A stretch of 64,000 bases of DNA from an uncultured Cetobacterium sp. (GTDB lineage Bacteria; Fusobacteriota; Fusobacteriia; Fusobacteriales; Fusobacteriaceae). Where the stretch lies: NCBI GenBank assembly GCA_934085975.1, contig CAKOHT010000006.1:1-64000 (forward strand), read 5' to 3'. Below are positions 1 to 64,000 of this stretch, piece by piece (within the stretch, counting starts at the first letter, position 1; the number at the start of each line of letters is the position of its first letter). The notes beneath the pieces were generated by a model. It was not told the DNA's origin, did not search any database, and saw only the letters and a list, made by a program, of their open reading frames with translations. The position numbers and the translations under genes were made by a program.

Positions 1-36
1 TATTGGTTTGCCATTTCTGGCATCTGTTATTTTCAT
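1..36 (-). CDS. N-terminal end of an unidentified protein (cut by window edge)
   Basis: A minus-strand ATG at 36 opens a frame reading MKITDARNGKPI before the window ends. An in-frame stop lies just upstream, so this ATG is the likely start. Only a weak purine stretch (AGAAG) precedes it. A TATAAT -10 and a GC-rich hairpin sit about 55-80 bases upstream, as expected for the 5' end of a transcript. Twelve residues are too few to name the family and I do not recognise it. Confidence 0.4.
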   Translation of the reverse strand, partial: MKITDARNGKPI

Positions 37-87
37 AACTTCTGACTATTTTCTCTATTCGGTTGCTAATGTCCTTCAATAATTCCT

Positions 88-119
88 GTCGGCGGTGTTC
101 CCCGCTGACAAGAATTATA
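88..119 (-). promoter_or_regulatory. -10 element followed by a GC-rich 5' leader hairpin
   Basis: On the minus strand TATAAT (119 to 114) is followed about six bases later by GTCAGCGG, a six-base loop, and CCGCCGAC (109 to 88). The arms pair with one A-C mismatch. The hairpin would therefore sit at the very 5' end of the mRNA for the gene starting at 36. It stands out as GC-rich in AT-rich DNA. The -35 is poor (TTGACT is 20 bp away). There is no U-tract, so it does not look like an intrinsic terminator. A stabilising 5' stem or a regulatory leader is possible. Confidence 0.4.
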
Positions 120-182
120 GTATCATAATTTTTAATCTAAGTCAACAACTTTTTTTATTTTAGTAAAACAAATTTATTTTCT

Positions 183-1517
183 TTAAAATCTTTCATTGAA
201 ATCATCTTCCGTTTTTCTAATCAAATCGTGTAAAGCTTTTTGTCTTTGAAGATACTTAGCTCTTCTTTTATTTACGCTCTCTTTTGTTGTATTTATTATT
301 GGCAATAAAAATCCAGCTATAATTCCAGCTGAAAATCCATTGTTATAAAGATTTAAACCTCCGTGAATTACTCCTATACTCTGTACAACTGCAATATGAA
401 GCATCCCCGCTACAATTCCCCACAAAGGTCCATAAACACCAGCTACCGGTGCTAATGATGTTCCAAATAATCCAGATAATGCTATTGTAAAACCATCTGT
501 TGTACTTCCAAATTTACCTATAAATACTCCTAATAATATCGGTGTTATATTTAAAATTGTTTTTCCATAAGCTGAAAAGCCAACCACTGTTAATATTCCT
601 GCCAACAGTGGTCCATTTAAAGTTTGCCCCAGTAAAATAGGATACATCATAGCTACAAATCCCATAATTCCCATATTTATAAATGTAAGTCCATACCCAT
701 ATTTTATAACAAAATCACTTTTTAATCCTGTATCTTTTAATAAAATTTTATATCCTGTAAAGCTTTTGTTATTTATATAATATCCTATAAATATCAATGA
801 TAAAAAGACTCCACTAGCTATGACTTTCAGTTCTAAATCATGTTCTATTGAAATTATTCTTTGAGGAACAACTACAAACTGATAAAGTTTTAAAACCGAA
901 GCTATTACAGCTCCCAGTATTCCACCCGTAAATCCCAAATTATAAAGATTGAATCCTTCATGAAATCCTGCCATTTTTTTAGCTAACGGTGTCACAATAA
1001 AACCTATCACAATTCCTAAAACAATTGCATTTATATACGCATACTCACTTAGTACATGAATATTAAAAGCAACTTCACTAATAAATGGTGCAAGTGCACT
1101 TGTAAACGATATTGTTACTAAAATATCCCTAAACTCTATATGCTCATACTTTGAGTAAAGAATTCCACCCACATAGAATGGAAGAATATTTAGTATATTT
1201 TTTCCAAAAAAAGAAAAACCAAACACTGTAAAAAATGATGCTATTGCTATACCATTCAACGGTGTTCCTAGAAGTCTCATCAAAGTGTAGTTAAATATAA
1301 AAATTAAAAAAGCATTTAAAAATGTAGCTCCCATTCCACCAATAACTAAAAAATCTGTTATTAATACTGTTGGAGATGTTAAAATTCTTATAAATCCTCC
1401 CAATACATTCTCTTTTCCTCGCAAAACAAAATAAACGAATGTGGCAAAAAGTATCCCTGCAACAATCTCTGTTAAAATCCAAATTTTCTTACTTCTATTT
1501 CCTTTAAAATTATCCAA
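183..1517 (-). CDS. DUF1576 family integral membrane protein
   Basis: A 444-residue polytopic membrane protein resembling the DUF1576 family; its function is not known to me. The start is a TTG preceded by GGGGTG five bases upstream. It has about ten or more hydrophobic segments and a charged C-terminal tail (about 410-444). The protein is an internal duplication: residues 98-120 (GFSFFGKNILNILPFYVGG) match 312-333 (GFSAYGKTILNITPILLG), and 184-203 (HEGFNLYNLGFTGGI) match 383-402 (HGGLNLYNNGFSAGI). The two halves are probably inverted or parallel repeats, as in many transporters. It is divergent from psuK-psuG. A role in transporting a pseudouridine-related or other small solute would be a guess. 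Confidence 0.8.
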   Translation of the reverse strand: MDNFKGNRSKKIWILTEIVAGILFATFVYFVLRGKENVLGGFIRILTSPTVLITDFLVIGGMGATFLNAFLIFIFNYTLMRLLGTPLNGIAIASFFTVFGFSFFGKNILNILPFYVGGILYSKYEHIEFRDILVTISFTSALAPFISEVAFNIHVLSEYAYINAIVLGIVIGFIVTPLAKKMAGFHEGFNLYNLGFTGGILGAVIASVLKLYQFVVVPQRIISIEHDLELKVIASGVFLSLIFIGYYINNKSFTGYKILLKDTGLKSDFVIKYGYGLTFINMGIMGFVAMMYPILLGQTLNGPLLAGILTVVGFSAYGKTILNITPILLGVFIGKFGSTTDGFTIALSGLFGTSLAPVAGVYGPLWGIVAGMLHIAVVQSIGVIHGGLNLYNNGFSAGIIAGFLLPIINTTKESVNKRRAKYLQRQKALHDLIRKTEDDFNERF

Positions 1518-1546
1518 TCTATCACCCCTTTTAATTCTCTATTAAA

Positions 1547-1575
1547 ATTTTAATATTTTTTCCATTAAAAATCAA
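1547..1575 (-). promoter_or_regulatory. Predicted sigma-70 promoter of the DUF1576 gene
   Basis: The minus strand reads TTGATT (1575-1570), a 17-base spacer, then TAAAAT (1552-1547), about 30 bases before the TTG start codon at 1517. Spacing is ideal and both hexamers are close to consensus. Confidence 0.45.
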
Positions 1576-1595
1576 TTTTTTTATATATAAATCCA

Positions 1596-1624
1596 TTGAC
1601 TTTCCAGTGCTTCAATGATACTAT
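1596..1624 (+). promoter_or_regulatory. Predicted sigma-70 promoter of psuK-psuG
   Basis: TTGACT (1596-1601), 17-base spacer, TACTAT (1619-1624). The start point would fall near 1631, inside the first of two palindromes that follow. Confidence 0.65.
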
Positions 1625-1625
1625 T

Positions 1626-1659
1626 TAAACAAAAGTTTATTTATATAAACAATTGTTTA
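1626..1659 (+). promoter_or_regulatory. Two tandem operator-like palindromes, TAAAC-N4-GTTTA
   Basis: TAAACAAAAGTTTA (1626-1639) and TAAACAATTGTTTA (1646-1659) share identical arms and are 20 bp apart, about two helical turns. They cover the predicted start point and end four bases before the Shine-Dalgarno, a layout typical of repressor sites. The adjacent kinase carries its own N-terminal winged helix and is the obvious candidate to bind them. That link is inference. Confidence 0.6.
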
Positions 1660-1673
1660 AAAGGGAGGTGCTT

Positions 1674-2759
1674 ATGACTAATAGAGAGAAAGAAATTTTA
1701 AAATGGATTGAAGAAAATCCCTTTATATCTCAATCTGAATTGGCAGAAAAGGCTGATATTGCTCGCTCATCCGTTGCAGTACATATTTCTAATTTGATAA
1801 AAAAAGGAAAAATAATTGGAAAGGGATATATCATACAAAAAAAATCTTTTGTTTCTGTTATTGGCGGAACAAATATTGATATTTCAGCTCAGTCTTACTC
1901 GTCCTTAAGAGATTATGACTCCAATCCTGGAAAAGTTAATACCTCTTTTGGCGGAGTTGGGAGAAATATCGCTGATAATTTATCTAGATTAGATCAAGAC
2001 GTTGAGCTGATAACAGTATTAGGTGATGATTTTAACAGTGAAGAAATTAAAAGAAATTGTAAATCTTTAGGAATTAATATATCTAATTCTCTAATGATTC
2101 CAAATTCGCCAACTTCAACCTATATATCAATTTTAGATGATAATAATGATATGAAATTAGCCATCTCCGCTATGAATTTATACGATAACCTCACTATAGA
2201 TTTTATCAAATCTAAAAAAGAAATTTTGGATGAATCTAAGCTGTGTATAATCGATACTAATATTCCAGAAGAAACTATAAAATATATTGTTGATAATTTT
2301 TCGATTCCACTGTTTTTAGATTGTGTTTCTACAACTAAGGCTTTAAAAATAAAAAACTTTATAGGGAAATTCCACACTATAAAGCCCAATCGAATTGAAG
2401 CTGAAATCCTTTCTGGTATAGATATTATAGATCAAAATTCGTTAGAAAAATGTGCTAATTTCTTTATTCAAAAGGGAGTTAAACAAGTTTTTATTTCTCT
2501 AGGTGAAAAAGGCGTGTTCTATTCCAATGGTGAAACATCTGGTCATATGAAACCATTTAAAACAGAAGTTGTGAACACCACTGGTGCTGGCGACGCTTTT
2601 ATGTCTGGTATCGCCTATAGTTATCTGGAAAATTTAGATATTATTGAAAGTTGTAAAAACGGCATTGCATGTGCTGCAATAGCTATTTCAAGTGAAAAAA
2701 CAATAAGTGATAATATGTCTTTAGAGAATATCAATAGAATCAAGGAGGAAAATTTATGA
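1674..2759 (+). CDS. psuK: PfkB-family sugar kinase with N-terminal winged helix, probable pseudouridine kinase
   Basis: A 361-residue protein. Residues 1-60 form a helix-turn-helix ([20 protein letters not shown]), and the rest is a ribokinase/PfkB fold with the C-terminal signature [12 protein letters not shown] holding the catalytic Asp. Pseudouridine kinase phosphorylates pseudouridine to its 5'-phosphate, which the PsuG glycosidase encoded next then splits. The pairing with psuG supports this substrate. I chose ATG 1674 because GGGAGG lies five bases upstream; an in-frame ATG at 1653 lies inside the operator region and has no ribosome site. HTH-PfkB fusions are known in this family. The HTH may make the protein its own regulator. 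Confidence 0.85.
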
Positions 2760-3676
2760 ATTTGGCAAAATATTTAGAAATTTCAAAAGAAGTTAAGGAA
2801 GCATTAGAGAGCAATAAACCTGTTGTTGCACTTGAGTCAACTATTATATCTCACGGTATGCCTTATCCTCAAAATGTTGAAACAGCTTTAAAAGTTGAAG
2901 AAATTGTTAGACAAAACGGTGCTGTACCGGCTACTATTGCTATCTTAAATGGTAAACTTAAAGTTGGTTTAAACAAAGAGGAGATTGACTATTTAGGTAA
3001 AAAAGGATTAGAAGTTACTAAAGCTAGTAGAAGAGATATTCCTGCTATATTAGCTTCTGAAGATGATGGTGCCACAACTGTTGCATCTACTATGATTATC
3101 GCTGCTCTTGCCGGGATTAAAGTATTTGCTACCGGAGGTATTGGTGGAGTTCACAGGGGTGCTGAAACAACAATGGATATCTCTGCCGATTTGGAAGAGT
3201 TAGCTATGACTGATGTGGCAGTTGTTTGTGCTGGAGCTAAATCAATTCTTGATATCGGTTTAACACTTGAATTTTTAGAAACAAAAGGTGTTCCTGTTCT
3301 TGGTTATCAAACTAAGGAATTACCTGCTTTCTACACTAGAAAAAGTGGATTTAAAGTAGATTATAAAATGGATACCCCTGAGCAAATTGCTAAAACTTTA
3401 AAAGCTAAATGGGATGTTAATCTAAAAGGTGGAGTTGTAATTGCGAACCCAATTCCCGAAGAGTTTGCTATGGACTTTGATACTATTACTACTGCTATAA
3501 ATAATGCTGTTGCTGAAGCTGAAGAAAAAGGCATAAAAGGAAAAGACAGCACTCCATTCTTACTTGCTAAAGTTAAGGATATAACAAAAGGAAAAAGTTT
3601 AGAATCTAATATTCAACTAGTTTTCAACAATGCTAAGTTAGCTTCTGAAATTGCTAAAAACTACTGTAAATTATAA
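2756..3676 (+). CDS. psuG: Pseudouridine-5'-phosphate glycosidase
   Basis: A 306-residue member of the PsuG/IndA family. It cleaves (reversibly) the C-C glycosidic bond of pseudouridine 5'-phosphate to uracil and ribose 5-phosphate in the cytoplasm. Conserved stretches include [29 protein letters not shown] and [23 protein letters not shown]. Length matches the family. The ATG overlaps the psuK stop (ATGA), and GGAGG lies just upstream inside psuK, so the two are translationally coupled. A terminator follows directly. Confidence 0.95.
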
Positions 3677-3681
3677 ACTCG

Positions 3682-3719
3682 AAATATCTCTTTTAGATTG
3701 TCTAAAAGAGATATTTTTT
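3682..3719 (+). terminator. Rho-independent terminator after psuG
   Basis: Perfect stem AATATCTCTTTTAGA / TCTAAAAGAGATATT with a TTG loop and a T run, six bases after the psuG stop. Confidence 0.85.
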
Positions 3720-3727
3720 CATAGGAT

Positions 3728-3757
3728 AAAAAAAAACAGGAACATACAAGTTCCCGT
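3728..3757 (-). terminator. Rho-independent terminator after tRNA-Gln
   Basis: The minus strand reads ACGGGAAC-TTGTAT-GTTCCTGT followed by eight or more T. The stem is 8 bp with one G-U pair and lies 16 bases beyond the tRNA 3' end. Confidence 0.65.
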
Positions 3758-3772
3758 TAAATACTATTTTAA

Positions 3773-3847
3773 TGGCTGGGGTGGCTGGATTCGAACCAAC
3801 GCATGACGGAGTCAAAGTCCGTTGCCTTACCGCTTGGCGACACCCCA
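3773..3847 (-). tRNA. tRNA-Gln (anticodon TTG)
   Basis: A 75-base cloverleaf with encoded 3' CCA. The acceptor begins TGGGGTG and pairs with CACCCCA; the anticodon loop is CTTTGAC within GGACTTTGACTCC; the T arm carries GGTTCGAATCC. The anticodon TTG reads CAA/CAG. It is the only tRNA in the left half of the window. Confidence 0.95.
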
Positions 3848-3894
3848 ACATCGATAAAATAATATCATTTTTTTTTGACATTGTCAACGATTTT

Positions 3895-4203
3895 TTATTC
3901 TTCTACAATTTCTTCTACTACTTCTACTGGTGTTATTTCCTGTGACATAACCTCTTTATACTTAGCTATAACTGAATCTGTTATATCCTTTCTAAGTTCT
4001 GGTGTTATCGGATGAGCTATATCCTTGTATTCACCATCAGGCATTTTTCTTGAAGGCATAGCAACAAACATTCCTTTTTGACCATCAATTACTTTTAATC
4101 CATGAATTACAAAACATTCTTCAAAAGTAACATCTGCATAAGCTTTTAACTTAAGTTCGTTCTCATTTTTCACTGTTCTCAATCTTACATCTGTAATTCT
4201 CAT
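3895..4203 (-). CDS. spoVG: SpoVG family RNA/DNA-binding regulator
   Basis: A 102-residue protein beginning MRITDVRLR with the family core FVIHGLKVIDGQKGMFVAMPSR and GEYKDIAHPI. SpoVG is a small nucleic-acid-binding protein that affects gene expression in many bacteria, including non-sporulating ones. The acidic C-terminus (EVVEEIVEE) is variable in the family. It is last in the mfd-mazG-rqcP-ispE-spoVG run, 32 bases after ispE. Confidence 0.95.
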   Translation of the reverse strand: MRITDVRLRTVKNENELKLKAYADVTFEECFVIHGLKVIDGQKGMFVAMPSRKMPDGEYKDIAHPITPELRKDITDSVIAKYKEVMSQEITPVEVVEEIVEE

Positions 4204-4235
4204 TCTAAATGCACCTTCCTTATGATTTAGTAGTT

Positions 4236-5096
4236 TTATTTAAAATTGCAAAGATATATCTCGCAATCGTTAAATCTGTGTTTTAGTTTACTAATTCTCT
4301 TATCAATGTCCTCTGTCAAAAATGCATAAAATGCACTTCCACTTCCTGACATAAAAAACTTTAATTCCTCTATTTCTGCTAAACGTCTTTTAAACTCAAT
4401 CAAAGTTTCATCTGATTTCAATAGCGCTTCCTCTAAATTATTCTCAATATATTTTTCAATCAATGGCAAATTACCATTTTTTAAACCTTTTATTATATTC
4501 TCTATATTTGCTTTTTTAAGATTTTTTGCACTCTTTACTTGTTTATAAGCTTCAGCAGTCGAAACTCCAAAAGGTGGTTTAAGTACAACCAAAGAAACTT
4601 TCAAATTATTTTGAATCTCCTCTAATTTTTCACCGATTCCCTGAACTCTTGCCGATTTATTCAATATAAAAAAAGGAATATCTAATCCTACACTTTTTCC
4701 TAATTCCAATAACTCTTCAATGGATAAAATATCCCCATGAAATTTATTTAAAAAATTTAAAAATGTCGCACCATTAGAACTCCCTCCTCCCAATCCTGCT
4801 TGATGAGGAATAATTTTTTCTAAAAAAACTTCTATTTTTAAAGGTGCTAATTTTGTTTTTTCATAAAACTTTTCGTATATTTTATAAAGAATATTACTCG
4901 AATCTACTGGAATATCCTTTTTATTTGTCTCTATTTTCAAATCTCCATTTTTATCTTCAATTTTTATTATTAAATTATCGCACAAATCAATCGGAATCAT
5001 AGTCATATCTAAAAGATGGTAACCATTTTCTAAAACACCAACTATATTTAAGCCAATATTTATTTTAGCATTTGACTGAAGATTGAATATTTTCAT
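4236..5096 (-). CDS. ispE: 4-diphosphocytidyl-2-C-methyl-D-erythritol kinase
   Basis: A 286-residue GHMP kinase of the non-mevalonate (MEP) isoprenoid pathway; it phosphorylates the 2-hydroxyl of CDP-ME. Diagnostic motifs are AKINIGLNIVG at the N-terminus, the ATP loop QAGLGGGSSNGA and FMSGSGSAFYAF near the C-terminus. Its start overlaps the rqcP stop (TAATG), with GGAGG upstream, indicating coupling. ispF, another enzyme of this pathway, is at 59.9 kb. Confidence 0.95.
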   Translation of the reverse strand: MKIFNLQSNAKINIGLNIVGVLENGYHLLDMTMIPIDLCDNLIIKIEDKNGDLKIETNKKDIPVDSSNILYKIYEKFYEKTKLAPLKIEVFLEKIIPHQAGLGGGSSNGATFLNFLNKFHGDILSIEELLELGKSVGLDIPFFILNKSARVQGIGEKLEEIQNNLKVSLVVLKPPFGVSTAEAYKQVKSAKNLKKANIENIIKGLKNGNLPLIEKYIENNLEEALLKSDETLIEFKRRLAEIEELKFFMSGSGSAFYAFLTEDIDKRISKLKHRFNDCEIYLCNFK

Positions 5097-5386
5097 TAAA
5101 ATATATCCTCCTCACTATCTAAATCAACAACTATACCCTTGCTGTCCAACAATTCTACTAGCTCAGATGTTTTGCTTTTTGCCACATTTCCTTCAGGAAC
5201 TTCTAATATTTTAAATTTAAAATATTTATTATAATACTCAAGTTCCAATTCCATTCCCACCTTAACTTCTGTGCTGGTCTTTGCTACTTTACCATTCAAT
5301 TTCGCTTTTCCACCATCTACCACTATTTTAGCAATTGGTCTTCTTTTTATTATTCTGCTCACTTTTAAAAATTTATCTAATCTCAT
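5096..5386 (-). CDS. rqcP: S4-domain RNA-binding protein, RqcP family
   Basis: A 96-residue protein with an S4 domain over residues 1-60 (MRLDKFLKVSRIIKRRPIAKIVVDGG). It closely follows the Bacillus RqcP (YabO) pattern; RqcP works with RqcH in adding alanine tails to peptides stuck on split 50S subunits. The extra acidic C-terminus (VDLDSEEDIF) lengthens it by about ten residues. It lies between mazG and ispE, and the Bacillus homologue likewise follows mazG, which supports the assignment over the related HslR. Confidence 0.85.
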   Translation of the reverse strand: MRLDKFLKVSRIIKRRPIAKIVVDGGKAKLNGKVAKTSTEVKVGMELELEYYNKYFKFKILEVPEGNVAKSKTSELVELLDSKGIVVDLDSEEDIF

Positions 5387-5459
5387 CCTGTCCCTTCCTT
5401 TTTCGTAATATTATATATACCTTATTTTTTTCATAAGTCAATAGTTTTGAAAAATATTT

Positions 5460-6212
5460 TTATTTTTTAGATTCTTCCCAAAGTCTATCCATCTGTTCAA
5501 GAGTTGCTTCTTCCAAATCACAATTTTTTTCAACATATCTAAAACGTCTCTCAAATTTATTGGATGCTTCATTTAGACAAAGTTCTGGATTTACGCCCAA
5601 ATGCCTAGATAAGTTAACCAAGGCAAAAAACAAATCTCCTAACTCCTCTTTAGCTTTTTCTTCGTCCCCAGACATAATTTCGTGTCTCAGTTCACCGATT
5701 TCCTCTTCAACTTTATCTATAACTCCATGAACTTCTGACCAATCAAATCCTACTTTAGACGCCTTTTTTTGAAGCTTTTCAGCTCTTAAAAGTGCTGGCA
5801 TTCCCTTTGGAACCCCATCTAAAATTGAAGCTCTTTCTACGTGTTCCTTTTCTTCTTTTTTTATCTTTTCCCAATTTACTAAAACCTCATCTGAAGTCTT
5901 AATCTCTACTTTTTTTCCGAATACATGAGGATGTCTTCTAATCATTTTTTTTGAAATAGTATCAATCACATCTTCTATCTTAAACTCTCCTTGTTCTTCA
6001 CATATATTGGATTGAAAAACTACTTGAAGCAATAAATCTCCCAATTCACCTTTTAATTTTTCACCACCTTCATCCATAGCTTCTAAAACCTCATACGTTT
6101 CCTCCAGTAGATGGGGTTTTAGACTTTCTAAAGTTTGTTCTCTATCCCAAGGACAACCATCAGGTTCTCTCAATTTTTTTATAATCTCTATCAACTCATC
6201 AAATTTTTTCAT
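5460..6212 (-). CDS. mazG: Nucleoside triphosphate pyrophosphohydrolase MazG
   Basis: A 250-residue all-alpha NTP pyrophosphohydrolase that removes non-canonical NTPs. The N-terminal MazG domain shows LREPDGCPWDREQTLESLKPHLLEETYEVLEA and GELGDLLLQVVFQ (metal-binding Glu/Asp). A second MazG-like repeat at about 165-215 has EEIGELRHEI and EELGDLFFALVNLSRHLG, so this is the full two-domain form. It overlaps the 3' end of mfd by 14 bases. Confidence 0.95.
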   Translation of the reverse strand: MKKFDELIEIIKKLREPDGCPWDREQTLESLKPHLLEETYEVLEAMDEGGEKLKGELGDLLLQVVFQSNICEEQGEFKIEDVIDTISKKMIRRHPHVFGKKVEIKTSDEVLVNWEKIKKEEKEHVERASILDGVPKGMPALLRAEKLQKKASKVGFDWSEVHGVIDKVEEEIGELRHEIMSGDEEKAKEELGDLFFALVNLSRHLGVNPELCLNEASNKFERRFRYVEKNCDLEEATLEQMDRLWEESKK

Positions 6213-8970
6213 TCAAATCGTCATCTCCTCTGTACCAATATAAAAATTTTAAAATATCCTCAAAGTAATATACTCCCCCTTCTTTTTGAGAGTATCTAGC
6301 TTTTTTATCCTCAATAAGCTTTAGTAATTTTTCAAAGTTTACATAATTATTATCAAATTTTAAAAAATATTCTCCCTCTTTTTCTATTATCTCCTCAATT
6401 TTCAAATCTTTAGCTAATATCTTTACCTCTAAATACCTCAATAAATTTATTACCTCTTCAGGTAACGCACCAAATCTATCTACCAGCTCCATTTTTATTT
6501 CAAACAATTTGTTTAAATCCCTTGTATCAACCAATCTTCTGTAGATTATTAATCTTTCGTCACCTTCTATATAATCTTTTGGAATATAGGAATCCTCTTT
6601 CAAAATAATTTTTGTTTCAAAATCTTCTTTATAATCCCCTTTTACTCTAGCTACCTCTTCCTGTAAAAGTTTAGTATAAAGGTTATATCCAAAAGTTTCC
6701 AAGGCACCATGCTGCTTATCTCCTAATATCTCACCAGCCCCTCTTATTCTCATATCTTCCAACGAAAGTTTAAAACCCCCTCCAAATTCTCCAATATCTT
6801 TTAAAGTTACCTCCCTCTCTAAAGCTTTTTTACCCAATTTTTTATCTTTATCAACTATTAGATAACAGTAACCTTTTCTTTTTCCTCTTCCTACTCTTCC
6901 ACGAAGTTGATAAACTTGCGAAAGTCCTAATTTATCTAGTCCCTCTATCAAAATAGTATTTGCATTCTCTATATCAATTCCATTTTCTATAATCGTAGTA
7001 CTCAATAAAATGTCAATGTCTCCATCTTGAAATTTTTTTAATTTCTCTTTTATATTTTTAGGTGTCATTTTTCCATGAATATAATCCACAGTTACAAATT
7101 TAGGAAGTATCTTTTTTAAATCATTTAATTTATCTTCTATCCTTTTAACTCTATTGAATATATAGAAAACTTGTCCCTCACGAGCTATCTCTTTCATGAT
7201 AGATTCCCTAATTTCTTCTTTATTGTCACCTATAAATTTTGTTTCTATGGGTGTTCTTCCCTCTGGTGCAGTTTCTATAACAGAAATATCTCTAATACCC
7301 AATAGTGCATAATTTAAAGTTCTAGGGATAGGGGTAGCTGTTAAAGTTAACATATCTACATTATGTTTCATTTTTTTTAATTTTTCTTTATCTTTTACTC
7401 CGAACTTTTGTTCTTCATCAACTACTATAAGCCCTAAATTTTTAAATTTTAAATCTCCTGATAAAACTCTATGAGTCCCAATAACAATATCTACACTCCC
7501 ATTTTCAACTTTCTTTATTATTTCTTTTTGCTCCTTATCTCCACTTAACCTACTTAACAATTCAAGAGTTATCGGGTACTCTTTATACCTTTCCACAAAC
7601 CTATCATAGTGTTGCTGGGCTAGAACTGTTGTTGGAGCTATTATCAAAACCTGCTTTCCATCCATAACACACTTAAAAGCTGCTCTTATAGCAACCTCTG
7701 TTTTTCCATAACCCACATCCCCACAGACAATTCTATCCATGACTTTTGAGGATTCCATATCTCTTTTAACATCTTTTATAGCATTTTTTTGATCTCTTGT
7801 TTCTATATATGGAAATTTTTCTTCAAATTCCTCTTGCCAAACTGTATCTGGTGAAAACTTATAACCTGTATGGAGAGCTCTTCTAGCTTGAATCTCTACA
7901 ATCTCCTTGGCAAATTTAAGCATATCCTCTTCTAACTTTTCTCTTCTTCTTTTAAATCCTCTTCTTCCCAAATTATATAACTCAGGCGTTTTACCAGTTG
8001 AGACTAAAAATCTTTCTATTTTATTTAATCCTTCAATCGGTACAAATAGTCTATCTTCATCAGCATATCTTATAGCCAAGTAATCCTTTCCATCAATCTC
8101 TTGGATTCCTAAATAAATTCCAACACCATAATTTTCATGAATGATATAGTCTCCTTCTCTAATTTGTGAGATATTTTCATATTTTACGCCATCTTTTGCA
8201 CTTAACGACTTTATCTTCTCTGTGTCTCCTTCGCTTTTAATTACATCTATTTTTTGGGAAATATTTTCTATCTTTCCATACAGTTCCCTGATCTCATTCT
8301 CTTCATCTCTTTTTCTAACTATGGCTTCTTCCAACTTATATCTGACTATTTCAGCATTCTCTAAATAAATATCACAATTTCTATTTTTCCTTATCCTCTC
8401 TAAAAGTTCTATAAAATCTATTTTTTCTAAATTATTTTTGTTTATATACATATTTACTCTACTTATTTTTTCAAAACTTTTTTGATCCATAATAGAAAAA
8501 TACGTTATTCTATCAATCTCGTCCCCAAAATACTCCACTCTAATTGGGTGCTCCCCGTTCAAGGGATAAATATCCACAATATCCCCTCTAACTGAAAACT
8601 CCATTCTTTTTTCTACTAAATAATTTTTTTTATATTCATTTTTTTCTAAAAGTTCTATGAGTTCCTTTCTTGTTATCCCCTCTCCTAATGACAGAGTCAA
8701 AATATCACTATTTAAGGAATAATGTGTCAAAATACCTTCTAAAGAGGTTAAAATTATCAATTTTCTATTATTTTTTAAACTTTCTAAAAGCTGATAATTT
8801 ACTCTATAATAGTCATCCTCTTCTTGAATATTTGAAAATTCAATTAAATCAATCTCCTGCTGTTCAACTATGTTTTCAAAATAAATATCTATATTTTTAT
8901 TAGAGGATCCTATATACACCACACTATTTTTATTATCTATTAAAAATTTGGGAATATCTTTTCTGAACAT
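6199..8970 (-). CDS. mfd: Transcription-repair coupling factor
   Basis: A 923-residue SF2 translocase that removes RNA polymerase stalled at lesions and recruits UvrA. Seen in order: a reduced UvrB-like N-terminal part with FSVRGDIVDIYP (about 125-136); the RNA polymerase interaction domain (about 272-330, DYIIHENYGVGIYLGI); Walker A GDVGYGKTE (417-425); the DEEQ box (518-521); TATPIPRT; RGRVGRGKRKGYCYL in the second helicase lobe; then the TRCF C-terminal domain. It is over 200 residues shorter than E. coli Mfd (about 1,150); the shortfall falls in the N-terminal module. First gene of the mfd-to-spoVG series. Confidence 0.95.
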   Translation of the reverse strand: MFRKDIPKFLIDNKNSVVYIGSSNKNIDIYFENIVEQQEIDLIEFSNIQEEDDYYRVNYQLLESLKNNRKLIILTSLEGILTHYSLNSDILTLSLGEGITRKELIELLEKNEYKKNYLVEKRMEFSVRGDIVDIYPLNGEHPIRVEYFGDEIDRITYFSIMDQKSFEKISRVNMYINKNNLEKIDFIELLERIRKNRNCDIYLENAEIVRYKLEEAIVRKRDEENEIRELYGKIENISQKIDVIKSEGDTEKIKSLSAKDGVKYENISQIREGDYIIHENYGVGIYLGIQEIDGKDYLAIRYADEDRLFVPIEGLNKIERFLVSTGKTPELYNLGRRGFKRRREKLEEDMLKFAKEIVEIQARRALHTGYKFSPDTVWQEEFEEKFPYIETRDQKNAIKDVKRDMESSKVMDRIVCGDVGYGKTEVAIRAAFKCVMDGKQVLIIAPTTVLAQQHYDRFVERYKEYPITLELLSRLSGDKEQKEIIKKVENGSVDIVIGTHRVLSGDLKFKNLGLIVVDEEQKFGVKDKEKLKKMKHNVDMLTLTATPIPRTLNYALLGIRDISVIETAPEGRTPIETKFIGDNKEEIRESIMKEIAREGQVFYIFNRVKRIEDKLNDLKKILPKFVTVDYIHGKMTPKNIKEKLKKFQDGDIDILLSTTIIENGIDIENANTILIEGLDKLGLSQVYQLRGRVGRGKRKGYCYLIVDKDKKLGKKALEREVTLKDIGEFGGGFKLSLEDMRIRGAGEILGDKQHGALETFGYNLYTKLLQEEVARVKGDYKEDFETKIILKEDSYIPKDYIEGDERLIIYRRLVDTRDLNKLFEIKMELVDRFGALPEEVINLLRYLEVKILAKDLKIEEIIEKEGEYFLKFDNNYVNFEKLLKLIEDKKARYSQKEGGVYYFEDILKFLYWYRGDDDLNEKI

Positions 8971-9032
8971 AATATGCCTCCTAATTCTTTTACATTTTAT
9001 CCTTATTATACATTATTTATCCTAAATTAAAA

Positions 9033-9061
9033 GAAAAAGAGATTGAATCACTTCAATCTCC
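9033..9061 (-). terminator. Rho-independent terminator of the citrate operon
   Basis: The minus strand reads GGAGATTGAA-GTGA-TTCAATCTC followed by TTTTTCTTTT, about 38 bases beyond the citS stop. It separates the citrate operon from mfd. Confidence 0.85.
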
Positions 9062-9098
9062 TTTCATGTATATAACTTAAAATAACTTTAGAGCTAAA

Positions 9099-10451
9099 TT
9101 ATGCAAAGAATCCAAATACCATAGACCCTAGAATAAGCATCATTGCTCCTCCTACTCTTGATGAAATTTGTGCAAAAGAAATAAGCTCCATTCTATCTGC
9201 CGCTCCAAGGACCGCAATATCTCCAGACCCACCTCTATTAGCCATACATAATCCAGCTGTAATAGCTGCCTCTACTGGATAGAATTTCATTCTTCTAGAC
9301 ACTAACATAATCAATAGAACTGCTCCCAAAACTATTGCTAAAGCAATCACTAAGTTAGCTATAGATAGAGAGTTTATGATTTCTTGTACATCTGTACCAA
9401 ACCCTACTGCCCCCATTAGTACCCAAATAGTATATTTTGAAAAATATGCTTGAATCTCTTTTGACCCAGCTTTTATCGCTGCAGGAACGATATTTAATAT
9501 ATTTAAAACAATCGAATAAATTACTAAAAAAGCTAATCTATGCATTTCAAAAGGAAATCCTAACGAAGTCCATATTACTCCTGATATATGCGAAAACATA
9601 AATAAAACCCCGATAAAAGCAAATGCTGACGCAAGGTCTTTTGCTGTAACTACTACCTTAGGTCCCGCCTCCTCCTTTACCGCTTCTTTTGTATCATCCA
9701 ATATTAAATTTCCATTTCCTGTTAAATTTGGATGCTTCTTTCCAAGCTCTTTTAAAAATGCTCCAGTAAAAATAGCGATAACATTGGCAATTGTTAATAT
9801 AGAGATTGCAAATGCGAACCAATCCTTCGGATTTCCACCAGTTTTTTGTGCCCACATCTCTGACATAGGGATAGCTCCTGCTCCAGTTCCTCCCCCCATT
9901 ATAGGTAAAACATAGTTCATAATAATATCTAAAGGTTCTTTTCCAAATAAAAGTCCTGCTCCTATTCCACCTAATGTAGCCCCAACTACTCCAATTAATA
10001 TCAATGGAATATATCCCGCTATCGATTGAAGAAGAGTCTTTCTATTAACTGTTAAAACTGAACCAACTATTAAAGCTGGGATAAATAACTCTAAAAAGTT
10101 CACTGGTTGCTCACCGTAAAAAACATCAATCGCCTTTAAAACTTTTGTTGGAATTAAATTATAAGTCCCCATTACCGCTGAGGCAAAGAATACTAAAACC
10201 GTCCCTCCTCCAATATAGTCGTTCCATATTGGAATTCTATCTCCAATTTCACCAAATAAAATACCAAATACTGCTAATATACTAAATATCACTAGAAAAT
10301 TACCTCTTAAAAAAGCTGCTTCTTTTCCACCAAAAGGTACATACACAGTTAATGCAACTATTGCTAATAATCCCAGAAACATTTGAATCGATAATCCACT
10401 CCATTTTGACTGCTTTGGATCAAACAGTTCTTTGAAATTTTTTTGTGCCAT
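9099..10451 (-). CDS. citS: 2-hydroxycarboxylate transporter family, probable Na+:citrate symporter
   Basis: A 450-residue polytopic protein of the 2HCT family (CitS/CimH/MaeN). The two re-entrant-loop GGxG signatures are present: PIMGGGTGAGAIPMSEMW in the first half and ANRGGSGDIAVLGAA near the C-terminus. A central hydrophilic loop (about 230-275) joins the two halves. Placement directly after the citrate lyase genes makes citrate the likely substrate and sodium the likely coupling ion, matching the Na+-pumping decarboxylase upstream. Malate or lactate exchange cannot be excluded from sequence alone. Confidence 0.9.
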   Translation of the reverse strand: MAQKNFKELFDPKQSKWSGLSIQMFLGLLAIVALTVYVPFGGKEAAFLRGNFLVIFSILAVFGILFGEIGDRIPIWNDYIGGGTVLVFFASAVMGTYNLIPTKVLKAIDVFYGEQPVNFLELFIPALIVGSVLTVNRKTLLQSIAGYIPLILIGVVGATLGGIGAGLLFGKEPLDIIMNYVLPIMGGGTGAGAIPMSEMWAQKTGGNPKDWFAFAISILTIANVIAIFTGAFLKELGKKHPNLTGNGNLILDDTKEAVKEEAGPKVVVTAKDLASAFAFIGVLFMFSHISGVIWTSLGFPFEMHRLAFLVIYSIVLNILNIVPAAIKAGSKEIQAYFSKYTIWVLMGAVGFGTDVQEIINSLSIANLVIALAIVLGAVLLIMLVSRRMKFYPVEAAITAGLCMANRGGSGDIAVLGAADRMELISFAQISSRVGGAMMLILGSMVFGFFA

Positions 10452-10512
10452 TTTTTCTCCCCTTATCCCTCTAAATTTATGTATATTTTTTTGTTTTACT
10501 TATTACACTGTA

Positions 10513-12063
10513 CTATCTTTTTATCTTTCTAACAACATCAATTATGCTACCATCTCTGTATTCAACAACAGCTACAATCTGTTCTTCAAACTCTATCTCT
10601 TTCGGTTCTCCAACAATAAAATTTGCCAACTCTCGTAATTTATCCATAGTTACCAACTCTATTCCAGCTCTTTGGAATTTTTCTAATAAATCAGTTCTAG
10701 TTGGATTTACAACTACTCCATAGTCAGTTACAACTACATCTACTGTACTTCCAGGTGTTACAACCGTTGTCACTTTATCAATTATTGTTGGTATTCTTCC
10801 TCTTGTCAATGGTGCAACTATAATTGATACATTTGCCGCCGCAGCGGTATCTGAATGTCCTCCAGAAGCCTCTCTTATAACTCCGTCTGACCCCGATATA
10901 ACATTAACATTAAAGTCTTTATCCACTTCTAAAGCACTTAAAATAACAAAGTCTAACTTATTTACAGCTGGTGAACAGTTAAATGGGTTTGCATAAAAAT
11001 CAGCGCTTACTTCTACGTGCTTTTCATTTCTTCCTATTGATTCAACCGCTGCTAAATCAAAACATTGTGTATCATATAGTTGTCCCATCAATCCTTCTTC
11101 TAATAAATCAACAAAGGCTTTTGTTATTCCTCCCAAACCAAAGCTACACTTTATATTTCTTTTTAGCAACTCTTCCCTTATAAATCTTGTTACCGCCAAT
11201 GAAGCTCCACCTGAACCCGTTTGCATTGAAAATCCATCATTAAAATATCCTGACGCTAACATTACATCTAAAACTTTCTTAGCCATCAATAGTTCTTTTG
11301 GATTTGATGTAAATCTTGTAGCTCCAGACATTATTCCATTAGGATCCCCAATTTCGTCAACCACTACTACATAATCAACTTGTGTCTGTGGGATACTCAT
11401 TGGGCTATTTGGATAATCAACTAAAGTATCTGTTATTATGATTACTTTATCAGCATGAGCTGCGTCTACCTTTGCATATCCTAATGATCCACAAAGTGAT
11501 TTTCCTTTTACTCCATTAGCATTTCCCATGCAATCTGATGATGATGCTCCTAAGAACGCTACATCTATTTTTATATCTCCTTCAACAATAGCTCTTGCTC
11601 TTCCTCCGTGAGATCTTATAACTGCTGGGTAATCTCCTAACATTCCATTAGATATCTCTTTTGCTAAATCTCCTCTTAATCCACTTGAACCTAATCTATT
11701 TACCACTCCAGATTTAATATGCTTTACAATCCCTTCGTGAGCTTTAGTGAATGAACTAGCCTCCACTCTAAGATTTTTAAATCCCATCTCGGCCAATTTA
11801 TCTAAAACCATTGGTAAAACTTTATCTCCATTTCTAAAATGGTGGTGAAAAGATATAGTCATCCCATCTTTTAATCCTGAATTTCTTATGGCTTCTTCTA
11901 AAGAGTCTACAACTTTAGTTCTTTTTATAGCACCTTTTAAAGATTCTGTATTTTTATTAACAGACCCTTCAGGTTGATTAGTAAATGGAGATTTATATGC
12001 TTTTCTTTCTCCGTAACCTTTTATTGTTTTTAAAAGATTTTCGTCAACTCTTTCATTTGTCAT
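10513..12063 (-). CDS. citF: Citrate lyase alpha subunit (citrate:acetyl-ACP transferase)
   Basis: A 516-residue CitF. It moves the acyl group from acetyl-ACP to citrate, forming citryl-ACP for CitE. Typical blocks: SFHHHFRNGDKVLPMVL, AFLGASSSDCMGNANG, DYVVVVDEIGDP and GRIPTIIDKVTTVVTPGS. Length matches the family. GGAGGAG within the end of citE serves as its ribosome site. citC, citX and citG, needed to make and load the prosthetic group, are not in this window. Confidence 0.95.
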   Translation of the reverse strand: MTNERVDENLLKTIKGYGERKAYKSPFTNQPEGSVNKNTESLKGAIKRTKVVDSLEEAIRNSGLKDGMTISFHHHFRNGDKVLPMVLDKLAEMGFKNLRVEASSFTKAHEGIVKHIKSGVVNRLGSSGLRGDLAKEISNGMLGDYPAVIRSHGGRARAIVEGDIKIDVAFLGASSSDCMGNANGVKGKSLCGSLGYAKVDAAHADKVIIITDTLVDYPNSPMSIPQTQVDYVVVVDEIGDPNGIMSGATRFTSNPKELLMAKKVLDVMLASGYFNDGFSMQTGSGGASLAVTRFIREELLKRNIKCSFGLGGITKAFVDLLEEGLMGQLYDTQCFDLAAVESIGRNEKHVEVSADFYANPFNCSPAVNKLDFVILSALEVDKDFNVNVISGSDGVIREASGGHSDTAAAANVSIIVAPLTRGRIPTIIDKVTTVVTPGSTVDVVVTDYGVVVNPTRTDLLEKFQRAGIELVTMDKLRELANFIVGEPKEIEFEEQIVAVVEYRDGSIIDVVRKIKR

Positions 12064-12064
12064 A

Positions 12065-12964
12065 TTACTCGTCTCCTCCTAATCTTACTCCAGCTGCCTT
12101 TGCTAATCTCAAAACATGCTCGGCTCTTTCAATAATTGGCTTATCTACCATTTTTCCATCAACTGTAAATACACCTTTGTTTTGCTCCAAAGCTTCTCTT
12201 GTCGCATCTACAATTTTCTTGGCTTTTTTTATATCAATATCTGAAGGCGTATACACTTTATGAAGTAACTCAATTTGTCTTGGATGAATTAAGGATTTTC
12301 CTGAGAACCCCATCTGCTTTATCATTGTTACTTCTTTTATAAATCCTTCATCATTATTTACATCTGAATAAACAGAATCTAGAGCATCTATTCCAGCTGC
12401 CCTAGCTGCCATTACTATTAGTCCTCTTCCCGTAAATAGCTCTACTCCTTCTGGAGACCTATTTGTTTTTAAATTAGTTACATAATCCTCTCCACCAATA
12501 GCCATTCCAACTAACCTCTTTGAAGAAGTTGCAATCTGATAAGCATTTAAAGCACCTAAAGGGCTCTCTATAGCTACCATCAACTTTGTTGTTCCAACTG
12601 GAATTCCAGCCTCTTTTTCAATTCTTTCTACATGAGCTTCTACATCTAAAACATCTTTTGGCGTATCAGTTTTAGGTATTCTTATAATATCTGGTTGAGC
12701 TCTTACGATAAACTCCAAATCCTCTACCCCATACTCTGTATCCAAAGCATTGATTCTCACAACCGTTTCTATATCTAAACTCTTATATATTGGCTTCATT
12801 TTTTTTAGCATATTATAAACTAAAAATCTAGCTGAATCTTTTTCTGTCACAGCAATAGCGTCCTCTAAATCAAACATTATTGAATCTGGTCTATATATAT
12901 GTACATCTTTTATTACCCCTGGATTATTTCCTGGAATAAAAAGCATTGAACGTCTTAATTTCAT
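12065..12964 (-). CDS. citE: Citrate lyase beta subunit (citryl-ACP lyase)
   Basis: A 299-residue HpcH/HpaI-type lyase that splits citryl-ACP to acetyl-ACP and oxaloacetate. Seen: RRSMLFIPGNNPG at the N-terminus, MFDLEDAIAVTEKDSAR (metal-binding Glu/Asp region), MVAIESPLGALNAYQIA and SGKSLIHPRQIELLHKVY. It lies one base from citF and nine from citD. Confidence 0.95.
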   Translation of the reverse strand: MKLRRSMLFIPGNNPGVIKDVHIYRPDSIMFDLEDAIAVTEKDSARFLVYNMLKKMKPIYKSLDIETVVRINALDTEYGVEDLEFIVRAQPDIIRIPKTDTPKDVLDVEAHVERIEKEAGIPVGTTKLMVAIESPLGALNAYQIATSSKRLVGMAIGGEDYVTNLKTNRSPEGVELFTGRGLIVMAARAAGIDALDSVYSDVNNDEGFIKEVTMIKQMGFSGKSLIHPRQIELLHKVYTPSDIDIKKAKKIVDATREALEQNKGVFTVDGKMVDKPIIERAEHVLRLAKAAGVRLGGDE

Positions 12965-12973
12965 TTCTTCCTC

Positions 12974-13255
12974 CTACTTCCAAGTAAATTTTTGTTGAGC
13001 TGCTCTTGTAACAACTGTTTGGATTCTACTTTTAATTACTGGCTCAATAGCCCCTTTATCATTAACTAAAATTTTAGCCGAAGTGACTCCAAGCTCTTTC
13101 AAACTTTCCAAAATCACCCTTCTGACATCATCTCCATACTGTCCCATTACAACACTTTCAATCTCTAATTCAATTCCTGTAGCATTTGGCTCAATTATTA
13201 CGTACATATCGCTCGATTCAAGAGTACCTGCCACTGCTTTCACTTTGATTTCCAT
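12974..13255 (-). CDS. citD: Citrate lyase gamma subunit (acyl carrier protein)
   Basis: A 93-residue CitD. The motif AGTLESSDMYVII contains the serine (Ser14) that carries the 2'-(5''-phosphoribosyl)-3'-dephospho-CoA group. The C-terminal SRIQTVVTRAAQQKF is typical. Small, and directly before citE in the operon. Confidence 0.95.
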   Translation of the reverse strand: MEIKVKAVAGTLESSDMYVIIEPNATGIELEIESVVMGQYGDDVRRVILESLKELGVTSAKILVNDKGAIEPVIKSRIQTVVTRAAQQKFTWK

Positions 13256-13276
13256 CTTCTGGCCTCCACTTTATTT

Positions 13277-14395
13277 TTATTTAAACATTGCTAATAACAC
13301 TCCCGCTGCTACCGCTGAACCTATAACTCCCGCTACATTTGGTCCCATAGCATGCATCAGTAAAAAATTACTTGGATTCTCCTCTTGTCCTACTTTTTGG
13401 ACAACTCTAGCAGCCATTGGTACAGCACTTACTCCCGCTGCTCCTATCATGGGATTTAACGTCCCTTTGCTAAACTTACACATAACCTTTCCAAAGATTA
13501 CTCCTCCTGCCGTTCCAAAAGAGAAAGCAAAAAGTCCTAAAATTATTATCTTTATTGTTGCAAGATTCAAAAATGCTTCTGCATTCGTAGTCGCTCCTAC
13601 TGTCAGTCCTATAAATATTGTAATTATATACATCAATGCTCCCTTTATATGCTCCACTAAATTTGGAACAAGCCCACACTCTTTAGCTAAGTTTCCAAAC
13701 ATAAGCATTCCTACCAAAGGAATTGAGGATGGAATTATTAATGTCACTACTATTGTAACCACTATTGGGAAAAGTATTTTTTCTCTTTTACTTACATTTC
13801 TAAGTTGAGTCATTTTTATCTGTCTCTCTTTTTTAGTTGTCAACAATTTAATTATAGGTGGTTGAATTACAGGTACTAATGCCATGTATGAGTATGCAGC
13901 TACCGCTATTGGTCCCAACATATGTGGTGCTAATTTTGAAGTTAAATAGATTGCTGTTGGTCCATCTGCTCCACCTATAATTCCAACTGATGCTGCTTCA
14001 TTACCATTTAACCCCAATAAAACTGCTCCTACAAAAGCCCCAAAAATTCCAAGTTGTGCTGCTGCTCCAAGAAGCAAACTCTTAGGATTTGCAATCAACG
14101 GACCAAAATCCGTACTTGCTCCAATTGCTAAAAATATTAGTGGAGGGTAAACTCCATATTTAACCCCTTGATATAAAATATTTAAAAGTCCATCTTTGTC
14201 CATTATCCCTTCGCTAATTGGTGCTGGTAAGTTCACTAGTAACATTCCAAAAGCTATAGGAAGTAAAAGATATGGCTCATATTGCTTTTTTATTGCTAAA
14301 AACAATAGGAATAGAGCAACTAATATCATAATTCCTTGATTTAGTGCTATCATTGCAATTCCCGTTGTTGCAAATAGGTTATTTAAAAACTCCAT
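13277..14395 (-). CDS. oadB: Na+-translocating oxaloacetate decarboxylase beta subunit
   Basis: A 372-residue membrane subunit that decarboxylates carboxybiotin and pumps Na+ out. Family blocks include GVYPPLIFLAIGASTDFGPLIANPKSLLLGAAAQ, GIIGGADGPTAIYLTSKLAPHMLGPIAVAAYSYMALVPVIQPP (with the Asp and Tyr used in ion coupling) and GAAGVSAVPMAARVVQ. Related beta subunits serve glutaconyl-CoA and methylmalonyl-CoA decarboxylases; the operon favours oxaloacetate. Confidence 0.93.
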   Translation of the reverse strand: MEFLNNLFATTGIAMIALNQGIMILVALFLLFLAIKKQYEPYLLLPIAFGMLLVNLPAPISEGIMDKDGLLNILYQGVKYGVYPPLIFLAIGASTDFGPLIANPKSLLLGAAAQLGIFGAFVGAVLLGLNGNEAASVGIIGGADGPTAIYLTSKLAPHMLGPIAVAAYSYMALVPVIQPPIIKLLTTKKERQIKMTQLRNVSKREKILFPIVVTIVVTLIIPSSIPLVGMLMFGNLAKECGLVPNLVEHIKGALMYIITIFIGLTVGATTNAEAFLNLATIKIIILGLFAFSFGTAGGVIFGKVMCKFSKGTLNPMIGAAGVSAVPMAARVVQKVGQEENPSNFLLMHAMGPNVAGVIGSAVAAGVLLAMFK

Positions 14396-14424
14396 TTTAA
14401 CTCCTCTCTAATTCATTCATTTTA

Positions 14425-14781
14425 TTAAGATATTGTTGCTACTAATGCTCCACCATCAACTGTATCACCTTTGCTTACAGTAATTGATTCTACAACTCCA
14501 TCAACTGGCGAAACAATTGGATTTTCCATTTTCATAGCTTCCAATACTAATAAAGTGTCCCCTGCTTTTACTCTAGTTCCTGGAGTTACCTCTATAGACA
14601 CCACTAAACCTTGCATAGGTGCTTCAACTTTTGTTCCACTTCCTGTTGGCGTAGCCACCGAAGTAGGTACTGCTGTAGTTGTCGATTGAGGTGTTGTTAT
14701 TGTTCCATTTATCTCCTTAACTGATTCTACTTCTACTTCATATACTTTTTCTCCAATTTTAACTTTATATACTTTTATCAT
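14425..14781 (-). CDS. Stand-alone biotin carboxyl carrier subunit of the decarboxylase
   Basis: A 118-residue protein with three parts: a short N-terminal domain (1-27), a Thr/Ala/Pro-rich linker (28-49) and a biotinyl domain with [10 protein letters not shown], whose first Lys is biotinylated. In classical OadA this module is fused to the carboxyltransferase; here it is a separate gene between oadG and oadB, as in glutaconyl-CoA and methylmalonyl-CoA decarboxylases. It must shuttle carboxybiotin between the OadA and OadB active sites. Confidence 0.92.
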
Positions 14782-14799
14782 CTTTAGTTACACTCCTAT

Positions 14800-15105
14800 T
14801 TAATTTAATTCTTTTATCCCTATAACTCTTACATTGGCATCTTTATCTTCTCCAGCTGCCTCTATACACGCTACCATCATTGCTACTCTCATCTCTTCAT
14901 TTGTTATTTTAGATGGATCAAACTTTTCTCTTTCAACTTTTTTTGCCGTTGGTACAACTTTTTTTATCTCTTGATTTTTTTCTGCTGGGATATATTTAAA
15001 CAGAGAAAGAACAAAAGCTAATATAGCTAATATTATGAACACAACTAACATACTTATCAAAGTTATTTCAAAAGATGTTATAAGTGATATTGCCCCTTTA
15101 AACAT
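14800..15105 (-). CDS. oadG: Decarboxylase gamma subunit (OadG)
   Basis: A 101-residue protein with one transmembrane helix near the N-terminus (about 12-37, ISMLVVFIILAILAFVLSLF) and a charged linker, followed by an MRVAMMVACIEAAGED segment. OadG-type subunits assemble the decarboxylase complex at the membrane. Lies 18 bases before the biotin carrier gene. Confidence 0.85.
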   Translation of the reverse strand: MFKGAISLITSFEITLISMLVVFIILAILAFVLSLFKYIPAEKNQEIKKVVPTAKKVEREKFDPSKITNEEMRVAMMVACIEAAGEDKDANVRVIGIKELN

Positions 15106-15129
15106 TCTTATAAATCATTCTCCTTTCAA

Positions 15130-16515
15130 CTAAAAAATTATATTTATACTTCTATACTCTTTTTCCTCTTTAGATTTACCTCTGTTTTCTAAATATGGTT
15201 TAGCAATTTGTGGAAACATAGCATACATCAAAACATCTTCTGGACTTTTTGCCAATCCACCTATCTCCTTTGCAATCTCAGCGTATTCAGGTTTTAGAAG
15301 ATCTGCAGGTCTTCCTGTAAATACTGATTCATCTCCAATAATCTTTCTCTTTATCTCTTCAGATATCGGTGCTGGAGATTTTCCATAAAGGCCTTTCACA
15401 TAATCCTTTATCTCTTTTGGTATCATCTTATATCTTTCCCCAGTCAACACATTAAATACGGCTTGAGTTCCTACCATTTGACTCAACGGTGTTACTAACG
15501 GTGGATATCCCAAGTCCTCTCTGACTCTCGGAATCTCCTTTAAAACGTCCTCATACTTATCTGCTGCTTTTTGAGCTGTCAATTGAGAAACCAGATTTGA
15601 TAACATTCCACCTGGCAATTGGTACTCTAAAATACTTGGTTCAACAAAATAAGCTTGCATATTTAATATTTTTTCATCCATATATTTTTTTCTAATTGGC
15701 TTAAAGTATTCTGCAATCTCTTTTAAAAGTGATAAATTAAGTTCTGGATCCCTTTCCCCACCCTCAAAAGTTCTAACCATAGATTCTGTTGCAGGTTGTG
15801 CAGTTCCCCCAGCAAAAGTTGAAATTGATGTATCAATAATATCTATCCCAGCATCTACAGCTCTTAAATAAAGCATACTTGCTATTCCACTTGTTGCATG
15901 AGTATGTAACTCCAATGGCACATTGATTACCGATTTAATCTCTCGTATCAAATTATATCCTGTTTCAGGTAATAATATCCCTGCCATATCCTTTATAACA
16001 ATTGAATCAGCTCCCATACTTTCCATCTCTTTTGCTAACTCTTTGTAGTACTCCGTTGTGTGAATAGGACTTATTGTATAGGCGATTGAAAGTTGACAAT
16101 GCCCACCATATTTTTTAGTAGCTTCCGCCGCTACTTTTAAGTTCCTTGTATCATTTAATGCATCAAATATTCTAATTATATCAATACCATTCTCTATCGA
16201 TTTTTTTACAAATTCCTCCACTATATCATCAGCATAATGTCTATATCCTAAAAGATTCTGACCTCTCAATAGCATCTGCAATTTCGTATTTTTAGCTCTC
16301 TTTTTTATCTCTCTCAATCTCTCCCAAGGATCCTCATTTAGAAATCTAATACAAGCATCAAAAGTGGCTCCTCCCCAAACTTCTAATGCGTGGTATCCTA
16401 CTTCATCCATTTTTTCTACAATTGGAAGGATCTCTGCAGTTGTCAACCTTGTAGCTATTAGAGATTGATGTCCGTCTCTTAGACAAGTCTCTGTTATTTT
16501 AACTTTATTTTTCAA
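15130..16515 (-). CDS. oadA: Oxaloacetate decarboxylase alpha subunit, carboxyltransferase part
   Basis: A 461-residue carboxyltransferase (HMGL-like TIM barrel) that moves CO2 from oxaloacetate to biotin. Seen: VKITETCLRDGHQSLIATRL with the metal-binding Asp, ALEVWGGATFDACIRFL, LLRGQNLLGYRHYADD, IVIKDMAGILLP and LHTHATSG with the His pair. The frame extends 29 codons further, to 16602. I prefer TTG 16515 because GGAGG lies five bases upstream, family members begin at KKVKITET, and the extra stretch holds a near-consensus promoter. The usual C-terminal biotin domain is missing and encoded separately. First gene of the oad-cit operon. Confidence 0.93.
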   Translation of the reverse strand: MKNKVKITETCLRDGHQSLIATRLTTAEILPIVEKMDEVGYHALEVWGGATFDACIRFLNEDPWERLREIKKRAKNTKLQMLLRGQNLLGYRHYADDIVEEFVKKSIENGIDIIRIFDALNDTRNLKVAAEATKKYGGHCQLSIAYTISPIHTTEYYKELAKEMESMGADSIVIKDMAGILLPETGYNLIREIKSVINVPLELHTHATSGIASMLYLRAVDAGIDIIDTSISTFAGGTAQPATESMVRTFEGGERDPELNLSLLKEIAEYFKPIRKKYMDEKILNMQAYFVEPSILEYQLPGGMLSNLVSQLTAQKAADKYEDVLKEIPRVREDLGYPPLVTPLSQMVGTQAVFNVLTGERYKMIPKEIKDYVKGLYGKSPAPISEEIKRKIIGDESVFTGRPADLLKPEYAEIAKEIGGLAKSPEDVLMYAMFPQIAKPYLENRGKSKEEKEYRSINIIF

Positions 16516-16549
16516 AATATCCTCCTTGGTATTCGGTGTCCCGTATTCT

Positions 16550-16602
16550 GTATACAATTTATTATCTACATTAGAGTATACAATATTTTTTATTTTTGTC
16601 AA
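16550..16602 (-). promoter_or_regulatory. Promoter of the oad-cit operon with two GTATACAA repeats
   Basis: The minus strand reads TTGACA (16602-16597), a 16-base spacer and TATACT (16580-16575). The plus-strand 8-mer GTATACAA occurs at 16576-16583, overlapping the -10, and again at 16550-16557, 26 bp away. GTATAC-centred half-palindromes are common in FadR-type GntR operators. A GntR/FCD regulator is encoded immediately upstream, so these are its best candidate sites; binding is inferred. Confidence 0.6.
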
Positions 16603-16666
16603 ATTATTTTTTGTATGTTTAACATAATAAAAAATATAATTTTAGTACAATTTGAACTACTTTTCT

Positions 16667-16693
16667 AAAAAAAAATCAGAATTTCTTCTGATT
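16667..16693 (-). terminator. Rho-independent terminator after gntR
   Basis: The minus strand reads AATCAGAA-GAAA-TTCTGATT followed by a run of T. It begins directly after the gntR stop and isolates bioA-gntR from the oad-cit promoter. Confidence 0.85.
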
Positions 16694-17347
16694 TTAACTT
16701 TCAACTTGTTTTATTAAGAACTCCTTAGCTTCCAATAGATGTCTTCTATTTATAGCTATAGCCTCCTCTTTTTTACCAGCTTTTATTAACTCAACTATCT
16801 TAGCATGATCTCTATGAGCATTCAATCTTCTATCATTATTTTCGGCTGATATTTTTCTAAATTTTTTCAAATACAGATTCAAATTATTTATTAAAGTCAC
16901 TACTCTTGGAAGATCTGAAATATTATAGAGTATTTTATTAAACTCAGAGAAGTATTTAAAAACTTCTAAAGATTTCTCTCTATCGTTAATTATAGCTGCT
17001 GCCCTTCCTACATTTTCCTCTAATCTTTCAATATCTTTTTCTGTTATTTTTTCAAATAACTCCTCAAATATAACTGTTTCTAAAGCTATTCTGATTTTTA
17101 CTACCTCTTCCACATCTTTTTTGGTAGTTTTTGGTACTGTTACTCCACCTTTCTCCCTTGCCTCTATAAGACCTTCCAGTTCAAGCATTCTAATCGCTTC
17201 TCTTAGGGGTGTTCTACTTATGTTAAGCCTTTCTGCAAACTCTTCTTCTACTATTCTGCTTCCCTCTTTTATCTTTCCATTTACAATTTCATCTTTCAAA
17301 TAATCATACACTTGTTCACGTATTGATTTTTTCTTTTTTATAACCAT
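16694..17347 (-). CDS. GntR family regulator with FCD ligand domain
   Basis: A 217-residue FadR-subfamily regulator. The N-terminal winged helix reads SIREQVYDYLKDEIVNGKIKEG and ERLNISRTPLREAIRMLELEGL, followed by an all-helical FCD domain (about 80-217). FCD proteins sense carboxylates; CitO of Enterococcus, from the same group, activates citrate genes. Lying just upstream of oad-cit, this protein is the likely citrate regulator. Two adjacent ATGs exist (17350, 17347); the second has better spacing from AAAGGGG. The gene overlaps the bioA 3' end by about 30 bases, so the two are co-transcribed. Confidence 0.88.
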   Translation of the reverse strand: MVIKKKKSIREQVYDYLKDEIVNGKIKEGSRIVEEEFAERLNISRTPLREAIRMLELEGLIEAREKGGVTVPKTTKKDVEEVVKIRIALETVIFEELFEKITEKDIERLEENVGRAAAIINDREKSLEVFKYFSEFNKILYNISDLPRVVTLINNLNLYLKKFRKISAENNDRRLNAHRDHAKIVELIKAGKKEEAIAINRRHLLEAKEFLIKQVES

Positions 17348-18698
17348 CATATTCCCCTTTATATTCAATTGTCTCTAGGTATTCTCTAAGTGATTCATCA
17401 AAAATATCTAACATTTTATCTATCTCTTCTCTTGTAATTATGTATGGTGGCATAAAATATACAATATTTCCCAATGGCCTTAAAATAGCTCCCTTTCTTA
17501 AAGCTATTTTATATATTTCATATCCAGCTCTCTCTCCAGGAATTCCAACCAATTCAATAGCTCCAATTAATCCTATTTGTCTATACTCTCCAAAATAAGG
17601 AATCCCCTTCAATCTCTCTGTTGCAACGCTTCTTAAATAATCACCTTTTTCTTTTATAACCTTCAATATGTTTTCCTCTTCAAAAATTTTCAATGTTTCT
17701 ACAGCTATTCTACACCCTATTGGATTTCCTGAATAACTATGGGAGTGTAAAAATGACTTTCCTTCCGAGTAATCAGCGTAAAAAGCATTGTATAACCTAT
17801 CTGTTATTAAAGCTATGGACATTGGAAAATATCCAGCTGTTAATCCTTTTCCAATACACATAATGTCAGGACTAACTCCTGCGTGTTCTATCGCAAACAT
17901 TTTACCAGTTCTTCCAAACCCCATTGCTATCTCATCTACAATTAAATGAATATTTAATTTTTCTGTCAATGCCCTTAGCTTTCTAAGATATATTGGTGAA
18001 TATATTTTCATTCCAGCAACACCTTGAACCATTGATTCAATTATTACACCTGAAACTTTAGCACTATTTTCTGTTAAATAATCCTCCATATAAATAAAGC
18101 ATTCGGCATCACAGTTCTCACGCTCTTTGCCAAAAGAACATCCAAAACAGTCGGGTCCTTTCACTTTTATCCCTTCCCTTAAAAGAGGCTTATATATATC
18201 CGTAAATCTATCCATATTCCCAACGCCTAGTGCACCTATAGTTTCACCATGATAGGCACCTTCTATCGAAACAAATGTATTTTTCTGTGGATTTCCAGTT
18301 TGTGCATGATATTGAAAACTTAATTTTATAGCCACTTCAGTACTTGAAGATCCGTTATCTGTAAAAATAAGTTTATTGAGTCCGTCTGGTGCAACAGCTA
18401 CTAATCTTTCTCCCAATTCAATTGCCGCTTCATGAGAAAAATTTGCAAAAATTATATGTTCTAATTTATCTATCTGCTCTTTTATGACCCCATTTATTCT
18501 TGAATTACAATGTCCAAATAAATTAACCCACCAACTTGAAACACAGTCCATATATCTATTTCCAAACTCATCCTCTACATATATCCCATCTCCCTTTACT
18601 ATCACCATAGGAGGAAGCTGCTCATAATCTTTCATCTGCGAACAAGGATGGAAGATATGTTCTAAATCTTTTTTTTGTAAATCACTTAGATTTCTCAT
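17316..18698 (-). CDS. bioA: Adenosylmethionine-8-amino-7-oxononanoate aminotransferase
   Basis: A 460-residue class III aminotransferase that makes 7,8-diaminopelargonate, a biotin intermediate. BioA-specific features: HIFHPCSQMKDYEQLPP near the start, CVSSWWVNLFGHCN, and the PLP-lysine region CIGKGLTAGYFP. No bioB, bioD or bioF is present in the window. Its neighbourhood with a biotin-dependent decarboxylase and the GntR regulator suggests that biotin supply is tied to citrate use. AGAGG precedes the ATG by ten bases. Confidence 0.93.
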   Translation of the reverse strand: MRNLSDLQKKDLEHIFHPCSQMKDYEQLPPMVIVKGDGIYVEDEFGNRYMDCVSSWWVNLFGHCNSRINGVIKEQIDKLEHIIFANFSHEAAIELGERLVAVAPDGLNKLIFTDNGSSSTEVAIKLSFQYHAQTGNPQKNTFVSIEGAYHGETIGALGVGNMDRFTDIYKPLLREGIKVKGPDCFGCSFGKERENCDAECFIYMEDYLTENSAKVSGVIIESMVQGVAGMKIYSPIYLRKLRALTEKLNIHLIVDEIAMGFGRTGKMFAIEHAGVSPDIMCIGKGLTAGYFPMSIALITDRLYNAFYADYSEGKSFLHSHSYSGNPIGCRIAVETLKIFEEENILKVIKEKGDYLRSVATERLKGIPYFGEYRQIGLIGAIELVGIPGERAGYEIYKIALRKGAILRPLGNIVYFMPPYIITREEIDKMLDIFDESLREYLETIEYKGEYDGYKKEKINT

Positions 18699-18763
18699 TT
18701 AAGGTACACCTCTTCAACTCTAAAATTTATATATTTAATACAAAAAATAATCTTTAATTCCTA

Positions 18764-19993
18764 TTATAACATAAACACTTTTTTATTATCTATTTTTCTT
18801 TTTTTACTGGATAAAATTCCAAGCTCCTCTCTATATTTTCCTATCGTTCGTCTCTGAACTGAAATGTTTTTTTCTCCAAGTTTTAATAAAATTTTTTCAT
18901 CCGATAGTGGATTCTTTTTATCTTCAGATTCAATAATTTTTAAAATCTCTTTTTTTACTAATTCAGTTTTACTATCCAAAATGATATATTTTTTTAAACC
19001 TTCAATTTTACCATCTATTCTTATAAATTTATCTCTTAGTGCTCTTGAAATTGTTGATTCATGAAGATTTAAAGCAAATGCGATATCTTTAACTTTTAAA
19101 GTTTTTAAATTTTTAGAAAAAAGAATACAGTCTTTTTGGTAATTTAAAACATATTTTCCAACTTCTAAAAGTGTATTTTGTCTTTTTAACAAACCTTTTT
19201 CGAGAGCTAAAGCCAACATCTGATCTTTTCTATTGTCACTTTTTAACCTTATTTTTGGAATTTCAGCTTCATTTAATTTTACAACAATCTCACCAGTAGA
19301 CGTTTCTACAATTAAATCAGGAACAATATAGTTTATTTTTCTGTTCACATAAAATCCTCTTGCGGGTTTGGGATTTAATTTTTTTATTATATTCACATAG
19401 TCCTTTACCTTAGAAAGAGGTATGTCTCTCTCTAGAGAAATTTTTTTTAATTCCCCATCTGCAATATCCTCTAAATTTCTCTCTAGAATGTCTGACAATG
19501 TAGCTGTCAAAATTCCTTTATTCTTAAGTTGAATTTTTAAACATTCTACAAGATTAGTGGCACCAACCCCTATGGGTTCTAAAGTATATAAAGTTTTTAC
19601 ACTCTCCTTAAACAGATTTGGCTTAAAACCACCACTTTTCCTTAACTCCTCTAAACTTGAAGCTAAATAACCTCTCTCATCTAAATTATTTATTAAATAC
19701 TCTAAAATATCTCTAATCTCCCTTTTTAGTTCCAAGTAACTTATCTGTTCCTCCAAATAATCTATTAAACTTTCATTCTCCTCCCCTATATTTTCTATAT
19801 AGTTTTCATATTCCTCACTTCTAAAAAAAGAGGATTTTGGAAAAACAAGCTCTATATTTGAATTTTTTACGCTCTCCTTTTCTAAATACTTTTTTAATTC
19901 TTTTAGACTCATTGTTAAAATCTCTATAGATATTTTCATTTCCATAGAAAGATTTAACTTTAAACTTTGATCTAACCCCAATTTAAAATCCAT
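18764..19993 (-). CDS. rpoN: RNA polymerase sigma-54 factor
   Basis: A 409-residue RpoN. The N-terminal activator-interacting region begins MDFKLGLDQSLKLNLSMEMK; a core-binding domain follows; a helix-turn-helix is visible (FALNLHESTISRALRDKFI), and the RpoN box VQRRTIGKYREE lies at about 379-390 and reads the -24 element. It is somewhat shorter than enterobacterial RpoN (about 477). A sigma-54 promoter and its activator occur at 36-38 kb in this window. Confidence 0.95.
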   Translation of the reverse strand: MDFKLGLDQSLKLNLSMEMKISIEILTMSLKELKKYLEKESVKNSNIELVFPKSSFFRSEEYENYIENIGEENESLIDYLEEQISYLELKREIRDILEYLINNLDERGYLASSLEELRKSGGFKPNLFKESVKTLYTLEPIGVGATNLVECLKIQLKNKGILTATLSDILERNLEDIADGELKKISLERDIPLSKVKDYVNIIKKLNPKPARGFYVNRKINYIVPDLIVETSTGEIVVKLNEAEIPKIRLKSDNRKDQMLALALEKGLLKRQNTLLEVGKYVLNYQKDCILFSKNLKTLKVKDIAFALNLHESTISRALRDKFIRIDGKIEGLKKYIILDSKTELVKKEILKIIESEDKKNPLSDEKILLKLGEKNISVQRRTIGKYREELGILSSKKRKIDNKKVFML

Positions 19994-20014
19994 AGCTCCC
20001 CCTATTTTTCGAGA

Positions 20015-20053
20015 TATAAAAGAGGTAGAGTCTAAATCTATTTACACTCTACC
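20015..20053 (-). terminator. Hairpin terminator after tonB
   Basis: Minus strand AGGTAGAGT, a 13-base loop, ACTCTACCT, then CTTTTAT. The stem is perfect over 9 bp but the T-tract is short. Confidence 0.6.
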
Positions 20054-20059
20054 TAATTA

Positions 20060-20746
20060 TTAGCTTTTTTTAAATTTAAACTCTTTTTCAAAATAAACTT
20101 TAATTACTTTTCCTTTATAAATAATTGGTTTGAACTTCCATTTTTTTAAAACTTTTTCTACTTCTTCTCTAAAGCCAAATCTGCTTTCACCGGATATAAA
20201 CTCTATCTTTTTTACTGTTCCATCAATATCTACAAGAAATTTAATTTTGACAATTCCAACTCCATTATACCCTATTTTTTTCGCTTTTATAGGATATTGA
20301 GGATCTATTTCTTTCAATATTTCATACTCTATTCCGTCTTGAGAAGTCGCAGTAAATATACCGTCCTCTCCCTGCAAAAATCTATTTTGATCTTTAAATT
20401 CATTATAGACTTCTTCTGCCTTGGTACTCTTTTGTTCTTTTTTCTCCTGTTTTTTAACTTCTACCCTTTTTTTTGTAATTACCTCTTTTTTCTCTATTTC
20501 TTTTCTTTCTTCCTTCATTACTTCTTTCTCCACTATTTTCTCTTGTGATACGACTGTTTCCTCCTTTTTTTCACTCTCTTTTATTGAACTAATATCGGTA
20601 TTATCACTAACTGCTCTCCTATTTTTCACCGATACCACCACTGTATTTTTTTCCCTAAATTTTATCTCCTCATCTTTTGTAAAACCAAATAAAAAAAATA
20701 TAGCTATACCGTGTAAAATAACTGATAAAATATAAAATTTACTCAT
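20060..20746 (-). CDS. tonB: TonB energy-transducing protein
   Basis: A 228-residue protein with an N-terminal membrane anchor (about 4-21), a long charged Glu/Lys-rich periplasmic spacer (about 45-110, in place of the usual Pro-rich one) and a TonB C-terminal domain (about 140-226, YPIKAKKIGYNGVGIVKIKF, VEKVLKKWKFKP). TonB passes proton-motive energy to outer-membrane receptors. It overlaps exbD by eight bases. No TonB-dependent receptor lies in this window. Confidence 0.92.
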   Translation of the reverse strand: MSKFYILSVILHGIAIFFLFGFTKDEEIKFREKNTVVVSVKNRRAVSDNTDISSIKESEKKEETVVSQEKIVEKEVMKEERKEIEKKEVITKKRVEVKKQEKKEQKSTKAEEVYNEFKDQNRFLQGEDGIFTATSQDGIEYEILKEIDPQYPIKAKKIGYNGVGIVKIKFLVDIDGTVKKIEFISGESRFGFREEVEKVLKKWKFKPIIYKGKVIKVYFEKEFKFKKS

Positions 20747-21128
20747 AAAAGTTCAGCTCCACCTTATCCACACCAGTATTCTTCAATGTACTTATTGCTT
20801 TTACTACAGCTTCGTATTTTAAATTTTTATCTGCACTTATTGTTATTTTCTCTACATTTAAAACTTTCTCTCCAATCGTTTCCAACGTAATCGGATTAGA
20901 AATCTTATCCACCAATAAAAAATGATTTTCATCTTTATCTATAACCAATTCATACATAGCTTTGGATGTTTCAGAAATCATATCCCCTTTGGGAAGTTCC
21001 AACTTAAATCCACTATATCTATCAAAAGTTGTGACTAACATGAAAAATATCAAAAGTAGGAATACAACATCAATTAATGGTGTTAAGTCCGGAGTCGCTA
21101 AATTTCTTCTCTTTGTTCTTCTTTTCAT
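20739..21128 (-). CDS. exbD: Biopolymer transport protein ExbD
   Basis: A 129-residue ExbD/TolR protein. One helix contains the proton-path Asp in TPDLTPLIDVVFLLLIFFML; a periplasmic domain follows. Partner of ExbB, four bases downstream of it. Confidence 0.95.
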   Translation of the reverse strand: MKRRTKRRNLATPDLTPLIDVVFLLLIFFMLVTTFDRYSGFKLELPKGDMISETSKAMYELVIDKDENHFLLVDKISNPITLETIGEKVLNVEKITISADKNLKYEAVVKAISTLKNTGVDKVELNFYE

Positions 21129-21132
21129 CCCC

Positions 21133-21753
21133 TTACCTCTTCACTATATTAACTATAAATGTGGCTGTTTTTTCCACTTCTAAACTCATTTTCTCTATTT
21201 TTTTATTGAATATATTATAAGCTATTATTGAAGGTATCGCAATTATTAATCCCCCTGCAGTTGTTAACAAAGCTTGAGATATTCCACCAGCTATAGCATT
21301 TGGATCTCCCGTTCCAGAAACTGCAATTTTACCAAATGCTTCAATCATTCCCGTAACAGTCCCTAAAAGCCCAATCATAGGAGCGGTATATGCAATAATT
21401 CCTAAAATATATGTATTTCGTTCCAATATATCCATTTCCTCTAACTCTATTTCTCTCAAAAGTTCATCACTATTTTTATAATCTCCAACTAGGCAATAAC
21501 GAATTAAAAATTTTGTCAAAGTTTTTCCAATAACACCTTTCTCTTTCTTAGAGAGTTCTATCGCTTCACTATACTTTCCCTCTATTAAAAATTCTTTTAT
21601 CTCTTTTTTTAACATAGAGTCCACTGATATTTTATTTTTTATAAAACACAAAGATCTTTCTAAAATTACCCCTAAAGAAACCACTGATAAAATAAGTAAT
21701 ACATAAAGTATCGGTCCTCCAGCTTTTATATAATATAACATCCCATCCTCCAA
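21133..21753 (-). CDS. exbB: Biopolymer transport protein ExbB (MotA/TolQ/ExbB family)
   Basis: A 206-residue three-helix membrane protein. The first helix is at about 12-30 (ILYVLLILSVVSLGVILE). The conserved pore block is IAYTAPMIGLLGTVTGMIEAF plus GGISQALLTTAGGLIIAIPSIIAYN. First gene of exbB-exbD-tonB. Confidence 0.95.
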   Translation of the reverse strand: MEDGMLYYIKAGGPILYVLLILSVVSLGVILERSLCFIKNKISVDSMLKKEIKEFLIEGKYSEAIELSKKEKGVIGKTLTKFLIRYCLVGDYKNSDELLREIELEEMDILERNTYILGIIAYTAPMIGLLGTVTGMIEAFGKIAVSGTGDPNAIAGGISQALLTTAGGLIIAIPSIIAYNIFNKKIEKMSLEVEKTATFIVNIVKR

Positions 21754-21795
21754 ATTTTTAATAATATCTATAGTTAAAGTATATATTATTCAATG

Positions 21796-21823
21796 AAAAA
21801 GAGCAAGGTTAATACCTTGCTCT
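21796..21823 (-). terminator. Rho-independent terminator after the small Met/His-rich gene
   Basis: Minus strand AAGAGCAAGGT-ATTA-ACCTTGCTCTT followed by TTTC. It separates the small gene from exbB. Confidence 0.85.
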
Positions 21824-21830
21824 TCAATAA

Positions 21831-22211
21831 TTAATTTGTAGTTTTATTTGTTTTTAACATCTCATATCTCATTTTCATCTGCTCTGTTTTCATCTCAGCT
21901 TGAATATTAGCTCTTTCTTTATTGATTTTTTCAATGTTTGAAAAATCCGGATTCTCTTTAGCCATTTCCTTCATCATAGCCACTTTATTTTCTTGAAGTT
22001 TAATTCTTCCCTCTTGAAGCTTTGGGTTTGTTCTCATTTTTTCTCTCATTAAAGCTTTTTCTTCACTTGTTTGACACTTACCCATCATCATTTTTCCGCC
22101 ATTGTTATGTCCCATTCCATCAACTGACATTCTGTGCCCATTGTTTCCCTTTGCCATTGCTACTGTTCCTAATCCTAAAGCCATTATAGATACTAATAAA
22201 AATTTTTTCAT
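21831..22211 (-). CDS. Small exported Met/His-rich helical protein (Spy/CpxP-like in outline)
   Basis: A 126-residue protein with a clear signal peptide (MKKFLLVSIMALGLGTVAMA, cut after about residue 20). A His/Met/Gly-rich stretch follows (about 24-46: HRMSVDGMGHNN, KMMMGK), then a charged helical region (50-118) with many Met, Lys and Glu. Outline and composition recall Spy/CpxP/ZraP periplasmic chaperone-metal proteins, but I see no clean LTxxQ motif, so the family is not assigned. One cysteine (MGKCQTS) may bind metal. It has its own promoter region and terminator, between metal/cofactor ABC genes and TonB. Confidence 0.75.
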   Translation of the reverse strand: MKKFLLVSIMALGLGTVAMAKGNNGHRMSVDGMGHNNGGKMMMGKCQTSEEKALMREKMRTNPKLQEGRIKLQENKVAMMKEMAKENPDFSNIEKINKERANIQAEMKTEQMKMRYEMLKTNKTTN

Positions 22212-22300
22212 TTTTTATACCTCCTAAGTTTTCTCTTTACACAAACATATTAACAAAGTTTTATGGCTAAAATATGGCAAAAAATATTTTTTTGACTTTT

Positions 22301-23155
22301 TTATCTCTTTAATTCTTCATATATTTTTTCAATCTCATCAAAAACTCTATGAGATGCTCTAAGTATCTCGCTAGAATCGATAACATATATATTTTTATTT
22401 TTATAAGCATCTGTTTCTTCAATTAACTGCAAACTATTTTTTATCCCTTCAATATTTTTTACTCCTCTAGTTCCTATAATATATTTTGGATTTTCTCTTA
22501 AAATATACTCTGAGGATACAATTGGTTTTTTCCCTACTTTTGGAACTATTACATCTAGTCCTAAAGTTTCTAAAATCTCCACAGGAAAAGAGTTTTTTTC
22601 AAAAGATGTAGGTGGAGAATCGGAATATAAAATTACAGCTTTTCCTTGTAACTTAAAATTTTCTCTTATATATTCCAGTTTACTATTCAACTTTTCCACA
22701 AGTTCTTTGCTCTCTTTTTCTCTATTTACTAACTTCCCCAAAATTAATGTATTTTTTAAAATATCATCCAAATTTTTATTTGAAAAAGTTATTGATGGTA
22801 TATTAAATTTTTCTAATCCATTTTTTTCACTTCCCATGACATTAAAAATAACTAAATCTGGTTTAAAAGATAAAATTTTTTCCAATGAAGGTTTAGATAC
22901 ACTTCCAGCTAAAGGTAATTTTTCAGTTTTTTCCTGTGGCCAAATTTTTTTACTATGATTTGCAATAGCCACGATATTGTTATCTGCTCCCAATTCATAT
23001 AAAATCTCTACCGCTCCAAAGTTATATACAACTATTCTTTTGTACTCTTTCAACAAAATTTTTTCATTATTTTCACCCAAAACATAGTCGCCAACTATAT
23101 CCAGAGGAAATATTTTTAAGGACAATACTAAAAATAACAAAATTAATCTTCTCAT
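22301..23155 (-). CDS. ABC importer substrate-binding protein (BtuF/FhuD-like)
   Basis: A 284-residue periplasmic binding protein with signal peptide (MRRLILLFLVLSLKIFPL). It has the class III (TroA/BtuF) fold pattern: RIVVYNFGAVEILYELGADNNIVAIAN, PSLEKILSFKPDLVI and a long helix with VEKLNSKLEYI. These proteins bind haem, cobalamin or iron-siderophores; the ligand cannot be told from sequence. It overlaps the ATPase gene by four bases and is last in a permease-ATPase-binding-protein operon. Confidence 0.85.
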   Translation of the reverse strand: MRRLILLFLVLSLKIFPLDIVGDYVLGENNEKILLKEYKRIVVYNFGAVEILYELGADNNIVAIANHSKKIWPQEKTEKLPLAGSVSKPSLEKILSFKPDLVIFNVMGSEKNGLEKFNIPSITFSNKNLDDILKNTLILGKLVNREKESKELVEKLNSKLEYIRENFKLQGKAVILYSDSPPTSFEKNSFPVEILETLGLDVIVPKVGKKPIVSSEYILRENPKYIIGTRGVKNIEGIKNSLQLIEETDAYKNKNIYVIDSSEILRASHRVFDEIEKIYEELKR

Positions 23156-23937
23156 TTTTCACCTCGCTTAGGTAGCACATATATATCATTTTCCAAATTT
23201 AAAATTTTTGGTGTAAAATTATAGATTTTTTCTAACCACTCCTTTTTTATAACTTCTTTTGGTTTGCCTGAAGTTGCTATTTTCCCATCTTTTATAAAAA
23301 GAATTTTATCACAAAATAATGAAGCTAAATTTATATCATGAATCACAATTATTCCAATCATTTTTTTTATTCTAATCTCTTCTTTCAATAGTTCTAGAAA
23401 TTCTAAAGAATAGTTTATATCTAACGCTGAAGTAGGTTCGTCCAATAAAATAACTTCGCTATGTTGAATAAATGCTCTCCCTAACAAAACTCTTTGAAAC
23501 TCTCCTCCACTCAAACTTTTTATATCTCTATTCAAATAGTTTTGCAAATTTAGTTTTTTAACAACTCCATCCACTATCTCATCATCCTCTAAATCTAAAC
23601 CTTTAAAGCTATTTTTCATATGAGGTACTCTTCCTAACTTTAGTACCTCTAATACTGTAAAATTTAAGTTCTGATTAGATTTTTGCGCTATAAAGGATAT
23701 TCTTTTAGCGAACTCCTTTCTTGAAAGTCTTTCAGTCTCTAAATTATCTAAAAAAATTTCACCCTTCTCTTTTTCTAAAAATCCCATTATAACTTTTAAG
23801 AGAGTGCTTTTTCCACATCCATTCGCTCCTAATATACCAACAAGTTCACCCGAAAAAAAGTTATAACTTATATCACTTAAAACTTCACAATTTTCATATG
23901 AGTATTTTAAATTTTTTAATTTTAAAATTTTCATCAT
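23152..23937 (-). CDS. ABC importer ATPase (FecE/BtuD-like)
   Basis: A 261-residue ATPase. Walker A GANGCGKST, signature LSGGEFQRVLLGRA, Walker B VILLDEPTSALD and the His switch IVIHDIN are all intact. Four-base overlaps with both the permease and the binding protein show tight coupling. Confidence 0.93.
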   Translation of the reverse strand: MMKILKLKNLKYSYENCEVLSDISYNFFSGELVGILGANGCGKSTLLKVIMGFLEKEKGEIFLDNLETERLSRKEFAKRISFIAQKSNQNLNFTVLEVLKLGRVPHMKNSFKGLDLEDDEIVDGVVKKLNLQNYLNRDIKSLSGGEFQRVLLGRAFIQHSEVILLDEPTSALDINYSLEFLELLKEEIRIKKMIGIIVIHDINLASLFCDKILFIKDGKIATSGKPKEVIKKEWLEKIYNFTPKILNLENDIYVLPKRGEK

Positions 23938-24926
23938 ACACCTCTTCGATTTTTAAAAGCCAAATATATAAAAAACGGAGCTCCAAATATAGCTGTTACA
24001 ACCCCTATTGGCATTTCCATAGTCGTCAATAATCCTCTTGAAATAGTGTCACATAGCAATAAAAATAATCCTCCATACAGCATTGATAAAGGTATTAGTC
24101 TTATATTACTGCTTCCAAATATAATTCTAACTAGATGTGGTATTATAAGCCCCACAAAACCTATCATTCCTGTAAAAGCTACTGAAAACCCAACCATAAA
24201 TGTAGAAATCATTAACACCCTATACTTAAATTTTTTTATATCTACTCCTAAACTATGAGCCTCTTCATCCGAAAGTAAAATTATATCTAAATTATATCTA
24301 TTCAAATAAAAGTACATCAACGAAAATAAAAGTGGAACTAATAAAATTGCTATTTTTTTCCAATCTGCACCACCCAGATAACCCATAGTCCAAAGAACAA
24401 CTCTAAAACTATCTTCACCTACAAGATACATCACTAAAGATATTAACGCCCTCAATAGGGCTGAAATAGCTATTCCTATTATCAAAAGAGTAGACAAATC
24501 TAAACTTCCTCTTCTACTATTAGAAAGTTTAAAAATTATTAGTGATGTTATAAAAGAAAATATAGAACCAAAAATTCCAAAATATATTTCTGAAAATCCT
24601 AACAAGAATGCTATGACTGCTCCGAAAGTACCACTAGCTGATATTCCAATTATATATGGGTCCGCCATTGAATTTCTAAAAAGTGTTTGAGTTAAAGCGC
24701 CACTACTCCCTAATAGCATTCCAATTACTATTGCCATAATTGCTCTTGGTACTCTCAAATTCCAAATTATTTTATGCTCTAATGAACCCATATCTCCATT
24801 TCCCAAAAGTAAATTTAGTCCTTCAATGAAGTTTATTTCATAGTTTCCTATGAAAAGAGAAAAACAAAAAAGAAAAATTAAAACTCCAACTGAAAATATG
24901 GCTATATCTTTATTTTTTGAAATCAT
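23934..24926 (-). CDS. FecCD-type ABC importer permease
   Basis: A 330-residue permease with about ten helices. Family marks: WNLRVPRAIMAIVIGMLLGSSGALTQTLFRNSMADPYIIGISASGTFGAV and GMIGFVGLIIPHLVRIIFGS. First gene of the three-gene importer for haem, cobalamin or siderophore; it has its own upstream region after the M23 terminator. Confidence 0.93.
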   Translation of the reverse strand: MISKNKDIAIFSVGVLIFLFCFSLFIGNYEINFIEGLNLLLGNGDMGSLEHKIIWNLRVPRAIMAIVIGMLLGSSGALTQTLFRNSMADPYIIGISASGTFGAVIAFLLGFSEIYFGIFGSIFSFITSLIIFKLSNSRRGSLDLSTLLIIGIAISALLRALISLVMYLVGEDSFRVVLWTMGYLGGADWKKIAILLVPLLFSLMYFYLNRYNLDIILLSDEEAHSLGVDIKKFKYRVLMISTFMVGFSVAFTGMIGFVGLIIPHLVRIIFGSSNIRLIPLSMLYGGLFLLLCDTISRGLLTTMEMPIGVVTAIFGAPFFIYLAFKNRRGV

Positions 24927-24952
24927 TGTTCTACTCCTTTTATCCTTTATTC

Positions 24953-24987
24953 AAAAAATAAATCCCCCAAAGTTACTAGGGGGATTT
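24953..24987 (-). terminator. Rho-independent terminator after the M23 peptidase gene
   Basis: Minus strand AATCCCCC, a ten-base loop, GGGGGATT, then TATTTTTT. Strong GC stem. Confidence 0.85.
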
Positions 24988-24996
24988 TCTATCTTA

Positions 24997-26166
24997 TTAA
25001 AATTTTAAATATGTCAACGGATTCTCTATTTTCCCATTTTTTCTTATTTCAAAATGTAAGTGAGGACCACTCACTCTTCCCGTGGCTCCACTTAAGGCTA
25101 TGTGTTGATTCTGTGATATTTTTTCACCTTTTCTCACATCTATTTGACTAAGATGAGCATATCTTGTTTCATAGCCATCTGAATGCTTTATTATAATTAA
25201 ATTTCCATATCCACTAGCTCTTCCAGCAAAAGTAACAACACCCTCTCTTGCTGAAACAACTTTTGTACCGATTTTAGCTCTTAAATCTACACCAGCATGA
25301 TTTAAGACTTTCTTAAGAACTGGATGATTTCTTGAACCAAAACTACTAGTTAAACTCATAGCAACTAAAGGATTAGAAAAAGTTCCCAAATTTGTTTTTT
25401 TAACATACTCTTGCTTAAAACTACTTAGATACCTTGAAACTTTAGGCTCTCTCAAAAAAATCTTCGCTCCTATCAAAAGTCTATCAATCTCATTGTCCTC
25501 TTTGATTGTTTTAATATCTACTTCAAATCTTTTTGACAACCCTTCAAAAGTATCCCCTTTTTTTACTGAATAAAATATTCCAGGTTCTGTTGGAATATTT
25601 ATTTTTTTTCCTACTTGAAGAACTCTTAAATTTTTATCAATATTATTTGCGTATATATAGTCAGTTTTTATCTTATACTCCTTAGATAGATCTGAAATAG
25701 TATCTCCTTTTTTAATCACATATTCCATATTTTCTAATACTACTTTTTCTTCTAAATCAATACTCTGGTCAAGATCCGCTAACTCTTGTCCCTCTTGGTC
25801 ATCCCACTCTTTAGCAATTTTATTTTCTAATTCTAAATCCTCTATCGTAGAGCTCTCTGAATTCTCTATTGAAATTTCTGTCACTTTCTCTTCTAGATCT
25901 TTAGACATCCCTTCTTGGACTGGACTTTCAGTGACTGACTCTTGTTTAGCAACAACAATTTCTTTCTCTGTATCATTTTTTAAAACTTTAACTTTTTCCG
26001 CTGTAGCAATTTTAGTTTCAATAACTTCCTCACTCTTTGCTAACTCATTATTTTCAATTACCTCTCTATTTTTAGACTCATTAGTTTTTAACGTAAATTC
26101 TCTATAATAAATTGATGTTACTAAAAAGACTAAAATACCTATGATTAATTTTTTTCCTTTTTTCAT
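24997..26166 (-). CDS. M23 peptidoglycan endopeptidase with two LysM domains
   Basis: A 389-residue envelope protein. N-terminal anchor (about 5-20), a long acidic spacer (about 25-140), LysM 1 (about 148-192, YVIKKGDTISDLSKEY), LysM 2 (about 195-238, YSVKKGDTFEGLSKRF), and a C-terminal M23 domain with HAGVDLRA and GPHLHFEIR, which hold the zinc-binding residues. It should cut peptidoglycan cross-links or, like some NlpD/MepM relatives, activate amidases. The zinc ligands are present, which favours catalysis. Lies alone between two ABC operons. Confidence 0.92.
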   Translation of the reverse strand: MKKGKKLIIGILVFLVTSIYYREFTLKTNESKNREVIENNELAKSEEVIETKIATAEKVKVLKNDTEKEIVVAKQESVTESPVQEGMSKDLEEKVTEISIENSESSTIEDLELENKIAKEWDDQEGQELADLDQSIDLEEKVVLENMEYVIKKGDTISDLSKEYKIKTDYIYANNIDKNLRVLQVGKKINIPTEPGIFYSVKKGDTFEGLSKRFEVDIKTIKEDNEIDRLLIGAKIFLREPKVSRYLSSFKQEYVKKTNLGTFSNPLVAMSLTSSFGSRNHPVLKKVLNHAGVDLRAKIGTKVVSAREGVVTFAGRASGYGNLIIIKHSDGYETRYAHLSQIDVRKGEKISQNQHIALSGATGRVSGPHLHFEIRKNGKIENPLTYLKF

Positions 26167-26299
26167 AACTCACCATTCTTTTCCTCATTTTTAGTATTTT
26201 TATAAATTTTTATAAATTTTACCATATTTTTGTCTTTTAAGTCTAGTTTTTATTTTTTTGTATTTTTTAAGTTCCTATCTTTCTAATTCAGTATATAAT

Positions 26300-27049
26300 C
26301 TACATAAAAATAACTATTGGCTTGTTATTTAAAGGATGCTTCATCACTTCTACTTCTATTTGGAATATCTCCTTTATTTTTTCAGGCACAATTACCTCTT
26401 CTGGTGTTCCTTCATACTTTATTTCACCATCTTTTATGGCAAAAATATAATCACAATAACGGCTTGCTATATTTATATCATGAATTACTGCAACTATAGT
26501 TTTATCAAGGCTTTTTACTAAATCCATAATCTGGTATTGATACCTTACATCTAAGTGATTTGTTGGTTCATCTAATAATAGCACTTGACTCTCTTGTGCT
26601 ATAGATCTAGCTATTAAAACTCTTTGCATCTCCCCACCAGAAAGAGCTAAAAAACTAAAATCTTTTAAATGCTTCATTCCAACCTTTTCCAAAGCTTCAT
26701 CAATATCTTTTTCATAATCTCTTTTTGAAAATAAAGAACTTTTATTATATTTTCCCATCTCAACTATCTCTTTAACCGTGAAATCAAAAATAATTTTTTG
26801 ATTTTGGCTTAAAACAGATATTTTTTTAGATAACTCTTTTACAGAGTAATCATTCAACTCTATGCCATCCACATAAATACTATTTTTCTTAGGAATATAA
26901 TTTCTATAGATATTTTTTAAAAGTGTACTCTTTCCACATCCATTTTCACCAATTATACCTATAAATTTTTTCTCTTCTATGTTCAATCTAATATTTTTTA
27001 AAATATCCCTTTTTTCTATTTTAAAATCTAAACTATCTATTTTTATCAC
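26300..27049 (-). CDS. ABC importer ATPase, cbiK-linked
   Basis: A 249-residue ATPase with Walker A GENGCGKST, signature LSGGEMQRVLIAR, Walker B VLLLDEPTNHLD and the His switch VAVIHDIN. Last gene of cbiK-binding protein-permease-ATPase, two bases after the permease. Control by the upstream cobalamin riboswitch suggests transport of cobalamin, cobinamide or a precursor. Confidence 0.92.
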   Translation of the reverse strand: MIKIDSLDFKIEKRDILKNIRLNIEEKKFIGIIGENGCGKSTLLKNIYRNYIPKKNSIYVDGIELNDYSVKELSKKISVLSQNQKIIFDFTVKEIVEMGKYNKSSLFSKRDYEKDIDEALEKVGMKHLKDFSFLALSGGEMQRVLIARSIAQESQVLLLDEPTNHLDVRYQYQIMDLVKSLDKTIVAVIHDINIASRYCDYIFAIKDGEIKYEGTPEEVIVPEKIKEIFQIEVEVMKHPLNNKPIVIFM

Positions 27050-27051
27050 AA

Positions 27052-28083
27052 TTATCCTCCAAAATTATAACTATTTTTTCTTAACATACTCATAAAAAAT
27101 GGAGCACCTAACATAGATGTTACAACTCCTATTGGGATTTCTTGTGTCTTAAATATCATTCTTGTTAAAGTATCTGTTCCTAATAAAAATAAAGCACCTA
27201 AAACTATTGCACATGGAATCAATCTTTTGTGATTACTCCCAACTAATCCTCTAGATATATGAGGAATTACTAATCCCACAAAACCAACCACACCTGTTGC
27301 AGAAACTATAAACCCAGTTAGAAAAGTGGATATAACTACTATAAAAAACCTCAATTTCCTTACATCTACACCTAAAGTTTCAGCTAATTCGTCACCGGCA
27401 ATTAAAATATTTAACTCTCTATACCTAATTATGACCAAAATTGTCGATATCAATAGAACCAAAAATAGCGTCATCAAGTTCTCCCATCTGGCTCCTGCTA
27501 AACTTCCCGAAATCCAAAACATAGCTCCTCTCAGTTGTGACTCATTTTTAGCTGTGGTTACTAAAAATGTTGTAACTCCAGAAAATAAAGAGGATACAGC
27601 CACACCTATTAAAACAAGTTTAGTACTTGAATAACCGCCATTTCCAGCTAAATAGAATACCAAAAATGCTGTAAAAGTTCCAAAGATAAAAGCTCCAATA
27701 CCAGGAGAAAAAGATACTCCCCAAAAACTTCCCAATACTATTGAAATAACTGCACCCGTACTAGCTCCTGAAGATATTCCTAAAATATAAGGGCTAGCTA
27801 ACGAATTTTTAGTCAACGCCTGCATTAAAATTCCAACTAGTGATAACCCTGCTCCTCCTAGTAAAGCTAAAATAACCCTTGGAACTCGCAGATTCCAAAC
27901 AATCATCTCAGTTGACTTTTTCCAATCAACAGTGAAAAAATTATTATTGAATAGTTTATTTATTAATATTTTCCAAACATGAACTGAAGACAAGGAGACA
28001 CTTCCTATTGTAATTGCAATTGTTCCCAAAATTATAATCGAAGTGAAAGATATTATAACTATATTTCTATCTTTTATTTTCAC
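27052..28083 (-). CDS. FecCD-type ABC importer permease, cbiK-linked
   Basis: A 343-residue permease with the family blocks WNLRVPRVILALLGGAGLSLVGILMQALTKNSLASPYILGISSGASTGAV and GVVGFVGLVIPHISRGLVGS. It overlaps the binding-protein gene by four bases. Clearly related to the permease at 23.9-24.9 kb but not a recent copy. Confidence 0.93.
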   Translation of the reverse strand: MKIKDRNIVIISFTSIIILGTIAITIGSVSLSSVHVWKILINKLFNNNFFTVDWKKSTEMIVWNLRVPRVILALLGGAGLSLVGILMQALTKNSLASPYILGISSGASTGAVISIVLGSFWGVSFSPGIGAFIFGTFTAFLVFYLAGNGGYSSTKLVLIGVAVSSLFSGVTTFLVTTAKNESQLRGAMFWISGSLAGARWENLMTLFLVLLISTILVIIRYRELNILIAGDELAETLGVDVRKLRFFIVVISTFLTGFIVSATGVVGFVGLVIPHISRGLVGSNHKRLIPCAIVLGALFLLGTDTLTRMIFKTQEIPIGVVTSMLGAPFFMSMLRKNSYNFGG

Positions 28084-28940
28084 TTTTTCTCCTCTCTCAA
28101 ACCATTCGAAATCATTTCAATTCCTTTACTAATTTTTACTCCCGGTGATATATAGCTCAAAGGAACTCGTAAAAATCTCTCCTTTTTTACAGCTTCTAAT
28201 TGAGAGATTGGAGAACTATTTTTTAAATATTTTACTTTTTCTTCATAGGGGGTATTTCCGTAATCTATAACTAAAATAACTTCCGGATTTTCATCTAATA
28301 CTTTTTCCCATGTTCCAACACCAAAAGAAAAATTTGTATCTTCAAAAATATTTTTTCCACCAGCTATCTCAATTATAGTATTCCCAATTCCACTTCCTCC
28401 AACCACAAATGGTGCCGATTCTTGGCTATCGTATGCGAACACTTTTATTTTTTTTCCATTTTTTTTATTTTCTTTGACTTTAGCAATATCTTTTCTCATA
28501 TTTTCGACAACACTTTTAGCACTCTCTTTTAAATCAAAAATATCTCCAAACATCAATATATCATCATATACATCTTCAATTTCAGAGCTATCTTGAGATT
28601 TTGTAAAAACTACTTCTACACCATTCCCTCTTAACTCATCTATTGTTCCCAAGTTTTTAGGTGTCGCTATCGATTTCCAGCCTGTTAAAAAGTTGGGATT
28701 TAAAGCATAAAATTGCTCTTTCGTTGGGGCTCCTTTTGATAAAACTGGTATCTTATCATACTTCTCTTTCAATTCTGGAAGTATTTCATCATCTAAAAAA
28801 GCTGTCCCTAAGAGTTGCTTTTCCACCCCTATAGCCAATAAAATTTCTGTTGTAAACTGTGATGTCGAAACCGCTCTTATATCTTCTTTAGAAAAACTTA
28901 AAGAAGTTATCAATAAAAGTAATAGTAATAGCTTTTTCAT
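28080..28940 (-). CDS. ABC importer substrate-binding protein, cbiK-linked (BtuF-like)
   Basis: A 286-residue exported binding protein (signal MKKLLLLLLLITSLSFS). TroA/BtuF-type features include TTEILLAIGVEKQLLGTAFLDDEILPELKEKYDKIPVL and PEVILVIDYGN. Likely ligand, from the riboswitch and CbiK, is a corrinoid or cobalt/tetrapyrrole compound. 18 bases downstream of cbiK. Confidence 0.86.
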   Translation of the reverse strand: MKKLLLLLLLITSLSFSKEDIRAVSTSQFTTEILLAIGVEKQLLGTAFLDDEILPELKEKYDKIPVLSKGAPTKEQFYALNPNFLTGWKSIATPKNLGTIDELRGNGVEVVFTKSQDSSEIEDVYDDILMFGDIFDLKESAKSVVENMRKDIAKVKENKKNGKKIKVFAYDSQESAPFVVGGSGIGNTIIEIAGGKNIFEDTNFSFGVGTWEKVLDENPEVILVIDYGNTPYEEKVKYLKNSSPISQLEAVKKERFLRVPLSYISPGVKISKGIEMISNGLREEKK

Positions 28941-28958
28941 ACTTTCTCCTTTCCAAAA

Positions 28959-29801
28959 TTAATGAGAAGCTTTTCTTCCTCTAGCATACTCAGCTTTTTT
29001 TATCAGTATATCTTCTGGTTGGCAATTTTCTAAAACTTTTGCTTTTTCTATGAAAATATTTTGAATGGATTCAATCTCTCCTAACCCCTTCAAATTTATC
29101 TCCACCTCAAATCCACTCTTTTCTAAATCCTCTTTCCATTCTTTAGCTATATCGTTTTTAGCATGATCTCCAGCTACAAACATAAGAGGCATCAAAGTCA
29201 CTTTTTTCTTATTGTCTTTCTTTAGTTCTCTCACAGTATTCTCTATTCCCGGATAACCTGCAATTGTTCCGATATATATAGGTTTTTCTGAATCTCTAAC
29301 TATATAAGCTAACATAGGGTATGCTGATAATGCCGGATGTTCTGTCCCATGTCCTATCATAACTACACCTTCATCCTCTTTTAAAGGTCCTATCTCTTTT
29401 TCTATAACATCAATCAGATTAAAATAATCTTCCATTTCCGTCAACAATGGAGTTCCAACTCTAATATCTTCAAATTTGTCAGAAAACTTCTCCACCTCTC
29501 TTTTTAAAGCTTCCATTTCTGTACCGTTTATTATATATGTAGGTTGAATAATTACATGTTGATAGCCTTGCTCTATCAATTTCTCCAAAATTTGAGTTGT
29601 ATCTAACTTCTCTTTACCACTTTTCGAAAGTATTCTATTTATGATTCTTGAAGTATAAATTTGAAAAAAATCAAGTTGCTTAAACTCTTCTTCTAACTTT
29701 TTATTTATTATATCTATTGTTTTTTCTTTTGTGTCCTCATGCGTTGTTCCAAAATGCGCTGCTACAATGGCACCTTTTTGCATATTTTTGTAAAAATTCA
29801 T
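28959..29801 (-). CDS. cbiK: Sirohydrochlorin cobaltochelatase
   Basis: A 280-residue class II chelatase that inserts Co2+ into sirohydrochlorin in anaerobic cobalamin synthesis. Catalytic/metal His residues are in GVVMIGHGTEHPALSAY and MFVAGDHAKNDI; the N-terminal block is GAIVAAHFGTTHEDTKEKTI. No signal peptide, so cytoplasmic. ATG 29801 is preferred over a TTG two codons earlier because GGGAG is seven bases upstream. No other cob/cbi gene is in the window. First gene behind the riboswitch. Confidence 0.93.
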   Translation of the reverse strand: MNFYKNMQKGAIVAAHFGTTHEDTKEKTIDIINKKLEEEFKQLDFFQIYTSRIINRILSKSGKEKLDTTQILEKLIEQGYQHVIIQPTYIINGTEMEALKREVEKFSDKFEDIRVGTPLLTEMEDYFNLIDVIEKEIGPLKEDEGVVMIGHGTEHPALSAYPMLAYIVRDSEKPIYIGTIAGYPGIENTVRELKKDNKKKVTLMPLMFVAGDHAKNDIAKEWKEDLEKSGFEVEINLKGLGEIESIQNIFIEKAKVLENCQPEDILIKKAEYARGRKASH

Positions 29802-29860
29802 CTCCAATCTCCCTATTTTATCTTATTTTACCTATTTTAAATAAAAAATTCTTCACCAAT

Positions 29861-29918
29861 AAAAAAAACCTCCCTTTTGTAAATACTAAAAGAGAAGTGT
29901 AAAAATTTTACCTTCTCT
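29861..29918 (-). terminator. Riboswitch expression platform: terminator with competing antiterminator
   Basis: On the minus strand CTTCTCTTTT can pair with AAAAGGGAGG (10 bp, two G-U), followed by eight T: an intrinsic terminator. The same CTTCTCT can instead pair with AGAGAAG (29918-29912), forming a second hairpin with an inner GTAAA/TTTAC stem. The two are mutually exclusive, and AGAGAAG lies immediately 3' of the aptamer. Cobalamin binding would be expected to favour the terminator. Confidence 0.75.
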
Positions 29919-29935
29919 GTCCTCGCAGAATTAAA

Positions 29936-30085
29936 TAATGGCAGGTCTCCTGACTTAGATTCATCCTACTCACAGTCCTTCCCAAGGTTTTTATCCTCAG
30001 TGGTAATACTGTTTTCATCCTCTATACAGTGGCGGGACCGTTTGAGATTTCCACTCAATTCCCTTTTAATCAAATCGAACCATTA
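29936..30085 (-). promoter_or_regulatory. Cobalamin riboswitch aptamer
   Basis: Minus strand, in order: P1 AATGG (30084-30080), TTAAAAGGGAAT, GTGGAAAT, GGTCCCGCCACTGTA, GGGAAGG, AAGTCAGGAGACCTGCC (the B12 box, 29955-29940) and closing CCATT (29941-29937). This matches the conserved core of the cobalamin family. It lies upstream of cbiK and its ABC importer. Confidence 0.95.
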
Positions 30086-30192
30086 CATTTTTATCTAACT
30101 AATCTTAACATTTTATAGTACAAATTTCAATCAAATTATCTAAAATTTATAACATAATCATCTATTATTTATATTATTTATATCTAGAAGTA

Positions 30193-30222
30193 TTGACTTT
30201 TATATATAAAAAAAGTTACTAT
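30193..30222 (+). promoter_or_regulatory. Predicted sigma-70 promoter of the ABC exporter
   Basis: TTGACT (30193-30198), 18-base spacer, TACTAT (30217-30222), 37 bases before the ATG at 30260. The ribosome site is AAGGAG at about 30247. Confidence 0.6.
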
Positions 30223-30259
30223 TAATTTAGAAATAAATGTACATTAAGGAGAAATTTTT

Positions 30260-31969
30260 ATGAAAAAAACATCTTTTGGAACTCTTATTTACTATTTAAA
30301 AAAAGAAAGTAAACTTCTAATTCTATTTTTAAGTGTAAGATTAGCTATGACTGCTATCGACGTATACTCTCCACTTTTAATAAAAAATTTAATAGATGAT
30401 GCCCTTCCCTCTAAAAATATTAATCTATTACTTAAATTTTCTATTGTATTGATTATCCTTTATATTTTGCGTCTGATTTTTGCGGTAAACTCTCAAGCAA
30501 ATGGGAAATTAATGGGTAGTAAGATAAAACAAAATATGAGAAACGATTTACTAAAAAAACTTTTAAATCAACCAAGTGAATTTTTTAAAAAAAATCAAAG
30601 TGGAGATTTAATATCTAGAGTTATCAATGACTTAGATAGCGTATCAACCCTTTGCCATAGAGGACTAGAGGATTTTATATTTTCTGTTATAACTATTATC
30701 GCATCTATTATTATAATGATGGACTTTGATTTAAAACTTTCACTAATTACTCTTTTTCCTCTGCCTCTAACACTAATATTTGTTTATAGAGAAAATAAAA
30801 AAATGAAACTAGGCCACAGAAATGTTAGAAAGAATTCAGGTTTATTATCTGCCAATCTTCACGACATTTTACGAACTATCTTTTTTTTAAAGGACAACAA
30901 TTTAGAAGACTACGCACAAAAAAGATTTTTTAAAAAAAATGATACACTTTTAGAAAGTGAAAAGAAAAATATGACTCCCTCTAGTTTAATTGTTTCAGGG
31001 GTAACTTTTTACTCAAATATAACCCAACTTATTATCATTCTTGCCGGAGGTTACCTATATATAAAAGATGGGGTCACTATGGGAATTATTTTATCTTTTT
31101 TACTTCTAGTTGATCGTTTTAGGCTTAGAATTATGAGAATGGTCGGACTTGTAGATATATATCAAAAAGGTATTTCTGGTGTCAATAGATTTACTGAAAT
31201 AATAAATCTTAATAATAGAGCAGATGGGGATATACCTCTAACAGAACCTATTACCTCTATTGAATTTAAAAATATTGGTTTTTTCTATGACGAAAAATTT
31301 ATTTTACAAAATTTTAATTTAAAAATAGAAAAGGGTGAAAAAATAGCTTTAGTAGGCGAAAGTGGAATTGGAAAGAGCACCACTGCAGCTCTTCTAAAAA
31401 GAGCTTTGCTTCCCACAAGTGGGGAAATTTTAATCAATGATATTCCTTTAAATAAAATCACCTTTAAGACGTATTTAGAACGACTTGGAATTGTAGACCA
31501 AAGTGATTATATTATAAATGGAAGTTTAATAGACAATATCACTCTTGTTAAAGAAAACTGTACCGACGAAGAATTAAACTTTGCAATTGAAAAATCGTAT
31601 GTATACGAAATTTTTGATAAATTCCCTCAAAAAGAGGACACTATTATTGGTGAGGGGGGAGTTCATGTGAGTTCAGGTCAAAGACAAAAAATTGCTATGG
31701 CTAGGTTATTTTTAAAAAATCCTGACCTAATACTTTTAGATGAAGCAACCAATGCTTTAGACATCATCAATGAAAAATCTATTTTAAAAAATATTAAAGA
31801 GATATATGACGATAGAATTGTTATCGCAATAACCCATAAATTAAGTATTCTTGGAGATTTTGATAAAATCTATGTACTCGATGATGACAATATCATTGAA
31901 TCTGGCTCTTTCAATGAACTTTTAGAACTGAAAGGTAAATTTTATAGATTGTATCATGGAATACGATAA
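30260..31969 (+). CDS. ABC exporter, fused membrane and ATPase domains
   Basis: A 569-residue half-transporter. The membrane domain (about 1-310) has six helices, followed by the ATPase with Walker A GESGIGKST, signature SSGQRQKIAMARL and Walker B LILLDEATNAL; the switch reads AITHKLS. Such homodimeric exporters move lipids, peptides or drugs. The signature starts VSSGQ rather than LSGGQ, a mild departure. It is the only plus-strand gene between 3.7 and 44 kb. Substrate unknown. Confidence 0.9.
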   Translation: MKKTSFGTLIYYLKKESKLLILFLSVRLAMTAIDVYSPLLIKNLIDDALPSKNINLLLKFSIVLIILYILRLIFAVNSQANGKLMGSKIKQNMRNDLLKKLLNQPSEFFKKNQSGDLISRVINDLDSVSTLCHRGLEDFIFSVITIIASIIIMMDFDLKLSLITLFPLPLTLIFVYRENKKMKLGHRNVRKNSGLLSANLHDILRTIFFLKDNNLEDYAQKRFFKKNDTLLESEKKNMTPSSLIVSGVTFYSNITQLIIILAGGYLYIKDGVTMGIILSFLLLVDRFRLRIMRMVGLVDIYQKGISGVNRFTEIINLNNRADGDIPLTEPITSIEFKNIGFFYDEKFILQNFNLKIEKGEKIALVGESGIGKSTTAALLKRALLPTSGEILINDIPLNKITFKTYLERLGIVDQSDYIINGSLIDNITLVKENCTDEELNFAIEKSYVYEIFDKFPQKEDTIIGEGGVHVSSGQRQKIAMARLFLKNPDLILLDEATNALDIINEKSILKNIKEIYDDRIVIAITHKLSILGDFDKIYVLDDDNIIESGSFNELLELKGKFYRLYHGIR

Positions 31970-32000
31970 AAAAAGATCACCCTAAAGGTGACCTTTTTTA
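31970..32000. terminator. Bidirectional terminator between convergent genes
   Basis: AAAAAAAGATCACC-CTAAA-GGTGACCTTTTTT works in both directions: for the ABC exporter (plus) and for the cystine transporter (minus). On the minus strand all seven stem pairs form, one being G-U. Confidence 0.8.
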
Positions 32001-33431
32001 TTATTCAACATCAGAAGAGTTTACTTCACTTCCTGCTTCTGCATTTTGATAAACTTCATGATTTAAATTTCCTAAGCTCTTATCAACCATCAATGCACTT
32101 GTAACTGCTCCAGTTACATTTAACATTGTTCTTGGCATATCAATAATCGGATCAATAGCCAAAATAGGATTTATTAAAGGAAACATAGATGCTAATCCTG
32201 TTCCAGATAGTGCAACTGAAGCTGCCATTGTCGCTGTTCCTGGAATTCCTGCGATTCCCAACGAACTGATTGACACAACAATTATAGACATTACAATCAG
32301 TGTCGCATCCATTGGCTGTCCACTCATGTTTGTTACGAACACAATTGTCAACGCTGGGAATATTCCTGCACATCCTTGCATCCCTGCCGTTGTACCAAAA
32401 CTTGCAACGAAACTTGCTGTTGATTCACTAACTCCCAATTTATCTGTCAATGTTGAAATTGTTACTGGTAAACATCCTACACTTGATCTAGACGTAAATG
32501 CTAAAATCATTAGAGAGATGCTCTTTTTAACGTATGTAAACGGATTTAGTCCAAAGAGCGCTACCGCTATCATCTGAATTATAAACATAACTGCTGTTGC
32601 TAAATATAAAACTATAATGAATTTTCCTACTTCCGCTATCGCTCCAATACCTTTTTGTGCAATTGTATTTGCCAATAATGGTACCACTGCTAAAGGCATC
32701 CATCTAATAATACTCATTGCCATTGATACGATAATCTTCTGAGAAGCATTTATAAAGTCAGAAAACGGTTTTACTATATCTAAATATTTCTTTGACATTC
32801 TCTTTGTTGCCACTCCAACAATCGCAGAGAATATAACCAATCCAACGATATTTAAGTTAACCATTGCCTCAACTGGATTTGAAGGAATAAGAGCTTTTAA
32901 TGTATCAACAATATTAGTAATCTCTCTGATTTTTCTTCCACCCTCTACTGTTACAGCTTGTACTGCACTATTTGAAACCTTTCCAACTTCAAATAAATTC
33001 CCTAAAAGTAATCCTACACCTACAGAAATAGCAACCATTACCAAAATAATAATTAAACTTTTCTTTACCAAATCACCTAAATTAGCATCCTCTTTCATAT
33101 TGATAATAACGTGTATAATCGATACCATAACCAACGGAATAACTAACATTCTAATTAAAGAGATAAATCCTCCACCAAGTAAGCTATACCATATCGTTGT
33201 TTCTTTTACAAACGTTACATTCATTGGATTTTCAGGAAATCCAGCTGCAAATTGAATTGCTAATCCCAAAATTAAACCTACGACTGTTGCAAACATAACC
33301 TTTGCTGAAAAGTTAAATTTTTTCTTTGGTAACATATTTATTAGAAATAAAATTACTAATAAAACTACCAAAAATCCTACAGTTTTCAAATTGCTAATCA
33401 TTAAAAATTGTTCAAAAAATACACTATTCAT
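32001..33431 (-). CDS. tcyP: L-cystine transporter, DAACS family (TcyP-like)
   Basis: A 476-residue Na+/H+:dicarboxylate symporter-family protein. Similar in outline to TcyP: IWYSLLGGGFISLIRMLVIPLVMVSII near the N-terminus, the substrate-loop block AFTSRSSVGCLPVTISTL, and SFVASFGTTAGMQGCAGIFPALTIVFVTN. TcyP imports cystine. Its position after cysteine desulfidase and a disulfide-reductase-like gene supports cystine as the substrate, though other amino acids are possible. Confidence 0.85.
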   Translation of the reverse strand: MNSVFFEQFLMISNLKTVGFLVVLLVILFLINMLPKKKFNFSAKVMFATVVGLILGLAIQFAAGFPENPMNVTFVKETTIWYSLLGGGFISLIRMLVIPLVMVSIIHVIINMKEDANLGDLVKKSLIIILVMVAISVGVGLLLGNLFEVGKVSNSAVQAVTVEGGRKIREITNIVDTLKALIPSNPVEAMVNLNIVGLVIFSAIVGVATKRMSKKYLDIVKPFSDFINASQKIIVSMAMSIIRWMPLAVVPLLANTIAQKGIGAIAEVGKFIIVLYLATAVMFIIQMIAVALFGLNPFTYVKKSISLMILAFTSRSSVGCLPVTISTLTDKLGVSESTASFVASFGTTAGMQGCAGIFPALTIVFVTNMSGQPMDATLIVMSIIVVSISSLGIAGIPGTATMAASVALSGTGLASMFPLINPILAIDPIIDMPRTMLNVTGAVTSALMVDKSLGNLNHEVYQNAEAGSEVNSSDVE

Positions 33432-33476
33432 TGTTTTTTTCTCCCGTTTCTATATTTTATTTTTTTTAAGCCTATC

Positions 33477-34820
33477 TTATTTTGCTACATTTCCAGCTAC
33501 ATTCATTACATCCCAAGTTCTGGCAAATGGTGGAGCATAACAAAAGTCCATCATCCCAATCTCATCCACCGTTAATTTTGCGTATATTGCCGTCGCTAAT
33601 GAGTCCACTCTTAGAACTGCACCCTTTTTACCTGCAATCTGACCTCCCAAAAGAACTCTTGTATCCGCATCATAGATTAATTTTACAAATATATCCTCTC
33701 TACCCGGATAGTAATTCGTCTGATTTTTGTCCTTTACAAACACAGTTTTATAATTTATTCCCATTTTTATTGCTTCTGCTTCTGTTATTCCAGTTCTTCC
33801 AGCTTCTATATCCATAACTTTTACTGCCGCTGATCCCAATGTTCCTTGAAACTCAGTCTCTACCCCAGCTAAATTTTCTCCAACTATTCTACCAATCTTA
33901 TTAGCAGTTGTTGCAAGGGGAATATACACATTCTCCTTTCTCACTAAATGAGGTACCGTTGCACAATCTCCCGCCGAATATATCGAATCAATACTTGTTC
34001 TTCCATGAGTATCTATTACTAGAGCTCCGTTTCCTAACATCTCAATCCCTGTTTCCTTTAAAAAAGCAGTATTTGGTCTCACTCCTGTTGAAATAACTAC
34101 AACATCTGCTGGATATTCTCCCTTATTAGTCTTTACCCCTACAACTTTTCCATTTTTTTCTACAATCTCTTGCACAGTCTCCTCTAGATGTAATTCCATC
34201 CCCTCATGAGCTCTTATTTCCTCTTCCATAACATCAGTTATCTCTTTGTCAAAACTTTCTAAAAGAACCCTGTCACCTAATTGTATTATTCTAATACTTC
34301 TTTTTCCCAAATGTTTAGCGGCCTCAGCTACTTCAAGACCAATATATCCAGCTCCAACTATAACTATATCTTGGTTCTCATCTTTTAACATCTCTTCTTT
34401 TAGAATAATACCGTCTGCATATTCCTTTAAAGTGTATACACCTTTAGTTGATAAATTTTTAATTGGTGGCATAATTGCATGAGCTCCTGTCGCCACCATT
34501 AATCTATCATATTTATCTATAAAAGTTTCCCCTGTTACCAAATTTTTTACAGTTATCTCCTTTTTATTTACATCAATACCGATAACTTCATGTTTTATTT
34601 TTATATTCATTCCAGCTTCTATAAATTTCTCCACAGGTCTAGCTATCATATTATTTGGACTCTCAAAAAAGTTTCCAACATAATATGGAAGACCACAAGC
34701 TCCCCATGAAACAATCTCTGTTTTTTCATAAATCACTAACTCCGCCTCTTTGTTGAGCCTACTTGCTTTAGCTGCAGCTGACATTCCTGCCGCAACTCCA
34801 CCAATAATTACTATTTTCAT
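33477..34820 (-). CDS. FAD-dependent pyridine nucleotide-disulfide oxidoreductase (CoA-disulfide reductase/NADH oxidase type)
   Basis: A 447-residue flavoprotein. N-terminal FAD site IIGGVAAGMSAAAKASR, the single redox cysteine in SWGACGLPYYVGN, NAD site IVIVGAGYIGLEVAEAAKHLG, second FAD site IYSAGDCATVPH, and the C-terminal dimerisation domain. The one-cysteine arrangement is that of CoA-disulfide reductases, NADH oxidases and polysulfide reductases. Between cysteine desulfidase and a cystine transporter it may reduce cystine, CoA-cysteine or persulfides; this is inference. Confidence 0.85.
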   Translation of the reverse strand: MKIVIIGGVAAGMSAAAKASRLNKEAELVIYEKTEIVSWGACGLPYYVGNFFESPNNMIARPVEKFIEAGMNIKIKHEVIGIDVNKKEITVKNLVTGETFIDKYDRLMVATGAHAIMPPIKNLSTKGVYTLKEYADGIILKEEMLKDENQDIVIVGAGYIGLEVAEAAKHLGKRSIRIIQLGDRVLLESFDKEITDVMEEEIRAHEGMELHLEETVQEIVEKNGKVVGVKTNKGEYPADVVVISTGVRPNTAFLKETGIEMLGNGALVIDTHGRTSIDSIYSAGDCATVPHLVRKENVYIPLATTANKIGRIVGENLAGVETEFQGTLGSAAVKVMDIEAGRTGITEAEAIKMGINYKTVFVKDKNQTNYYPGREDIFVKLIYDADTRVLLGGQIAGKKGAVLRVDSLATAIYAKLTVDEIGMMDFCYAPPFARTWDVMNVAGNVAK

Positions 34821-34847
34821 CTCTCCTCCTAAAACTATATATTAAAA

Positions 34848-36125
34848 CTAGTTATTTAACATTATCTCTAAAACAACTTCGTCTGTTTGCCTTAAACCTT
34901 CATGAGCTAATACTTTTACATTAGCTAAAGTCGCTTCCACATCTTTTCCTACGATTCCTTCACCGTATTCAAAATTCTTTTTCTTTTTAGATAAATAGTA
35001 TGAATCAAATGCCATAGCTATAGAACTTGCTATTTTTGTTGCACAAGAGCTTTTTGCCCCATCACACAACATTCCTGATAATGTCGCTAAAGTTGTTTCA
35101 ATCGCCGCATCTATTCTATCTAGAGGTAACCCATCTAAAAATGCTAATGCACCAGCTACTCCTCCACCCGAACAAACTACTCCACAGTAAGCCGACAATC
35201 TTCCAATATTTGATTTTATATGAATTGTTGTCAGATGTGAGAAAAATAATCCTCTTATTAGTTGCTCATGTGTTAGTCCCTTTTCTTCACAATACTTTAT
35301 AACTGGCAAAGATGCTGACATTCCCTGATTTCCACTTCCACTTGTTGTCATTACAGGCATAGAACACCCATTCATTCTTGCATCACTTCCAGCGCTTGCA
35401 AAACTGACAATTTTATTTTTTAAATCTTTTCCGTAAACACCCTCTTGCATTCCTTCATACAAACTTTTACCCATACTTATTCCATAATCATTTTTTAATC
35501 CTTCATTAGCTATAGCTGAGTTATAAGCTATAACTTTTTCAAAAATTGGCGCTATTAAAGCTAAATCTATAGTTTTAGCTAAATCATGAATTAATTCAAT
35601 GGTTAAAAAATTTTTATCTGTCATTATATTTCCAGTAATAGCTTCATCACAAGATGCCTCTTTTACAATCGCACCATTTTTTTCTATTTTAACAATATTT
35701 GTATGATAATCTTTAATCTCTATTGTAGCACTATCCTCTCCCAAAACTCCTGTAGCTCTCATATGAAGCTTTACATCTCCCTCTATTTTAGTAGCTATAA
35801 CTCTTTTATTATCAAGATATTCTCCAACCTCATGTAATCTTGATTTATCCACATTCGATATAACCATCAACTCTTTTCTAGAATCTCCCAAAATTGTTCC
35901 CATAGCTACTGCTGCTTCTATCCCTACCATACCTTCTGAATTTGGTATTTTAACACTTTTAACATTTTTTATCAAATTTCCAGATAAAGCAATCTCTATT
36001 TTCTCTGGAACTCCACCCAATATTGATGTCAATTTACTCCCTATGTACGCTAAAGCTATTGGTTCTGTACACCCTTCTGCTGGAACTATCTCTTCATTTA
36101 AAATATTTAAGATCTTATCTATCAT
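34848..36125 (-). CDS. L-cysteine desulfidase family protein (UPF0597/CyuA)
   Basis: A 425-residue Fe-S enzyme family that converts cysteine to pyruvate, ammonia and H2S. Cysteines expected to hold the cluster appear in PAEGCTEPIALAY, RMNGCSMPVMTTSGSGNQG and MLCDGAKSSCATK; CGVVCSGGGVAGA is also conserved. It is first in an operon with a disulfide-reductase-like gene and a cystine transporter, and follows a sigma-54 promoter. Serine dehydratase alpha subunits are relatives, but the neighbours favour cysteine. Confidence 0.87.
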   Translation of the reverse strand: MIDKILNILNEEIVPAEGCTEPIALAYIGSKLTSILGGVPEKIEIALSGNLIKNVKSVKIPNSEGMVGIEAAVAMGTILGDSRKELMVISNVDKSRLHEVGEYLDNKRVIATKIEGDVKLHMRATGVLGEDSATIEIKDYHTNIVKIEKNGAIVKEASCDEAITGNIMTDKNFLTIELIHDLAKTIDLALIAPIFEKVIAYNSAIANEGLKNDYGISMGKSLYEGMQEGVYGKDLKNKIVSFASAGSDARMNGCSMPVMTTSGSGNQGMSASLPVIKYCEEKGLTHEQLIRGLFFSHLTTIHIKSNIGRLSAYCGVVCSGGGVAGALAFLDGLPLDRIDAAIETTLATLSGMLCDGAKSSCATKIASSIAMAFDSYYLSKKKKNFEYGEGIVGKDVEATLANVKVLAHEGLRQTDEVVLEIMLNN

Positions 36126-36181
36126 AATTTTTCAATTCCTCCACTTAATACTCAATTTTTTATAATATACAAGTATATAAT

Positions 36182-36199
36182 AAGCAATTTTTATTCCAA
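36182..36199 (-). promoter_or_regulatory. Sigma-54 promoter of the cysteine operon
   Basis: The minus strand reads TTGGAATAAAAATTGCTT: GG (36197-36196), exactly ten bases, GC (36185-36184), fitting TGGNNN-N5-TTGC. It lies 57 bases before the desulfidase ATG, downstream of a sigma-54 activator gene and its repeats. Confidence 0.8.
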
Positions 36200-36303
36200 T
36201 AGATATTTTTTAATATTTTTGTATTTTTTTATATTTTTTTGTATTATTTTCTATATTTTTAAAAAATAATTTGACATTTTTTATAAAAATTCAATTCTAC
36301 AAA

Positions 36304-36358
36304 TTTTCATTTTGAAAAACTTATCATTTTGGAAATTTTATTTTTTCATTTTGAAAAT
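36304..36358 (-). promoter_or_regulatory. Three upstream activator-like repeats
   Basis: TCATTTTGAAA (36307-36317), TCATTTTGGAA (36324-36334) and TCATTTTGAAA (36346-36356) recur on the plus strand with starts 17 and 22 bp apart, about 110-160 bp upstream of the sigma-54 -24 element. Position and repetition fit enhancer sites for the activator encoded directly upstream. The last copy abuts the activator's stop codon. Confidence 0.65.
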
Positions 36359-38115
36359 CAAATATTATATCTTTGTATTTTTCTATATAAAGTCGTTAAT
36401 CCTATTCCCATTTTTTTTGCTATTTTTTTCTTTCCATCTGTATCCTTTCCAAAAATTTTAAACGCTTTTTCAATATAATTTTTTTCTACTACTTGAAAAT
36501 CCTCTATATGAGATATATTTTTTAACTCTATTCTTTCCACATCAACTTTACTGTCCACTCTTTTGTTCTCTAATAATTTTTCAGGAACTGTAGATAAACT
36601 TAAAATATCACTATTATCCGAAATATTAAACATAAACTCTACTACATTTTCCAACTCTCTTATATTTCCCGGCCATGAATAGTTTAAAAACAATTTTTCA
36701 ACTTCAATATCAATAAAATTTACATATTTCTCAGTTATTCTATTATACTTTTTTATAAGATTTTTAGTTATTGGTAAAATATCCTCTCTTCTCTCCCTCA
36801 AAGGAGCTACCTCGAAAGGAATAACTTTCAATCTATAATAAAGATCTTCCCTAAATTTTTTCTCAAGAATCTTTTTTTCCAAATCTACATTTGTTGCTGC
36901 AATAATTCTAATATCCAACTCTATATCTCTATTTGAACCTACTCTTGTCACTTTTTTTTCTTGAAGAACCCTTAATATTTTAGCTTGCAAATATAAAGGC
37001 ATATCTCCAATTTCATCCAAAAATATAACGCCTCCATTTGCTAACTCAAACTTCCCCATACGCCCATTTTTATCAGCCCCTGTAAATGCTCCTCTTACAT
37101 ATCCAAATAGTTCACTCTCTAAAAGTGATTCAGGAATCGCTGCACAATTTATAACAACGAAAGGAGCATTTCTTCTCGAGCTATGATAATGTAAAGCTCT
37201 TGCCACTAACTCTTTTCCAGTTCCACTTTCCCCTGTTATTAGCACTGTTGACTTTGAAGGTGCAACACGCTTTATTCTTTCTTTCAATAACTTAGTGAAT
37301 TTGGAATCCCCTATTATATTTCCCAACGAAACGCTATTTGATGTTTCAACAAGCCCCCTGATACCGTCATTTACTTTATTCATATCATCAAAAATAAAAA
37401 TTTTTTCATTCTTTCCAAATGCTTCAAAAGGCAATATTTTTCCAAGAACAGTTAACTCTTTATTTTGAACCTTTAACCTATATATCTCCTCTTCCATCAG
37501 AAAATCATTCTGTGAAGTTAGGTGTATTTCTTTTCCAATTATTTTTGTGTCCACTTCTATTTTTTTTAAAGCAAAATTATTAATACTTGTTATTACTCCC
37601 TCACTGTTAAATCTTAAAACACCTTTTTGAATTGTATTTAATATTGTTGTAAGAACATTTTCTCTTTCTGTTTTTTCTAAACTTTCATTGTGTTCAACAA
37701 ATCTTATACTTATTAATTCAGCCATCTGTTCAACGAAATCCAAATAGTTTTTTAAATTTTCTAAAATTCTCTTCTTCTGACTTTCATCAAAAGATACTAA
37801 ACTTATTAAACCTATCAGTTTCCCCTCATACATTATTGGAGTTGATATTTCAAGTACTTCTAAACAACATTCTTTCTCTGAACAACCATTACAAATTTCA
37901 TCCTCTCTCGGGTTTAAAATAACTGTTGTTTCTTTGGTTTCTAACGTTTTTTTATTAGCTCTTCCCTTTATTTTTTCACCTATTTTTTGAGGTCCACTTC
38001 CTGTTATTCTTACAAGATTTTTATCGCAAATTCCAACATCCATCGCAAATAGCTTAGATATTGTTTTTGCATATTTTTTTAACTCATCCTTTATCACTAA
38101 TAAATCCGTCTTCAT
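36358..38115 (-). CDS. Sigma-54-dependent transcriptional activator
   Basis: A 585-residue enhancer-binding protein. Residues 1-145: sensor region with a cysteine cluster (C75, C78, C83, C84, in CNGCSEKECC) plus C30. About 150-245: PAS-like domain. About 263-500: AAA+ domain with Walker A GESGTGKE (295-302) and the sigma-54 contact loop GAFTGA (342-347). C-terminus: Fis-type helix-turn-helix (KKIAKKMGIGLTTLYRKIQR). The neighbouring cysteine operon, sigma-54 promoter and repeats suggest it senses cysteine, sulfide or redox through the cysteine cluster; this is inferred. Confidence 0.92.
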   Translation of the reverse strand: MKTDLLVIKDELKKYAKTISKLFAMDVGICDKNLVRITGSGPQKIGEKIKGRANKKTLETKETTVILNPREDEICNGCSEKECCLEVLEISTPIMYEGKLIGLISLVSFDESQKKRILENLKNYLDFVEQMAELISIRFVEHNESLEKTERENVLTTILNTIQKGVLRFNSEGVITSINNFALKKIEVDTKIIGKEIHLTSQNDFLMEEEIYRLKVQNKELTVLGKILPFEAFGKNEKIFIFDDMNKVNDGIRGLVETSNSVSLGNIIGDSKFTKLLKERIKRVAPSKSTVLITGESGTGKELVARALHYHSSRRNAPFVVINCAAIPESLLESELFGYVRGAFTGADKNGRMGKFELANGGVIFLDEIGDMPLYLQAKILRVLQEKKVTRVGSNRDIELDIRIIAATNVDLEKKILEKKFREDLYYRLKVIPFEVAPLRERREDILPITKNLIKKYNRITEKYVNFIDIEVEKLFLNYSWPGNIRELENVVEFMFNISDNSDILSLSTVPEKLLENKRVDSKVDVERIELKNISHIEDFQVVEKNYIEKAFKIFGKDTDGKKKIAKKMGIGLTTLYRKIQRYNI

Positions 38116-38146
38116 TATACTCCCTTTATTTTATGTTGTTTATATA

Positions 38147-38166
38147 TGTATATTATCAAAAATAAT
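38147..38166 (+). repeat. Isolated iteron-like sequence
   Basis: TGTATATTATCAAAAATAAT matches the origin iteron (TGTATATTATCAATAATATT) at 18 of 20 positions, in the same orientation, about 5.5 kb from the cluster. It lies just upstream of the sigma-54 activator gene. It may be a satellite initiator site or a coincidence in AT-rich DNA. Confidence 0.45.
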
Positions 38167-38283
38167 TCTTTACTTTTGCAATAAAAAATAACTTATTATA
38201 TCATTTATTTGTAACTAAGAAAAGAGCTGTTTTTAAAATAAAAAAATGAGTTTTATATCCACAAAAATTATTTTTGTTCGTAG

Positions 38284-39333
38284 TCATATAAGCTCTCTCT
38301 TTATCCTATCATTTATACATGATAAAAATTCATAATGAGGAACTTTTAAATGATTTATACTCTCCTCTAAGTCATGAAATATTTCTACCTCATCTCCAAC
38401 CTTCACCGAATCATCTACAAGAATGAATGAGCTATCCATACTGATATGAATTATTTCAAATTTTTTATTATTGATTATAGACATAATACCTTCACTTCTT
38501 TTTGAAAATCCATCTCCGTAACCTAACCGAATTTTTGCTATTTTCTTATATTTTCCTATATTTAAGTTTTCTTTTTTTTCATATCCTATATACTTTAAGT
38601 CACCTATACTTTTTATGTCTAATATTTTACCATCTAATCTAAAAGATCTTTTTATAGATGGAATGTAATATCCTATCTCCTGTAGTCCAAATAAAACTGT
38701 TCCACATCTTATATGAGTACAAAATTTTCCTTCTACTGACATAACTCCTGCACTATTTTGCATATGAACAATCTCAAACCTACCTTTTCCTAATTCTTTT
38801 AATATTTTAGAAAATCTCTCTTCTATTGAAATTAAATCATCATAATCCGCAGCAAATACATGAGTACAAAGACCTTTAAATTTTAAATTTCTATTCTCTA
38901 TCAGCTCTTTTAATTTAAAAAAATCTTTTTCTAAAATTCCATTTCTTCCAAATCCAAAGTCCAACTTTATATGTAACTGTTCCGTTGAAACCCCTTTATC
39001 TAAAAGATTTAAAAGTTCATTAAAACTATTTACCACCATATGAATATTTTCGTTATTTTTTAAAATTTCTAATTCATCTACGGTTTCTAAAATAATAATC
39101 TTTATATCTTTTATTTTTAAACTCAATATCTTTTCGGCTTCGCACTCTCTAGCTACTGCAAAATATTCACATCCATTTTCTGATAAAAATTTAACTATAT
39201 TCTCTATCCCATGACCATAAGCATTGGCTTTCACCACGGCAATTATATCTTTATTTCTGAATTTTTTTAAATAGTGATAGTTATGTAAAATGTTTTCTTT
39301 TGAAACTTTTATTTTAAAATCTTTTAACCCCAT
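38284..39333 (-). CDS. alr: Alanine racemase
   Basis: A 349-residue PLP enzyme of fold type III that makes D-alanine for peptidoglycan. PLP-lysine block DIIAVVKANAYGHGIENIV; the C-terminal beta domain has KIRLGYGDGFSKRS and a catalytic Tyr in this segment. Slightly short for the family (about 360-380). An alternative is another amino-acid racemase of this fold. Confidence 0.9.
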   Translation of the reverse strand: MGLKDFKIKVSKENILHNYHYLKKFRNKDIIAVVKANAYGHGIENIVKFLSENGCEYFAVARECEAEKILSLKIKDIKIIILETVDELEILKNNENIHMVVNSFNELLNLLDKGVSTEQLHIKLDFGFGRNGILEKDFFKLKELIENRNLKFKGLCTHVFAADYDDLISIEERFSKILKELGKGRFEIVHMQNSAGVMSVEGKFCTHIRCGTVLFGLQEIGYYIPSIKRSFRLDGKILDIKSIGDLKYIGYEKKENLNIGKYKKIAKIRLGYGDGFSKRSEGIMSIINNKKFEIIHISMDSSFILVDDSVKVGDEVEIFHDLEESINHLKVPHYEFLSCINDRIKRELI

Positions 39334-39378
39334 AACAACCTCTCTATTACTTTTTTTAGAATAGTATACTCTAAAAAT

Positions 39379-39410
39379 GAAAAAAGGTGAAATTTTGTTT
39401 CACCTTTTTA
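39379..39410 (-). terminator. Rho-independent terminator after ptsI
   Basis: AAAAAGGTGAAA and TTTCACCTTTTT flank a five-base loop; on the minus strand the stem is followed by T-rich sequence. Nine bases beyond the ptsI stop. Confidence 0.8.
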
Positions 39411-39418
39411 AAAAAATA

Positions 39419-41161
39419 TTATCCTAACATCTCTTCGTTATATCTATCTATCTCTGCTAATACCTCTTCTGTTGTACTCATTGACATCACTCTTTCAACT
39501 AGAGCCTCTGCTGAAACTTTATCTATTGCCATTATATTTTTCTTTACTCTTGCAACCGAAATAGCCGACATTGAGAAAGCGTCCAATCCCATTCCAAATA
39601 GTAAAGCTGTTGCTCTAGCTTCTCCAGCGAACTCACCACACATAGATATCGATATTCCACCCTCATGAGCTCCATCTATTGCCGCTTTAATAGCTGCCAA
39701 AACTCCTGGGTTATACGTATCATATAAGTGAGATATTCTCTCATTTCCTCTATCTACTGCCAATGTATATTGAGTTAAATCATTTGTTCCTATCGAGAAG
39801 AAATCAACTTCTTGTGCAAACCATTTAGCTCTAAATGCTGTAGCTGGAGTTTCAATCATAATTCCTAATTGAATATCTTCATCAAACTTTATTCCTTCAG
39901 CTCTTAATTCAGCTTTACATTCTTCTAATAAAGCTTTTGATTTTCTACACTCCTCTATTGAAATTACCATAGGTAACATTATTTTAATGTATCCAAATGC
40001 TGATGCTCTTAAAAGTGCTCTAAACTGTGTTTTTAAGATTTCTGGTCTATCTAAACATATTCTTAAAGCTCTCCATCCTAAGAACGGATTCTCCTCATGT
40101 GGTAGCTCCATATACGGCAGTGACTTATCTCCACCTATGTCCATTGTTCTAATTGTCACTGGGTATGGATTTCCATTTTTATCTTTCATTGCTTCAGCAA
40201 CAAATTTATAAGCTTCAAATTGCTCATCCTCTGTTGGGAATCTGTCATTTGCCATAAATAGAAACTCCGTTCTATAAAGCCCTATTCCATTAGCACCATT
40301 TCTTAGAACACCTGCTACATCTTTTGGAGATCCTATATTTGCCCAAGCTCCAACAGTTATTCCATCTTTTGATGTTGCTGTTTTATCTTTCAATTGCTTT
40401 AATAATTCCTTTTCTTCTAAATATTTTTCTCTTTTTTTAGAGTATTTTTCAATATCTTCATCTGTTGGATTTAGTATGACGTCACCAGTTAAAGCGTCCA
40501 CTACTATTGGAGCTTCATTTGTCACTAATTCAGTTATATTTCCTGTTCCAACCACTGCTGGTATCTCTAGTGATCTAGCCATGATAGATGAGTGTGCTGT
40601 CTTTCCTCCAATATCAGTTATAAATGCTACAACATTTTTTAAATCCAATTGAGCCGTATCTGATGGTGTCAAATCTCTTGCCACTACAACTGAATTTGCA
40701 GGAAGTGAAGACAAATCGACAATATCTATCCCCACGATATTATACAGCCATCTCTTAGCTATATCTCTCAAGTCAGCTGCTCTTTCCCTTAGATACTCAT
40801 CTTCCAAATTTGCTAACATATCACAATAACCACTAATACCTTGCTCTAAGGCATTTTCTGCCGTTATTTTTTCATCTTCAATCAGCTCTATAACTTCATC
40901 AAACAAATCCTCATCCTCTAGTAGAGTTATATGTCCATCAAATATCGCAGCTTTATCTTCTCCTAATTGTCTAGCTGTTTTTTCTCTAATCTTTAATAGT
41001 TGTTCCTTAGTTTTTTCTCTTCCTTCAATTAACTTCTCTTTTTGAACTTCAATGTTTGAACACTCACTTTTATCTATAAAAAGCTCCTCTTCTTTATATA
41101 AAAATGCTCTTCCTACTGCTACCCCTGGAGATGCGTCTATACCTTTTACAAATTTTCTCAT
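39419..41161 (-). CDS. ptsI: PTS enzyme I (phosphoenolpyruvate-protein phosphotransferase)
   Basis: A 580-residue enzyme that passes phosphate from PEP to HPr. Active His in GGKTAHSSIMARSLEIPAVVG; PEP-binding blocks GIGLYRTEFLFM, SIGTNDLTQYTLAVDRGN and the Cys-containing ISMCGEFAGE. The frame stays open 23 codons further, but ATG 41161 (MRKFVKGIDASPG) has GGGAG upstream and fits family N-termini. It follows ptsH, with a terminator-like hairpin between them. Confidence 0.95.
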   Translation of the reverse strand: MRKFVKGIDASPGVAVGRAFLYKEEELFIDKSECSNIEVQKEKLIEGREKTKEQLLKIREKTARQLGEDKAAIFDGHITLLEDEDLFDEVIELIEDEKITAENALEQGISGYCDMLANLEDEYLRERAADLRDIAKRWLYNIVGIDIVDLSSLPANSVVVARDLTPSDTAQLDLKNVVAFITDIGGKTAHSSIMARSLEIPAVVGTGNITELVTNEAPIVVDALTGDVILNPTDEDIEKYSKKREKYLEEKELLKQLKDKTATSKDGITVGAWANIGSPKDVAGVLRNGANGIGLYRTEFLFMANDRFPTEDEQFEAYKFVAEAMKDKNGNPYPVTIRTMDIGGDKSLPYMELPHEENPFLGWRALRICLDRPEILKTQFRALLRASAFGYIKIMLPMVISIEECRKSKALLEECKAELRAEGIKFDEDIQLGIMIETPATAFRAKWFAQEVDFFSIGTNDLTQYTLAVDRGNERISHLYDTYNPGVLAAIKAAIDGAHEGGISISMCGEFAGEARATALLFGMGLDAFSMSAISVARVKKNIMAIDKVSAEALVERVMSMSTTEEVLAEIDRYNEEMLG

Positions 41162-41195
41162 AATTTTATCGCTCCCAATACTTTTATTTTTTGAC

Positions 41196-41223
41196 AAAAA
41201 AAAGGATAGAGTTACCCCCATCC
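41196..41223 (-). terminator. Intercistronic terminator between ptsH and ptsI
   Basis: Minus strand AGGATGGGG-GTAA-CTCTATCCT followed by eight T: a 9-bp stem (two G-U pairs), GNRA tetraloop and T-run. It would lower ptsI expression relative to ptsH. I see no convincing new promoter between it and ptsI. Confidence 0.7.
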
Positions 41224-41252
41224 TTCTCACACTTCAAACTATCGTCCTGTTC

Positions 41253-41516
41253 TTAGTCCTTTAGATTTTCAAGTAGGTGAGCTAACTTCTCAACTGCTTC
41301 ATTTTCGTCTTCTCCTGCAGCATGAACTGTTATTTTTGCACCTTTTTTAATTCCTAAAGAAAGTAATTTTAATAAAGATGTCCCCTTTACTTTTTTTCCT
41401 TCTTCATTTTCTAATTCAATTTGAGATGTAAATGTTTTTGCTAAACTTACAAATTCATTACCAGGTCTTGTATGTAGTCCTGTTTCATTTTTAATTTCAA
41501 CTGTTTTACTTACCAT
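41253..41516 (-). CDS. ptsH: Phosphocarrier protein HPr
   Basis: An 87-residue HPr. With ATG 41516 the phospho-accepting histidine in NETGLHTRPGNEF is residue 15, as in other HPr proteins. The regulatory serine motif is KGTSLLKLLSLG. AAAGGTGAG lies seven bases before this ATG, so the in-frame GTG four codons earlier is unlikely. Confidence 0.95.
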   Translation of the reverse strand: MVSKTVEIKNETGLHTRPGNEFVSLAKTFTSQIELENEEGKKVKGTSLLKLLSLGIKKGAKITVHAAGEDENEAVEKLAHLLENLKD

Positions 41517-41581
41517 AATCCTACTCACCTTTCTACATTTATTGTTTATTATTATATAAAAACATAAAGTTTAAATCTATC

Positions 41582-41620
41582 ATTCTAATATAGAATACTT
41601 AATTTTCAAAATTTTGTCAA
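41582..41620 (-). promoter_or_regulatory. Promoter of ptsH with an overlapping palindrome
   Basis: Minus strand TTGACA (41620-41615), 17-base spacer, TATTCT (41597-41592). The palindrome ATTCTA-ATA-TAGAAT (41582-41596) overlaps the -10 and the likely start point, so it may be an operator. Confidence 0.65.
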
Positions 41621-41741
41621 TTTTTATTTTGAATTGTTTTTTTGTCATAAAACGTTCATTTTTAAGTCTTTTATCACACTTTTTCCTCTATATCATTTCT
41701 TTTATTCACCCTGATTTAACATATTTAACTTTTTGTTAAAT

Positions 41742-43592
41742 CTACTCATTAATAACTCTTTCAATATATTTTTTTATTGTATTAAAATAGATTTTTTTTG
41801 ATTTTCTTTTCATAGTCAATAAGAAGTTTACATCAATATTTTCTTCAAGAGAACAAAGTTTGATTGCCTGCTCCTCTATTTTTAATTTTTCATATTCATC
41901 ATATTCATCAAAAACCTTTAAAATATCTACGGATATATCAGTTTCGTCTATCAAATCTTTCAAACTATTTATAACTGGTTTTTTCACTGTTCTTCTCGCT
42001 TGATTAATTTTCTTTTTACTTATCAACCCCTTTTCTTTAACTATATTGTTAAATAAAGTCAAGTTTTGTTTTGAAACATCCTTCTCCTGACTTAAAAGAT
42101 TTTTTAAAACACCATTTATATATTGCACTAAAGTTGTTTTTATATTGGAGTTTAGATTTTTGTATATTATTTTTAAAACCTCAATTAAGACAATTTCTCC
42201 CTCTTCTATAAATATCTTCTTTACTTTAGTATCTGTTCTTTTATCCCAAGACCTCGAAACATATATATTTTTCTTGGCTTTTTGAATATTTTTTATCACT
42301 TCATCAGGATAAATAAACTCATTATTTTTTTCAATCTTTTTTATTGGAGCTTTTTTTACTTCTTTTTTATTCTCCACTTTCATCTTCATTTCTTCTTGAG
42401 AACTTGTCTCAGTGACTTCAACAATTTCGGCTTCCTCTATTTCCTCGGAATTAAAACTAGGTTTCTCAGTATACTGTTCTTTTTCCTTTGAGTAAACAAT
42501 CTCCTTAACTTTATTTGATTTTGAATTCTCTATAAATGATGATACATGGCACTCTCCATCCTTTTTACTATTAAACTTATAAACTATGTAATATGTGTCC
42601 TCATTTTTGTCTTGATACGCCTTATAATACTCCACATAGCCCAGTTCAACCAGCACATCATAAGCTTTTTCAACTCTTTTTAAAACCTGTTTCATTCTAC
42701 AAAGAACATAAGTTTTTGTGTCTCCATTTTTGTTTACTCTTTCAGTTGTTTGTTCTGTTTTTAATGGAATAATTGCTGCAATTGTCCTAAGATTTATCCT
42801 ATCTTCTTGCTTTTCATATCTAATCTTACTAATATATTTATAAATTCTTCCAGCTATAGGATCTTTTGCCAAAATTTCCATCAAAGCTTTGGAGTTATAT
42901 TTTATGTATCTCTTATCACTAATTTTTTTTCGTATATTCTTGTTAAGAGTAACTCTATAATATATTTTTTTACCTTTTTTTAATTTTTGATAAGTTAAAA
43001 GTTTAAACTCTTCATCTTCAAATTTATATTTCCCTAATTTAGTATGATTAGAAACAACAAATTGATATTCTGTATTTTTTAAATTTTTTAATGCCTGTTC
43101 AACTTTCGTATAATAAGTTCTATTCATTTTGTTCCCTAAAAAATGAACTATAAAATCTGAAATTTCAAATTCTATGTACTCATACTCATCATTCAAATCT
43201 TTTTTAGCTTCATAGGTAGAAATTAAATATGTATATATTTTTTCTTCAAAAATTGAGGGTTGAAACACTTTATCTCGTGAGTCTTTAGCTACCAATGTAC
43301 AATACATAGTAACCCCTAAATCTTCGAAAGAATATTGAAAGTTTACTCTTTTATTTTGTTTCTGAGGAGTAAAAAATGGAAAAACAATCATTTCGACAGG
43401 TATATTTATTACATTATCTTTCAAATTTAAAAAATTTCCAGTTTCTTTTATTATAACTTCTCTAATTTCAATATCTGGTAATTGATTTAGTCTTATATCG
43501 ATCTTTGTTATATCTGTTAATAATGATCCTGTAGATGTTATATTAAAATTCTCCACAATATCATCTGTTTCTTTTTTCACCTTCTTTTCCAT
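41742..43592 (-). CDS. Plasmid-type replication initiator protein (RepA/RPA-like), likely origin initiator
   Basis: A 616-residue protein. The N-terminal half (about 25-310) resembles winged-helix plasmid initiators, closest in my reading to replication initiator protein A (RPA): PVEMIVFPFFTPQKQNKRVNFQYSF, then SIFEEKIYTYLIS, and a long Lys-rich region with RIYKYISKIRYEKQEDRINLRTIAAIIP. An acidic, low-complexity linker (about 375-425) leads to a helical C-terminal domain (about 430-616) that I do not recognise. ATG 43592 is chosen because GGAGAGG lies six bases upstream; the upstream ATGs have none. Instead of dnaA, this gene borders the rpmH-side intergenic region that holds six iterons; two iterons lie in its own promoter region, suggesting autoregulation. 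Function is inferred from fold resemblance and position. Confidence 0.75.
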   Translation of the reverse strand: MEKKVKKETDDIVENFNITSTGSLLTDITKIDIRLNQLPDIEIREVIIKETGNFLNLKDNVINIPVEMIVFPFFTPQKQNKRVNFQYSFEDLGVTMYCTLVAKDSRDKVFQPSIFEEKIYTYLISTYEAKKDLNDEYEYIEFEISDFIVHFLGNKMNRTYYTKVEQALKNLKNTEYQFVVSNHTKLGKYKFEDEEFKLLTYQKLKKGKKIYYRVTLNKNIRKKISDKRYIKYNSKALMEILAKDPIAGRIYKYISKIRYEKQEDRINLRTIAAIIPLKTEQTTERVNKNGDTKTYVLCRMKQVLKRVEKAYDVLVELGYVEYYKAYQDKNEDTYYIVYKFNSKKDGECHVSSFIENSKSNKVKEIVYSKEKEQYTEKPSFNSEEIEEAEIVEVTETSSQEEMKMKVENKKEVKKAPIKKIEKNNEFIYPDEVIKNIQKAKKNIYVSRSWDKRTDTKVKKIFIEEGEIVLIEVLKIIYKNLNSNIKTTLVQYINGVLKNLLSQEKDVSKQNLTLFNNIVKEKGLISKKKINQARRTVKKPVINSLKDLIDETDISVDILKVFDEYDEYEKLKIEEQAIKLCSLEENIDVNFLLTMKRKSKKIYFNTIKKYIERVINE

Positions 43593-43626
43593 TAAAAACC
43601 TCTCCATCATTTTATAATACTAAATA

Positions 43627-44110
43627 TGTATATTAACAATAATAAATATATCTAGCGTAATATAATATACCATTTTTTCTGTATATTAACAATAATATTT
43701 TTTTGTTTTTTAATCTTCCCATAAAATGAGTAATCTCTATTTTTATGTAAGTATAAAATGCCTATAAATAAACACTTTATTTTATGTATATCTACAATAA
43801 TATTTTTTCAATCTACTAAACACTTGATTTTTATTGAGTTCTTCTCTTTTTTTAATTATCTCTCTTTAAGTAAAATAAGACTTTCTTTCATGTATATTAT
43901 CAATAATATTTGTTTTTTATATAAAACCATTGACTTAACTAAAGTTCCAAAGAGTAAAAAATTTATAATCCCTTTAAATTTAACACTTTTCTTTGTGTAT
44001 ATTATCAATAATATTCAAAAACCATTGATTTTATTGAGCTTATCTTATTTTTTTAGTCTACATATTCAACAAAATCAACCTTTATAGATTTGTATATCAT
44101 CAATAATATT
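43627..44110 (+). repeat. Six direct iterons, consensus TGTATATYAWCAATAATATT
   Basis: Copies begin at 43627 (last bases diverge), 43680, 43785 (TCTAC variant), 43891, 43996 and 44091. Starts are 53, 105, 106, 105 and 95 bp apart, near whole multiples of 10.5 bp, so all would face the same side of the helix. Between copies a weaker block with TTGAYTT and TTGAG recurs (43824, 43930, 44025), showing that the array derives from a roughly 105-bp tandem unit. Confidence 0.92.
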
Positions 44111-44282
44111 TTTTTTAACATAAACTCTTTAAAATCAATACTCTAAGCTATATATTTTTTGTAACTTAGTCTGTACATATAACATTATACAAAAAACAAA
44201 AAACAACTATAGCATCCCAATTTATCATCCTTAATATTTTTCTTTAAATTTAAGTATTAATTTTTTATTTATCAGAATTTAC

Positions 44283-44311
44283 TTGACAAAACTCAAAATT
44301 TCTTCTAGAAT
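44283..44311 (+). promoter_or_regulatory. Promoter of rpmH-rnpA
   Basis: TTGACA (44283-44288), 17-base spacer, TAGAAT (44306-44311); start point near 44318 and AGGAGGTG just before the rpmH ATG. It lies beyond the last iteron. Confidence 0.75.
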
Positions 44312-44349
44312 ATTTATCTGAAATATAGATATTTTTAGGAGGTGAAAAA

Positions 44350-44484
44350 ATGAAAAGAACTTATCAGCCAAATAACAGAAAATACAAGAAAGATCATGGA
44401 TTTAGAGCTAGAATGGCAACTAAAAACGGAAGAAAAGTATTAAAAAGAAGAAGAGCAAGAGGAAGAAAAGTATTATCAGCATAA
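44350..44484 (+). CDS. rpmH: 50S ribosomal protein L34
   Basis: A 44-residue, highly basic protein: [20 protein letters not shown], then [19 protein letters not shown]. Unmistakable L34. TAGGAGGTGAAAAA supplies a strong ribosome site. Confidence 0.98.
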
Positions 44485-44485
44485 A

Positions 44486-44513
44486 ACCCGGTGATTCAAA
44501 ACACCGGGTTTTT
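44486..44513 (+). terminator. Hairpin terminator/attenuator between rpmH and rnpA
   Basis: AACCCGGTG and CACCGGGTT with an eight-base loop, then T's. Directly after the rpmH stop, so it would leave rpmH more highly expressed than rnpA and the genes beyond. Confidence 0.85.
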
Positions 44514-44548
44514 AAAGATTTAAGGACTATTTTAGGGAGTTAAAAATT

Positions 44549-44890
44549 ATGATTAATTTAAAAAAAAATAGGGAGTTTCAAAATGTTTATAATTACGGAA
44601 AAAAATCATTTGGATATTACTCTCTTATTTTTTTTAAAGCAAATGAAACAAATGAAAATAAATTTGGTTTTGTCGTAAGTAAAAAAACTGGAAATGCGGT
44701 TTGTAGAAATAGATTAAAAAGATTATTTAGAGAGTATTGTCGTTTAAATGAAAAAAATCTAATAACAGGTTATGACATAATTTTTGTTGCTAAAAGAACA
44801 GCAGGAGAAAAATTTAAAACTTTAAGTTTTGAGGAGATGAAAAAAGATCTTGACCGTGTTCTTAAAAATTCTAAACTATATAAAAAATAG
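44549..44890 (+). CDS. rnpA: Ribonuclease P protein component
   Basis: A 113-residue basic protein that aids RNase P RNA in tRNA 5' maturation. Signature [15 protein letters not shown], with [18 protein letters not shown] before it. The ribosome site AGGGAG is eight bases upstream. Confidence 0.95.
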
Positions 44891-44903
44891 CTTAGTATAT
44901 ATC

Positions 44904-45140
44904 TTGAAAAAAACAATCTTAAATTTTATAAGATTTTATCAAAAATATATTTCAATATTTTTGGGGAGAAACTGTATATTTCAACCTTCTTGTTCAAAAT
45001 ACATGTATGATGCAATAGAGATGCATGGAGTTTTTAAAGGAGTGTATTTGGGAATATTAAGAATTTTAAGGTGTCATCCATATTCTAAAGGAGGATATGA
45101 CCCTGTGCCACCAGTTAAAAAATACGGAGGAAAAAAATAA
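44904..45140 (+). CDS. yidD: Membrane protein insertion efficiency factor YidD
   Basis: A roughly 78-residue protein with the YidD core [31 protein letters not shown] and [18 protein letters not shown], including the three conserved cysteines. The start is uncertain: the frame also opens at TTG 44850 inside rnpA (96 residues), but TTG 44904 gives [13 protein letters not shown], the family's usual beginning. No clear ribosome site precedes either, so it may be coupled to rnpA translation. Confidence 0.88.
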
Positions 45141-45141
45141 A

Positions 45142-45750
45142 ATGGAATTTTTATACAAAATATTTGAACAAATATTGCTATTTATAAATGGAATTACAGG
45201 AAACTTTGGTTTAGCCATAATAGGATTAACAATATTAATAAAAATAGTATTATTACCACTGACATTGAAACAAGATAAATCAATGAAAAAAATGAAAGAG
45301 CTACAACCAATATTGGAGCAATACAAAGAAAAATATGGTCATGATAAAAATTTACTAAACCAGAAAACAATGGAACTTTACAAAGAAAAAAATGTAAATC
45401 CGGCTGGAGGATGTTTACCACTATTGATTCAATTACCTATCTTATGGGCACTGTTTGGTGTTTTGAGAGCTGAAAGAGGTATCGTTCCTTCTGAGTCATT
45501 CCTATGGATGAATCTGTTACAACCGGATCCTTATTATATATTACCTGTTTTGAATGGTGTTGTTGCATTCATTCAACAAAAATTAACAGGAACAGATAGT
45601 AATCCACAAATGAAACAAATGATGTATATATTTCCAGTGATGATGGTATTTATTTCTTATAAAATGCCAGCTGGATTACAAGTTTATTGGTTAACATCAA
45701 GTTTTATGGGAATAGTACAACAATATTTCATAATGAAAAAAGGAGACTAA
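45142..45750 (+). CDS. yidC: Membrane protein insertase YidC (short form)
   Basis: A 202-residue Oxa1/YidC insertase. Core seen: FGLAIIGLTILIKIVLLPLTLKQDKSMKKMKELQP, YKEKNVNPAGGCLPLLIQLPILWALFGVL, and MPAGLQVYWLTSSFMGIVQQYF. It lacks the N-terminal lipoprotein signal of Gram-positive forms and the large periplasmic P1 domain of E. coli YidC. ATG 45142 fits; GGAGG lies 11 bases upstream. Confidence 0.93.
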   Translation: MEFLYKIFEQILLFINGITGNFGLAIIGLTILIKIVLLPLTLKQDKSMKKMKELQPILEQYKEKYGHDKNLLNQKTMELYKEKNVNPAGGCLPLLIQLPILWALFGVLRAERGIVPSESFLWMNLLQPDPYYILPVLNGVVAFIQQKLTGTDSNPQMKQMMYIFPVMMVFISYKMPAGLQVYWLTSSFMGIVQQYFIMKKGD

Positions 45751-45760
45751 GACTAGAGTT

Positions 45761-46498
45761 ATGGAAAATATAATTGAAATCAAAGCGAGTAGTAGAGAAG
45801 TTGCTATTGCTAGAGCTATAAAAATATTGGAGGTTACTGCTGATCAAGTAGTTCAAGTTACTGAATTAGAGAAGCCTAAATCGTTCTTTGGTTTTTTTGC
45901 TAAAGATGGATTATATAAAGTTGAAATTAGTAGAGAAGTGGAAGCTGAAGAGAATAAGATTTCAGATTTACAAAAAGATGAAGTAGCAAAAACTACTACG
46001 ATATCAGAAATTGATGTAGAAGAAGAGCAAGAGAAAATAGAGATAAAAAAAGAATTAAAAGAAAATAGAGAAAAAGAGATAATAAAGGCATCTCAAGAGC
46101 TATTGAATAAAATGGGACTTGAATTAGAAGTTGAAATTTTAAGATTAGAGGGTAGAAATTGTGTTATAAACCTTTATGGTGAAGATAATGGAATAATTAT
46201 TGGAAAAAAAGGAAAGACGTTAAATAGCTATGAATATCTATTGAACACTTTAATAAAGGATGTTAGAATAGATATTGATGTAGAAGGATTTAAAGAAAAA
46301 AGAAATGTAACATTGAGAGATTTGGCTAGAAAAATGGCAGAAAAAGCTATGAAAACTACTAAACCTATAAAATTAAATCCAATGCCACCAAGAGAAAGAA
46401 AAATTATACATGAAGTTATTAATAAATATTTAGAATTAGATACTTATAGCGAAGGAAAAGACCCTAAAAGATATATTGTTATTAGAAGAAAGAAATAG
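45761..46498 (+). CDS. jag: Jag/KhpB RNA-binding protein
   Basis: A 245-residue protein with a Jag N-terminal domain (1-52, [37 protein letters not shown]), a charged linker (60-108), a KH domain (about 110-180, [20 protein letters not shown]) and an R3H domain (about 183-245, [25 protein letters not shown]). Lies ten bases after yidC, as in many origin regions. Confidence 0.95.
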
Positions 46499-46509
46499 GG
46501 GTGAGTTAT

Positions 46510-47877
46510 ATGTTTGACACTATCGCCGCCATCTCAACTCCAAGAGGAGAAGGTGGAATAGGTATTGTTAGAATGTCAGGAAGCGATTCCTTATGTATAC
46601 TAACAAAAATATTTAAATCTATATCCAAAAAAGAAGTTGGTGAACTTAGAAATTTTAGTATTAACTATGGTCATCTTTATGATGGAGAGGAACTTGTAGA
46701 TGAAGTATTAGTCTCAATAATGAAAGGACCAAATACTTATACAAAAGAGGATATCGTAGAGATTAATTGTCATGGTGGTTTCTTAATCACAGAAAAAATT
46801 TTAGAATTGGTTTTAAAAAATGGAGCTAGAATAGCTGAATTAGGTGAGTTTACAAGAAGAGCTTTTTTGAATGGAAGACTAGATTTAACTCAAGCCGAGG
46901 CTGTTATAGATTTAATACATGGAAAAACTGAAAAAAGTATATCTCTATCTTTAAATCAACTTAGAGGAGATTTAAGAGAACAAATTGATATATTGAAGAA
47001 ACAACTTTTAGATGTATCAGCACACGTCAATGTAGTTTTAGATTATCCTGAAGAGGGAATAGACGATCCATTACCACATGATTTGGTAGATAATTTACAC
47101 AATGTCGTTAATACAACTGATGCTTTAATAAAATCATATAATAAAGGGAAAATGATTAAAGAGGGGATAAAAACAGCTATTGTTGGAAAACCAAATGTTG
47201 GAAAGTCAAGTCTATTGAATTCCGTTTTAAGGGAAGAAAGAGCTATTGTTACTCATGTAGCTGGAACTACTAGAGATGTTATAGAAGAGGTTGTAAACTT
47301 GAATGGAATCCCTTTAGTGCTAGTGGATACTGCTGGAATAAGAAAAACAGATGATTTAGTAGAAAATATAGGTGTAGAAAAATCGAAAGAGCTTATCGAA
47401 AAGGCAGATTTGGTTTTATTTGTGGTTGATAATTCAAGAGAATTAGATGAAGAGGATTTAAGAATTCACGATAGAATTAATGCAGATAAAGTTATTGGTC
47501 TTATAAATAAAACAGATATTGAATCTAAACTGGATGTAACACCATTAACAAAAATAAAAAAGTGGATAAAAATTTCTGCCCTGGAGAAAATAGGAATAGA
47601 TTCAATGGAAAAAGAGATATACAGTTATGTTATTTCTGGTCAAATTGAAGACAGTTCACAAAAATTAGTTATTACCAATGTTAGACACAAGTCAGCATTG
47701 GAAAAAACTAAACAGGCGGTAGAGAATATATTTGAAACAATAGAGATGGGATTACCAATGGATTTAATTGCTGTAGATTTGAAAGAGGCTTTGGATTCAT
47801 TGTCAGAGGTAACGGGAGAGATTAGTAATGAAGATCTTTTAGATCATATCTTTAGTAATTTCTGTGTAGGAAAATAA
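46510..47877 (+). CDS. mnmE: tRNA-modifying GTPase MnmE
   Basis: A 455-residue GTPase that, with MnmG, makes 5-carboxymethylaminomethyl-uridine at wobble position 34. N-terminal folate-binding domain ([23 protein letters not shown]), G1 [12 protein letters not shown] at about 222-233, NKTD as G4, and C-terminal FCVGK with its catalytic Cys. ATG 46510 is used because AGGGGTGAG precedes it; the GTG at 46501 is part of that ribosome site. Confidence 0.96.
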
Positions 47878-47885
47878 AAGATATT

Positions 47886-47920
47886 AGCCACAGACAATAA
47901 ATCTGTGGCTATAATTTTTT
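47886..47920 (+). terminator. Rho-independent terminator after mnmE
   Basis: AGCCACAGA and TCTGTGGCT with a seven-base loop, then ATAATTTTTT, eight bases beyond the mnmE stop. Confidence 0.85.
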
Positions 47921-47963
47921 TAATTTATTTATGTATATGAACAAAAATAAAAAGGAGAAGTAT

Positions 47964-49817
47964 ATGACTTTTAAATATGATGTGATTGTTGTTGGAGGAG
48001 GTCATGCGGGAGTAGAGGCTGCACTAGCAAGTGCAAGGTTGAATAGAAAGACACTACTTTTTACTCTGGCATTAGATAGTATAGGAATGATGTCCTGTAA
48101 TCCGTCGATAGGTGGACCTGGAAAAAGTAATCTAGTTGCAGAGATAGATGTTTTAGGTGGAGAGATGGGGAGACATACAGATCAATACAATCTTCAGTTA
48201 AAGCATTTAAACACAAGTAAAGGTCCTGCTGCTAGAATAACAAGAGGGCAAGCAGATAAATTTTTATATAGAACTAAGATGAAAGCACTACTTGAAAAAA
48301 CAGAGAGTTTAGATATTATGCAAGATAGTGTAGATGAAATTTTGGTGGAAGATGGAAATATAAAAGGTATTAGGACAGCTCTAGGAATAGAGTATTTTTC
48401 TAGAGTAGTTATATTAGCTACAGGAACTTTTTTAAAAGGAAGAATAGTTATAGGGGATGTAAAATATCCTGCTGGTAGAATGGGAGAGAATTCGGCTGAA
48501 AAGTTATCGGATAGTTTACAAAAAAATGGAATACATTTAGAGAGATATCAAACTGCAACACCACCAAGAATAGATAAGAGAACAGTGGATTTTTCTGTTA
48601 TGAAGCCACTTTATGGGGAAGAGCATCCCAGATACTTTTCTATATATACACAAAAAGAAAAAAATAATATAGTTCCCACATGGTTAACTCATACTTCAGA
48701 GGAGACTTTAAATGTAACAAAAAAGATGTTAAAATATTCGCCAATAGTTTCAGGAATAATTGAAACACATGGACCAAGACATTGTCCATCTTTGGATAGA
48801 AAGGTTTTAAATTTTCCAGATAAGTATGATCATCAGATATTTTTGGAGTTAGAATCAAGTGAATCAAATGAACTCTACGTGAATGGGTTAACAACAGCAA
48901 TGCCACCATTTGCCCAAGAAGCCATGTTAAAATCTATCAAAGGTTTAGAAAATGCTAAAATAATGAGATATGGTTATGCTGTGGAATATGATTATGCACC
49001 CGCATCACAACTGTATCCAAGTTTGGAAAGTAAAAAAATAAAAGGATTATATTTTGCAGGTCAAATAAACGGGACATCAGGTTATGAAGAGGCGGCTACG
49101 CAAGGATTTATTGCAGGAGTTAATGCCGCAAGAAAAACTTTGAATAAATCCCCTGTAATTTTTGATAGAAGTGAGGGATATATAGGTGTATTGATTGATG
49201 ATATTATTCACAAAAAGACTCCAGAGCCTTATAGAGTGTTACCATCAAGATCAGAGTATAGATTGACGCTTAGATTTGATAATGGCTTTATGAGGTTATT
49301 GGATAAAGCAGAGGAGATTGGAATTGTTCCAAGAGAAAAAATTGAATATTTAAAAAAATGTAGGGATGATGTGTACAAAGAGGTAGAAAGAATAAAAGAA
49401 GCAAAAGTTTCTATGAAAGATGCCAATGAATTATTGGAAAAAAAGGGAGCGAAGCAAAGGTTAACCAAGGGAGTTCAAGCTAATGAGCTTCTTAAATTTA
49501 AAGAGATTTCATATGACGATTTGGCACATTTATTACATATTGCTGAATATCCAGAGTTTGTAAAAAATCAAATTGAAACAATGATAAAATATGAAGTGTT
49601 TATTGAAAGAGAAAGAGAGCAGATAGAAAGATTTAAAAGATTAGAGGCTTTAGGTATTTCTGAAGATTTTGATTTTGATACTGTAATTGGTATTTCAAAT
49701 ATAGCCAAAGCGGGATTAAAAGAGATAAAACCTCTTTCGATTGGGGAAGCCTCAAGAATAAGTGGTGTAACAGGAAATGATATAGCATTACTTTTAGCAA
49801 CTTTGAAAAAAAAATAG
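47964..49817 (+). CDS. mnmG: tRNA uridine 5-carboxymethylaminomethyl modification enzyme MnmG
   Basis: A 617-residue FAD enzyme, partner of MnmE. N-terminal FAD site YDVIVVGGGHAGVEAALASARL, GMMSCNPSIGGPGKSNLVAEID, and the second block GLYFAGQINGTSGYEEAATQGFIAG; the C-terminal domain binds MnmE. ATG 47964 has AAAGGAG upstream; the earlier ATGs lack a site. Confidence 0.96.
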   Translation: MTFKYDVIVVGGGHAGVEAALASARLNRKTLLFTLALDSIGMMSCNPSIGGPGKSNLVAEIDVLGGEMGRHTDQYNLQLKHLNTSKGPAARITRGQADKFLYRTKMKALLEKTESLDIMQDSVDEILVEDGNIKGIRTALGIEYFSRVVILATGTFLKGRIVIGDVKYPAGRMGENSAEKLSDSLQKNGIHLERYQTATPPRIDKRTVDFSVMKPLYGEEHPRYFSIYTQKEKNNIVPTWLTHTSEETLNVTKKMLKYSPIVSGIIETHGPRHCPSLDRKVLNFPDKYDHQIFLELESSESNELYVNGLTTAMPPFAQEAMLKSIKGLENAKIMRYGYAVEYDYAPASQLYPSLESKKIKGLYFAGQINGTSGYEEAATQGFIAGVNAARKTLNKSPVIFDRSEGYIGVLIDDIIHKKTPEPYRVLPSRSEYRLTLRFDNGFMRLLDKAEEIGIVPREKIEYLKKCRDDVYKEVERIKEAKVSMKDANELLEKKGAKQRLTKGVQANELLKFKEISYDDLAHLLHIAEYPEFVKNQIETMIKYEVFIEREREQIERFKRLEALGISEDFDFDTVIGISNIAKAGLKEIKPLSIGEASRISGVTGNDIALLLATLKKK

Positions 49818-49836
49818 TACTACGAACAATAATAAA

Positions 49837-49880
49837 AACTGTAAATAAGAGGTTAAATAACTTGTATTTGCAGTTTTTTT
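49837..49880 (+). terminator. Rho-independent terminator after mnmG
   Basis: AACTGTAAATA pairs with TATTTGCAGTT (one G-U) around a long loop, followed by a T-run. It ends the mnmE-mnmG block. Confidence 0.75.
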
Positions 49881-49923
49881 GTTATACTTAATAACTGTAA
49901 AATAAATTTAGGAGGAGAAAAGA

Positions 49924-50739
49924 ATGATTATTAGTGATTACCATATACATAGTAGTTTTTCAGGAGATTCTGTGGAGGATTTAGATAGAATCTGTAAGAA
50001 AGCTAAAGAACTGGGAATTAAAGAGATAGCAATAACGGACCATATGGATTTAGATGTGGAGGGGACATCTAATAGCAGCGATTTTGTCTTAAATTTAGAT
50101 GAATATGTTCCAACTATTTTAAGATTGAAAGACCAGCATAAAAGTGATTTAGATATAAAATTGGGAATGGAATTTGGGATACAGAAACACTTAGGTAAAA
50201 AAGGAGATGAAATTATAAGAAAATATCCATTTGATTTTATAATTTCTTCTGTTCATAGTGTGGATAGATTGCTTTTGGATCAAAAAGAGTTTTGGAAAGA
50301 TAAAACTCGAGAGGAAGCACATGATAAATATTTTTTAGAAATATTGGAAAGTGTGAAAAATTTTAATGAATTTAGTGTTCAAGGTCATTTTGATTATATT
50401 ACACGATATGGAGGTATTGACAAAAAAGGTTTTATAGATTATATAAGGTATCAAGAGGTGATTGATGAGATTTTAAAAAACATTATTTCTAAAGGAAAAG
50501 GGATTGAAATCAACACTTCAGGGGTAAGATACAATGAAAATAGATTCTATCCATGTGATGACATAATAAAACGTTATTTCAAACTTGGAGGAGAAATCAT
50601 AACAATAGGTTCAGATTCACATAAAGCATCAGATTTAGGAAAAGATTTAAAAAAAGCATATGATTTTTTAGAAAGTATAGGAGTAAAATATATTTCATCT
50701 TTTGATCAACTTGATGTATCTTTTAAAAAAATAAAATAA
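49924..50739 (+). CDS. PHP-domain phosphatase, HisJ-type histidinol-phosphatase family
   Basis: A 271-residue PHP metal-dependent phosphoesterase. Metal ligands: DYHIHSSFSGD, ITDHMDLD, GMEFGIQ, ISSVHSVD, HFDYITRYG and GSDSHKASDLG. Resembles HisJ/HisK histidinol-phosphatases (histidine synthesis), but no other his gene is near, so the substrate may differ. GGAGGAG precedes the ATG. Confidence 0.87.
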   Translation: MIISDYHIHSSFSGDSVEDLDRICKKAKELGIKEIAITDHMDLDVEGTSNSSDFVLNLDEYVPTILRLKDQHKSDLDIKLGMEFGIQKHLGKKGDEIIRKYPFDFIISSVHSVDRLLLDQKEFWKDKTREEAHDKYFLEILESVKNFNEFSVQGHFDYITRYGGIDKKGFIDYIRYQEVIDEILKNIISKGKGIEINTSGVRYNENRFYPCDDIIKRYFKLGGEIITIGSDSHKASDLGKDLKKAYDFLESIGVKYISSFDQLDVSFKKIK

Positions 50740-50761
50740 ATTTCTTTAAGAGAAGGTGAGT

Positions 50762-51325
50762 ATGAACAAAAATAAGAAGAACAAAGGGCTAACTTTTTTA
50801 GAGACAATAGCGTGTGTCGCTATTATTTTTATAGTTAGCTCTTTTTTATTTTATAAAATAATAAAATATAATGAAAAAATGGATTTAGAAAGAAGTAGAC
50901 GTATTATTCAGGCATTTTTTATAAAATATACTGTACGATCTCTATATGAGAAAAATAAATATCAGTTAGAAATTAATATGCTGGATAAAAATTTGACTGT
51001 AAAAAAATTGAATACAGAAATTATAGAGAAGGTGTATCTACCTGAAAAATTAAAGTATGAAATAATTTATGACAATAGAAGAAATCAAAATTTTAAAGTT
51101 GATACAACAAAAAATGGAAATTTAAGTAAAGCTTTTACTATGTATATATTTGGATATACAGGTCAGGTTGAAAATAGAGTTGCATTTTACACATTTCAAA
51201 AGGAGAAGGTTTTAAAGATAAATATATATCTAAACAGAGCTGTAAAAGAGATTAATTATGACAATATATTAAAGTACCATTATTCACAGGATGGACAAAA
51301 TAGAGTTGGATGGATGGAGGAGTAA
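50762..51325 (+). CDS. Prepilin-like protein
   Basis: A 187-residue protein with a class III leader: MNKNKKNKG, then LTFLETIACVAIIFIVSSFLF, with Glu at +5. A prepilin peptidase would cut after Gly9. The remainder (about 35-187) is a charged soluble domain without a clear match. GAAGGTGAG before ATG 50762 sets the start. First gene of the type II secretion/type IV pilus-like operon. Confidence 0.82.
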   Translation: MNKNKKNKGLTFLETIACVAIIFIVSSFLFYKIIKYNEKMDLERSRRIIQAFFIKYTVRSLYEKNKYQLEINMLDKNLTVKKLNTEIIEKVYLPEKLKYEIIYDNRRNQNFKVDTTKNGNLSKAFTMYIFGYTGQVENRVAFYTFQKEKVLKINIYLNRAVKEINYDNILKYHYSQDGQNRVGWMEE

Positions 51326-51477
51326 TGAGATTAAAAAATTATCCTATAATAGCCATAATTTTTACTGTTGTGCTGATTACAACAACGTATAAGAATCGAG
51401 TTTTAATTAAGTATGTGAAAGTTTCTACAGCAGATAATAAGGTTCAATTTAAAGTTTTAAAAATTGAAAGGAGATGA
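51325..51477 (+). CDS. Small single-helix membrane protein (50 residues)
   Basis: MRLKNYPIIAIIFTVVLITT is followed by a basic tail ending KIERR. The ATG shares one base with the stop of the upstream gene (TAATG), with GGAGG just before, and the stop is four bases before the ATPase gene. This tight packing supports a real gene. Unrecognised; possibly a small inner-membrane component in the GspC/PilP position, which is speculative. Confidence 0.65.
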   Translation: MRLKNYPIIAIIFTVVLITTTYKNRVLIKYVKVSTADNKVQFKVLKIERR

Positions 51478-51480
51478 TTT

Positions 51481-52626
51481 ATGGGAGAAAATATTTACTT
51501 TAAAAGAGAAGTTTTTGAAATAAGAGAATTTAGTGAAACAAAGTCCAGTAAAGAGGACATTTTAGAGTTTTTAAATGAATTGATATTTTATAGTTTGAAG
51601 GAAAATGTTTCAGATATACATATTGAATCGAAAGAAAGTGGTATTAAAATAAGGATTCGTATAGATGGAATATTAAAAAATTATCAAGAGTTAAGTAAAA
51701 ATTTTGGATTAAAACTATTGACCAAATTAAAATTGATGAGTGAACTTGATATTGGAGAAAAAAGATTGCCTCAAGATGGTAGATTTAAAGCGCAATATAA
51801 AAATGAAAAAATTGATTTTAGAGTTTCGTTGATTCCAACTATATTTGGCGAGAGGTGTGTTTTAAGAATATTAAAAAATAACATATCAGAAGTTTCTTTA
51901 GAAAATTTGGGATTTACAAATGAAAATTTAATAAGATTAAAAGAGCTTTTGAATAGAAAAAATGGATTGTTGTTATTTTGTGGTCCAACAGGAAGTGGTA
52001 AAACAACAACTCTTTATTCAATAGTAAACTATTTAAACAATGAGAAAATGAACATAATTACAATAGAAGACCCAATAGAATATCAGTTTCCAAATATTAA
52101 TCAAATTCAGTGTAAAAGTGAGATTGGTTTAGATTTTTCCATGATATTAAGGAGTGTCTTAAGACAAGACCCAGATGTTATTTTGGTTGGTGAGATAAGA
52201 GATAAAGAGACAGCAGAAATAGCATTGATGGCTTCTTTGACAGGTCATCTGGTTATAACTACTCTTCATACGAAGGACGCCATGTCAGCTATAGACAGAT
52301 TAATAAATTTTGGAGTCGATAGATTTATCATTGCAACTGCTATAAATGCTATTGAAAGTCAAAGATTAGTTAGAAAAGTTTGTAAAATCTGTGGAGGTAA
52401 AATAGAAAAAAATTGTTGCAATGATGGTTTTAAAGGTAGAGAAATTGTAGAAGAGATAATATTTTTTGATAAGGAAATCAGAGATATAATTTTAAATAAA
52501 AGTATAAAAGATTTAGAATTTTATTTAAAGACAAAAGAGTTTAAAAATCTTTTAAATAATGGTTTCACAAAAGTTGCAATTGGAATTACAACAAAAGATG
52601 AGGTTTTGAGAGAGTGCTTAATATGA
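51481..52626 (+). CDS. gspE: Type II secretion/type IV pilus assembly ATPase (GspE/PilB family)
   Basis: A 381-residue assembly ATPase. N2-like domain with SDIHIESKESGIKIRIRIDG; Walker A GPTGSGKTT (168-176); Asp box ITIEDPIEYQ; Walker B VILVGEIRDKETAEIALMASLTGHLVITTLHT; and a cysteine cluster (CKICGG, then NCC) for zinc. It lacks the N1 domain and is about 120-180 residues shorter than typical GspE/PilB. The 3' end overlaps the next gene (ATGA). Confidence 0.9.
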   Translation: MGENIYFKREVFEIREFSETKSSKEDILEFLNELIFYSLKENVSDIHIESKESGIKIRIRIDGILKNYQELSKNFGLKLLTKLKLMSELDIGEKRLPQDGRFKAQYKNEKIDFRVSLIPTIFGERCVLRILKNNISEVSLENLGFTNENLIRLKELLNRKNGLLLFCGPTGSGKTTTLYSIVNYLNNEKMNIITIEDPIEYQFPNINQIQCKSEIGLDFSMILRSVLRQDPDVILVGEIRDKETAEIALMASLTGHLVITTLHTKDAMSAIDRLINFGVDRFIIATAINAIESQRLVRKVCKICGGKIEKNCCNDGFKGREIVEEIIFFDKEIRDIILNKSIKDLEFYLKTKEFKNLLNNGFTKVAIGITTKDEVLRECLI

Positions 52627-53778
52627 GGCTATATAGATGCCTTATTTTGGATGAAAAAAGAAATAAATTGGAAGATATATACCTAGAAAAAAATAAAAAG
52701 GCTTTTTTAAACAAACTATTTAAAGAGGAGAGGAAATTAATAAAAATTTTGGAAGTGCAATTCGAAAGAAAAATTAGGGAAAAAGAGTTAGAAGAAATGT
52801 ATTTTAAAATAGGAAGATTGTTGAACGCAGGACTTTCTCTAAAAAAAATCTATAGAATTTCAAAAAAGTAGTTCTAAAAATTTAAGTTTAAAGTTTAAAA
52901 TTTTTAATCTTTATAAAAAGTTGGAAAAAGGAGAGGATATATATGAAATTTTAAGAGATGAAGATTTGATAAAAGAAAGAGAGCTTTTAATTATTTATGT
53001 TTCAGAAAGTGTAGGAAAAATAGGGGAGGGTTTTCTTAAAGTTGCATATTTAAAACAAAAAAAAGAAAAACTGAAAAATGAACTAAAGATAGCTCTATCA
53101 TATCCTATATTTATTTTATTCATATCAACAATAATAATAATTTTAATTTTTTATTTTATTGTACCTAATTTTCAAATATTGTATGAAATAGATAAAGATA
53201 AATTACCATTTTTAACAAGAGGTATTCTAAATATTCAAGATATTTTAAAAAAATACCCATATATACTAATTATAGCTACCTGTATAATTTCTTTTTCCAT
53301 AAAATTTTTTAATTTGAAAAAACAATTACAAAAGATATCTATTGTAAAAAAATTTTTATTAGAAAAATATATAATAAATATTTTAGAAAATTTATCTTTA
53401 CTGTTAGAATCAGGAATTTCTATTGATAAAGGAATAGACATTATTTTAGAAAATTTAGATAACGGATATTTAAAAAACAGGATGTTTATATTAAAAAGTA
53501 TAAAGAGAGGAGAGTTACTTTCAGAATGTTTTAAAAAACTTAATATACTATCTTTAGAAGAAATTGATATGATTAAAGTTGGGGAGGAAAGTGGAACGAT
53601 TGAAATGGTTTTAAGAGAGATTTCTCTGGTGAGGGATGAAGAGCTAAATAAAAGGATAAAGATAGTTTTAAAGCTATCTGAACCTATTTTATTATTGATT
53701 GTAGGAATATTAATAAGTACTTTTGTTATTGGTCTATATTTACCTATATTAAATATGAGTGATATTTTTGAAATTTAG
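52623..53778 (+). pseudogene. gspF: GspF/PilC-type inner-membrane protein, split by a frameshift in an A6 run
   Basis: The first frame (ATG 52623, overlapping the gspE stop) encodes RLYRCLILDEKRNK and LLNAGLSLKKIYRIS, then stops at 52869-52871. The frame one base ahead is open from the A6 run (52862-52867) through QKSSSKNLSL and onward to 53778, carrying two GspF-type helical regions (ALSYPIFILFISTIIIILIF and LILLIVGILISTFVIGLYLPI). Removing one A joins both into one protein of about 384 residues, normal for GspF. The cause may be a real mutation, phase-variable or slippage-corrected expression, or a sequencing error in the homopolymer. A separate downstream protein from TTG 52921 is less likely. 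Confidence 0.85.
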
Positions 53779-53786
53779 GAGGGGTT

Positions 53787-54233
53787 ATGAAAAATAAAAA
53801 AAGAGCGGGATTTAGTGTGATTGAAATAGTATTAGTTCTGGGTGTAATAGGAATTTTAAGTAGTTTTATAGCTCCTAAAGTCAGAGATTATTTAGCCATT
53901 GCAAAAGATTCAAAAGCGATAAACACACTTCAAAGTTTGAGAATAGCTAATGAGACATACTATTTAGAAAATGGTAATTACCCAAATTCAAAGGACAATA
54001 GTATAGGGGATGTTTTAGTAGAACTATCGAAGTATGTGGGAGATAAATTTGAGTTGATAGAAAATGAATTACTTATAGATATCGGTGGAAGTAAGGAGAG
54101 CACAAATACTAAAGAAATAAAATATGGTGGAAAAGTGAAAGTAGATTTTAATAGCAGTAAGGAGTTTATATTGGTGCCTTATGGAGAAACTTTCGATTTT
54201 AATATAAGGGGAGATGAATGGTCAAAATTATAG
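53787..54233 (+). CDS. Major pseudopilin-like protein (GspG/PilE type)
   Basis: A 148-residue prepilin. Leader MKNKKRAG, then FSVIEIVLVLGVIGILSSFIAPKVRDYL, with Glu at +5 and a hydrophobic helix; then AKDSKAINTLQSLRIANETYYLENGNYPNS, typical of GspG/pilin heads. No cysteine pair. The best candidate for the main pilus or pseudopilus subunit. GGAGG precedes the ATG. Confidence 0.85.
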   Translation: MKNKKRAGFSVIEIVLVLGVIGILSSFIAPKVRDYLAIAKDSKAINTLQSLRIANETYYLENGNYPNSKDNSIGDVLVELSKYVGDKFELIENELLIDIGGSKESTNTKEIKYGGKVKVDFNSSKEFILVPYGETFDFNIRGDEWSKL

Positions 54234-54679
54234 TGTATTTGCTTATAATAGCAGTCCTTTTAGAGATAGTGGTGAGGGATATAAGAGAGAAAATAATTTT
54301 GAACAAAAGTAATTTAATCCTTCTTTTTTTAGGAATAATTCTAGGATTTTTGGAGGAAAATTTACAGGAAAGAGTTGTAGGTGGTGCATTGTATGCTTTG
54401 CCATTTATACTGATATATGGGTATGGAAGTGATATTTTCAACAAAGAATGTATGGGAATGGGAGATATAAAATTGGTTGTAAGTTTGGGATTTCTTTTAA
54501 AATTTGGGTCATTTTTTGATATTTTACTATTTATGAATATAAGTTTTATTAGCTCTTTAATCTATCTAAGTGGAAAATATATTTTTTTTAAAAAATTGGA
54601 TAGAGAGGTAGCATTTGGACCATTTTTGGTTTTATCATATTTTTTTATTATAGTCAAGGAGAGCTATGGACAATGGTAG
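54218..54679 (+). CDS. Prepilin peptidase (A24 family, minimal form)
   Basis: A 153-residue membrane aspartic protease. Catalytic Asp residues are in VRDIREKIILN and GMGDIKL (the GxGD motif). The N-terminal cytoplasmic methylation domain of full-length PilD/GspO is missing, as in TadV/ComC-short types. It overlaps the pseudopilin gene by 16 bases and the next gene by 14. Confidence 0.88.
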   Translation: MVKIIVYLLIIAVLLEIVVRDIREKIILNKSNLILLFLGIILGFLEENLQERVVGGALYALPFILIYGYGSDIFNKECMGMGDIKLVVSLGFLLKFGSFFDILLFMNISFISSLIYLSGKYIFFKKLDREVAFGPFLVLSYFFIIVKESYGQW

Positions 54680-55001
54680 AAAGGGAACAACATATCTGGA
54701 AGTTCTAGCAAGTTTAATAATACTTTTAGTGCTTTTAAATCCATTATTTTTTTCTTTAATCCATTTGAAAAGAGGATTTAATAGATTAAATGAGTTTAAT
54801 AATTTAGAAAATGAGATTGAAAAAATAAGAGCATTTTATAAAAATCCATTGAATACAAATGATTATATCTCTTTAAATGAAGAATACACAATTGATATAA
54901 AGAGAAATCGAATTTTTGGAGAAATCTATGAATTAGAGATAAAAATAGAGAAAAATATGTTGAAAAGAGAGAGTAAATTATATATATATAAACAAAAATA
55001 A
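54666..55001 (+). CDS. Minor pseudopilin (GspI-like)
   Basis: A 111-residue prepilin: leader MDNGRKG, then TTYLEVLASLIILLVLLNPLFF, with Glu at +5. The short globular part (about 40-111) is charged and unmatched. Overlaps the peptidase gene. Confidence 0.78.
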   Translation: MDNGRKGTTYLEVLASLIILLVLLNPLFFSLIHLKRGFNRLNEFNNLENEIEKIRAFYKNPLNTNDYISLNEEYTIDIKRNRIFGEIYELEIKIEKNMLKRESKLYIYKQK

Positions 55002-55506
55002 AGGTTTTTCTATAACAGAGATGTTATCTACCTTAATAGTGATTACAATTGTATTTCAAGTTTTATTTTATTATTTAAAATACGCAAATATTGAAAGAAA
55101 GTTAGAAGTAAATAGATTCCGCTTTAATAAAGATATGAGGCTAATATTAGAGGGAATAAATATTTCAATATACGAGTCATTGGAATATAAAATATATAAT
55201 CTATCTAGAATAGGAATCTCTATTGATTACTCTACCCCTTCTTTGAATAGTGGAAATACACTTATAATTGAAAAATATATACCGGGAGAGGACTCATTTA
55301 CAGATATAGAAATATATTTTTGTGAAGGGAGTAGTACAACCTCTTTAATAGGAAAAAGAAAAAAGAAAAATAGTATAAGCGTGGAGACAGGCACCAGAGA
55401 AACTATTATAAGAAATTCCAAAGTAAATTTCAAATTAGAAGACTATGGGGTGTCAATGGAGGGATATTACTTAAATGAGGAGTTTAGAAAAAACTTTAAA
55501 AAATAG
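54982..55506 (+). CDS. Minor pseudopilin (GspJ-like), apparent ATA start
   Basis: The first ATG (55021) would begin inside the leader. The same frame upstream reads NKNKG, then FSITEMLSTLIVITIVFQVLF: a class III leader with Glu at +5. There is no ATG, GTG or TTG between the upstream stop (54961) and this leader. ATA 54982, eight bases after GAGAGAG, or ATA 54988, are the only plausible starts. About 174 residues. A single change (ATA from ATG) or a rare AUA start would explain it; an ATG-55021 product would lack the peptidase site. Confidence 0.7.
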   Translation: MYINKNKGFSITEMLSTLIVITIVFQVLFYYLKYANIERKLEVNRFRFNKDMRLILEGINISIYESLEYKIYNLSRIGISIDYSTPSLNSGNTLIIEKYIPGEDSFTDIEIYFCEGSSTTSLIGKRKKKNSISVETGTRETIIRNSKVNFKLEDYGVSMEGYYLNEEFRKNFKK

Positions 55507-56029
55507 TGGGTACATTCTTCCAACTGTTTTATTGATTGTGTCTATTCTAGTATGGTTATGTTCTATAAGTTTATTGAATTATAAAAATGAAATTGACAAT
55601 TTTTCTGTTTTAAAGTCTGCTAATGATGGTTATTGGATAACGGAAAATCTTTCTACATTGGCAGAGTATGAGGTATTTAAGGGAAATATTTCAATTGAAA
55701 ATGGAGATTATAAAGATATAATCGAGTATTTTGAAGATAAGAATTTGGTTTGGATTGATGGTGAGGAAACATCTAGAAGTGGCTATAAAAGAGTTACAGT
55801 TAAGCAAAACGAAAAGATTGTAGAAAATAGATTAGTGTTAATTCCATATACCAAAAATATACTTGAGATAAAACTAATTAAAACTATAGATATAGAAAAT
55901 AATCAGATAGAGATTAGAGCTATTTTGTTTTATGAGTATCTTTCAGGAGAGTCAGATTTTTTCAAGAGCTATAAAAGAGAGATAAAGGGAGTCGAGGCTA
56001 TATTAAAAAATGAAAATATTAGAGATTAG
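55475..56029 (+). CDS. Minor pseudopilin-like membrane protein (GspK/PilX position)
   Basis: A 184-residue protein. N-terminus MRSLEKTLKNSG, then YILPTVLLIVSILVWLCSISLL: a leader-like helix without Glu at +5, as in GspK. A soluble domain follows (about 40-184), with no clear match. The start overlaps the previous gene by 32 bases and the end overlaps the next by 20. Confidence 0.7.
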   Translation: MRSLEKTLKNSGYILPTVLLIVSILVWLCSISLLNYKNEIDNFSVLKSANDGYWITENLSTLAEYEVFKGNISIENGDYKDIIEYFEDKNLVWIDGEETSRSGYKRVTVKQNEKIVENRLVLIPYTKNILEIKLIKTIDIENNQIEIRAILFYEYLSGESDFFKSYKREIKGVEAILKNENIRD

Positions 56030-56702
56030 TGACAGAGGAATAAAAATATTGGAAGATGGCGAGATAATTAATCAAGGACTATTTCAAGATGAAAAAGATA
56101 TCCCAAGGGAGATTGATGAGCTTTTAGCTATATATGAAGTTTCTGATGAGGTAGTTCTAAAAACAAAAATCACTTTAGATGAGGAAGTTATTTTTCAAAT
56201 AAAGGAGATAATTATTAAGAAGGGGTGGATATTAAAGGAATCTAACACGGTAAGCAAAAAAGTTAAGATAGTATTTTTAACGATAATAGCAATCGAATTT
56301 ATTTTAGGATTAGCTATCTATTTAAAAGTTCATGAAGTAGATCGAGAAAATATAGCATTAAAAAAAGAAACTTTAAGTTACAAAAAAAGTTTAAAGGAGT
56401 TGGATAGTGAATTATCTGAAAATCATTTGGAGAGTAATGAAGAGTTAGAATTTAAGAGAACTGAAATAGGAGATAATTTAGTTTTTTTATCAAAAGCGTG
56501 TAAAAAATCTGGTATTTATTTGGAAAAGATAGAGTTTCTAAAAAATAAAATAATATTAAATGGCAGTGGAAAAAGTATAGATAACATATTTAGTTTAAAA
56601 AAAATTATATCAATGGATAGAAAAATTATTGAATCAAAATTTGATTTCATAAAAAAAGAGGGGGAGATTCTATATTTTTTACTGGAATTAGAGATAGATT
56701 AA
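56010..56702 (+). CDS. GspL/PilN-like assembly protein
   Basis: A 230-residue bitopic protein. A cytoplasmic N-part (1-84, MKILEISDRGIKILEDGEII) resembles a shortened PilM/GspL head; one helix (about 87-109, VFLTIIAIEFILGLAIYL); a coiled coil (about 112-150); and a C-terminal ferredoxin-like part (about 160-230). Layout and place before a PilO-like gene suggest the inner-membrane platform. Sequence match is weak. Confidence 0.6.
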   Translation: MKILEISDRGIKILEDGEIINQGLFQDEKDIPREIDELLAIYEVSDEVVLKTKITLDEEVIFQIKEIIIKKGWILKESNTVSKKVKIVFLTIIAIEFILGLAIYLKVHEVDRENIALKKETLSYKKSLKELDSELSENHLESNEELEFKRTEIGDNLVFLSKACKKSGIYLEKIEFLKNKIILNGSGKSIDNIFSLKKIISMDRKIIESKFDFIKKEGEILYFLLELEID

Positions 56703-57328
56703 AAAATTTCAACTTAAAAATTAAAGTTATACTAACAGTAATAAATTTTTCAATAATATATTTTTTATTAATTAAACCAGCAATAATTCTAAAAAATAAA
56801 TTTGATGTGAGGACAAAATTAGAATTAGAGATTAAAAAATTAAGAGAACTTAAAATAATAAAACAGGGAATATTGAAAAGAAACAATGAGGAGATAAGCA
56901 GTTTACTTTCGAGACAAGATGAGTTATTGGAGAAGAAAAAAAAGTTAGTTTTTAATAGTGAATATGAGGCTTTTGAGTTTATTGATGAAACTTCACGTGA
57001 AAATAACTTAATAATTGAGGTAATTGGTAGAGAAGTAAAAGTAGTAAAAAATTTGGACAATATAGAGAGCACTTTTTTTTATCATGGTATTGGCAAAGAG
57101 ATAGATATCTATAATTTTATATCACAGATAGAAAAAGAGAAGAGGTATATAACATTAAAAAGAGAATCGGTAACGATAGAGATAGATGGCAATATTTTAG
57201 ATTTAAAGATAAATCTTATGTATATATTCAATAATAAAAAAGAAGATTTGAATTTGGATAACTATGATGATGGAATGTTTGAAAAAAATAGATCTAGAGG
57301 GATTGGTAAAAAGAGGAGGACAATTTAA
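56672..57328 (+). CDS. PilO/GspM-like assembly protein, apparent ATA start
   Basis: The frame carries a short N-part (FFTGIRDRLKNFNLK), a membrane helix (VILTVINFSIIYFLLIKP), a coiled coil and a C-terminal ferredoxin-like domain, the PilO pattern. GTG 56807 would remove the helix, and no ATG/GTG/TTG exists upstream of it. ATA 56672 lies five bases after GGGGGAG, an excellent ribosome site within the end of the previous gene; ATT 56687 is the other choice. About 218 residues. Confidence 0.6.
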   Translation: MFFTGIRDRLKNFNLKIKVILTVINFSIIYFLLIKPAIILKNKFDVRTKLELEIKKLRELKIIKQGILKRNNEEISSLLSRQDELLEKKKKLVFNSEYEAFEFIDETSRENNLIIEVIGREVKVVKNLDNIESTFFYHGIGKEIDIYNFISQIEKEKRYITLKRESVTIEIDGNILDLKINLMYIFNNKKEDLNLDNYDDGMFEKNRSRGIGKKRRTI

Positions 57329-58885
57329 GTGAAATACAAAATTTTTATGTTGTTTATTTGGATGTATCTAACTAATTTCTCGATGGAGACATATCCAAAG
57401 GAGTTAGATTTAAAAGATGTTCCCATTGTAGATGTATTTGCTCATCTATCAAAATATTCCAAATATACAATAATTGGTGATAGTTATGTGAAGGATATAG
57501 CGGTTGATGGATATTTTAAGAAGGGAACTCCTATAGAGGAAATCTTAGGTGTAATGGAAGCGACATATGGGTTAACTAAAATAATAAATGGAAGAACATT
57601 GATATTTCGTGGAAGAAAATCGGAAGATAAGGATATGCTTGTAGGAAAGGTATTTGATAAAAATACAAATAAAGAGTTAAAAGGAATAAAAATAATTTTA
57701 AAAAGAAAAGAAACTATTGAGGCTCATTCAGGAACATATGGTGAATATTTAATAGATAGCATTGTAAAAGGTACCTATTTTATTTCAATTTTATCTGATG
57801 ATTACGTATATAGCGGTGATTTTCTAGAGATAAAAGATGGAGTAAATAAATTTGATTTTTATGTAGAAAGAAAAAATTTTAATTTTCAAAAAAATATACC
57901 TCAAGAAAGAGAACAAAAAAATAAAAAAGATGATATAATAGAAAATATTTTATTGGAAAATTTAAATCATGAAGAGATTGAAAAAATAATAAAAGAAACT
58001 TTTGACGATAAGTTAAAAGTTTCAATTAGTTCTGGAAATAATTCAATAATACTTTTTGGGAAAGGGCATACGGTTTATACTGCGAGGGATTTAATAAAAA
58101 AATTGGATAAAAGAAAAAAGCAAGTTAGAGTTACTGCAGAGATAATTGATGTGAAAGAAAACCTTTTTGAAGAGCTTGGATTCAACTGGGCTTATGACAC
58201 ACAAGGAAGATTGACTAATAAAAGTAGTGGAATTTATTTGGAGACACTTATTTCTGGAACCGTTGATGGTTTAGGTGAGGTGATGGGAAGTTCTGTAAGT
58301 TTTATCAGTAAATTTAATAGTGGTAAAGATGTCCTAGATTTGACTTTAACTCTACTAGAAACAACACAAGATTTGACTATAAATGCTTTACCATCAATAA
58401 TATTGCTAAATGGTGAAACCGGAATTTTAAAAATGACAGAGGAAGTTATTGTTGGACAAGATAAAGAGGAGAATACAAATAATGATACGGTAACATACAC
58501 ACCAATATTCAAAGAGGCTGGAATTATTTTAAAAGTTTTACCATATATAAAAGAGGACAATAGTGTGTACTTAGATTTGAATTTAGAGGCAAGTGATTTT
58601 AAATTGAAGAAATCTTTGAAACCAAGTGATACAAACTCTGGAACATTCAATGCGGATGGAGGTTCTAAAATATCTAGAAATTTGCAAACAAGAGTTAGAT
58701 TAAAAAATAATGATGTAATTTTAATAGGTGGTTTAAAAAGAAAAATAGATCAAAAGATAAACAGTAAAGTTCCGATTTTAAGTGAAATTCCAGCTGTAGG
58801 AATTTTATTTAAAAGTAAGTCAAGTAGATTAGAACACACAGATTTATATATAAAATTAAAAGCTGAAGTAATAGAGGAGATTTAG
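57329..58885 (+). CDS. Secretin (GspD/PilQ family) with inserted carboxypeptidase-regulatory-like domain
   Basis: A 518-residue outer-membrane secretin. Signal-like N-terminus (1-18); an STN-type domain (about 25-96, LDLKDVPIVDVFAHLSKYSKYTI); a beta-sandwich like carboxypeptidase D regulatory domains (about 103-180, LVGKVFDKNTNKELKGIKI); an N1-like domain (about 203-268); and the secretin core with VRVTAEIIDVKENLFEELGFNW and VPILSEIPAVGILFKSKSS. Start GTG 57329, nine bases after AGGAGG. The sandwich is not usual in GspD. It shows this envelope has an outer membrane. Confidence 0.88.
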   Translation: MKYKIFMLFIWMYLTNFSMETYPKELDLKDVPIVDVFAHLSKYSKYTIIGDSYVKDIAVDGYFKKGTPIEEILGVMEATYGLTKIINGRTLIFRGRKSEDKDMLVGKVFDKNTNKELKGIKIILKRKETIEAHSGTYGEYLIDSIVKGTYFISILSDDYVYSGDFLEIKDGVNKFDFYVERKNFNFQKNIPQEREQKNKKDDIIENILLENLNHEEIEKIIKETFDDKLKVSISSGNNSIILFGKGHTVYTARDLIKKLDKRKKQVRVTAEIIDVKENLFEELGFNWAYDTQGRLTNKSSGIYLETLISGTVDGLGEVMGSSVSFISKFNSGKDVLDLTLTLLETTQDLTINALPSIILLNGETGILKMTEEVIVGQDKEENTNNDTVTYTPIFKEAGIILKVLPYIKEDNSVYLDLNLEASDFKLKKSLKPSDTNSGTFNADGGSKISRNLQTRVRLKNNDVILIGGLKRKIDQKINSKVPILSEIPAVGILFKSKSSRLEHTDLYIKLKAEVIEEI

Positions 58886-58886
58886 G

Positions 58887-59873
58887 ATGGAAAAAAGTAG
58901 ATTAGAAGAGATACTTAAAAGTTTTCAAAATTTAAAAGTGGCAGTTGTGGGAGATGTGATGTTGGATGATTATTTAATTGGATCAGTTGATAGAATTTCG
59001 CCAGAAGCGCCAGTTCCAGTGGTATCAATAAAAGAGGAAAAATTTGTATTGGGTGGAGCAGCCAATGTAGTTAACAATCTGTCGACACTAGGAGCTAAAG
59101 CGATTTGCTTTGGAGTAGTTGGAGAGGATTTTGATGGTGATAGATTGATAAAAGAGCTAGAAAAAAAATCAATAGAAACAGTAGGAATAGTTAGAAGTGA
59201 GGATAGACCTACAATAGTAAAAAGAAGAATAATAGGCGGAAATCAACAACTATTGAGATTGGACTGGGAGAATGTAAGTCCAATAACTGAAACTTTAGAG
59301 AATATTTTATTGGAACAAATAGAGAAAAAGATAGACGAATTAGATGCGATAATCCTATCTGATTATGATAAGGGAGTTTTAACAGCGAGAGTTGTAAAAA
59401 AAATAATATCTTTATGTAAAGAAAAAGGAATAATAGTGACAGTTGATCCAAAACCAAAAAATGCCTTAAACTATATTGGAGCAACATCAATGACACCAAA
59501 TAGAAAAGAGGCCATTGAATGTTTAGGAAAAAAAAGTTTTGACAATATAATAGAAATTGGAAAAGAGCTGAAAGAAAAATTGGAGTTAAACAATCTTTTA
59601 CTGACAAGAAGTGAGGAGGGAATGAGTTTATTTGAAGAGAATAAAGTCATAAATATTCCAACGTATGCAAAAGAGGTGTTTGATGTGACAGGAGCGGGAG
59701 ATACGGTTATATCTGTATTCACTTTGGCAAGCGCAGCTGGTGTGACGTTGTATGAAGCAGCAAAGATAGCGAATACAGCAGCGGGAGTTGTAGTTGGAAA
59801 GATGGGGACATCGACGGTTACGACTGAAGAAATCTTAGATTTTTATAATAGAATTTATAACGAGTGGAAGTAG
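58887..59873 (+). CDS. rfaE1: D-glycero-beta-D-manno-heptose-7-phosphate kinase
   Basis: A 328-residue PfkB-family kinase: VVGDVMLDDYLIGSVDRISPEAPVPVV, LGGAANVVNNLSTLGA, RRIIGGNQQLLRLDWE and DVTGAGDTVISVF. It equals the kinase half of HldE; the nucleotidylyltransferase half is absent. It makes heptose-1,7-bisphosphate for LPS inner core, in line with a diderm cell. One base after the secretin gene. Confidence 0.93.
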   Translation: MEKSRLEEILKSFQNLKVAVVGDVMLDDYLIGSVDRISPEAPVPVVSIKEEKFVLGGAANVVNNLSTLGAKAICFGVVGEDFDGDRLIKELEKKSIETVGIVRSEDRPTIVKRRIIGGNQQLLRLDWENVSPITETLENILLEQIEKKIDELDAIILSDYDKGVLTARVVKKIISLCKEKGIIVTVDPKPKNALNYIGATSMTPNRKEAIECLGKKSFDNIIEIGKELKEKLELNNLLLTRSEEGMSLFEENKVINIPTYAKEVFDVTGAGDTVISVFTLASAAGVTLYEAAKIANTAAGVVVGKMGTSTVTTEEILDFYNRIYNEWK

Positions 59874-59882
59874 GTAGTATTT

Positions 59883-60359
59883 ATGTTAAGGATTGGAAAT
59901 GGTTATGATGTTCATAGATTGGTAGAAGGAAGAAAGTTGATTTTAGGTGGGGTAGAGATACCTCATTTAAAGGGGGTCTTAGGTCATTCAGATGGAGATG
60001 TTCTTGTCCATGCTATAATGGATGCTCTTTTAGGTTCTTTAGCACTAGGAGATATAGGACAGCATTTTCCGGATACTTCAAATGAATATAAAGATATAGA
60101 TAGTATGATACTTTTAGAGAGGGTATTTAATCTGATTAAAGAAAAAGGATATAGAGTTGTAAATTTAGATTGTGTAATTGTGGCTCAACAACCGAAGTTA
60201 AAGCCCTATTTGGAGGAAATGAGACAAAAAATTTCGAAAGTATTGGAAACTCAGATTTCGAATATAAGTGTAAAAGCTACTACAGAAGAAAAATTAGGAT
60301 TTACGGGTAATGAAGAGGGAATAAAGTCTTACTGTGTTGTTCTTTTAGAAAAAAAATAA
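59883..60359 (+). CDS. ispF: 2-C-methyl-D-erythritol 2,4-cyclodiphosphate synthase
   Basis: A 158-residue MEP-pathway enzyme. Zinc and substrate motifs: [52 protein letters not shown], and [16 protein letters not shown]. Full length. Confidence 0.97.
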
Positions 60360-60367
60360 AAAAACAG

Positions 60368-60396
60368 TTGCGTTAGTGAATACGTTGTGCTATACT
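60368..60396 (+). promoter_or_regulatory. Promoter of the four-tRNA cluster
   Basis: TTGCGT (60368-60373), 17-base spacer, TATACT (60391-60396), 14 bases before the tRNA-Val 5' end. Confidence 0.7.
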
Positions 60397-60410
60397 AGTG
60401 TTGTCTTCAA

Positions 60411-60486
60411 GGAAGCATAGCTCAGTTGGGAGAGCACCTGCCTTACAAGCAGGGGGTCACTGGTTCAAGTCCAGTTGTTTCCACCA
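60411..60486 (+). tRNA. tRNA-Val (anticodon TAC)
   Basis: 76 bases with encoded CCA. Acceptor GGAAGCA/TGTTTCC; anticodon stem CTGCC-TTACAAG-CAG; T arm GGTTCAAGTCC. First of four tandem tRNAs. Confidence 0.95.
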
Positions 60487-60491
60487 TAAAT

Positions 60492-60568
60492 GGGGGTGTA
60501 GCTCAGTTGGTTAGAGCGCATGCCTGTCACGCATGAGGTCGCGAGTTCGACCCTCGTCACTCCCGCCA
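60492..60568 (+). tRNA. tRNA-Asp (anticodon GTC)
   Basis: 77 bases with CCA. Acceptor GGGGGTG/CACTCCC, discriminator G; anticodon arm GCATGCCTGTCACGCATG; T arm GAGTTCGACCC. Confidence 0.95.
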
Positions 60569-60574
60569 TTTATT

Positions 60575-60650
60575 GCCCAGATAGCTCAGTCGGTAGAGCA
60601 GGGGACTGAAAATCCCCGTGTCGGTGGTTCGATTCCGCCTCTGGGCACCA
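60575..60650 (+). tRNA. tRNA-Phe (anticodon GAA)
   Basis: 76 bases with CCA. Acceptor GCCCAGA/TCTGGGC; anticodon arm GGGGACTGAAAATCCCC; T arm GGTTCGATTCC. Confidence 0.95.
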
Positions 60651-60665
60651 TCAAATTTTATAGAA

Positions 60666-60740
60666 GGCGACGTCGCCAAGTGGTAAGGCAGAGGTCTGCA
60701 AAATCTCTATTCACCAGTTCAAATCTGGTCGTCGCCTCCA
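60666..60740 (+). tRNA. tRNA-Cys (anticodon GCA)
   Basis: 75 bases with encoded TCCA end. Acceptor GGCGACG/CGTCGCC; anticodon arm GAGGTCTGCAAAATCTC; T arm AGTTCAAATCT. Last of the cluster. Confidence 0.95.
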
Positions 60741-60754
60741 AAATTGAGAATTTT

Positions 60755-60780
60755 GAACAGCTTTAGGGCTGTTTTTTTTT
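60755..60780 (+). terminator. Rho-independent terminator of the tRNA cluster
   Basis: AACAGC, a six-base loop, GCTGTT and a run of T, 15 bases after tRNA-Cys. Confidence 0.8.
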
Positions 60781-60828
60781 ATTCTTTGTGCTATAATTGA
60801 AAAAAAATTAACCATAAAGAGGTAGTGT

Positions 60829-61281
60829 ATGAAAAAAATAATTGTGATATACTTTACACTGATAGCATTGGTATATGGGCAAGGAAAAGAACTGATATTT
60901 GAAGATGTTCCTCAAAATCATTGGGCGTATAAGGCAATTCAAAATCTTGTAAATGAAGGAGTAATATCAGAAGAAAGTTTTTTATTTAAAGGTGAGTTTC
61001 CAGTTTCAAGGTATAGTTTTGCAGAAGGTTTAAATAGAGCTTTCAATACATTAAATGAAAAAAAAGCAAACAGAGGTGATTTAGTTATCTTAGAGAGTTT
61101 AGTCTATGAATTTTCTAGAGAGTTGACAAAAATTGGGTTTGATACAGATTTATTTAATGGAAAAATAGAGAATATGAGAGTTGATATTGAAGTTATTAGA
61201 CAAAAAAATGATGAAACTCAAAAACAGGTGAATGAGTTGCAAAAAAGAATAGAGGTTTTAGAAAAAAATGTAGGTATCTAA
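60829..61281 (+). CDS. Small exported SLH-domain protein with coiled coil
   Basis: A 150-residue protein. Signal peptide MKKIIVIYFTLIALVYG; one S-layer-homology domain (about 23-80, FEDVPQNHWAYKAIQNLVNEGVI); and a C-terminal coiled coil (about 110-150, RQKNDETQKQVNELQKRIEVLEK). In fusobacteria such domains tether outer-membrane proteins to peptidoglycan, normally ahead of a beta-barrel; here no barrel follows. It may be a small tether or structural protein. AAAGAGG precedes the ATG; a TATAAT lies about 40 bases upstream. Confidence 0.85.
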   Translation: MKKIIVIYFTLIALVYGQGKELIFEDVPQNHWAYKAIQNLVNEGVISEESFLFKGEFPVSRYSFAEGLNRAFNTLNEKKANRGDLVILESLVYEFSRELTKIGFDTDLFNGKIENMRVDIEVIRQKNDETQKQVNELQKRIEVLEKNVGI

Positions 61282-61302
61282 TTAATATGGAGGTTATATA
61301 TT

Positions 61303-62652
61303 ATGAAAAAGTTATCATTTGATTATTCGAATGCATTGGGATTTTTTAAAGAAAATGAACTATCGTTAATGGAAGCTCAGTGTAAATTTGCTACGGAAAC
61401 TTTAATGAATGGGGTAGGGGCAGGAAATGATTTTTTAGGTTGGATTGATCTGCCGACTAACTATGATAAAGTAGAGTTTAATAGAATAAAGGATGCAGCA
61501 GAAAAAATAAAGAATGATTCGGAAGTTCTAATAGTCATAGGGATTGGAGGTTCCTATTTAGGAGCTAGAGCAGCTATTGAATTTTTATCACATACTTTTT
61601 ATAATAATCAACCGAAATCAAAAAGAAAAGGACCTGAAATATATTTTGCAGGACAGAATATCTCTGGGAAATATATAAGTGATCTATTGGAAGTAATTGG
61701 AGATAGAGATTATTCAGTTAATGTCATTTCAAAATCAGGAACAACAACAGAACCAGCTATCGCTTTTAGAATATTTAAAAGGCATTTAGAAGAGAAGTAT
61801 GGTATTGAGGGTGCAAGAAAAAGAATATATGCGACAACGGATGCAAGTAAAGGTGCACTTAAAAAGTTAGCAATAGATGAGGGATATGAAACATTTGTTG
61901 TACCTGATAATGTAGGGGGAAGATTTTCTGTTTTAACTGCGGTGGGGTTATTACCAATTGCGGCAGCAGGAATTAATATAGATGAATTGATGGCTGGAGC
62001 AAGAGATGCCCAAGAGGATTACAAGGCACCATATGAAAGTAATGATTGTTTGAAGTATGCTACAATAAGAAATATTTTAAATAGAAGAGGTAAAGAAGTT
62101 GAGATGTTGATTAACTATGAACCAAGACTGCACTATATTGGTGAGTGGTGGAAGCAACTATTTGGGGAGTCAGAAGGGAAAGATGGAAAAGGATTACTTC
62201 CAGCAGCAGCGGATTTTTCAACTGATTTACATTCCATGGGACAGTTTATACAGGATGGTAATAGGATTTTAATAGAAACACTATTGAATATAGAGAAACC
62301 TGAATGTGACGTAATAATAGAAGCTGATGAATTGGATTTAGATGGATTAAACTATTTGGCAGGAAAAGGAATGGACTTTGTAAATAAAAAAGCTGCTCAA
62401 GGAACAGTTTTAGCTCATGTGGATGGAGGAGTACCAAATTTAATAGTGAATTTGCCAGAAGCTACACCATATCATTTAGGATATATGTTTTATTTCTTTG
62501 AAAAAGCTTGTGGAGTAAGTGGGTATTTACTTGGAGTAAATCCGTTTGATCAGCCGGGAGTAGAAGCATATAAAGCTAATATGTTTGCTTTACTTGGGAA
62601 AAAGGGATATGAGAAGCAGGCAGAAGAGTTAAATAAAAGATTAAATAAATAA
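61303..62652 (+). CDS. pgi: Glucose-6-phosphate isomerase
   Basis: A 449-residue isomerase of the shorter bacterial type. Seen: [51 protein letters not shown], and the C-terminal KKAAQGT and [17 protein letters not shown]. Links glucose-6-P and fructose-6-P in glycolysis. Confidence 0.97.
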
Positions 62653-62660
62653 TTAAATAA

Positions 62661-62693
62661 AAAAAGAAGCTGTAAAATTTGAGCTTCTTTTTT
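62661..62693. terminator. Bidirectional terminator between pgi and a convergent gene
   Basis: AAAAAGAAGCT and AGCTTCTTTTTT with a ten-base loop serve both strands. Confidence 0.85.
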
Positions 62694-63507
62694 AATTTGT
62701 GAATACATTGAACTGTCTTAAATCTCTATTGATGGCAAAAGGAGCACTCTTATATCCTAAGCTAGGAACTCTAAAGTATGCTTTATCGTAGTTTAAAATA
62801 TCTCGAAATTCAAAAAGACCATCTTTTGAAGTTTTTAAGGAAGAGATGATTTTATTGTTACTTCCATTGATGAGTTCTAATTCAACTTCTTTTAAATAGT
62901 TATTACCTTGGACTAAAGCTCCAGATATATAGAAGGTTTTAGCTTCGAGAACAATTGAAATATCATTGATAAACTTCTCATTTTGAATTAGCATAGAAAC
63001 ACCATTTCCGTAAAATCCAGGTTTTTGAGCGAAGATAGATATTAATCCAACGTGTCCTTGAAAGGAGAAAACTCCATCAGCATTTGAATTTATATCTAGG
63101 AGAGTTCCACCAATTTTAACTTTAATTTGTGCATCTTTAATGGGTTCACCGAAGTTGTTTATAACTTTTCCATAAATAGAGATTTTATTGTTAGTCATAT
63201 TTAGAATTAAGTTTTGAGGGGGATTAAAAATATAGTCAACAAAAAAGTCATCTCCAATCAATGACGTATATCCAGGTTTTTTGACAGTCACTCTATATTT
63301 ATTCTCAGGTAAATTAATGGAAAATTCTCCATTGATATCACTTTTTATACATTTAACTTGATTAGAGCTATTGAAAAAACATACAGTTGCATCTCCTAAT
63401 CTAAACTCTTTATCAGTGACAAAACCAGAAATAGTGATAGTTTTATTTTGGGCCAAAACACCAAATGAAATTGCAAAAATAAAACATAGAAAAAGTTTAA
63501 ATCTCAT
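62692..63507 (-). CDS. Exported protein of repeated carboxypeptidase-regulatory-like domains
   Basis: A 271-residue protein with signal peptide (MRFKLFLCFIFAISFGVLA). Three beta-sandwich repeats follow: about 23-100 (ISGFVTDKEFRLGDATVCFF, DINGEFSINLPENKYRVTVKKPGY), about 108-185 (IYGKVINNFGEPIKDAQIKV, ADGVFSFQG) and about 192-262 (ISGALVQGNNYLKEVELELI, KDGLFEFRD). This fold also appears inserted in the secretin at 57.3 kb. A surface or periplasmic binding role is likely; no enzyme motif is seen. Against the local gene direction. Confidence 0.8.
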   Translation of the reverse strand: MRFKLFLCFIFAISFGVLAQNKTITISGFVTDKEFRLGDATVCFFNSSNQVKCIKSDINGEFSINLPENKYRVTVKKPGYTSLIGDDFFVDYIFNPPQNLILNMTNNKISIYGKVINNFGEPIKDAQIKVKIGGTLLDINSNADGVFSFQGHVGLISIFAQKPGFYGNGVSMLIQNEKFINDISIVLEAKTFYISGALVQGNNYLKEVELELINGSNNKIISSLKTSKDGLFEFRDILNYDKAYFRVPSLGYKSAPFAINRDLRQFNVFTN

Positions 63508-63609
63508 AGAACCTCCGTTGTATTAATGTTATATTTAATTATAACACTTTTTTGATTTTATATGCTATAATTATTAATAAAAATAAATTTTTTATAGAAG
63601 GTGATTTTT

Positions 63610-64000
63610 TTGGTAGACGATATAATAAATGAAAGAGAAAAAGCAAAGTTACACTTCTTAAAAACTCAAACAGAAAAATTAATTTACTTAGGAGAATTTA
63701 AAGAAAATGTTTTAGTTGCCTTGGAAAAGCAGGAGATTGAAAGAAACTTAATCCACAATGAGGTAGAGGAAGCAATGCGAGACCCAAGGGCTATTTTATT
63801 AAAAATTAGAAGAGACATTCCTTTTGATTCAATTAAGCCATACATAGATGAAGCTGAAAAAGTGGGACTTAGATATATGCTTGTGGATGATATCACCTTT
63901 CGAGGAGATATTGGCTTAGTGGTTGTTTCTAAAGAGCCTTTGGACAATGAAGATCGTGAAGTTGTATTAGAAAGTGCGACAAAAGTATACACAGATGCTG
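63610..64000 (+). CDS. DUF1694 (YueI-like) family protein, 3' end cut by window
   Basis: 130 residues are visible from TTG 63610, which follows AAGGTGA at a good distance. The family core is YLGEFKENVLVALEKQEI, with LLKIRRDIPFDSIKPYIDEAEKVGLRYMLVDD. Function is unknown to me. The opposite-strand open frame in this region is only its shadow. Confidence 0.8.
   Translation, partial: MVDDIINEREKAKLHFLKTQTEKLIYLGEFKENVLVALEKQEIERNLIHNEVEEAMRDPRAILLKIRRDIPFDSIKPYIDEAEKVGLRYMLVDDITFRGDIGLVVVSKEPLDNEDREVVLESATKVYTDA

What the first reader, a model, noticed from the sequence alone, without database searches (positions are those of the whole stretch)
41742..44349. Chromosomal origin with a plasmid-type initiator and iterons in place of dnaA
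The gene next to the rpmH-rnpA-yidD-yidC-jag-mnmE-mnmG block is not dnaA but a 616-residue protein resembling winged-helix plasmid initiators (RPA type). The 757-base gap between it and rpmH holds six direct 20-bp repeats, and gene direction and strand composition flip at this point. Together these suggest that this chromosome starts replication through a Rep/iteron system, perhaps after an ancient plasmid-origin takeover. The C-terminal 190 residues of the protein are unrecognised.
Basis: partly seen in the sequence, partly recalled or inferred. Interest (0 to 1): 0.93.

Follow-up and report, generated by a model that had tools for sequence, protein, structure and literature searches.

The report
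Plasmid-type origin runs a bacterial chromosome
In Cetobacterium and its relatives, the chromosomal slot where almost every bacterium keeps the replication-starter gene dnaA holds a plasmid-type starter gene beside a row of repeated sequences, no dnaA was found in the relatives' genomes that carry it there, and the chromosome therefore likely starts copying itself with machinery probably captured from a plasmid long ago.

Summary
A 616-residue protein with a predicted two-winged-helix fold (Pfam RPA; best structural matches RctB, RepE and Pi) is encoded divergently from rpmH. Between the two genes are six same-strand iterons, and GC skew flips there. In two complete relatives the sampled skew minimum lies at this locus.

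Across 98 Fusobacteriota genomes DnaA and RPA are almost mutually exclusive: 35 have DnaA only, 59 RPA only, 1 both (Haliovirga abyssi, RPA on its plasmid) and 3 neither (contigs that break near the origin). In relatives RPA occupies the dnaA slot, rpmH<-ori->RPA-recF-dciA-gyrB.

New here: (1) the iteron is conserved family-wide, spacings often near 105 bp; (2) ACA triplets every 7-8 nt lie between iterons and rpmH, are shared with plasmid-type origins and are missing from DnaA-type sister origins, so they are a candidate DNA-unwinding element; (3) in complete genomes, exact iteron copies outside the core cluster within 100 kb of it; (4) a predicted clamp-binding motif sits in the C-terminal linker.

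Best reading: an ancient in-place replacement of DnaA-oriC by an RPA-plasmid origin. My searches found no paper reporting it. Initiation itself, DNA binding and unwinding are inferred, not shown.

The parts
41742..43592 (-). RPA-type initiator gene, 616 codons plus stop, in the chromosomal slot that dnaA occupies in sister lineages
42558..43409 (-). two winged-helix domains (residues about 62-345), predicted iteron-binding part
41745..42320 (-). C-terminal helical region (residues 425-616), conserved, no clear known fold
42051..42068 (-). QNLTLF, residues 509-514: predicted sliding-clamp-binding motif in a low-confidence linker
   Evidence: strict form in 33 of 46 chromosomal RPAs, strict form or NL.LF core in 43 of 46; clamp binding untested
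43627..43644 (+). iteron 1
43680..43697 (+). iteron 2 (overlaps the -35 of a promoter-like site for the RPA gene)
43785..43802 (+). iteron 3
43891..43908 (+). iteron 4
43996..44013 (+). iteron 5
44091..44108 (+). iteron 6
44175..44209 (+). ACA array: five ACA triplets at 7-nt steps, the only chain of 4 or more in the 64-kb window; predicted unwinding element / single-strand site
43664..43692 (-). promoter-like site TTGTTA-17-TATATT (TG before -10) for the RPA gene, its -35 inside iteron 2; predicted autorepression
   Evidence: consensus match only; 10 found where shuffles give 8.4; stretch largely conserved in 8 aligned Cetobacterium
44283..44311 (+). promoter-like site TTGACA-17-TAGAAT for rpmH
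44350..44484 (+). rpmH, first gene of the rightward rpmH-rnpA-yidD-yidC-jag-mnmE-mnmG block
57219..57236 (+). exact extra iteron copy 13.6 kb from the origin; same offset (13.64 and 13.65 kb) in two other Cetobacterium-group genomes, G019 and G022
38147..38164 (+). extra iteron-like site, 1 mismatch
38466..38483 (-). extra iteron-like site, 1 mismatch
46594..46611 (+). extra iteron-like site inside mnmE, 1 mismatch
47932..47949 (+). extra iteron-like site at the start of mnmG, 1 mismatch
8433..8450 (-). extra iteron-like site, 1 mismatch

Best explanation
The gap at 43593-44349 is likely the chromosome's replication origin, and the RPA-type protein encoded next to it is predicted to be the initiator that took the place of DnaA in an ancestor of this bacterial family. 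Likely mechanism: RPA monomers bind the six same-strand iterons through two winged-helix domains (inferred from fold and repeats) and build a nucleoprotein complex on repeats that lie about 5, 9 or 10 helical turns apart. They melt the AT-rich stretch next to iteron 6 and hold one strand through the ACA-heptad array, much as RctB uses ATCA repeats in its own unwinding element (inferred). The C-terminal region and its predicted clamp motif, with the retained DciA, bring in helicase and clamp (inferred). RPA bound to iteron 2 would repress its own promoter (inferred). Extra iterons within about 100 kb would titrate RPA or pair with the origin and so limit re-initiation (inferred). History: an RPA plasmid origin replaced dnaA and its boxes in place, leaving the rpmH and recF-dciA-gyrB neighbours intact (gene order and distribution are shown; direction and mechanism are inferred).
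For: Distribution in 98 Fusobacteriota genomes: DnaA C-domain in 36 of 98, the same 36 with a near-full-length DnaA at 336 bits or more (32 over the curated cut-off); RPA profile in 60 of 98; both in 1 (G063, matching Haliovirga abyssi, RPA on plasmid pHIC), neither in 3 whose contigs break near rpmH. Slot: RPA divergent from rpmH in the window and in 41 of 41 genomes where both were held; dnaA divergent from rpmH in 18 of 18 DnaA genomes where both were held; RPA-recF(-like)-dciA-gyrB in five relatives. Skew: no grid origin scores better than the RPA locus in G033 (0 of 192) or G032 (0 of 177). Iterons: 209 forward against 7 reverse sites in 35 loci. ACA array: mean chain 4.00, shuffles 1.22, opposite strand 1.06; also at 5 of 6 plasmid-type origins, never above 2 at 16 of 16 DnaA-type origins. 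Fold. Tree: the 46 chromosomal rows fall on one side of one branch. DciA kept in 85 of 98, 58 of 62 in the RPA block.
Against: No replication, binding or unwinding data exist here; everything is sequence and prediction. The window's own genome is not held. G015, listed inside the RPA block, has DnaA and no RPA; its MnmE is only 47% identical where five others are 66-76%, which suggests misassignment but does not prove it. Of the 60 RPA genomes, G053 and G057 show only fragments at contig ends and G061 only plasmid-type paralogues. L054, L055, L057 and L074 carry 3, 2, 1 and 1 DnaA-box-like 9-mers. L069, L077 and L078 show almost no ACA array; the 124-kb Ilyobacter plasmid lacks it too; L011, L070 and the truncated L078 lack the clamp motif. 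Helical phasing is only suggestive: R 0.64 at 10.5 bp but 0.66 at 12 bp, on non-independent spacings. Promoter-like sites are no more frequent than in shuffles. Skew resolution in G033 is about 100 kb. The tree is a quick one with long plasmid-type branches and no outgroup.
Confidence: 0.88

Rival explanations
1. A divergent DnaA still exists elsewhere in these genomes and starts replication; RPA at rpmH is a bystander from an integrated plasmid.
Against: The DnaA C-domain profile finds nothing in any RPA genome but G063, while it rings in 10 of 14 control genomes. RPA is conserved at the skew switch and in the dnaA slot.
Confidence: 0.04
2. The chromosome starts without a dedicated initiator, from several sites or by recombination, as in some cyanobacteria that lost dnaA; RPA is a leftover.
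For: Loss of dnaA with multi-origin replication is reported in free-living cyanobacteria (PMC7198777, abstract and passages).
Against: A sharp skew switch at the locus here and at the same locus in two complete relatives; iterons, ACA array and RPA are conserved across the family.
Confidence: 0.04
3. RPA is mainly a local regulator or origin-domain organiser that binds iteron-like sites, while an unknown protein opens the origin.
For: Exact iteron copies cluster within 100 kb of the locus in complete genomes, for example 16 of 21 outside the core in G032. Spo0J-type ParB (166 bits or more) is absent from RPA genomes except the plasmid carrier G063.
Against: The predicted fold is the iteron-initiator fold, best match RctB; relatives sit at plasmid record starts as the presumed Rep; the origins share an ACA array that resembles the repeats of unwinding elements. 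ParB is also missing in DnaA genomes such as G069-G071, G073-G075, G078 and G080, so its loss is not tied to RPA.
Confidence: 0.04

Closest known systems
RctB / ori2 of Vibrio cholerae chromosome 2
   Different: RctB runs a secondary chromosome in cells whose main chromosome uses DnaA. Here the main chromosome bears the Rep gene and no DnaA was found in relatives. About 10% sequence identity; different iteron and DUE motifs.
RepE (mini-F), Pi (R6K), TrfA (RK2) iteron plasmid initiators
   Different: Plasmid-borne; classical iterons lie about two turns apart and often need host DnaA (recalled), here mostly about 10 turns with no DnaA; long C-terminal extension.
RPA relatives on Fusobacteriota plasmids: Haliovirga abyssi pHIC, Ilyobacter polytropus 961,624-bp and 124,226-bp replicons
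   Same: Homologous RPA gene at the record start; ACA array in the same orientation relative to RPA in pHIC and the 961-kb replicon.
   Different: Different repeat families upstream; pHIC has parA-parB next to the gene; no strict clamp motif; they fall outside the chromosomal group.
DnaA-oriC
   Same: Same chromosomal slot: initiator gene divergent from rpmH, recF-dciA-gyrB behind it in several RPA relatives as in the classical replication operon (PMC5109545 passage).
   Different: Unrelated initiator without AAA+ domain; no DnaA boxes in 31 of 35 RPA loci, 3-12 in 15 of 16 DnaA loci.
Free-living cyanobacteria without dnaA (PMC7198777)
   Same: Free-living bacteria whose genomes encode no dnaA (abstract).
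   Different: There the dnaA-lacking species replicate from multiple origins and the passages I saw name no replacement; here a Rep-type gene sits at a single skew origin.

Membership tests
Pfam RPA (PF10134) | Profile score over the curated cut-off | tested here: met
   30.2 against 27 bits, residues 69-270 of the 616-aa form; 22 of 37 aligned members match at E 0.1 or better
Two-winged-helix iteron initiators (Rep_3-like: RepE, Pi, RctB) | Two tandem winged-helix domains | tested here: met
   Predicted model and PDB comparison; no solved structure
Two-winged-helix iteron initiators (Rep_3-like: RepE, Pi, RctB) | Direct-repeat iterons next to the gene | tested here: met
   Six in the window; 209 forward against 7 reverse sites in 35 loci
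Two-winged-helix iteron initiators (Rep_3-like: RepE, Pi, RctB) | Binds iterons and opens the adjacent AT-rich element | not testable with these tools
   Needs protein and DNA; a candidate element (ACA array) was found
Two-winged-helix iteron initiators (Rep_3-like: RepE, Pi, RctB) | Works together with host DnaA (optional: need for DnaA depends on the host, PMC4980987 passage) | tested here: not met
   No DnaA in the 59 RPA-only genomes; no DnaA box in the window gap. Not a strict membership feature
DnaA-oriC | AAA+ initiator with DnaA C-terminal DNA-binding domain | tested here: not met
   Pfam and NCBIfam show no such domain in the protein; genome scans
DnaA-oriC | Cluster of DnaA boxes | tested here: not met
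   None with up to 1 mismatch in the gap
Secondary chromosome / chromid | Plasmid-type initiator on a replicon other than the main chromosome | tested here: not met
   The locus carries the rpmH-rnpA-yidC-mnmEG core and, in relatives, recF-dciA-gyrB; in the I. polytropus-sized genome it is on the largest replicon
Sliding-clamp binders (clamp-binding motif) | Q-x-L-x-L-F type peptide in a flexible region that contacts DnaN | tested here: inconclusive
   Motif present and conserved in a low-confidence region; pattern recalled, binding untested

The most novel reading that the evidence does not exclude
One ancestral plasmid capture abolished DnaA in the family Fusobacteriaceae, Fusobacterium included, and RPA now does two jobs: it opens the origin through long-spaced iterons and an ACA-heptad single-strand code, and, through iteron copies scattered within 100 kb, it also counts or organises the origin region, work that DnaA regulators and ParB do elsewhere. 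In Ilyobacter, chromosome II runs on a sister RPA as well, making a cell in which both chromosomes use plasmid-type initiators.
Probability: 0.3. Interest if true: 0.97.

Novelty: new variant of a known kind. Interest (0 to 1): 0.93.

Why it matters
DnaA is treated as the near-universal bacterial initiator and a drug target. A whole family of free-living and host-associated bacteria, Fusobacterium among them (the F. vincentii record has the locus), that swapped DnaA for a plasmid-type initiator in the same chromosomal slot would show that the master initiator is replaceable and that chromid-style origins can take over a main chromosome. It would also mean that initiation control in these bacteria has to be worked out afresh. 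It gives a testable origin with a defined protein, iterons, a candidate unwinding element and scattered sites. It affects annotation too: some RPA proteins are named DnaA in databases, and a 2.1-Mb record with this locus is deposited as a plasmid.

Tried and rejected

Literature: the ten searches (all that were allowed) showed, in the listings I saw, no paper that reports absence of DnaA or an RPA/iteron chromosomal origin in Fusobacteriaceae. Listings were capped, and the library lacks most subscription journals and, it states, bioRxiv preprints. PMC1924603 (passages) calls the gene at the putative F. [quoted passage not shown] that may be this gene, which I could not check. PMC5109545 (passages) places dciA in the replication operon of Fusobacteria among others. 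PMC7198777 was seen as abstract and passages. PMC4070872, PMC4980987, PMC12153356, PMC10797057, PMC10316083, PMC3035301 and PMC6284228 were seen as passages only. PMC12371093 was seen only in search listings.

Rows left out of counts: the iteron and ACA counts use 35 loci; near-duplicates (L038, L040, L043-L045, L048, L049, L051, L058, L062, L066, L085) were dropped, and G022, G035, G047-G049 were read separately for the ACA array (chains 5, 4, 3, 3, 3), as was the F. vincentii record (chain 2). Of the genomes, G006 (1 core site, 1 at about 6 kb) and G021 (12 sites, all at its duplicated core) were left out of the table.
Full report
What is there. The window comes from a Cetobacterium: the closest database proteins are 99-100% identical, one of them named Cetobacterium sp., as are many at 94%. 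The 616-residue gene at 41742-43592 (minus), the 757-bp gap and the rightward rpmH-rnpA-yidD-yidC-jag-mnmE-mnmG block are as described. Genes and GC skew change direction at the gap. Six exact TGTATAYNNNCAATAATA repeats lie in it on one strand; with one mismatch allowed the window has 12 sites where shuffles average 0.05. No DnaA box with up to one mismatch lies in the gap.

Distribution. In 14 genomes that hold close relatives, no DnaA passes the cut-off. Over 98 Fusobacteriota genomes, the DnaA C-domain occurs in 36, the same 36 that have DnaA at 336 bits or more. The RPA profile occurs in 60. One genome has both: G063, whose second replicon has the length of Haliovirga abyssi pHIC (297,551 bp), with the RPA gene at its start followed by parA and parB. 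Three have neither (G045, G050, G087); their contigs start 1.5-2.7 kb upstream of mnmE, whereas the window's initiator starts 2.9 kb upstream. So 35 are DnaA only and 59 RPA only. Among the 59, G053 and G057 hold only fragments at contig ends and G061 only plasmid-type paralogues. G015 (0.8 Mb), listed in the RPA block, has DnaA and no RPA; its MnmE is 47% identical to the window's against 66-76% in the five other genomes with a full-length match, so I take it as probably misassigned. That the block equals the family Fusobacteriaceae is inferred from the names of L001-L014 and the order of the list; the tool gives no kinship.

Slot. RPA is divergent from rpmH in the window and in 41 of 41 genomes where both genes lay on held DNA, and in the F. 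vincentii record. In sister genomes dnaA is divergent from rpmH in 18 of 18 cases where both were held, G015 included; five further DnaA stretches held no rpmH. In L009 (Propionigenium maris), L008, L014, L012 and G032 the RPA gene is followed by recF (three by NCBIfam; recF-like in L012 and, under the Pfam cut-off, in G032), dciA and gyrB; gyrA follows in L009 and L014. DciA, the helicase operator, is kept in 85 of 98 genomes, 58 of 62 in the RPA block. So the initiator was exchanged while its neighbours stayed. In most Cetobacterium loci HPr-ptsI now lies downstream.

Skew in complete relatives. Twenty 8-kb stretches each from G033 and G032 were scored: no other origin position on a 20-kb grid beats the RPA locus (0 of 192 and 0 of 177 better); signs fit equal replichores in 16 of 20 and 17 of 20 stretches. 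The sign change is bracketed to 12 kb in G032 and 100 kb in G033.

Origin anatomy across the family. In 35 loci (window plus 34 relatives) there are 209 forward and 7 reverse iterons with up to 2 mismatches. The commonest spacing is 105 bp (30 of 143 spacings of 130 bp or less), then 104 and 106. The circular statistic at 10.5 bp is 0.64 (0.43 on the 36 distinct values) but as high at 12 bp, and the loci are related, so helical phasing is suggestive only. Beyond the last iteron lies an array of ACA triplets every 7-8 nt on the rpmH-sense strand. Mean longest chain is 4.00, against 1.22 in dinucleotide shuffles and 1.06 on the other strand; 24 of 35 loci have 4 or more and 32 of 35 have 3 or more; ACA is the strongest of 60 trinucleotides tested; the signal is strong at steps of 6-7 and 7-8, weak at 8-9 and near shuffle level elsewhere. 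In the window it is the only chain of 4 or more on either strand. In eight aligned Cetobacterium-group gaps it is part of one of the most conserved blocks. Plasmid-type RPA origins have it too, in the same orientation relative to RPA, at 5 of 6 (three of the six are on named plasmid replicons, one on a 1.15-Mb contig, two on contigs of unknown kind; the 124-kb Ilyobacter plasmid is the miss), although their upstream repeats differ. DnaA-type origins do not: 16 of 16 have a chain of 2, and 15 of 16 have 3-12 DnaA boxes, while 31 of 35 RPA loci have none. Short tandem repeats bound as single strand are reported for RctB (ATCA) and suggested for RK2 (GGTT) (PMC10316083 passages; PMC10797057 passages). 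I therefore propose the ACA array as the unwinding element shared by the RPA family.

Scattered iterons. Exact motif copies outside the 1-kb core lie within 100 kb of the locus in 16 of 21 (G032), 13 of 24 (G033), 13 of 17 (G034), 10 of 18 (G035), 6 of 7 (G027), 4 of 4 (G047), 1 of 1 (G019) and 1 of 1 (G022) cases; in the first four chance would give about one each. The first four were searched with a slightly wider pattern (Y for C at one position) than the rest. The reversed pattern gives 0-1 per genome; DnaA-bearing G063, G070 and G080 have 1, 0 and 0. Offsets are shared between species, for example 13.6 kb in the window, G019 and G022. Titration, origin pairing or domain organisation are possible roles; E. 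coli DnaA titration is a parallel (PMC12371093, search listing only).

History. In a quick tree of 76 rows all 46 chromosomal RPAs lie on one side of one branch, away from the 7 plasmid-type rows; 'plasmid-type' there is my label, and four of the 7 lie on contigs not named as plasmids. That DnaA is ancestral is inferred from the sister lineages and from bacteria at large. An I. polytropus-sized genome (G047, replicon lengths as in PMC3035301) has RPA at the start of its main chromosome and paralogues at the start of the 961-kb replicon, which that paper calls chromosome II, and of the plasmid.

What is shown and what is inferred. Shown: gene, repeats, skew switch, slot, distribution, fold prediction, ACA array, scattered sites. 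Inferred: that RPA initiates replication here, that it binds the iterons and the ACA strand, autorepression, clamp recruitment, titration, and the capture event. The marker-frequency, binding and mini-origin tests listed would decide.

Noticed in passing
L149 (NZ_CP084075.1, 93680-101533): A 2,108,235-bp circular record deposited as Fusobacterium vincentii SB055 plasmid pSB055A carries the RPA-rpmH-rnpA-yidD-yidC-jag-mnmE locus, so it looks like the chromosome filed as a plasmid.
   Followed up: partly
L085 (G021:C6), also G021:C4: Two copies of the origin face each other: an intact RPA with iterons and, beside it, a decayed RPA copy with inverted iterons; may be a real duplication or an assembly artefact.
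   Followed up: no
L082 and L083 (G047:C2, G047:C3): In the Ilyobacter-sized genome all three replicons carry an RPA paralogue, each plasmid-type one with its own upstream repeats.
   Followed up: partly
98 Fusobacteriota genomes: Spo0J-type ParB (166 bits or more) occurs in 14 of 98: 13 of the G063-G098 group and G050; RPA genomes other than G063 lack it, as do several DnaA genomes.
   Followed up: no
P0106, P0126, P0139, P0141: Databases name several RPA proteins chromosomal replication initiator DnaA; one sits in a record called Candidatus Gracilibacteria, possibly misbinned.
   Followed up: no
window 44172-44191: TGTACATATAACATTATACA at the start of the ACA array reads as an inverted pair of iteron half-sites (TGTAYA / TRTACA), a possible operator-like site.
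   Followed up: partly
window 51481-58885: Rightward run with a GspE/PilB-like ATPase ORF (51481) and a secretin-like ORF (57329) close to the origin, read by eye from the ORF translations only.
   Followed up: no
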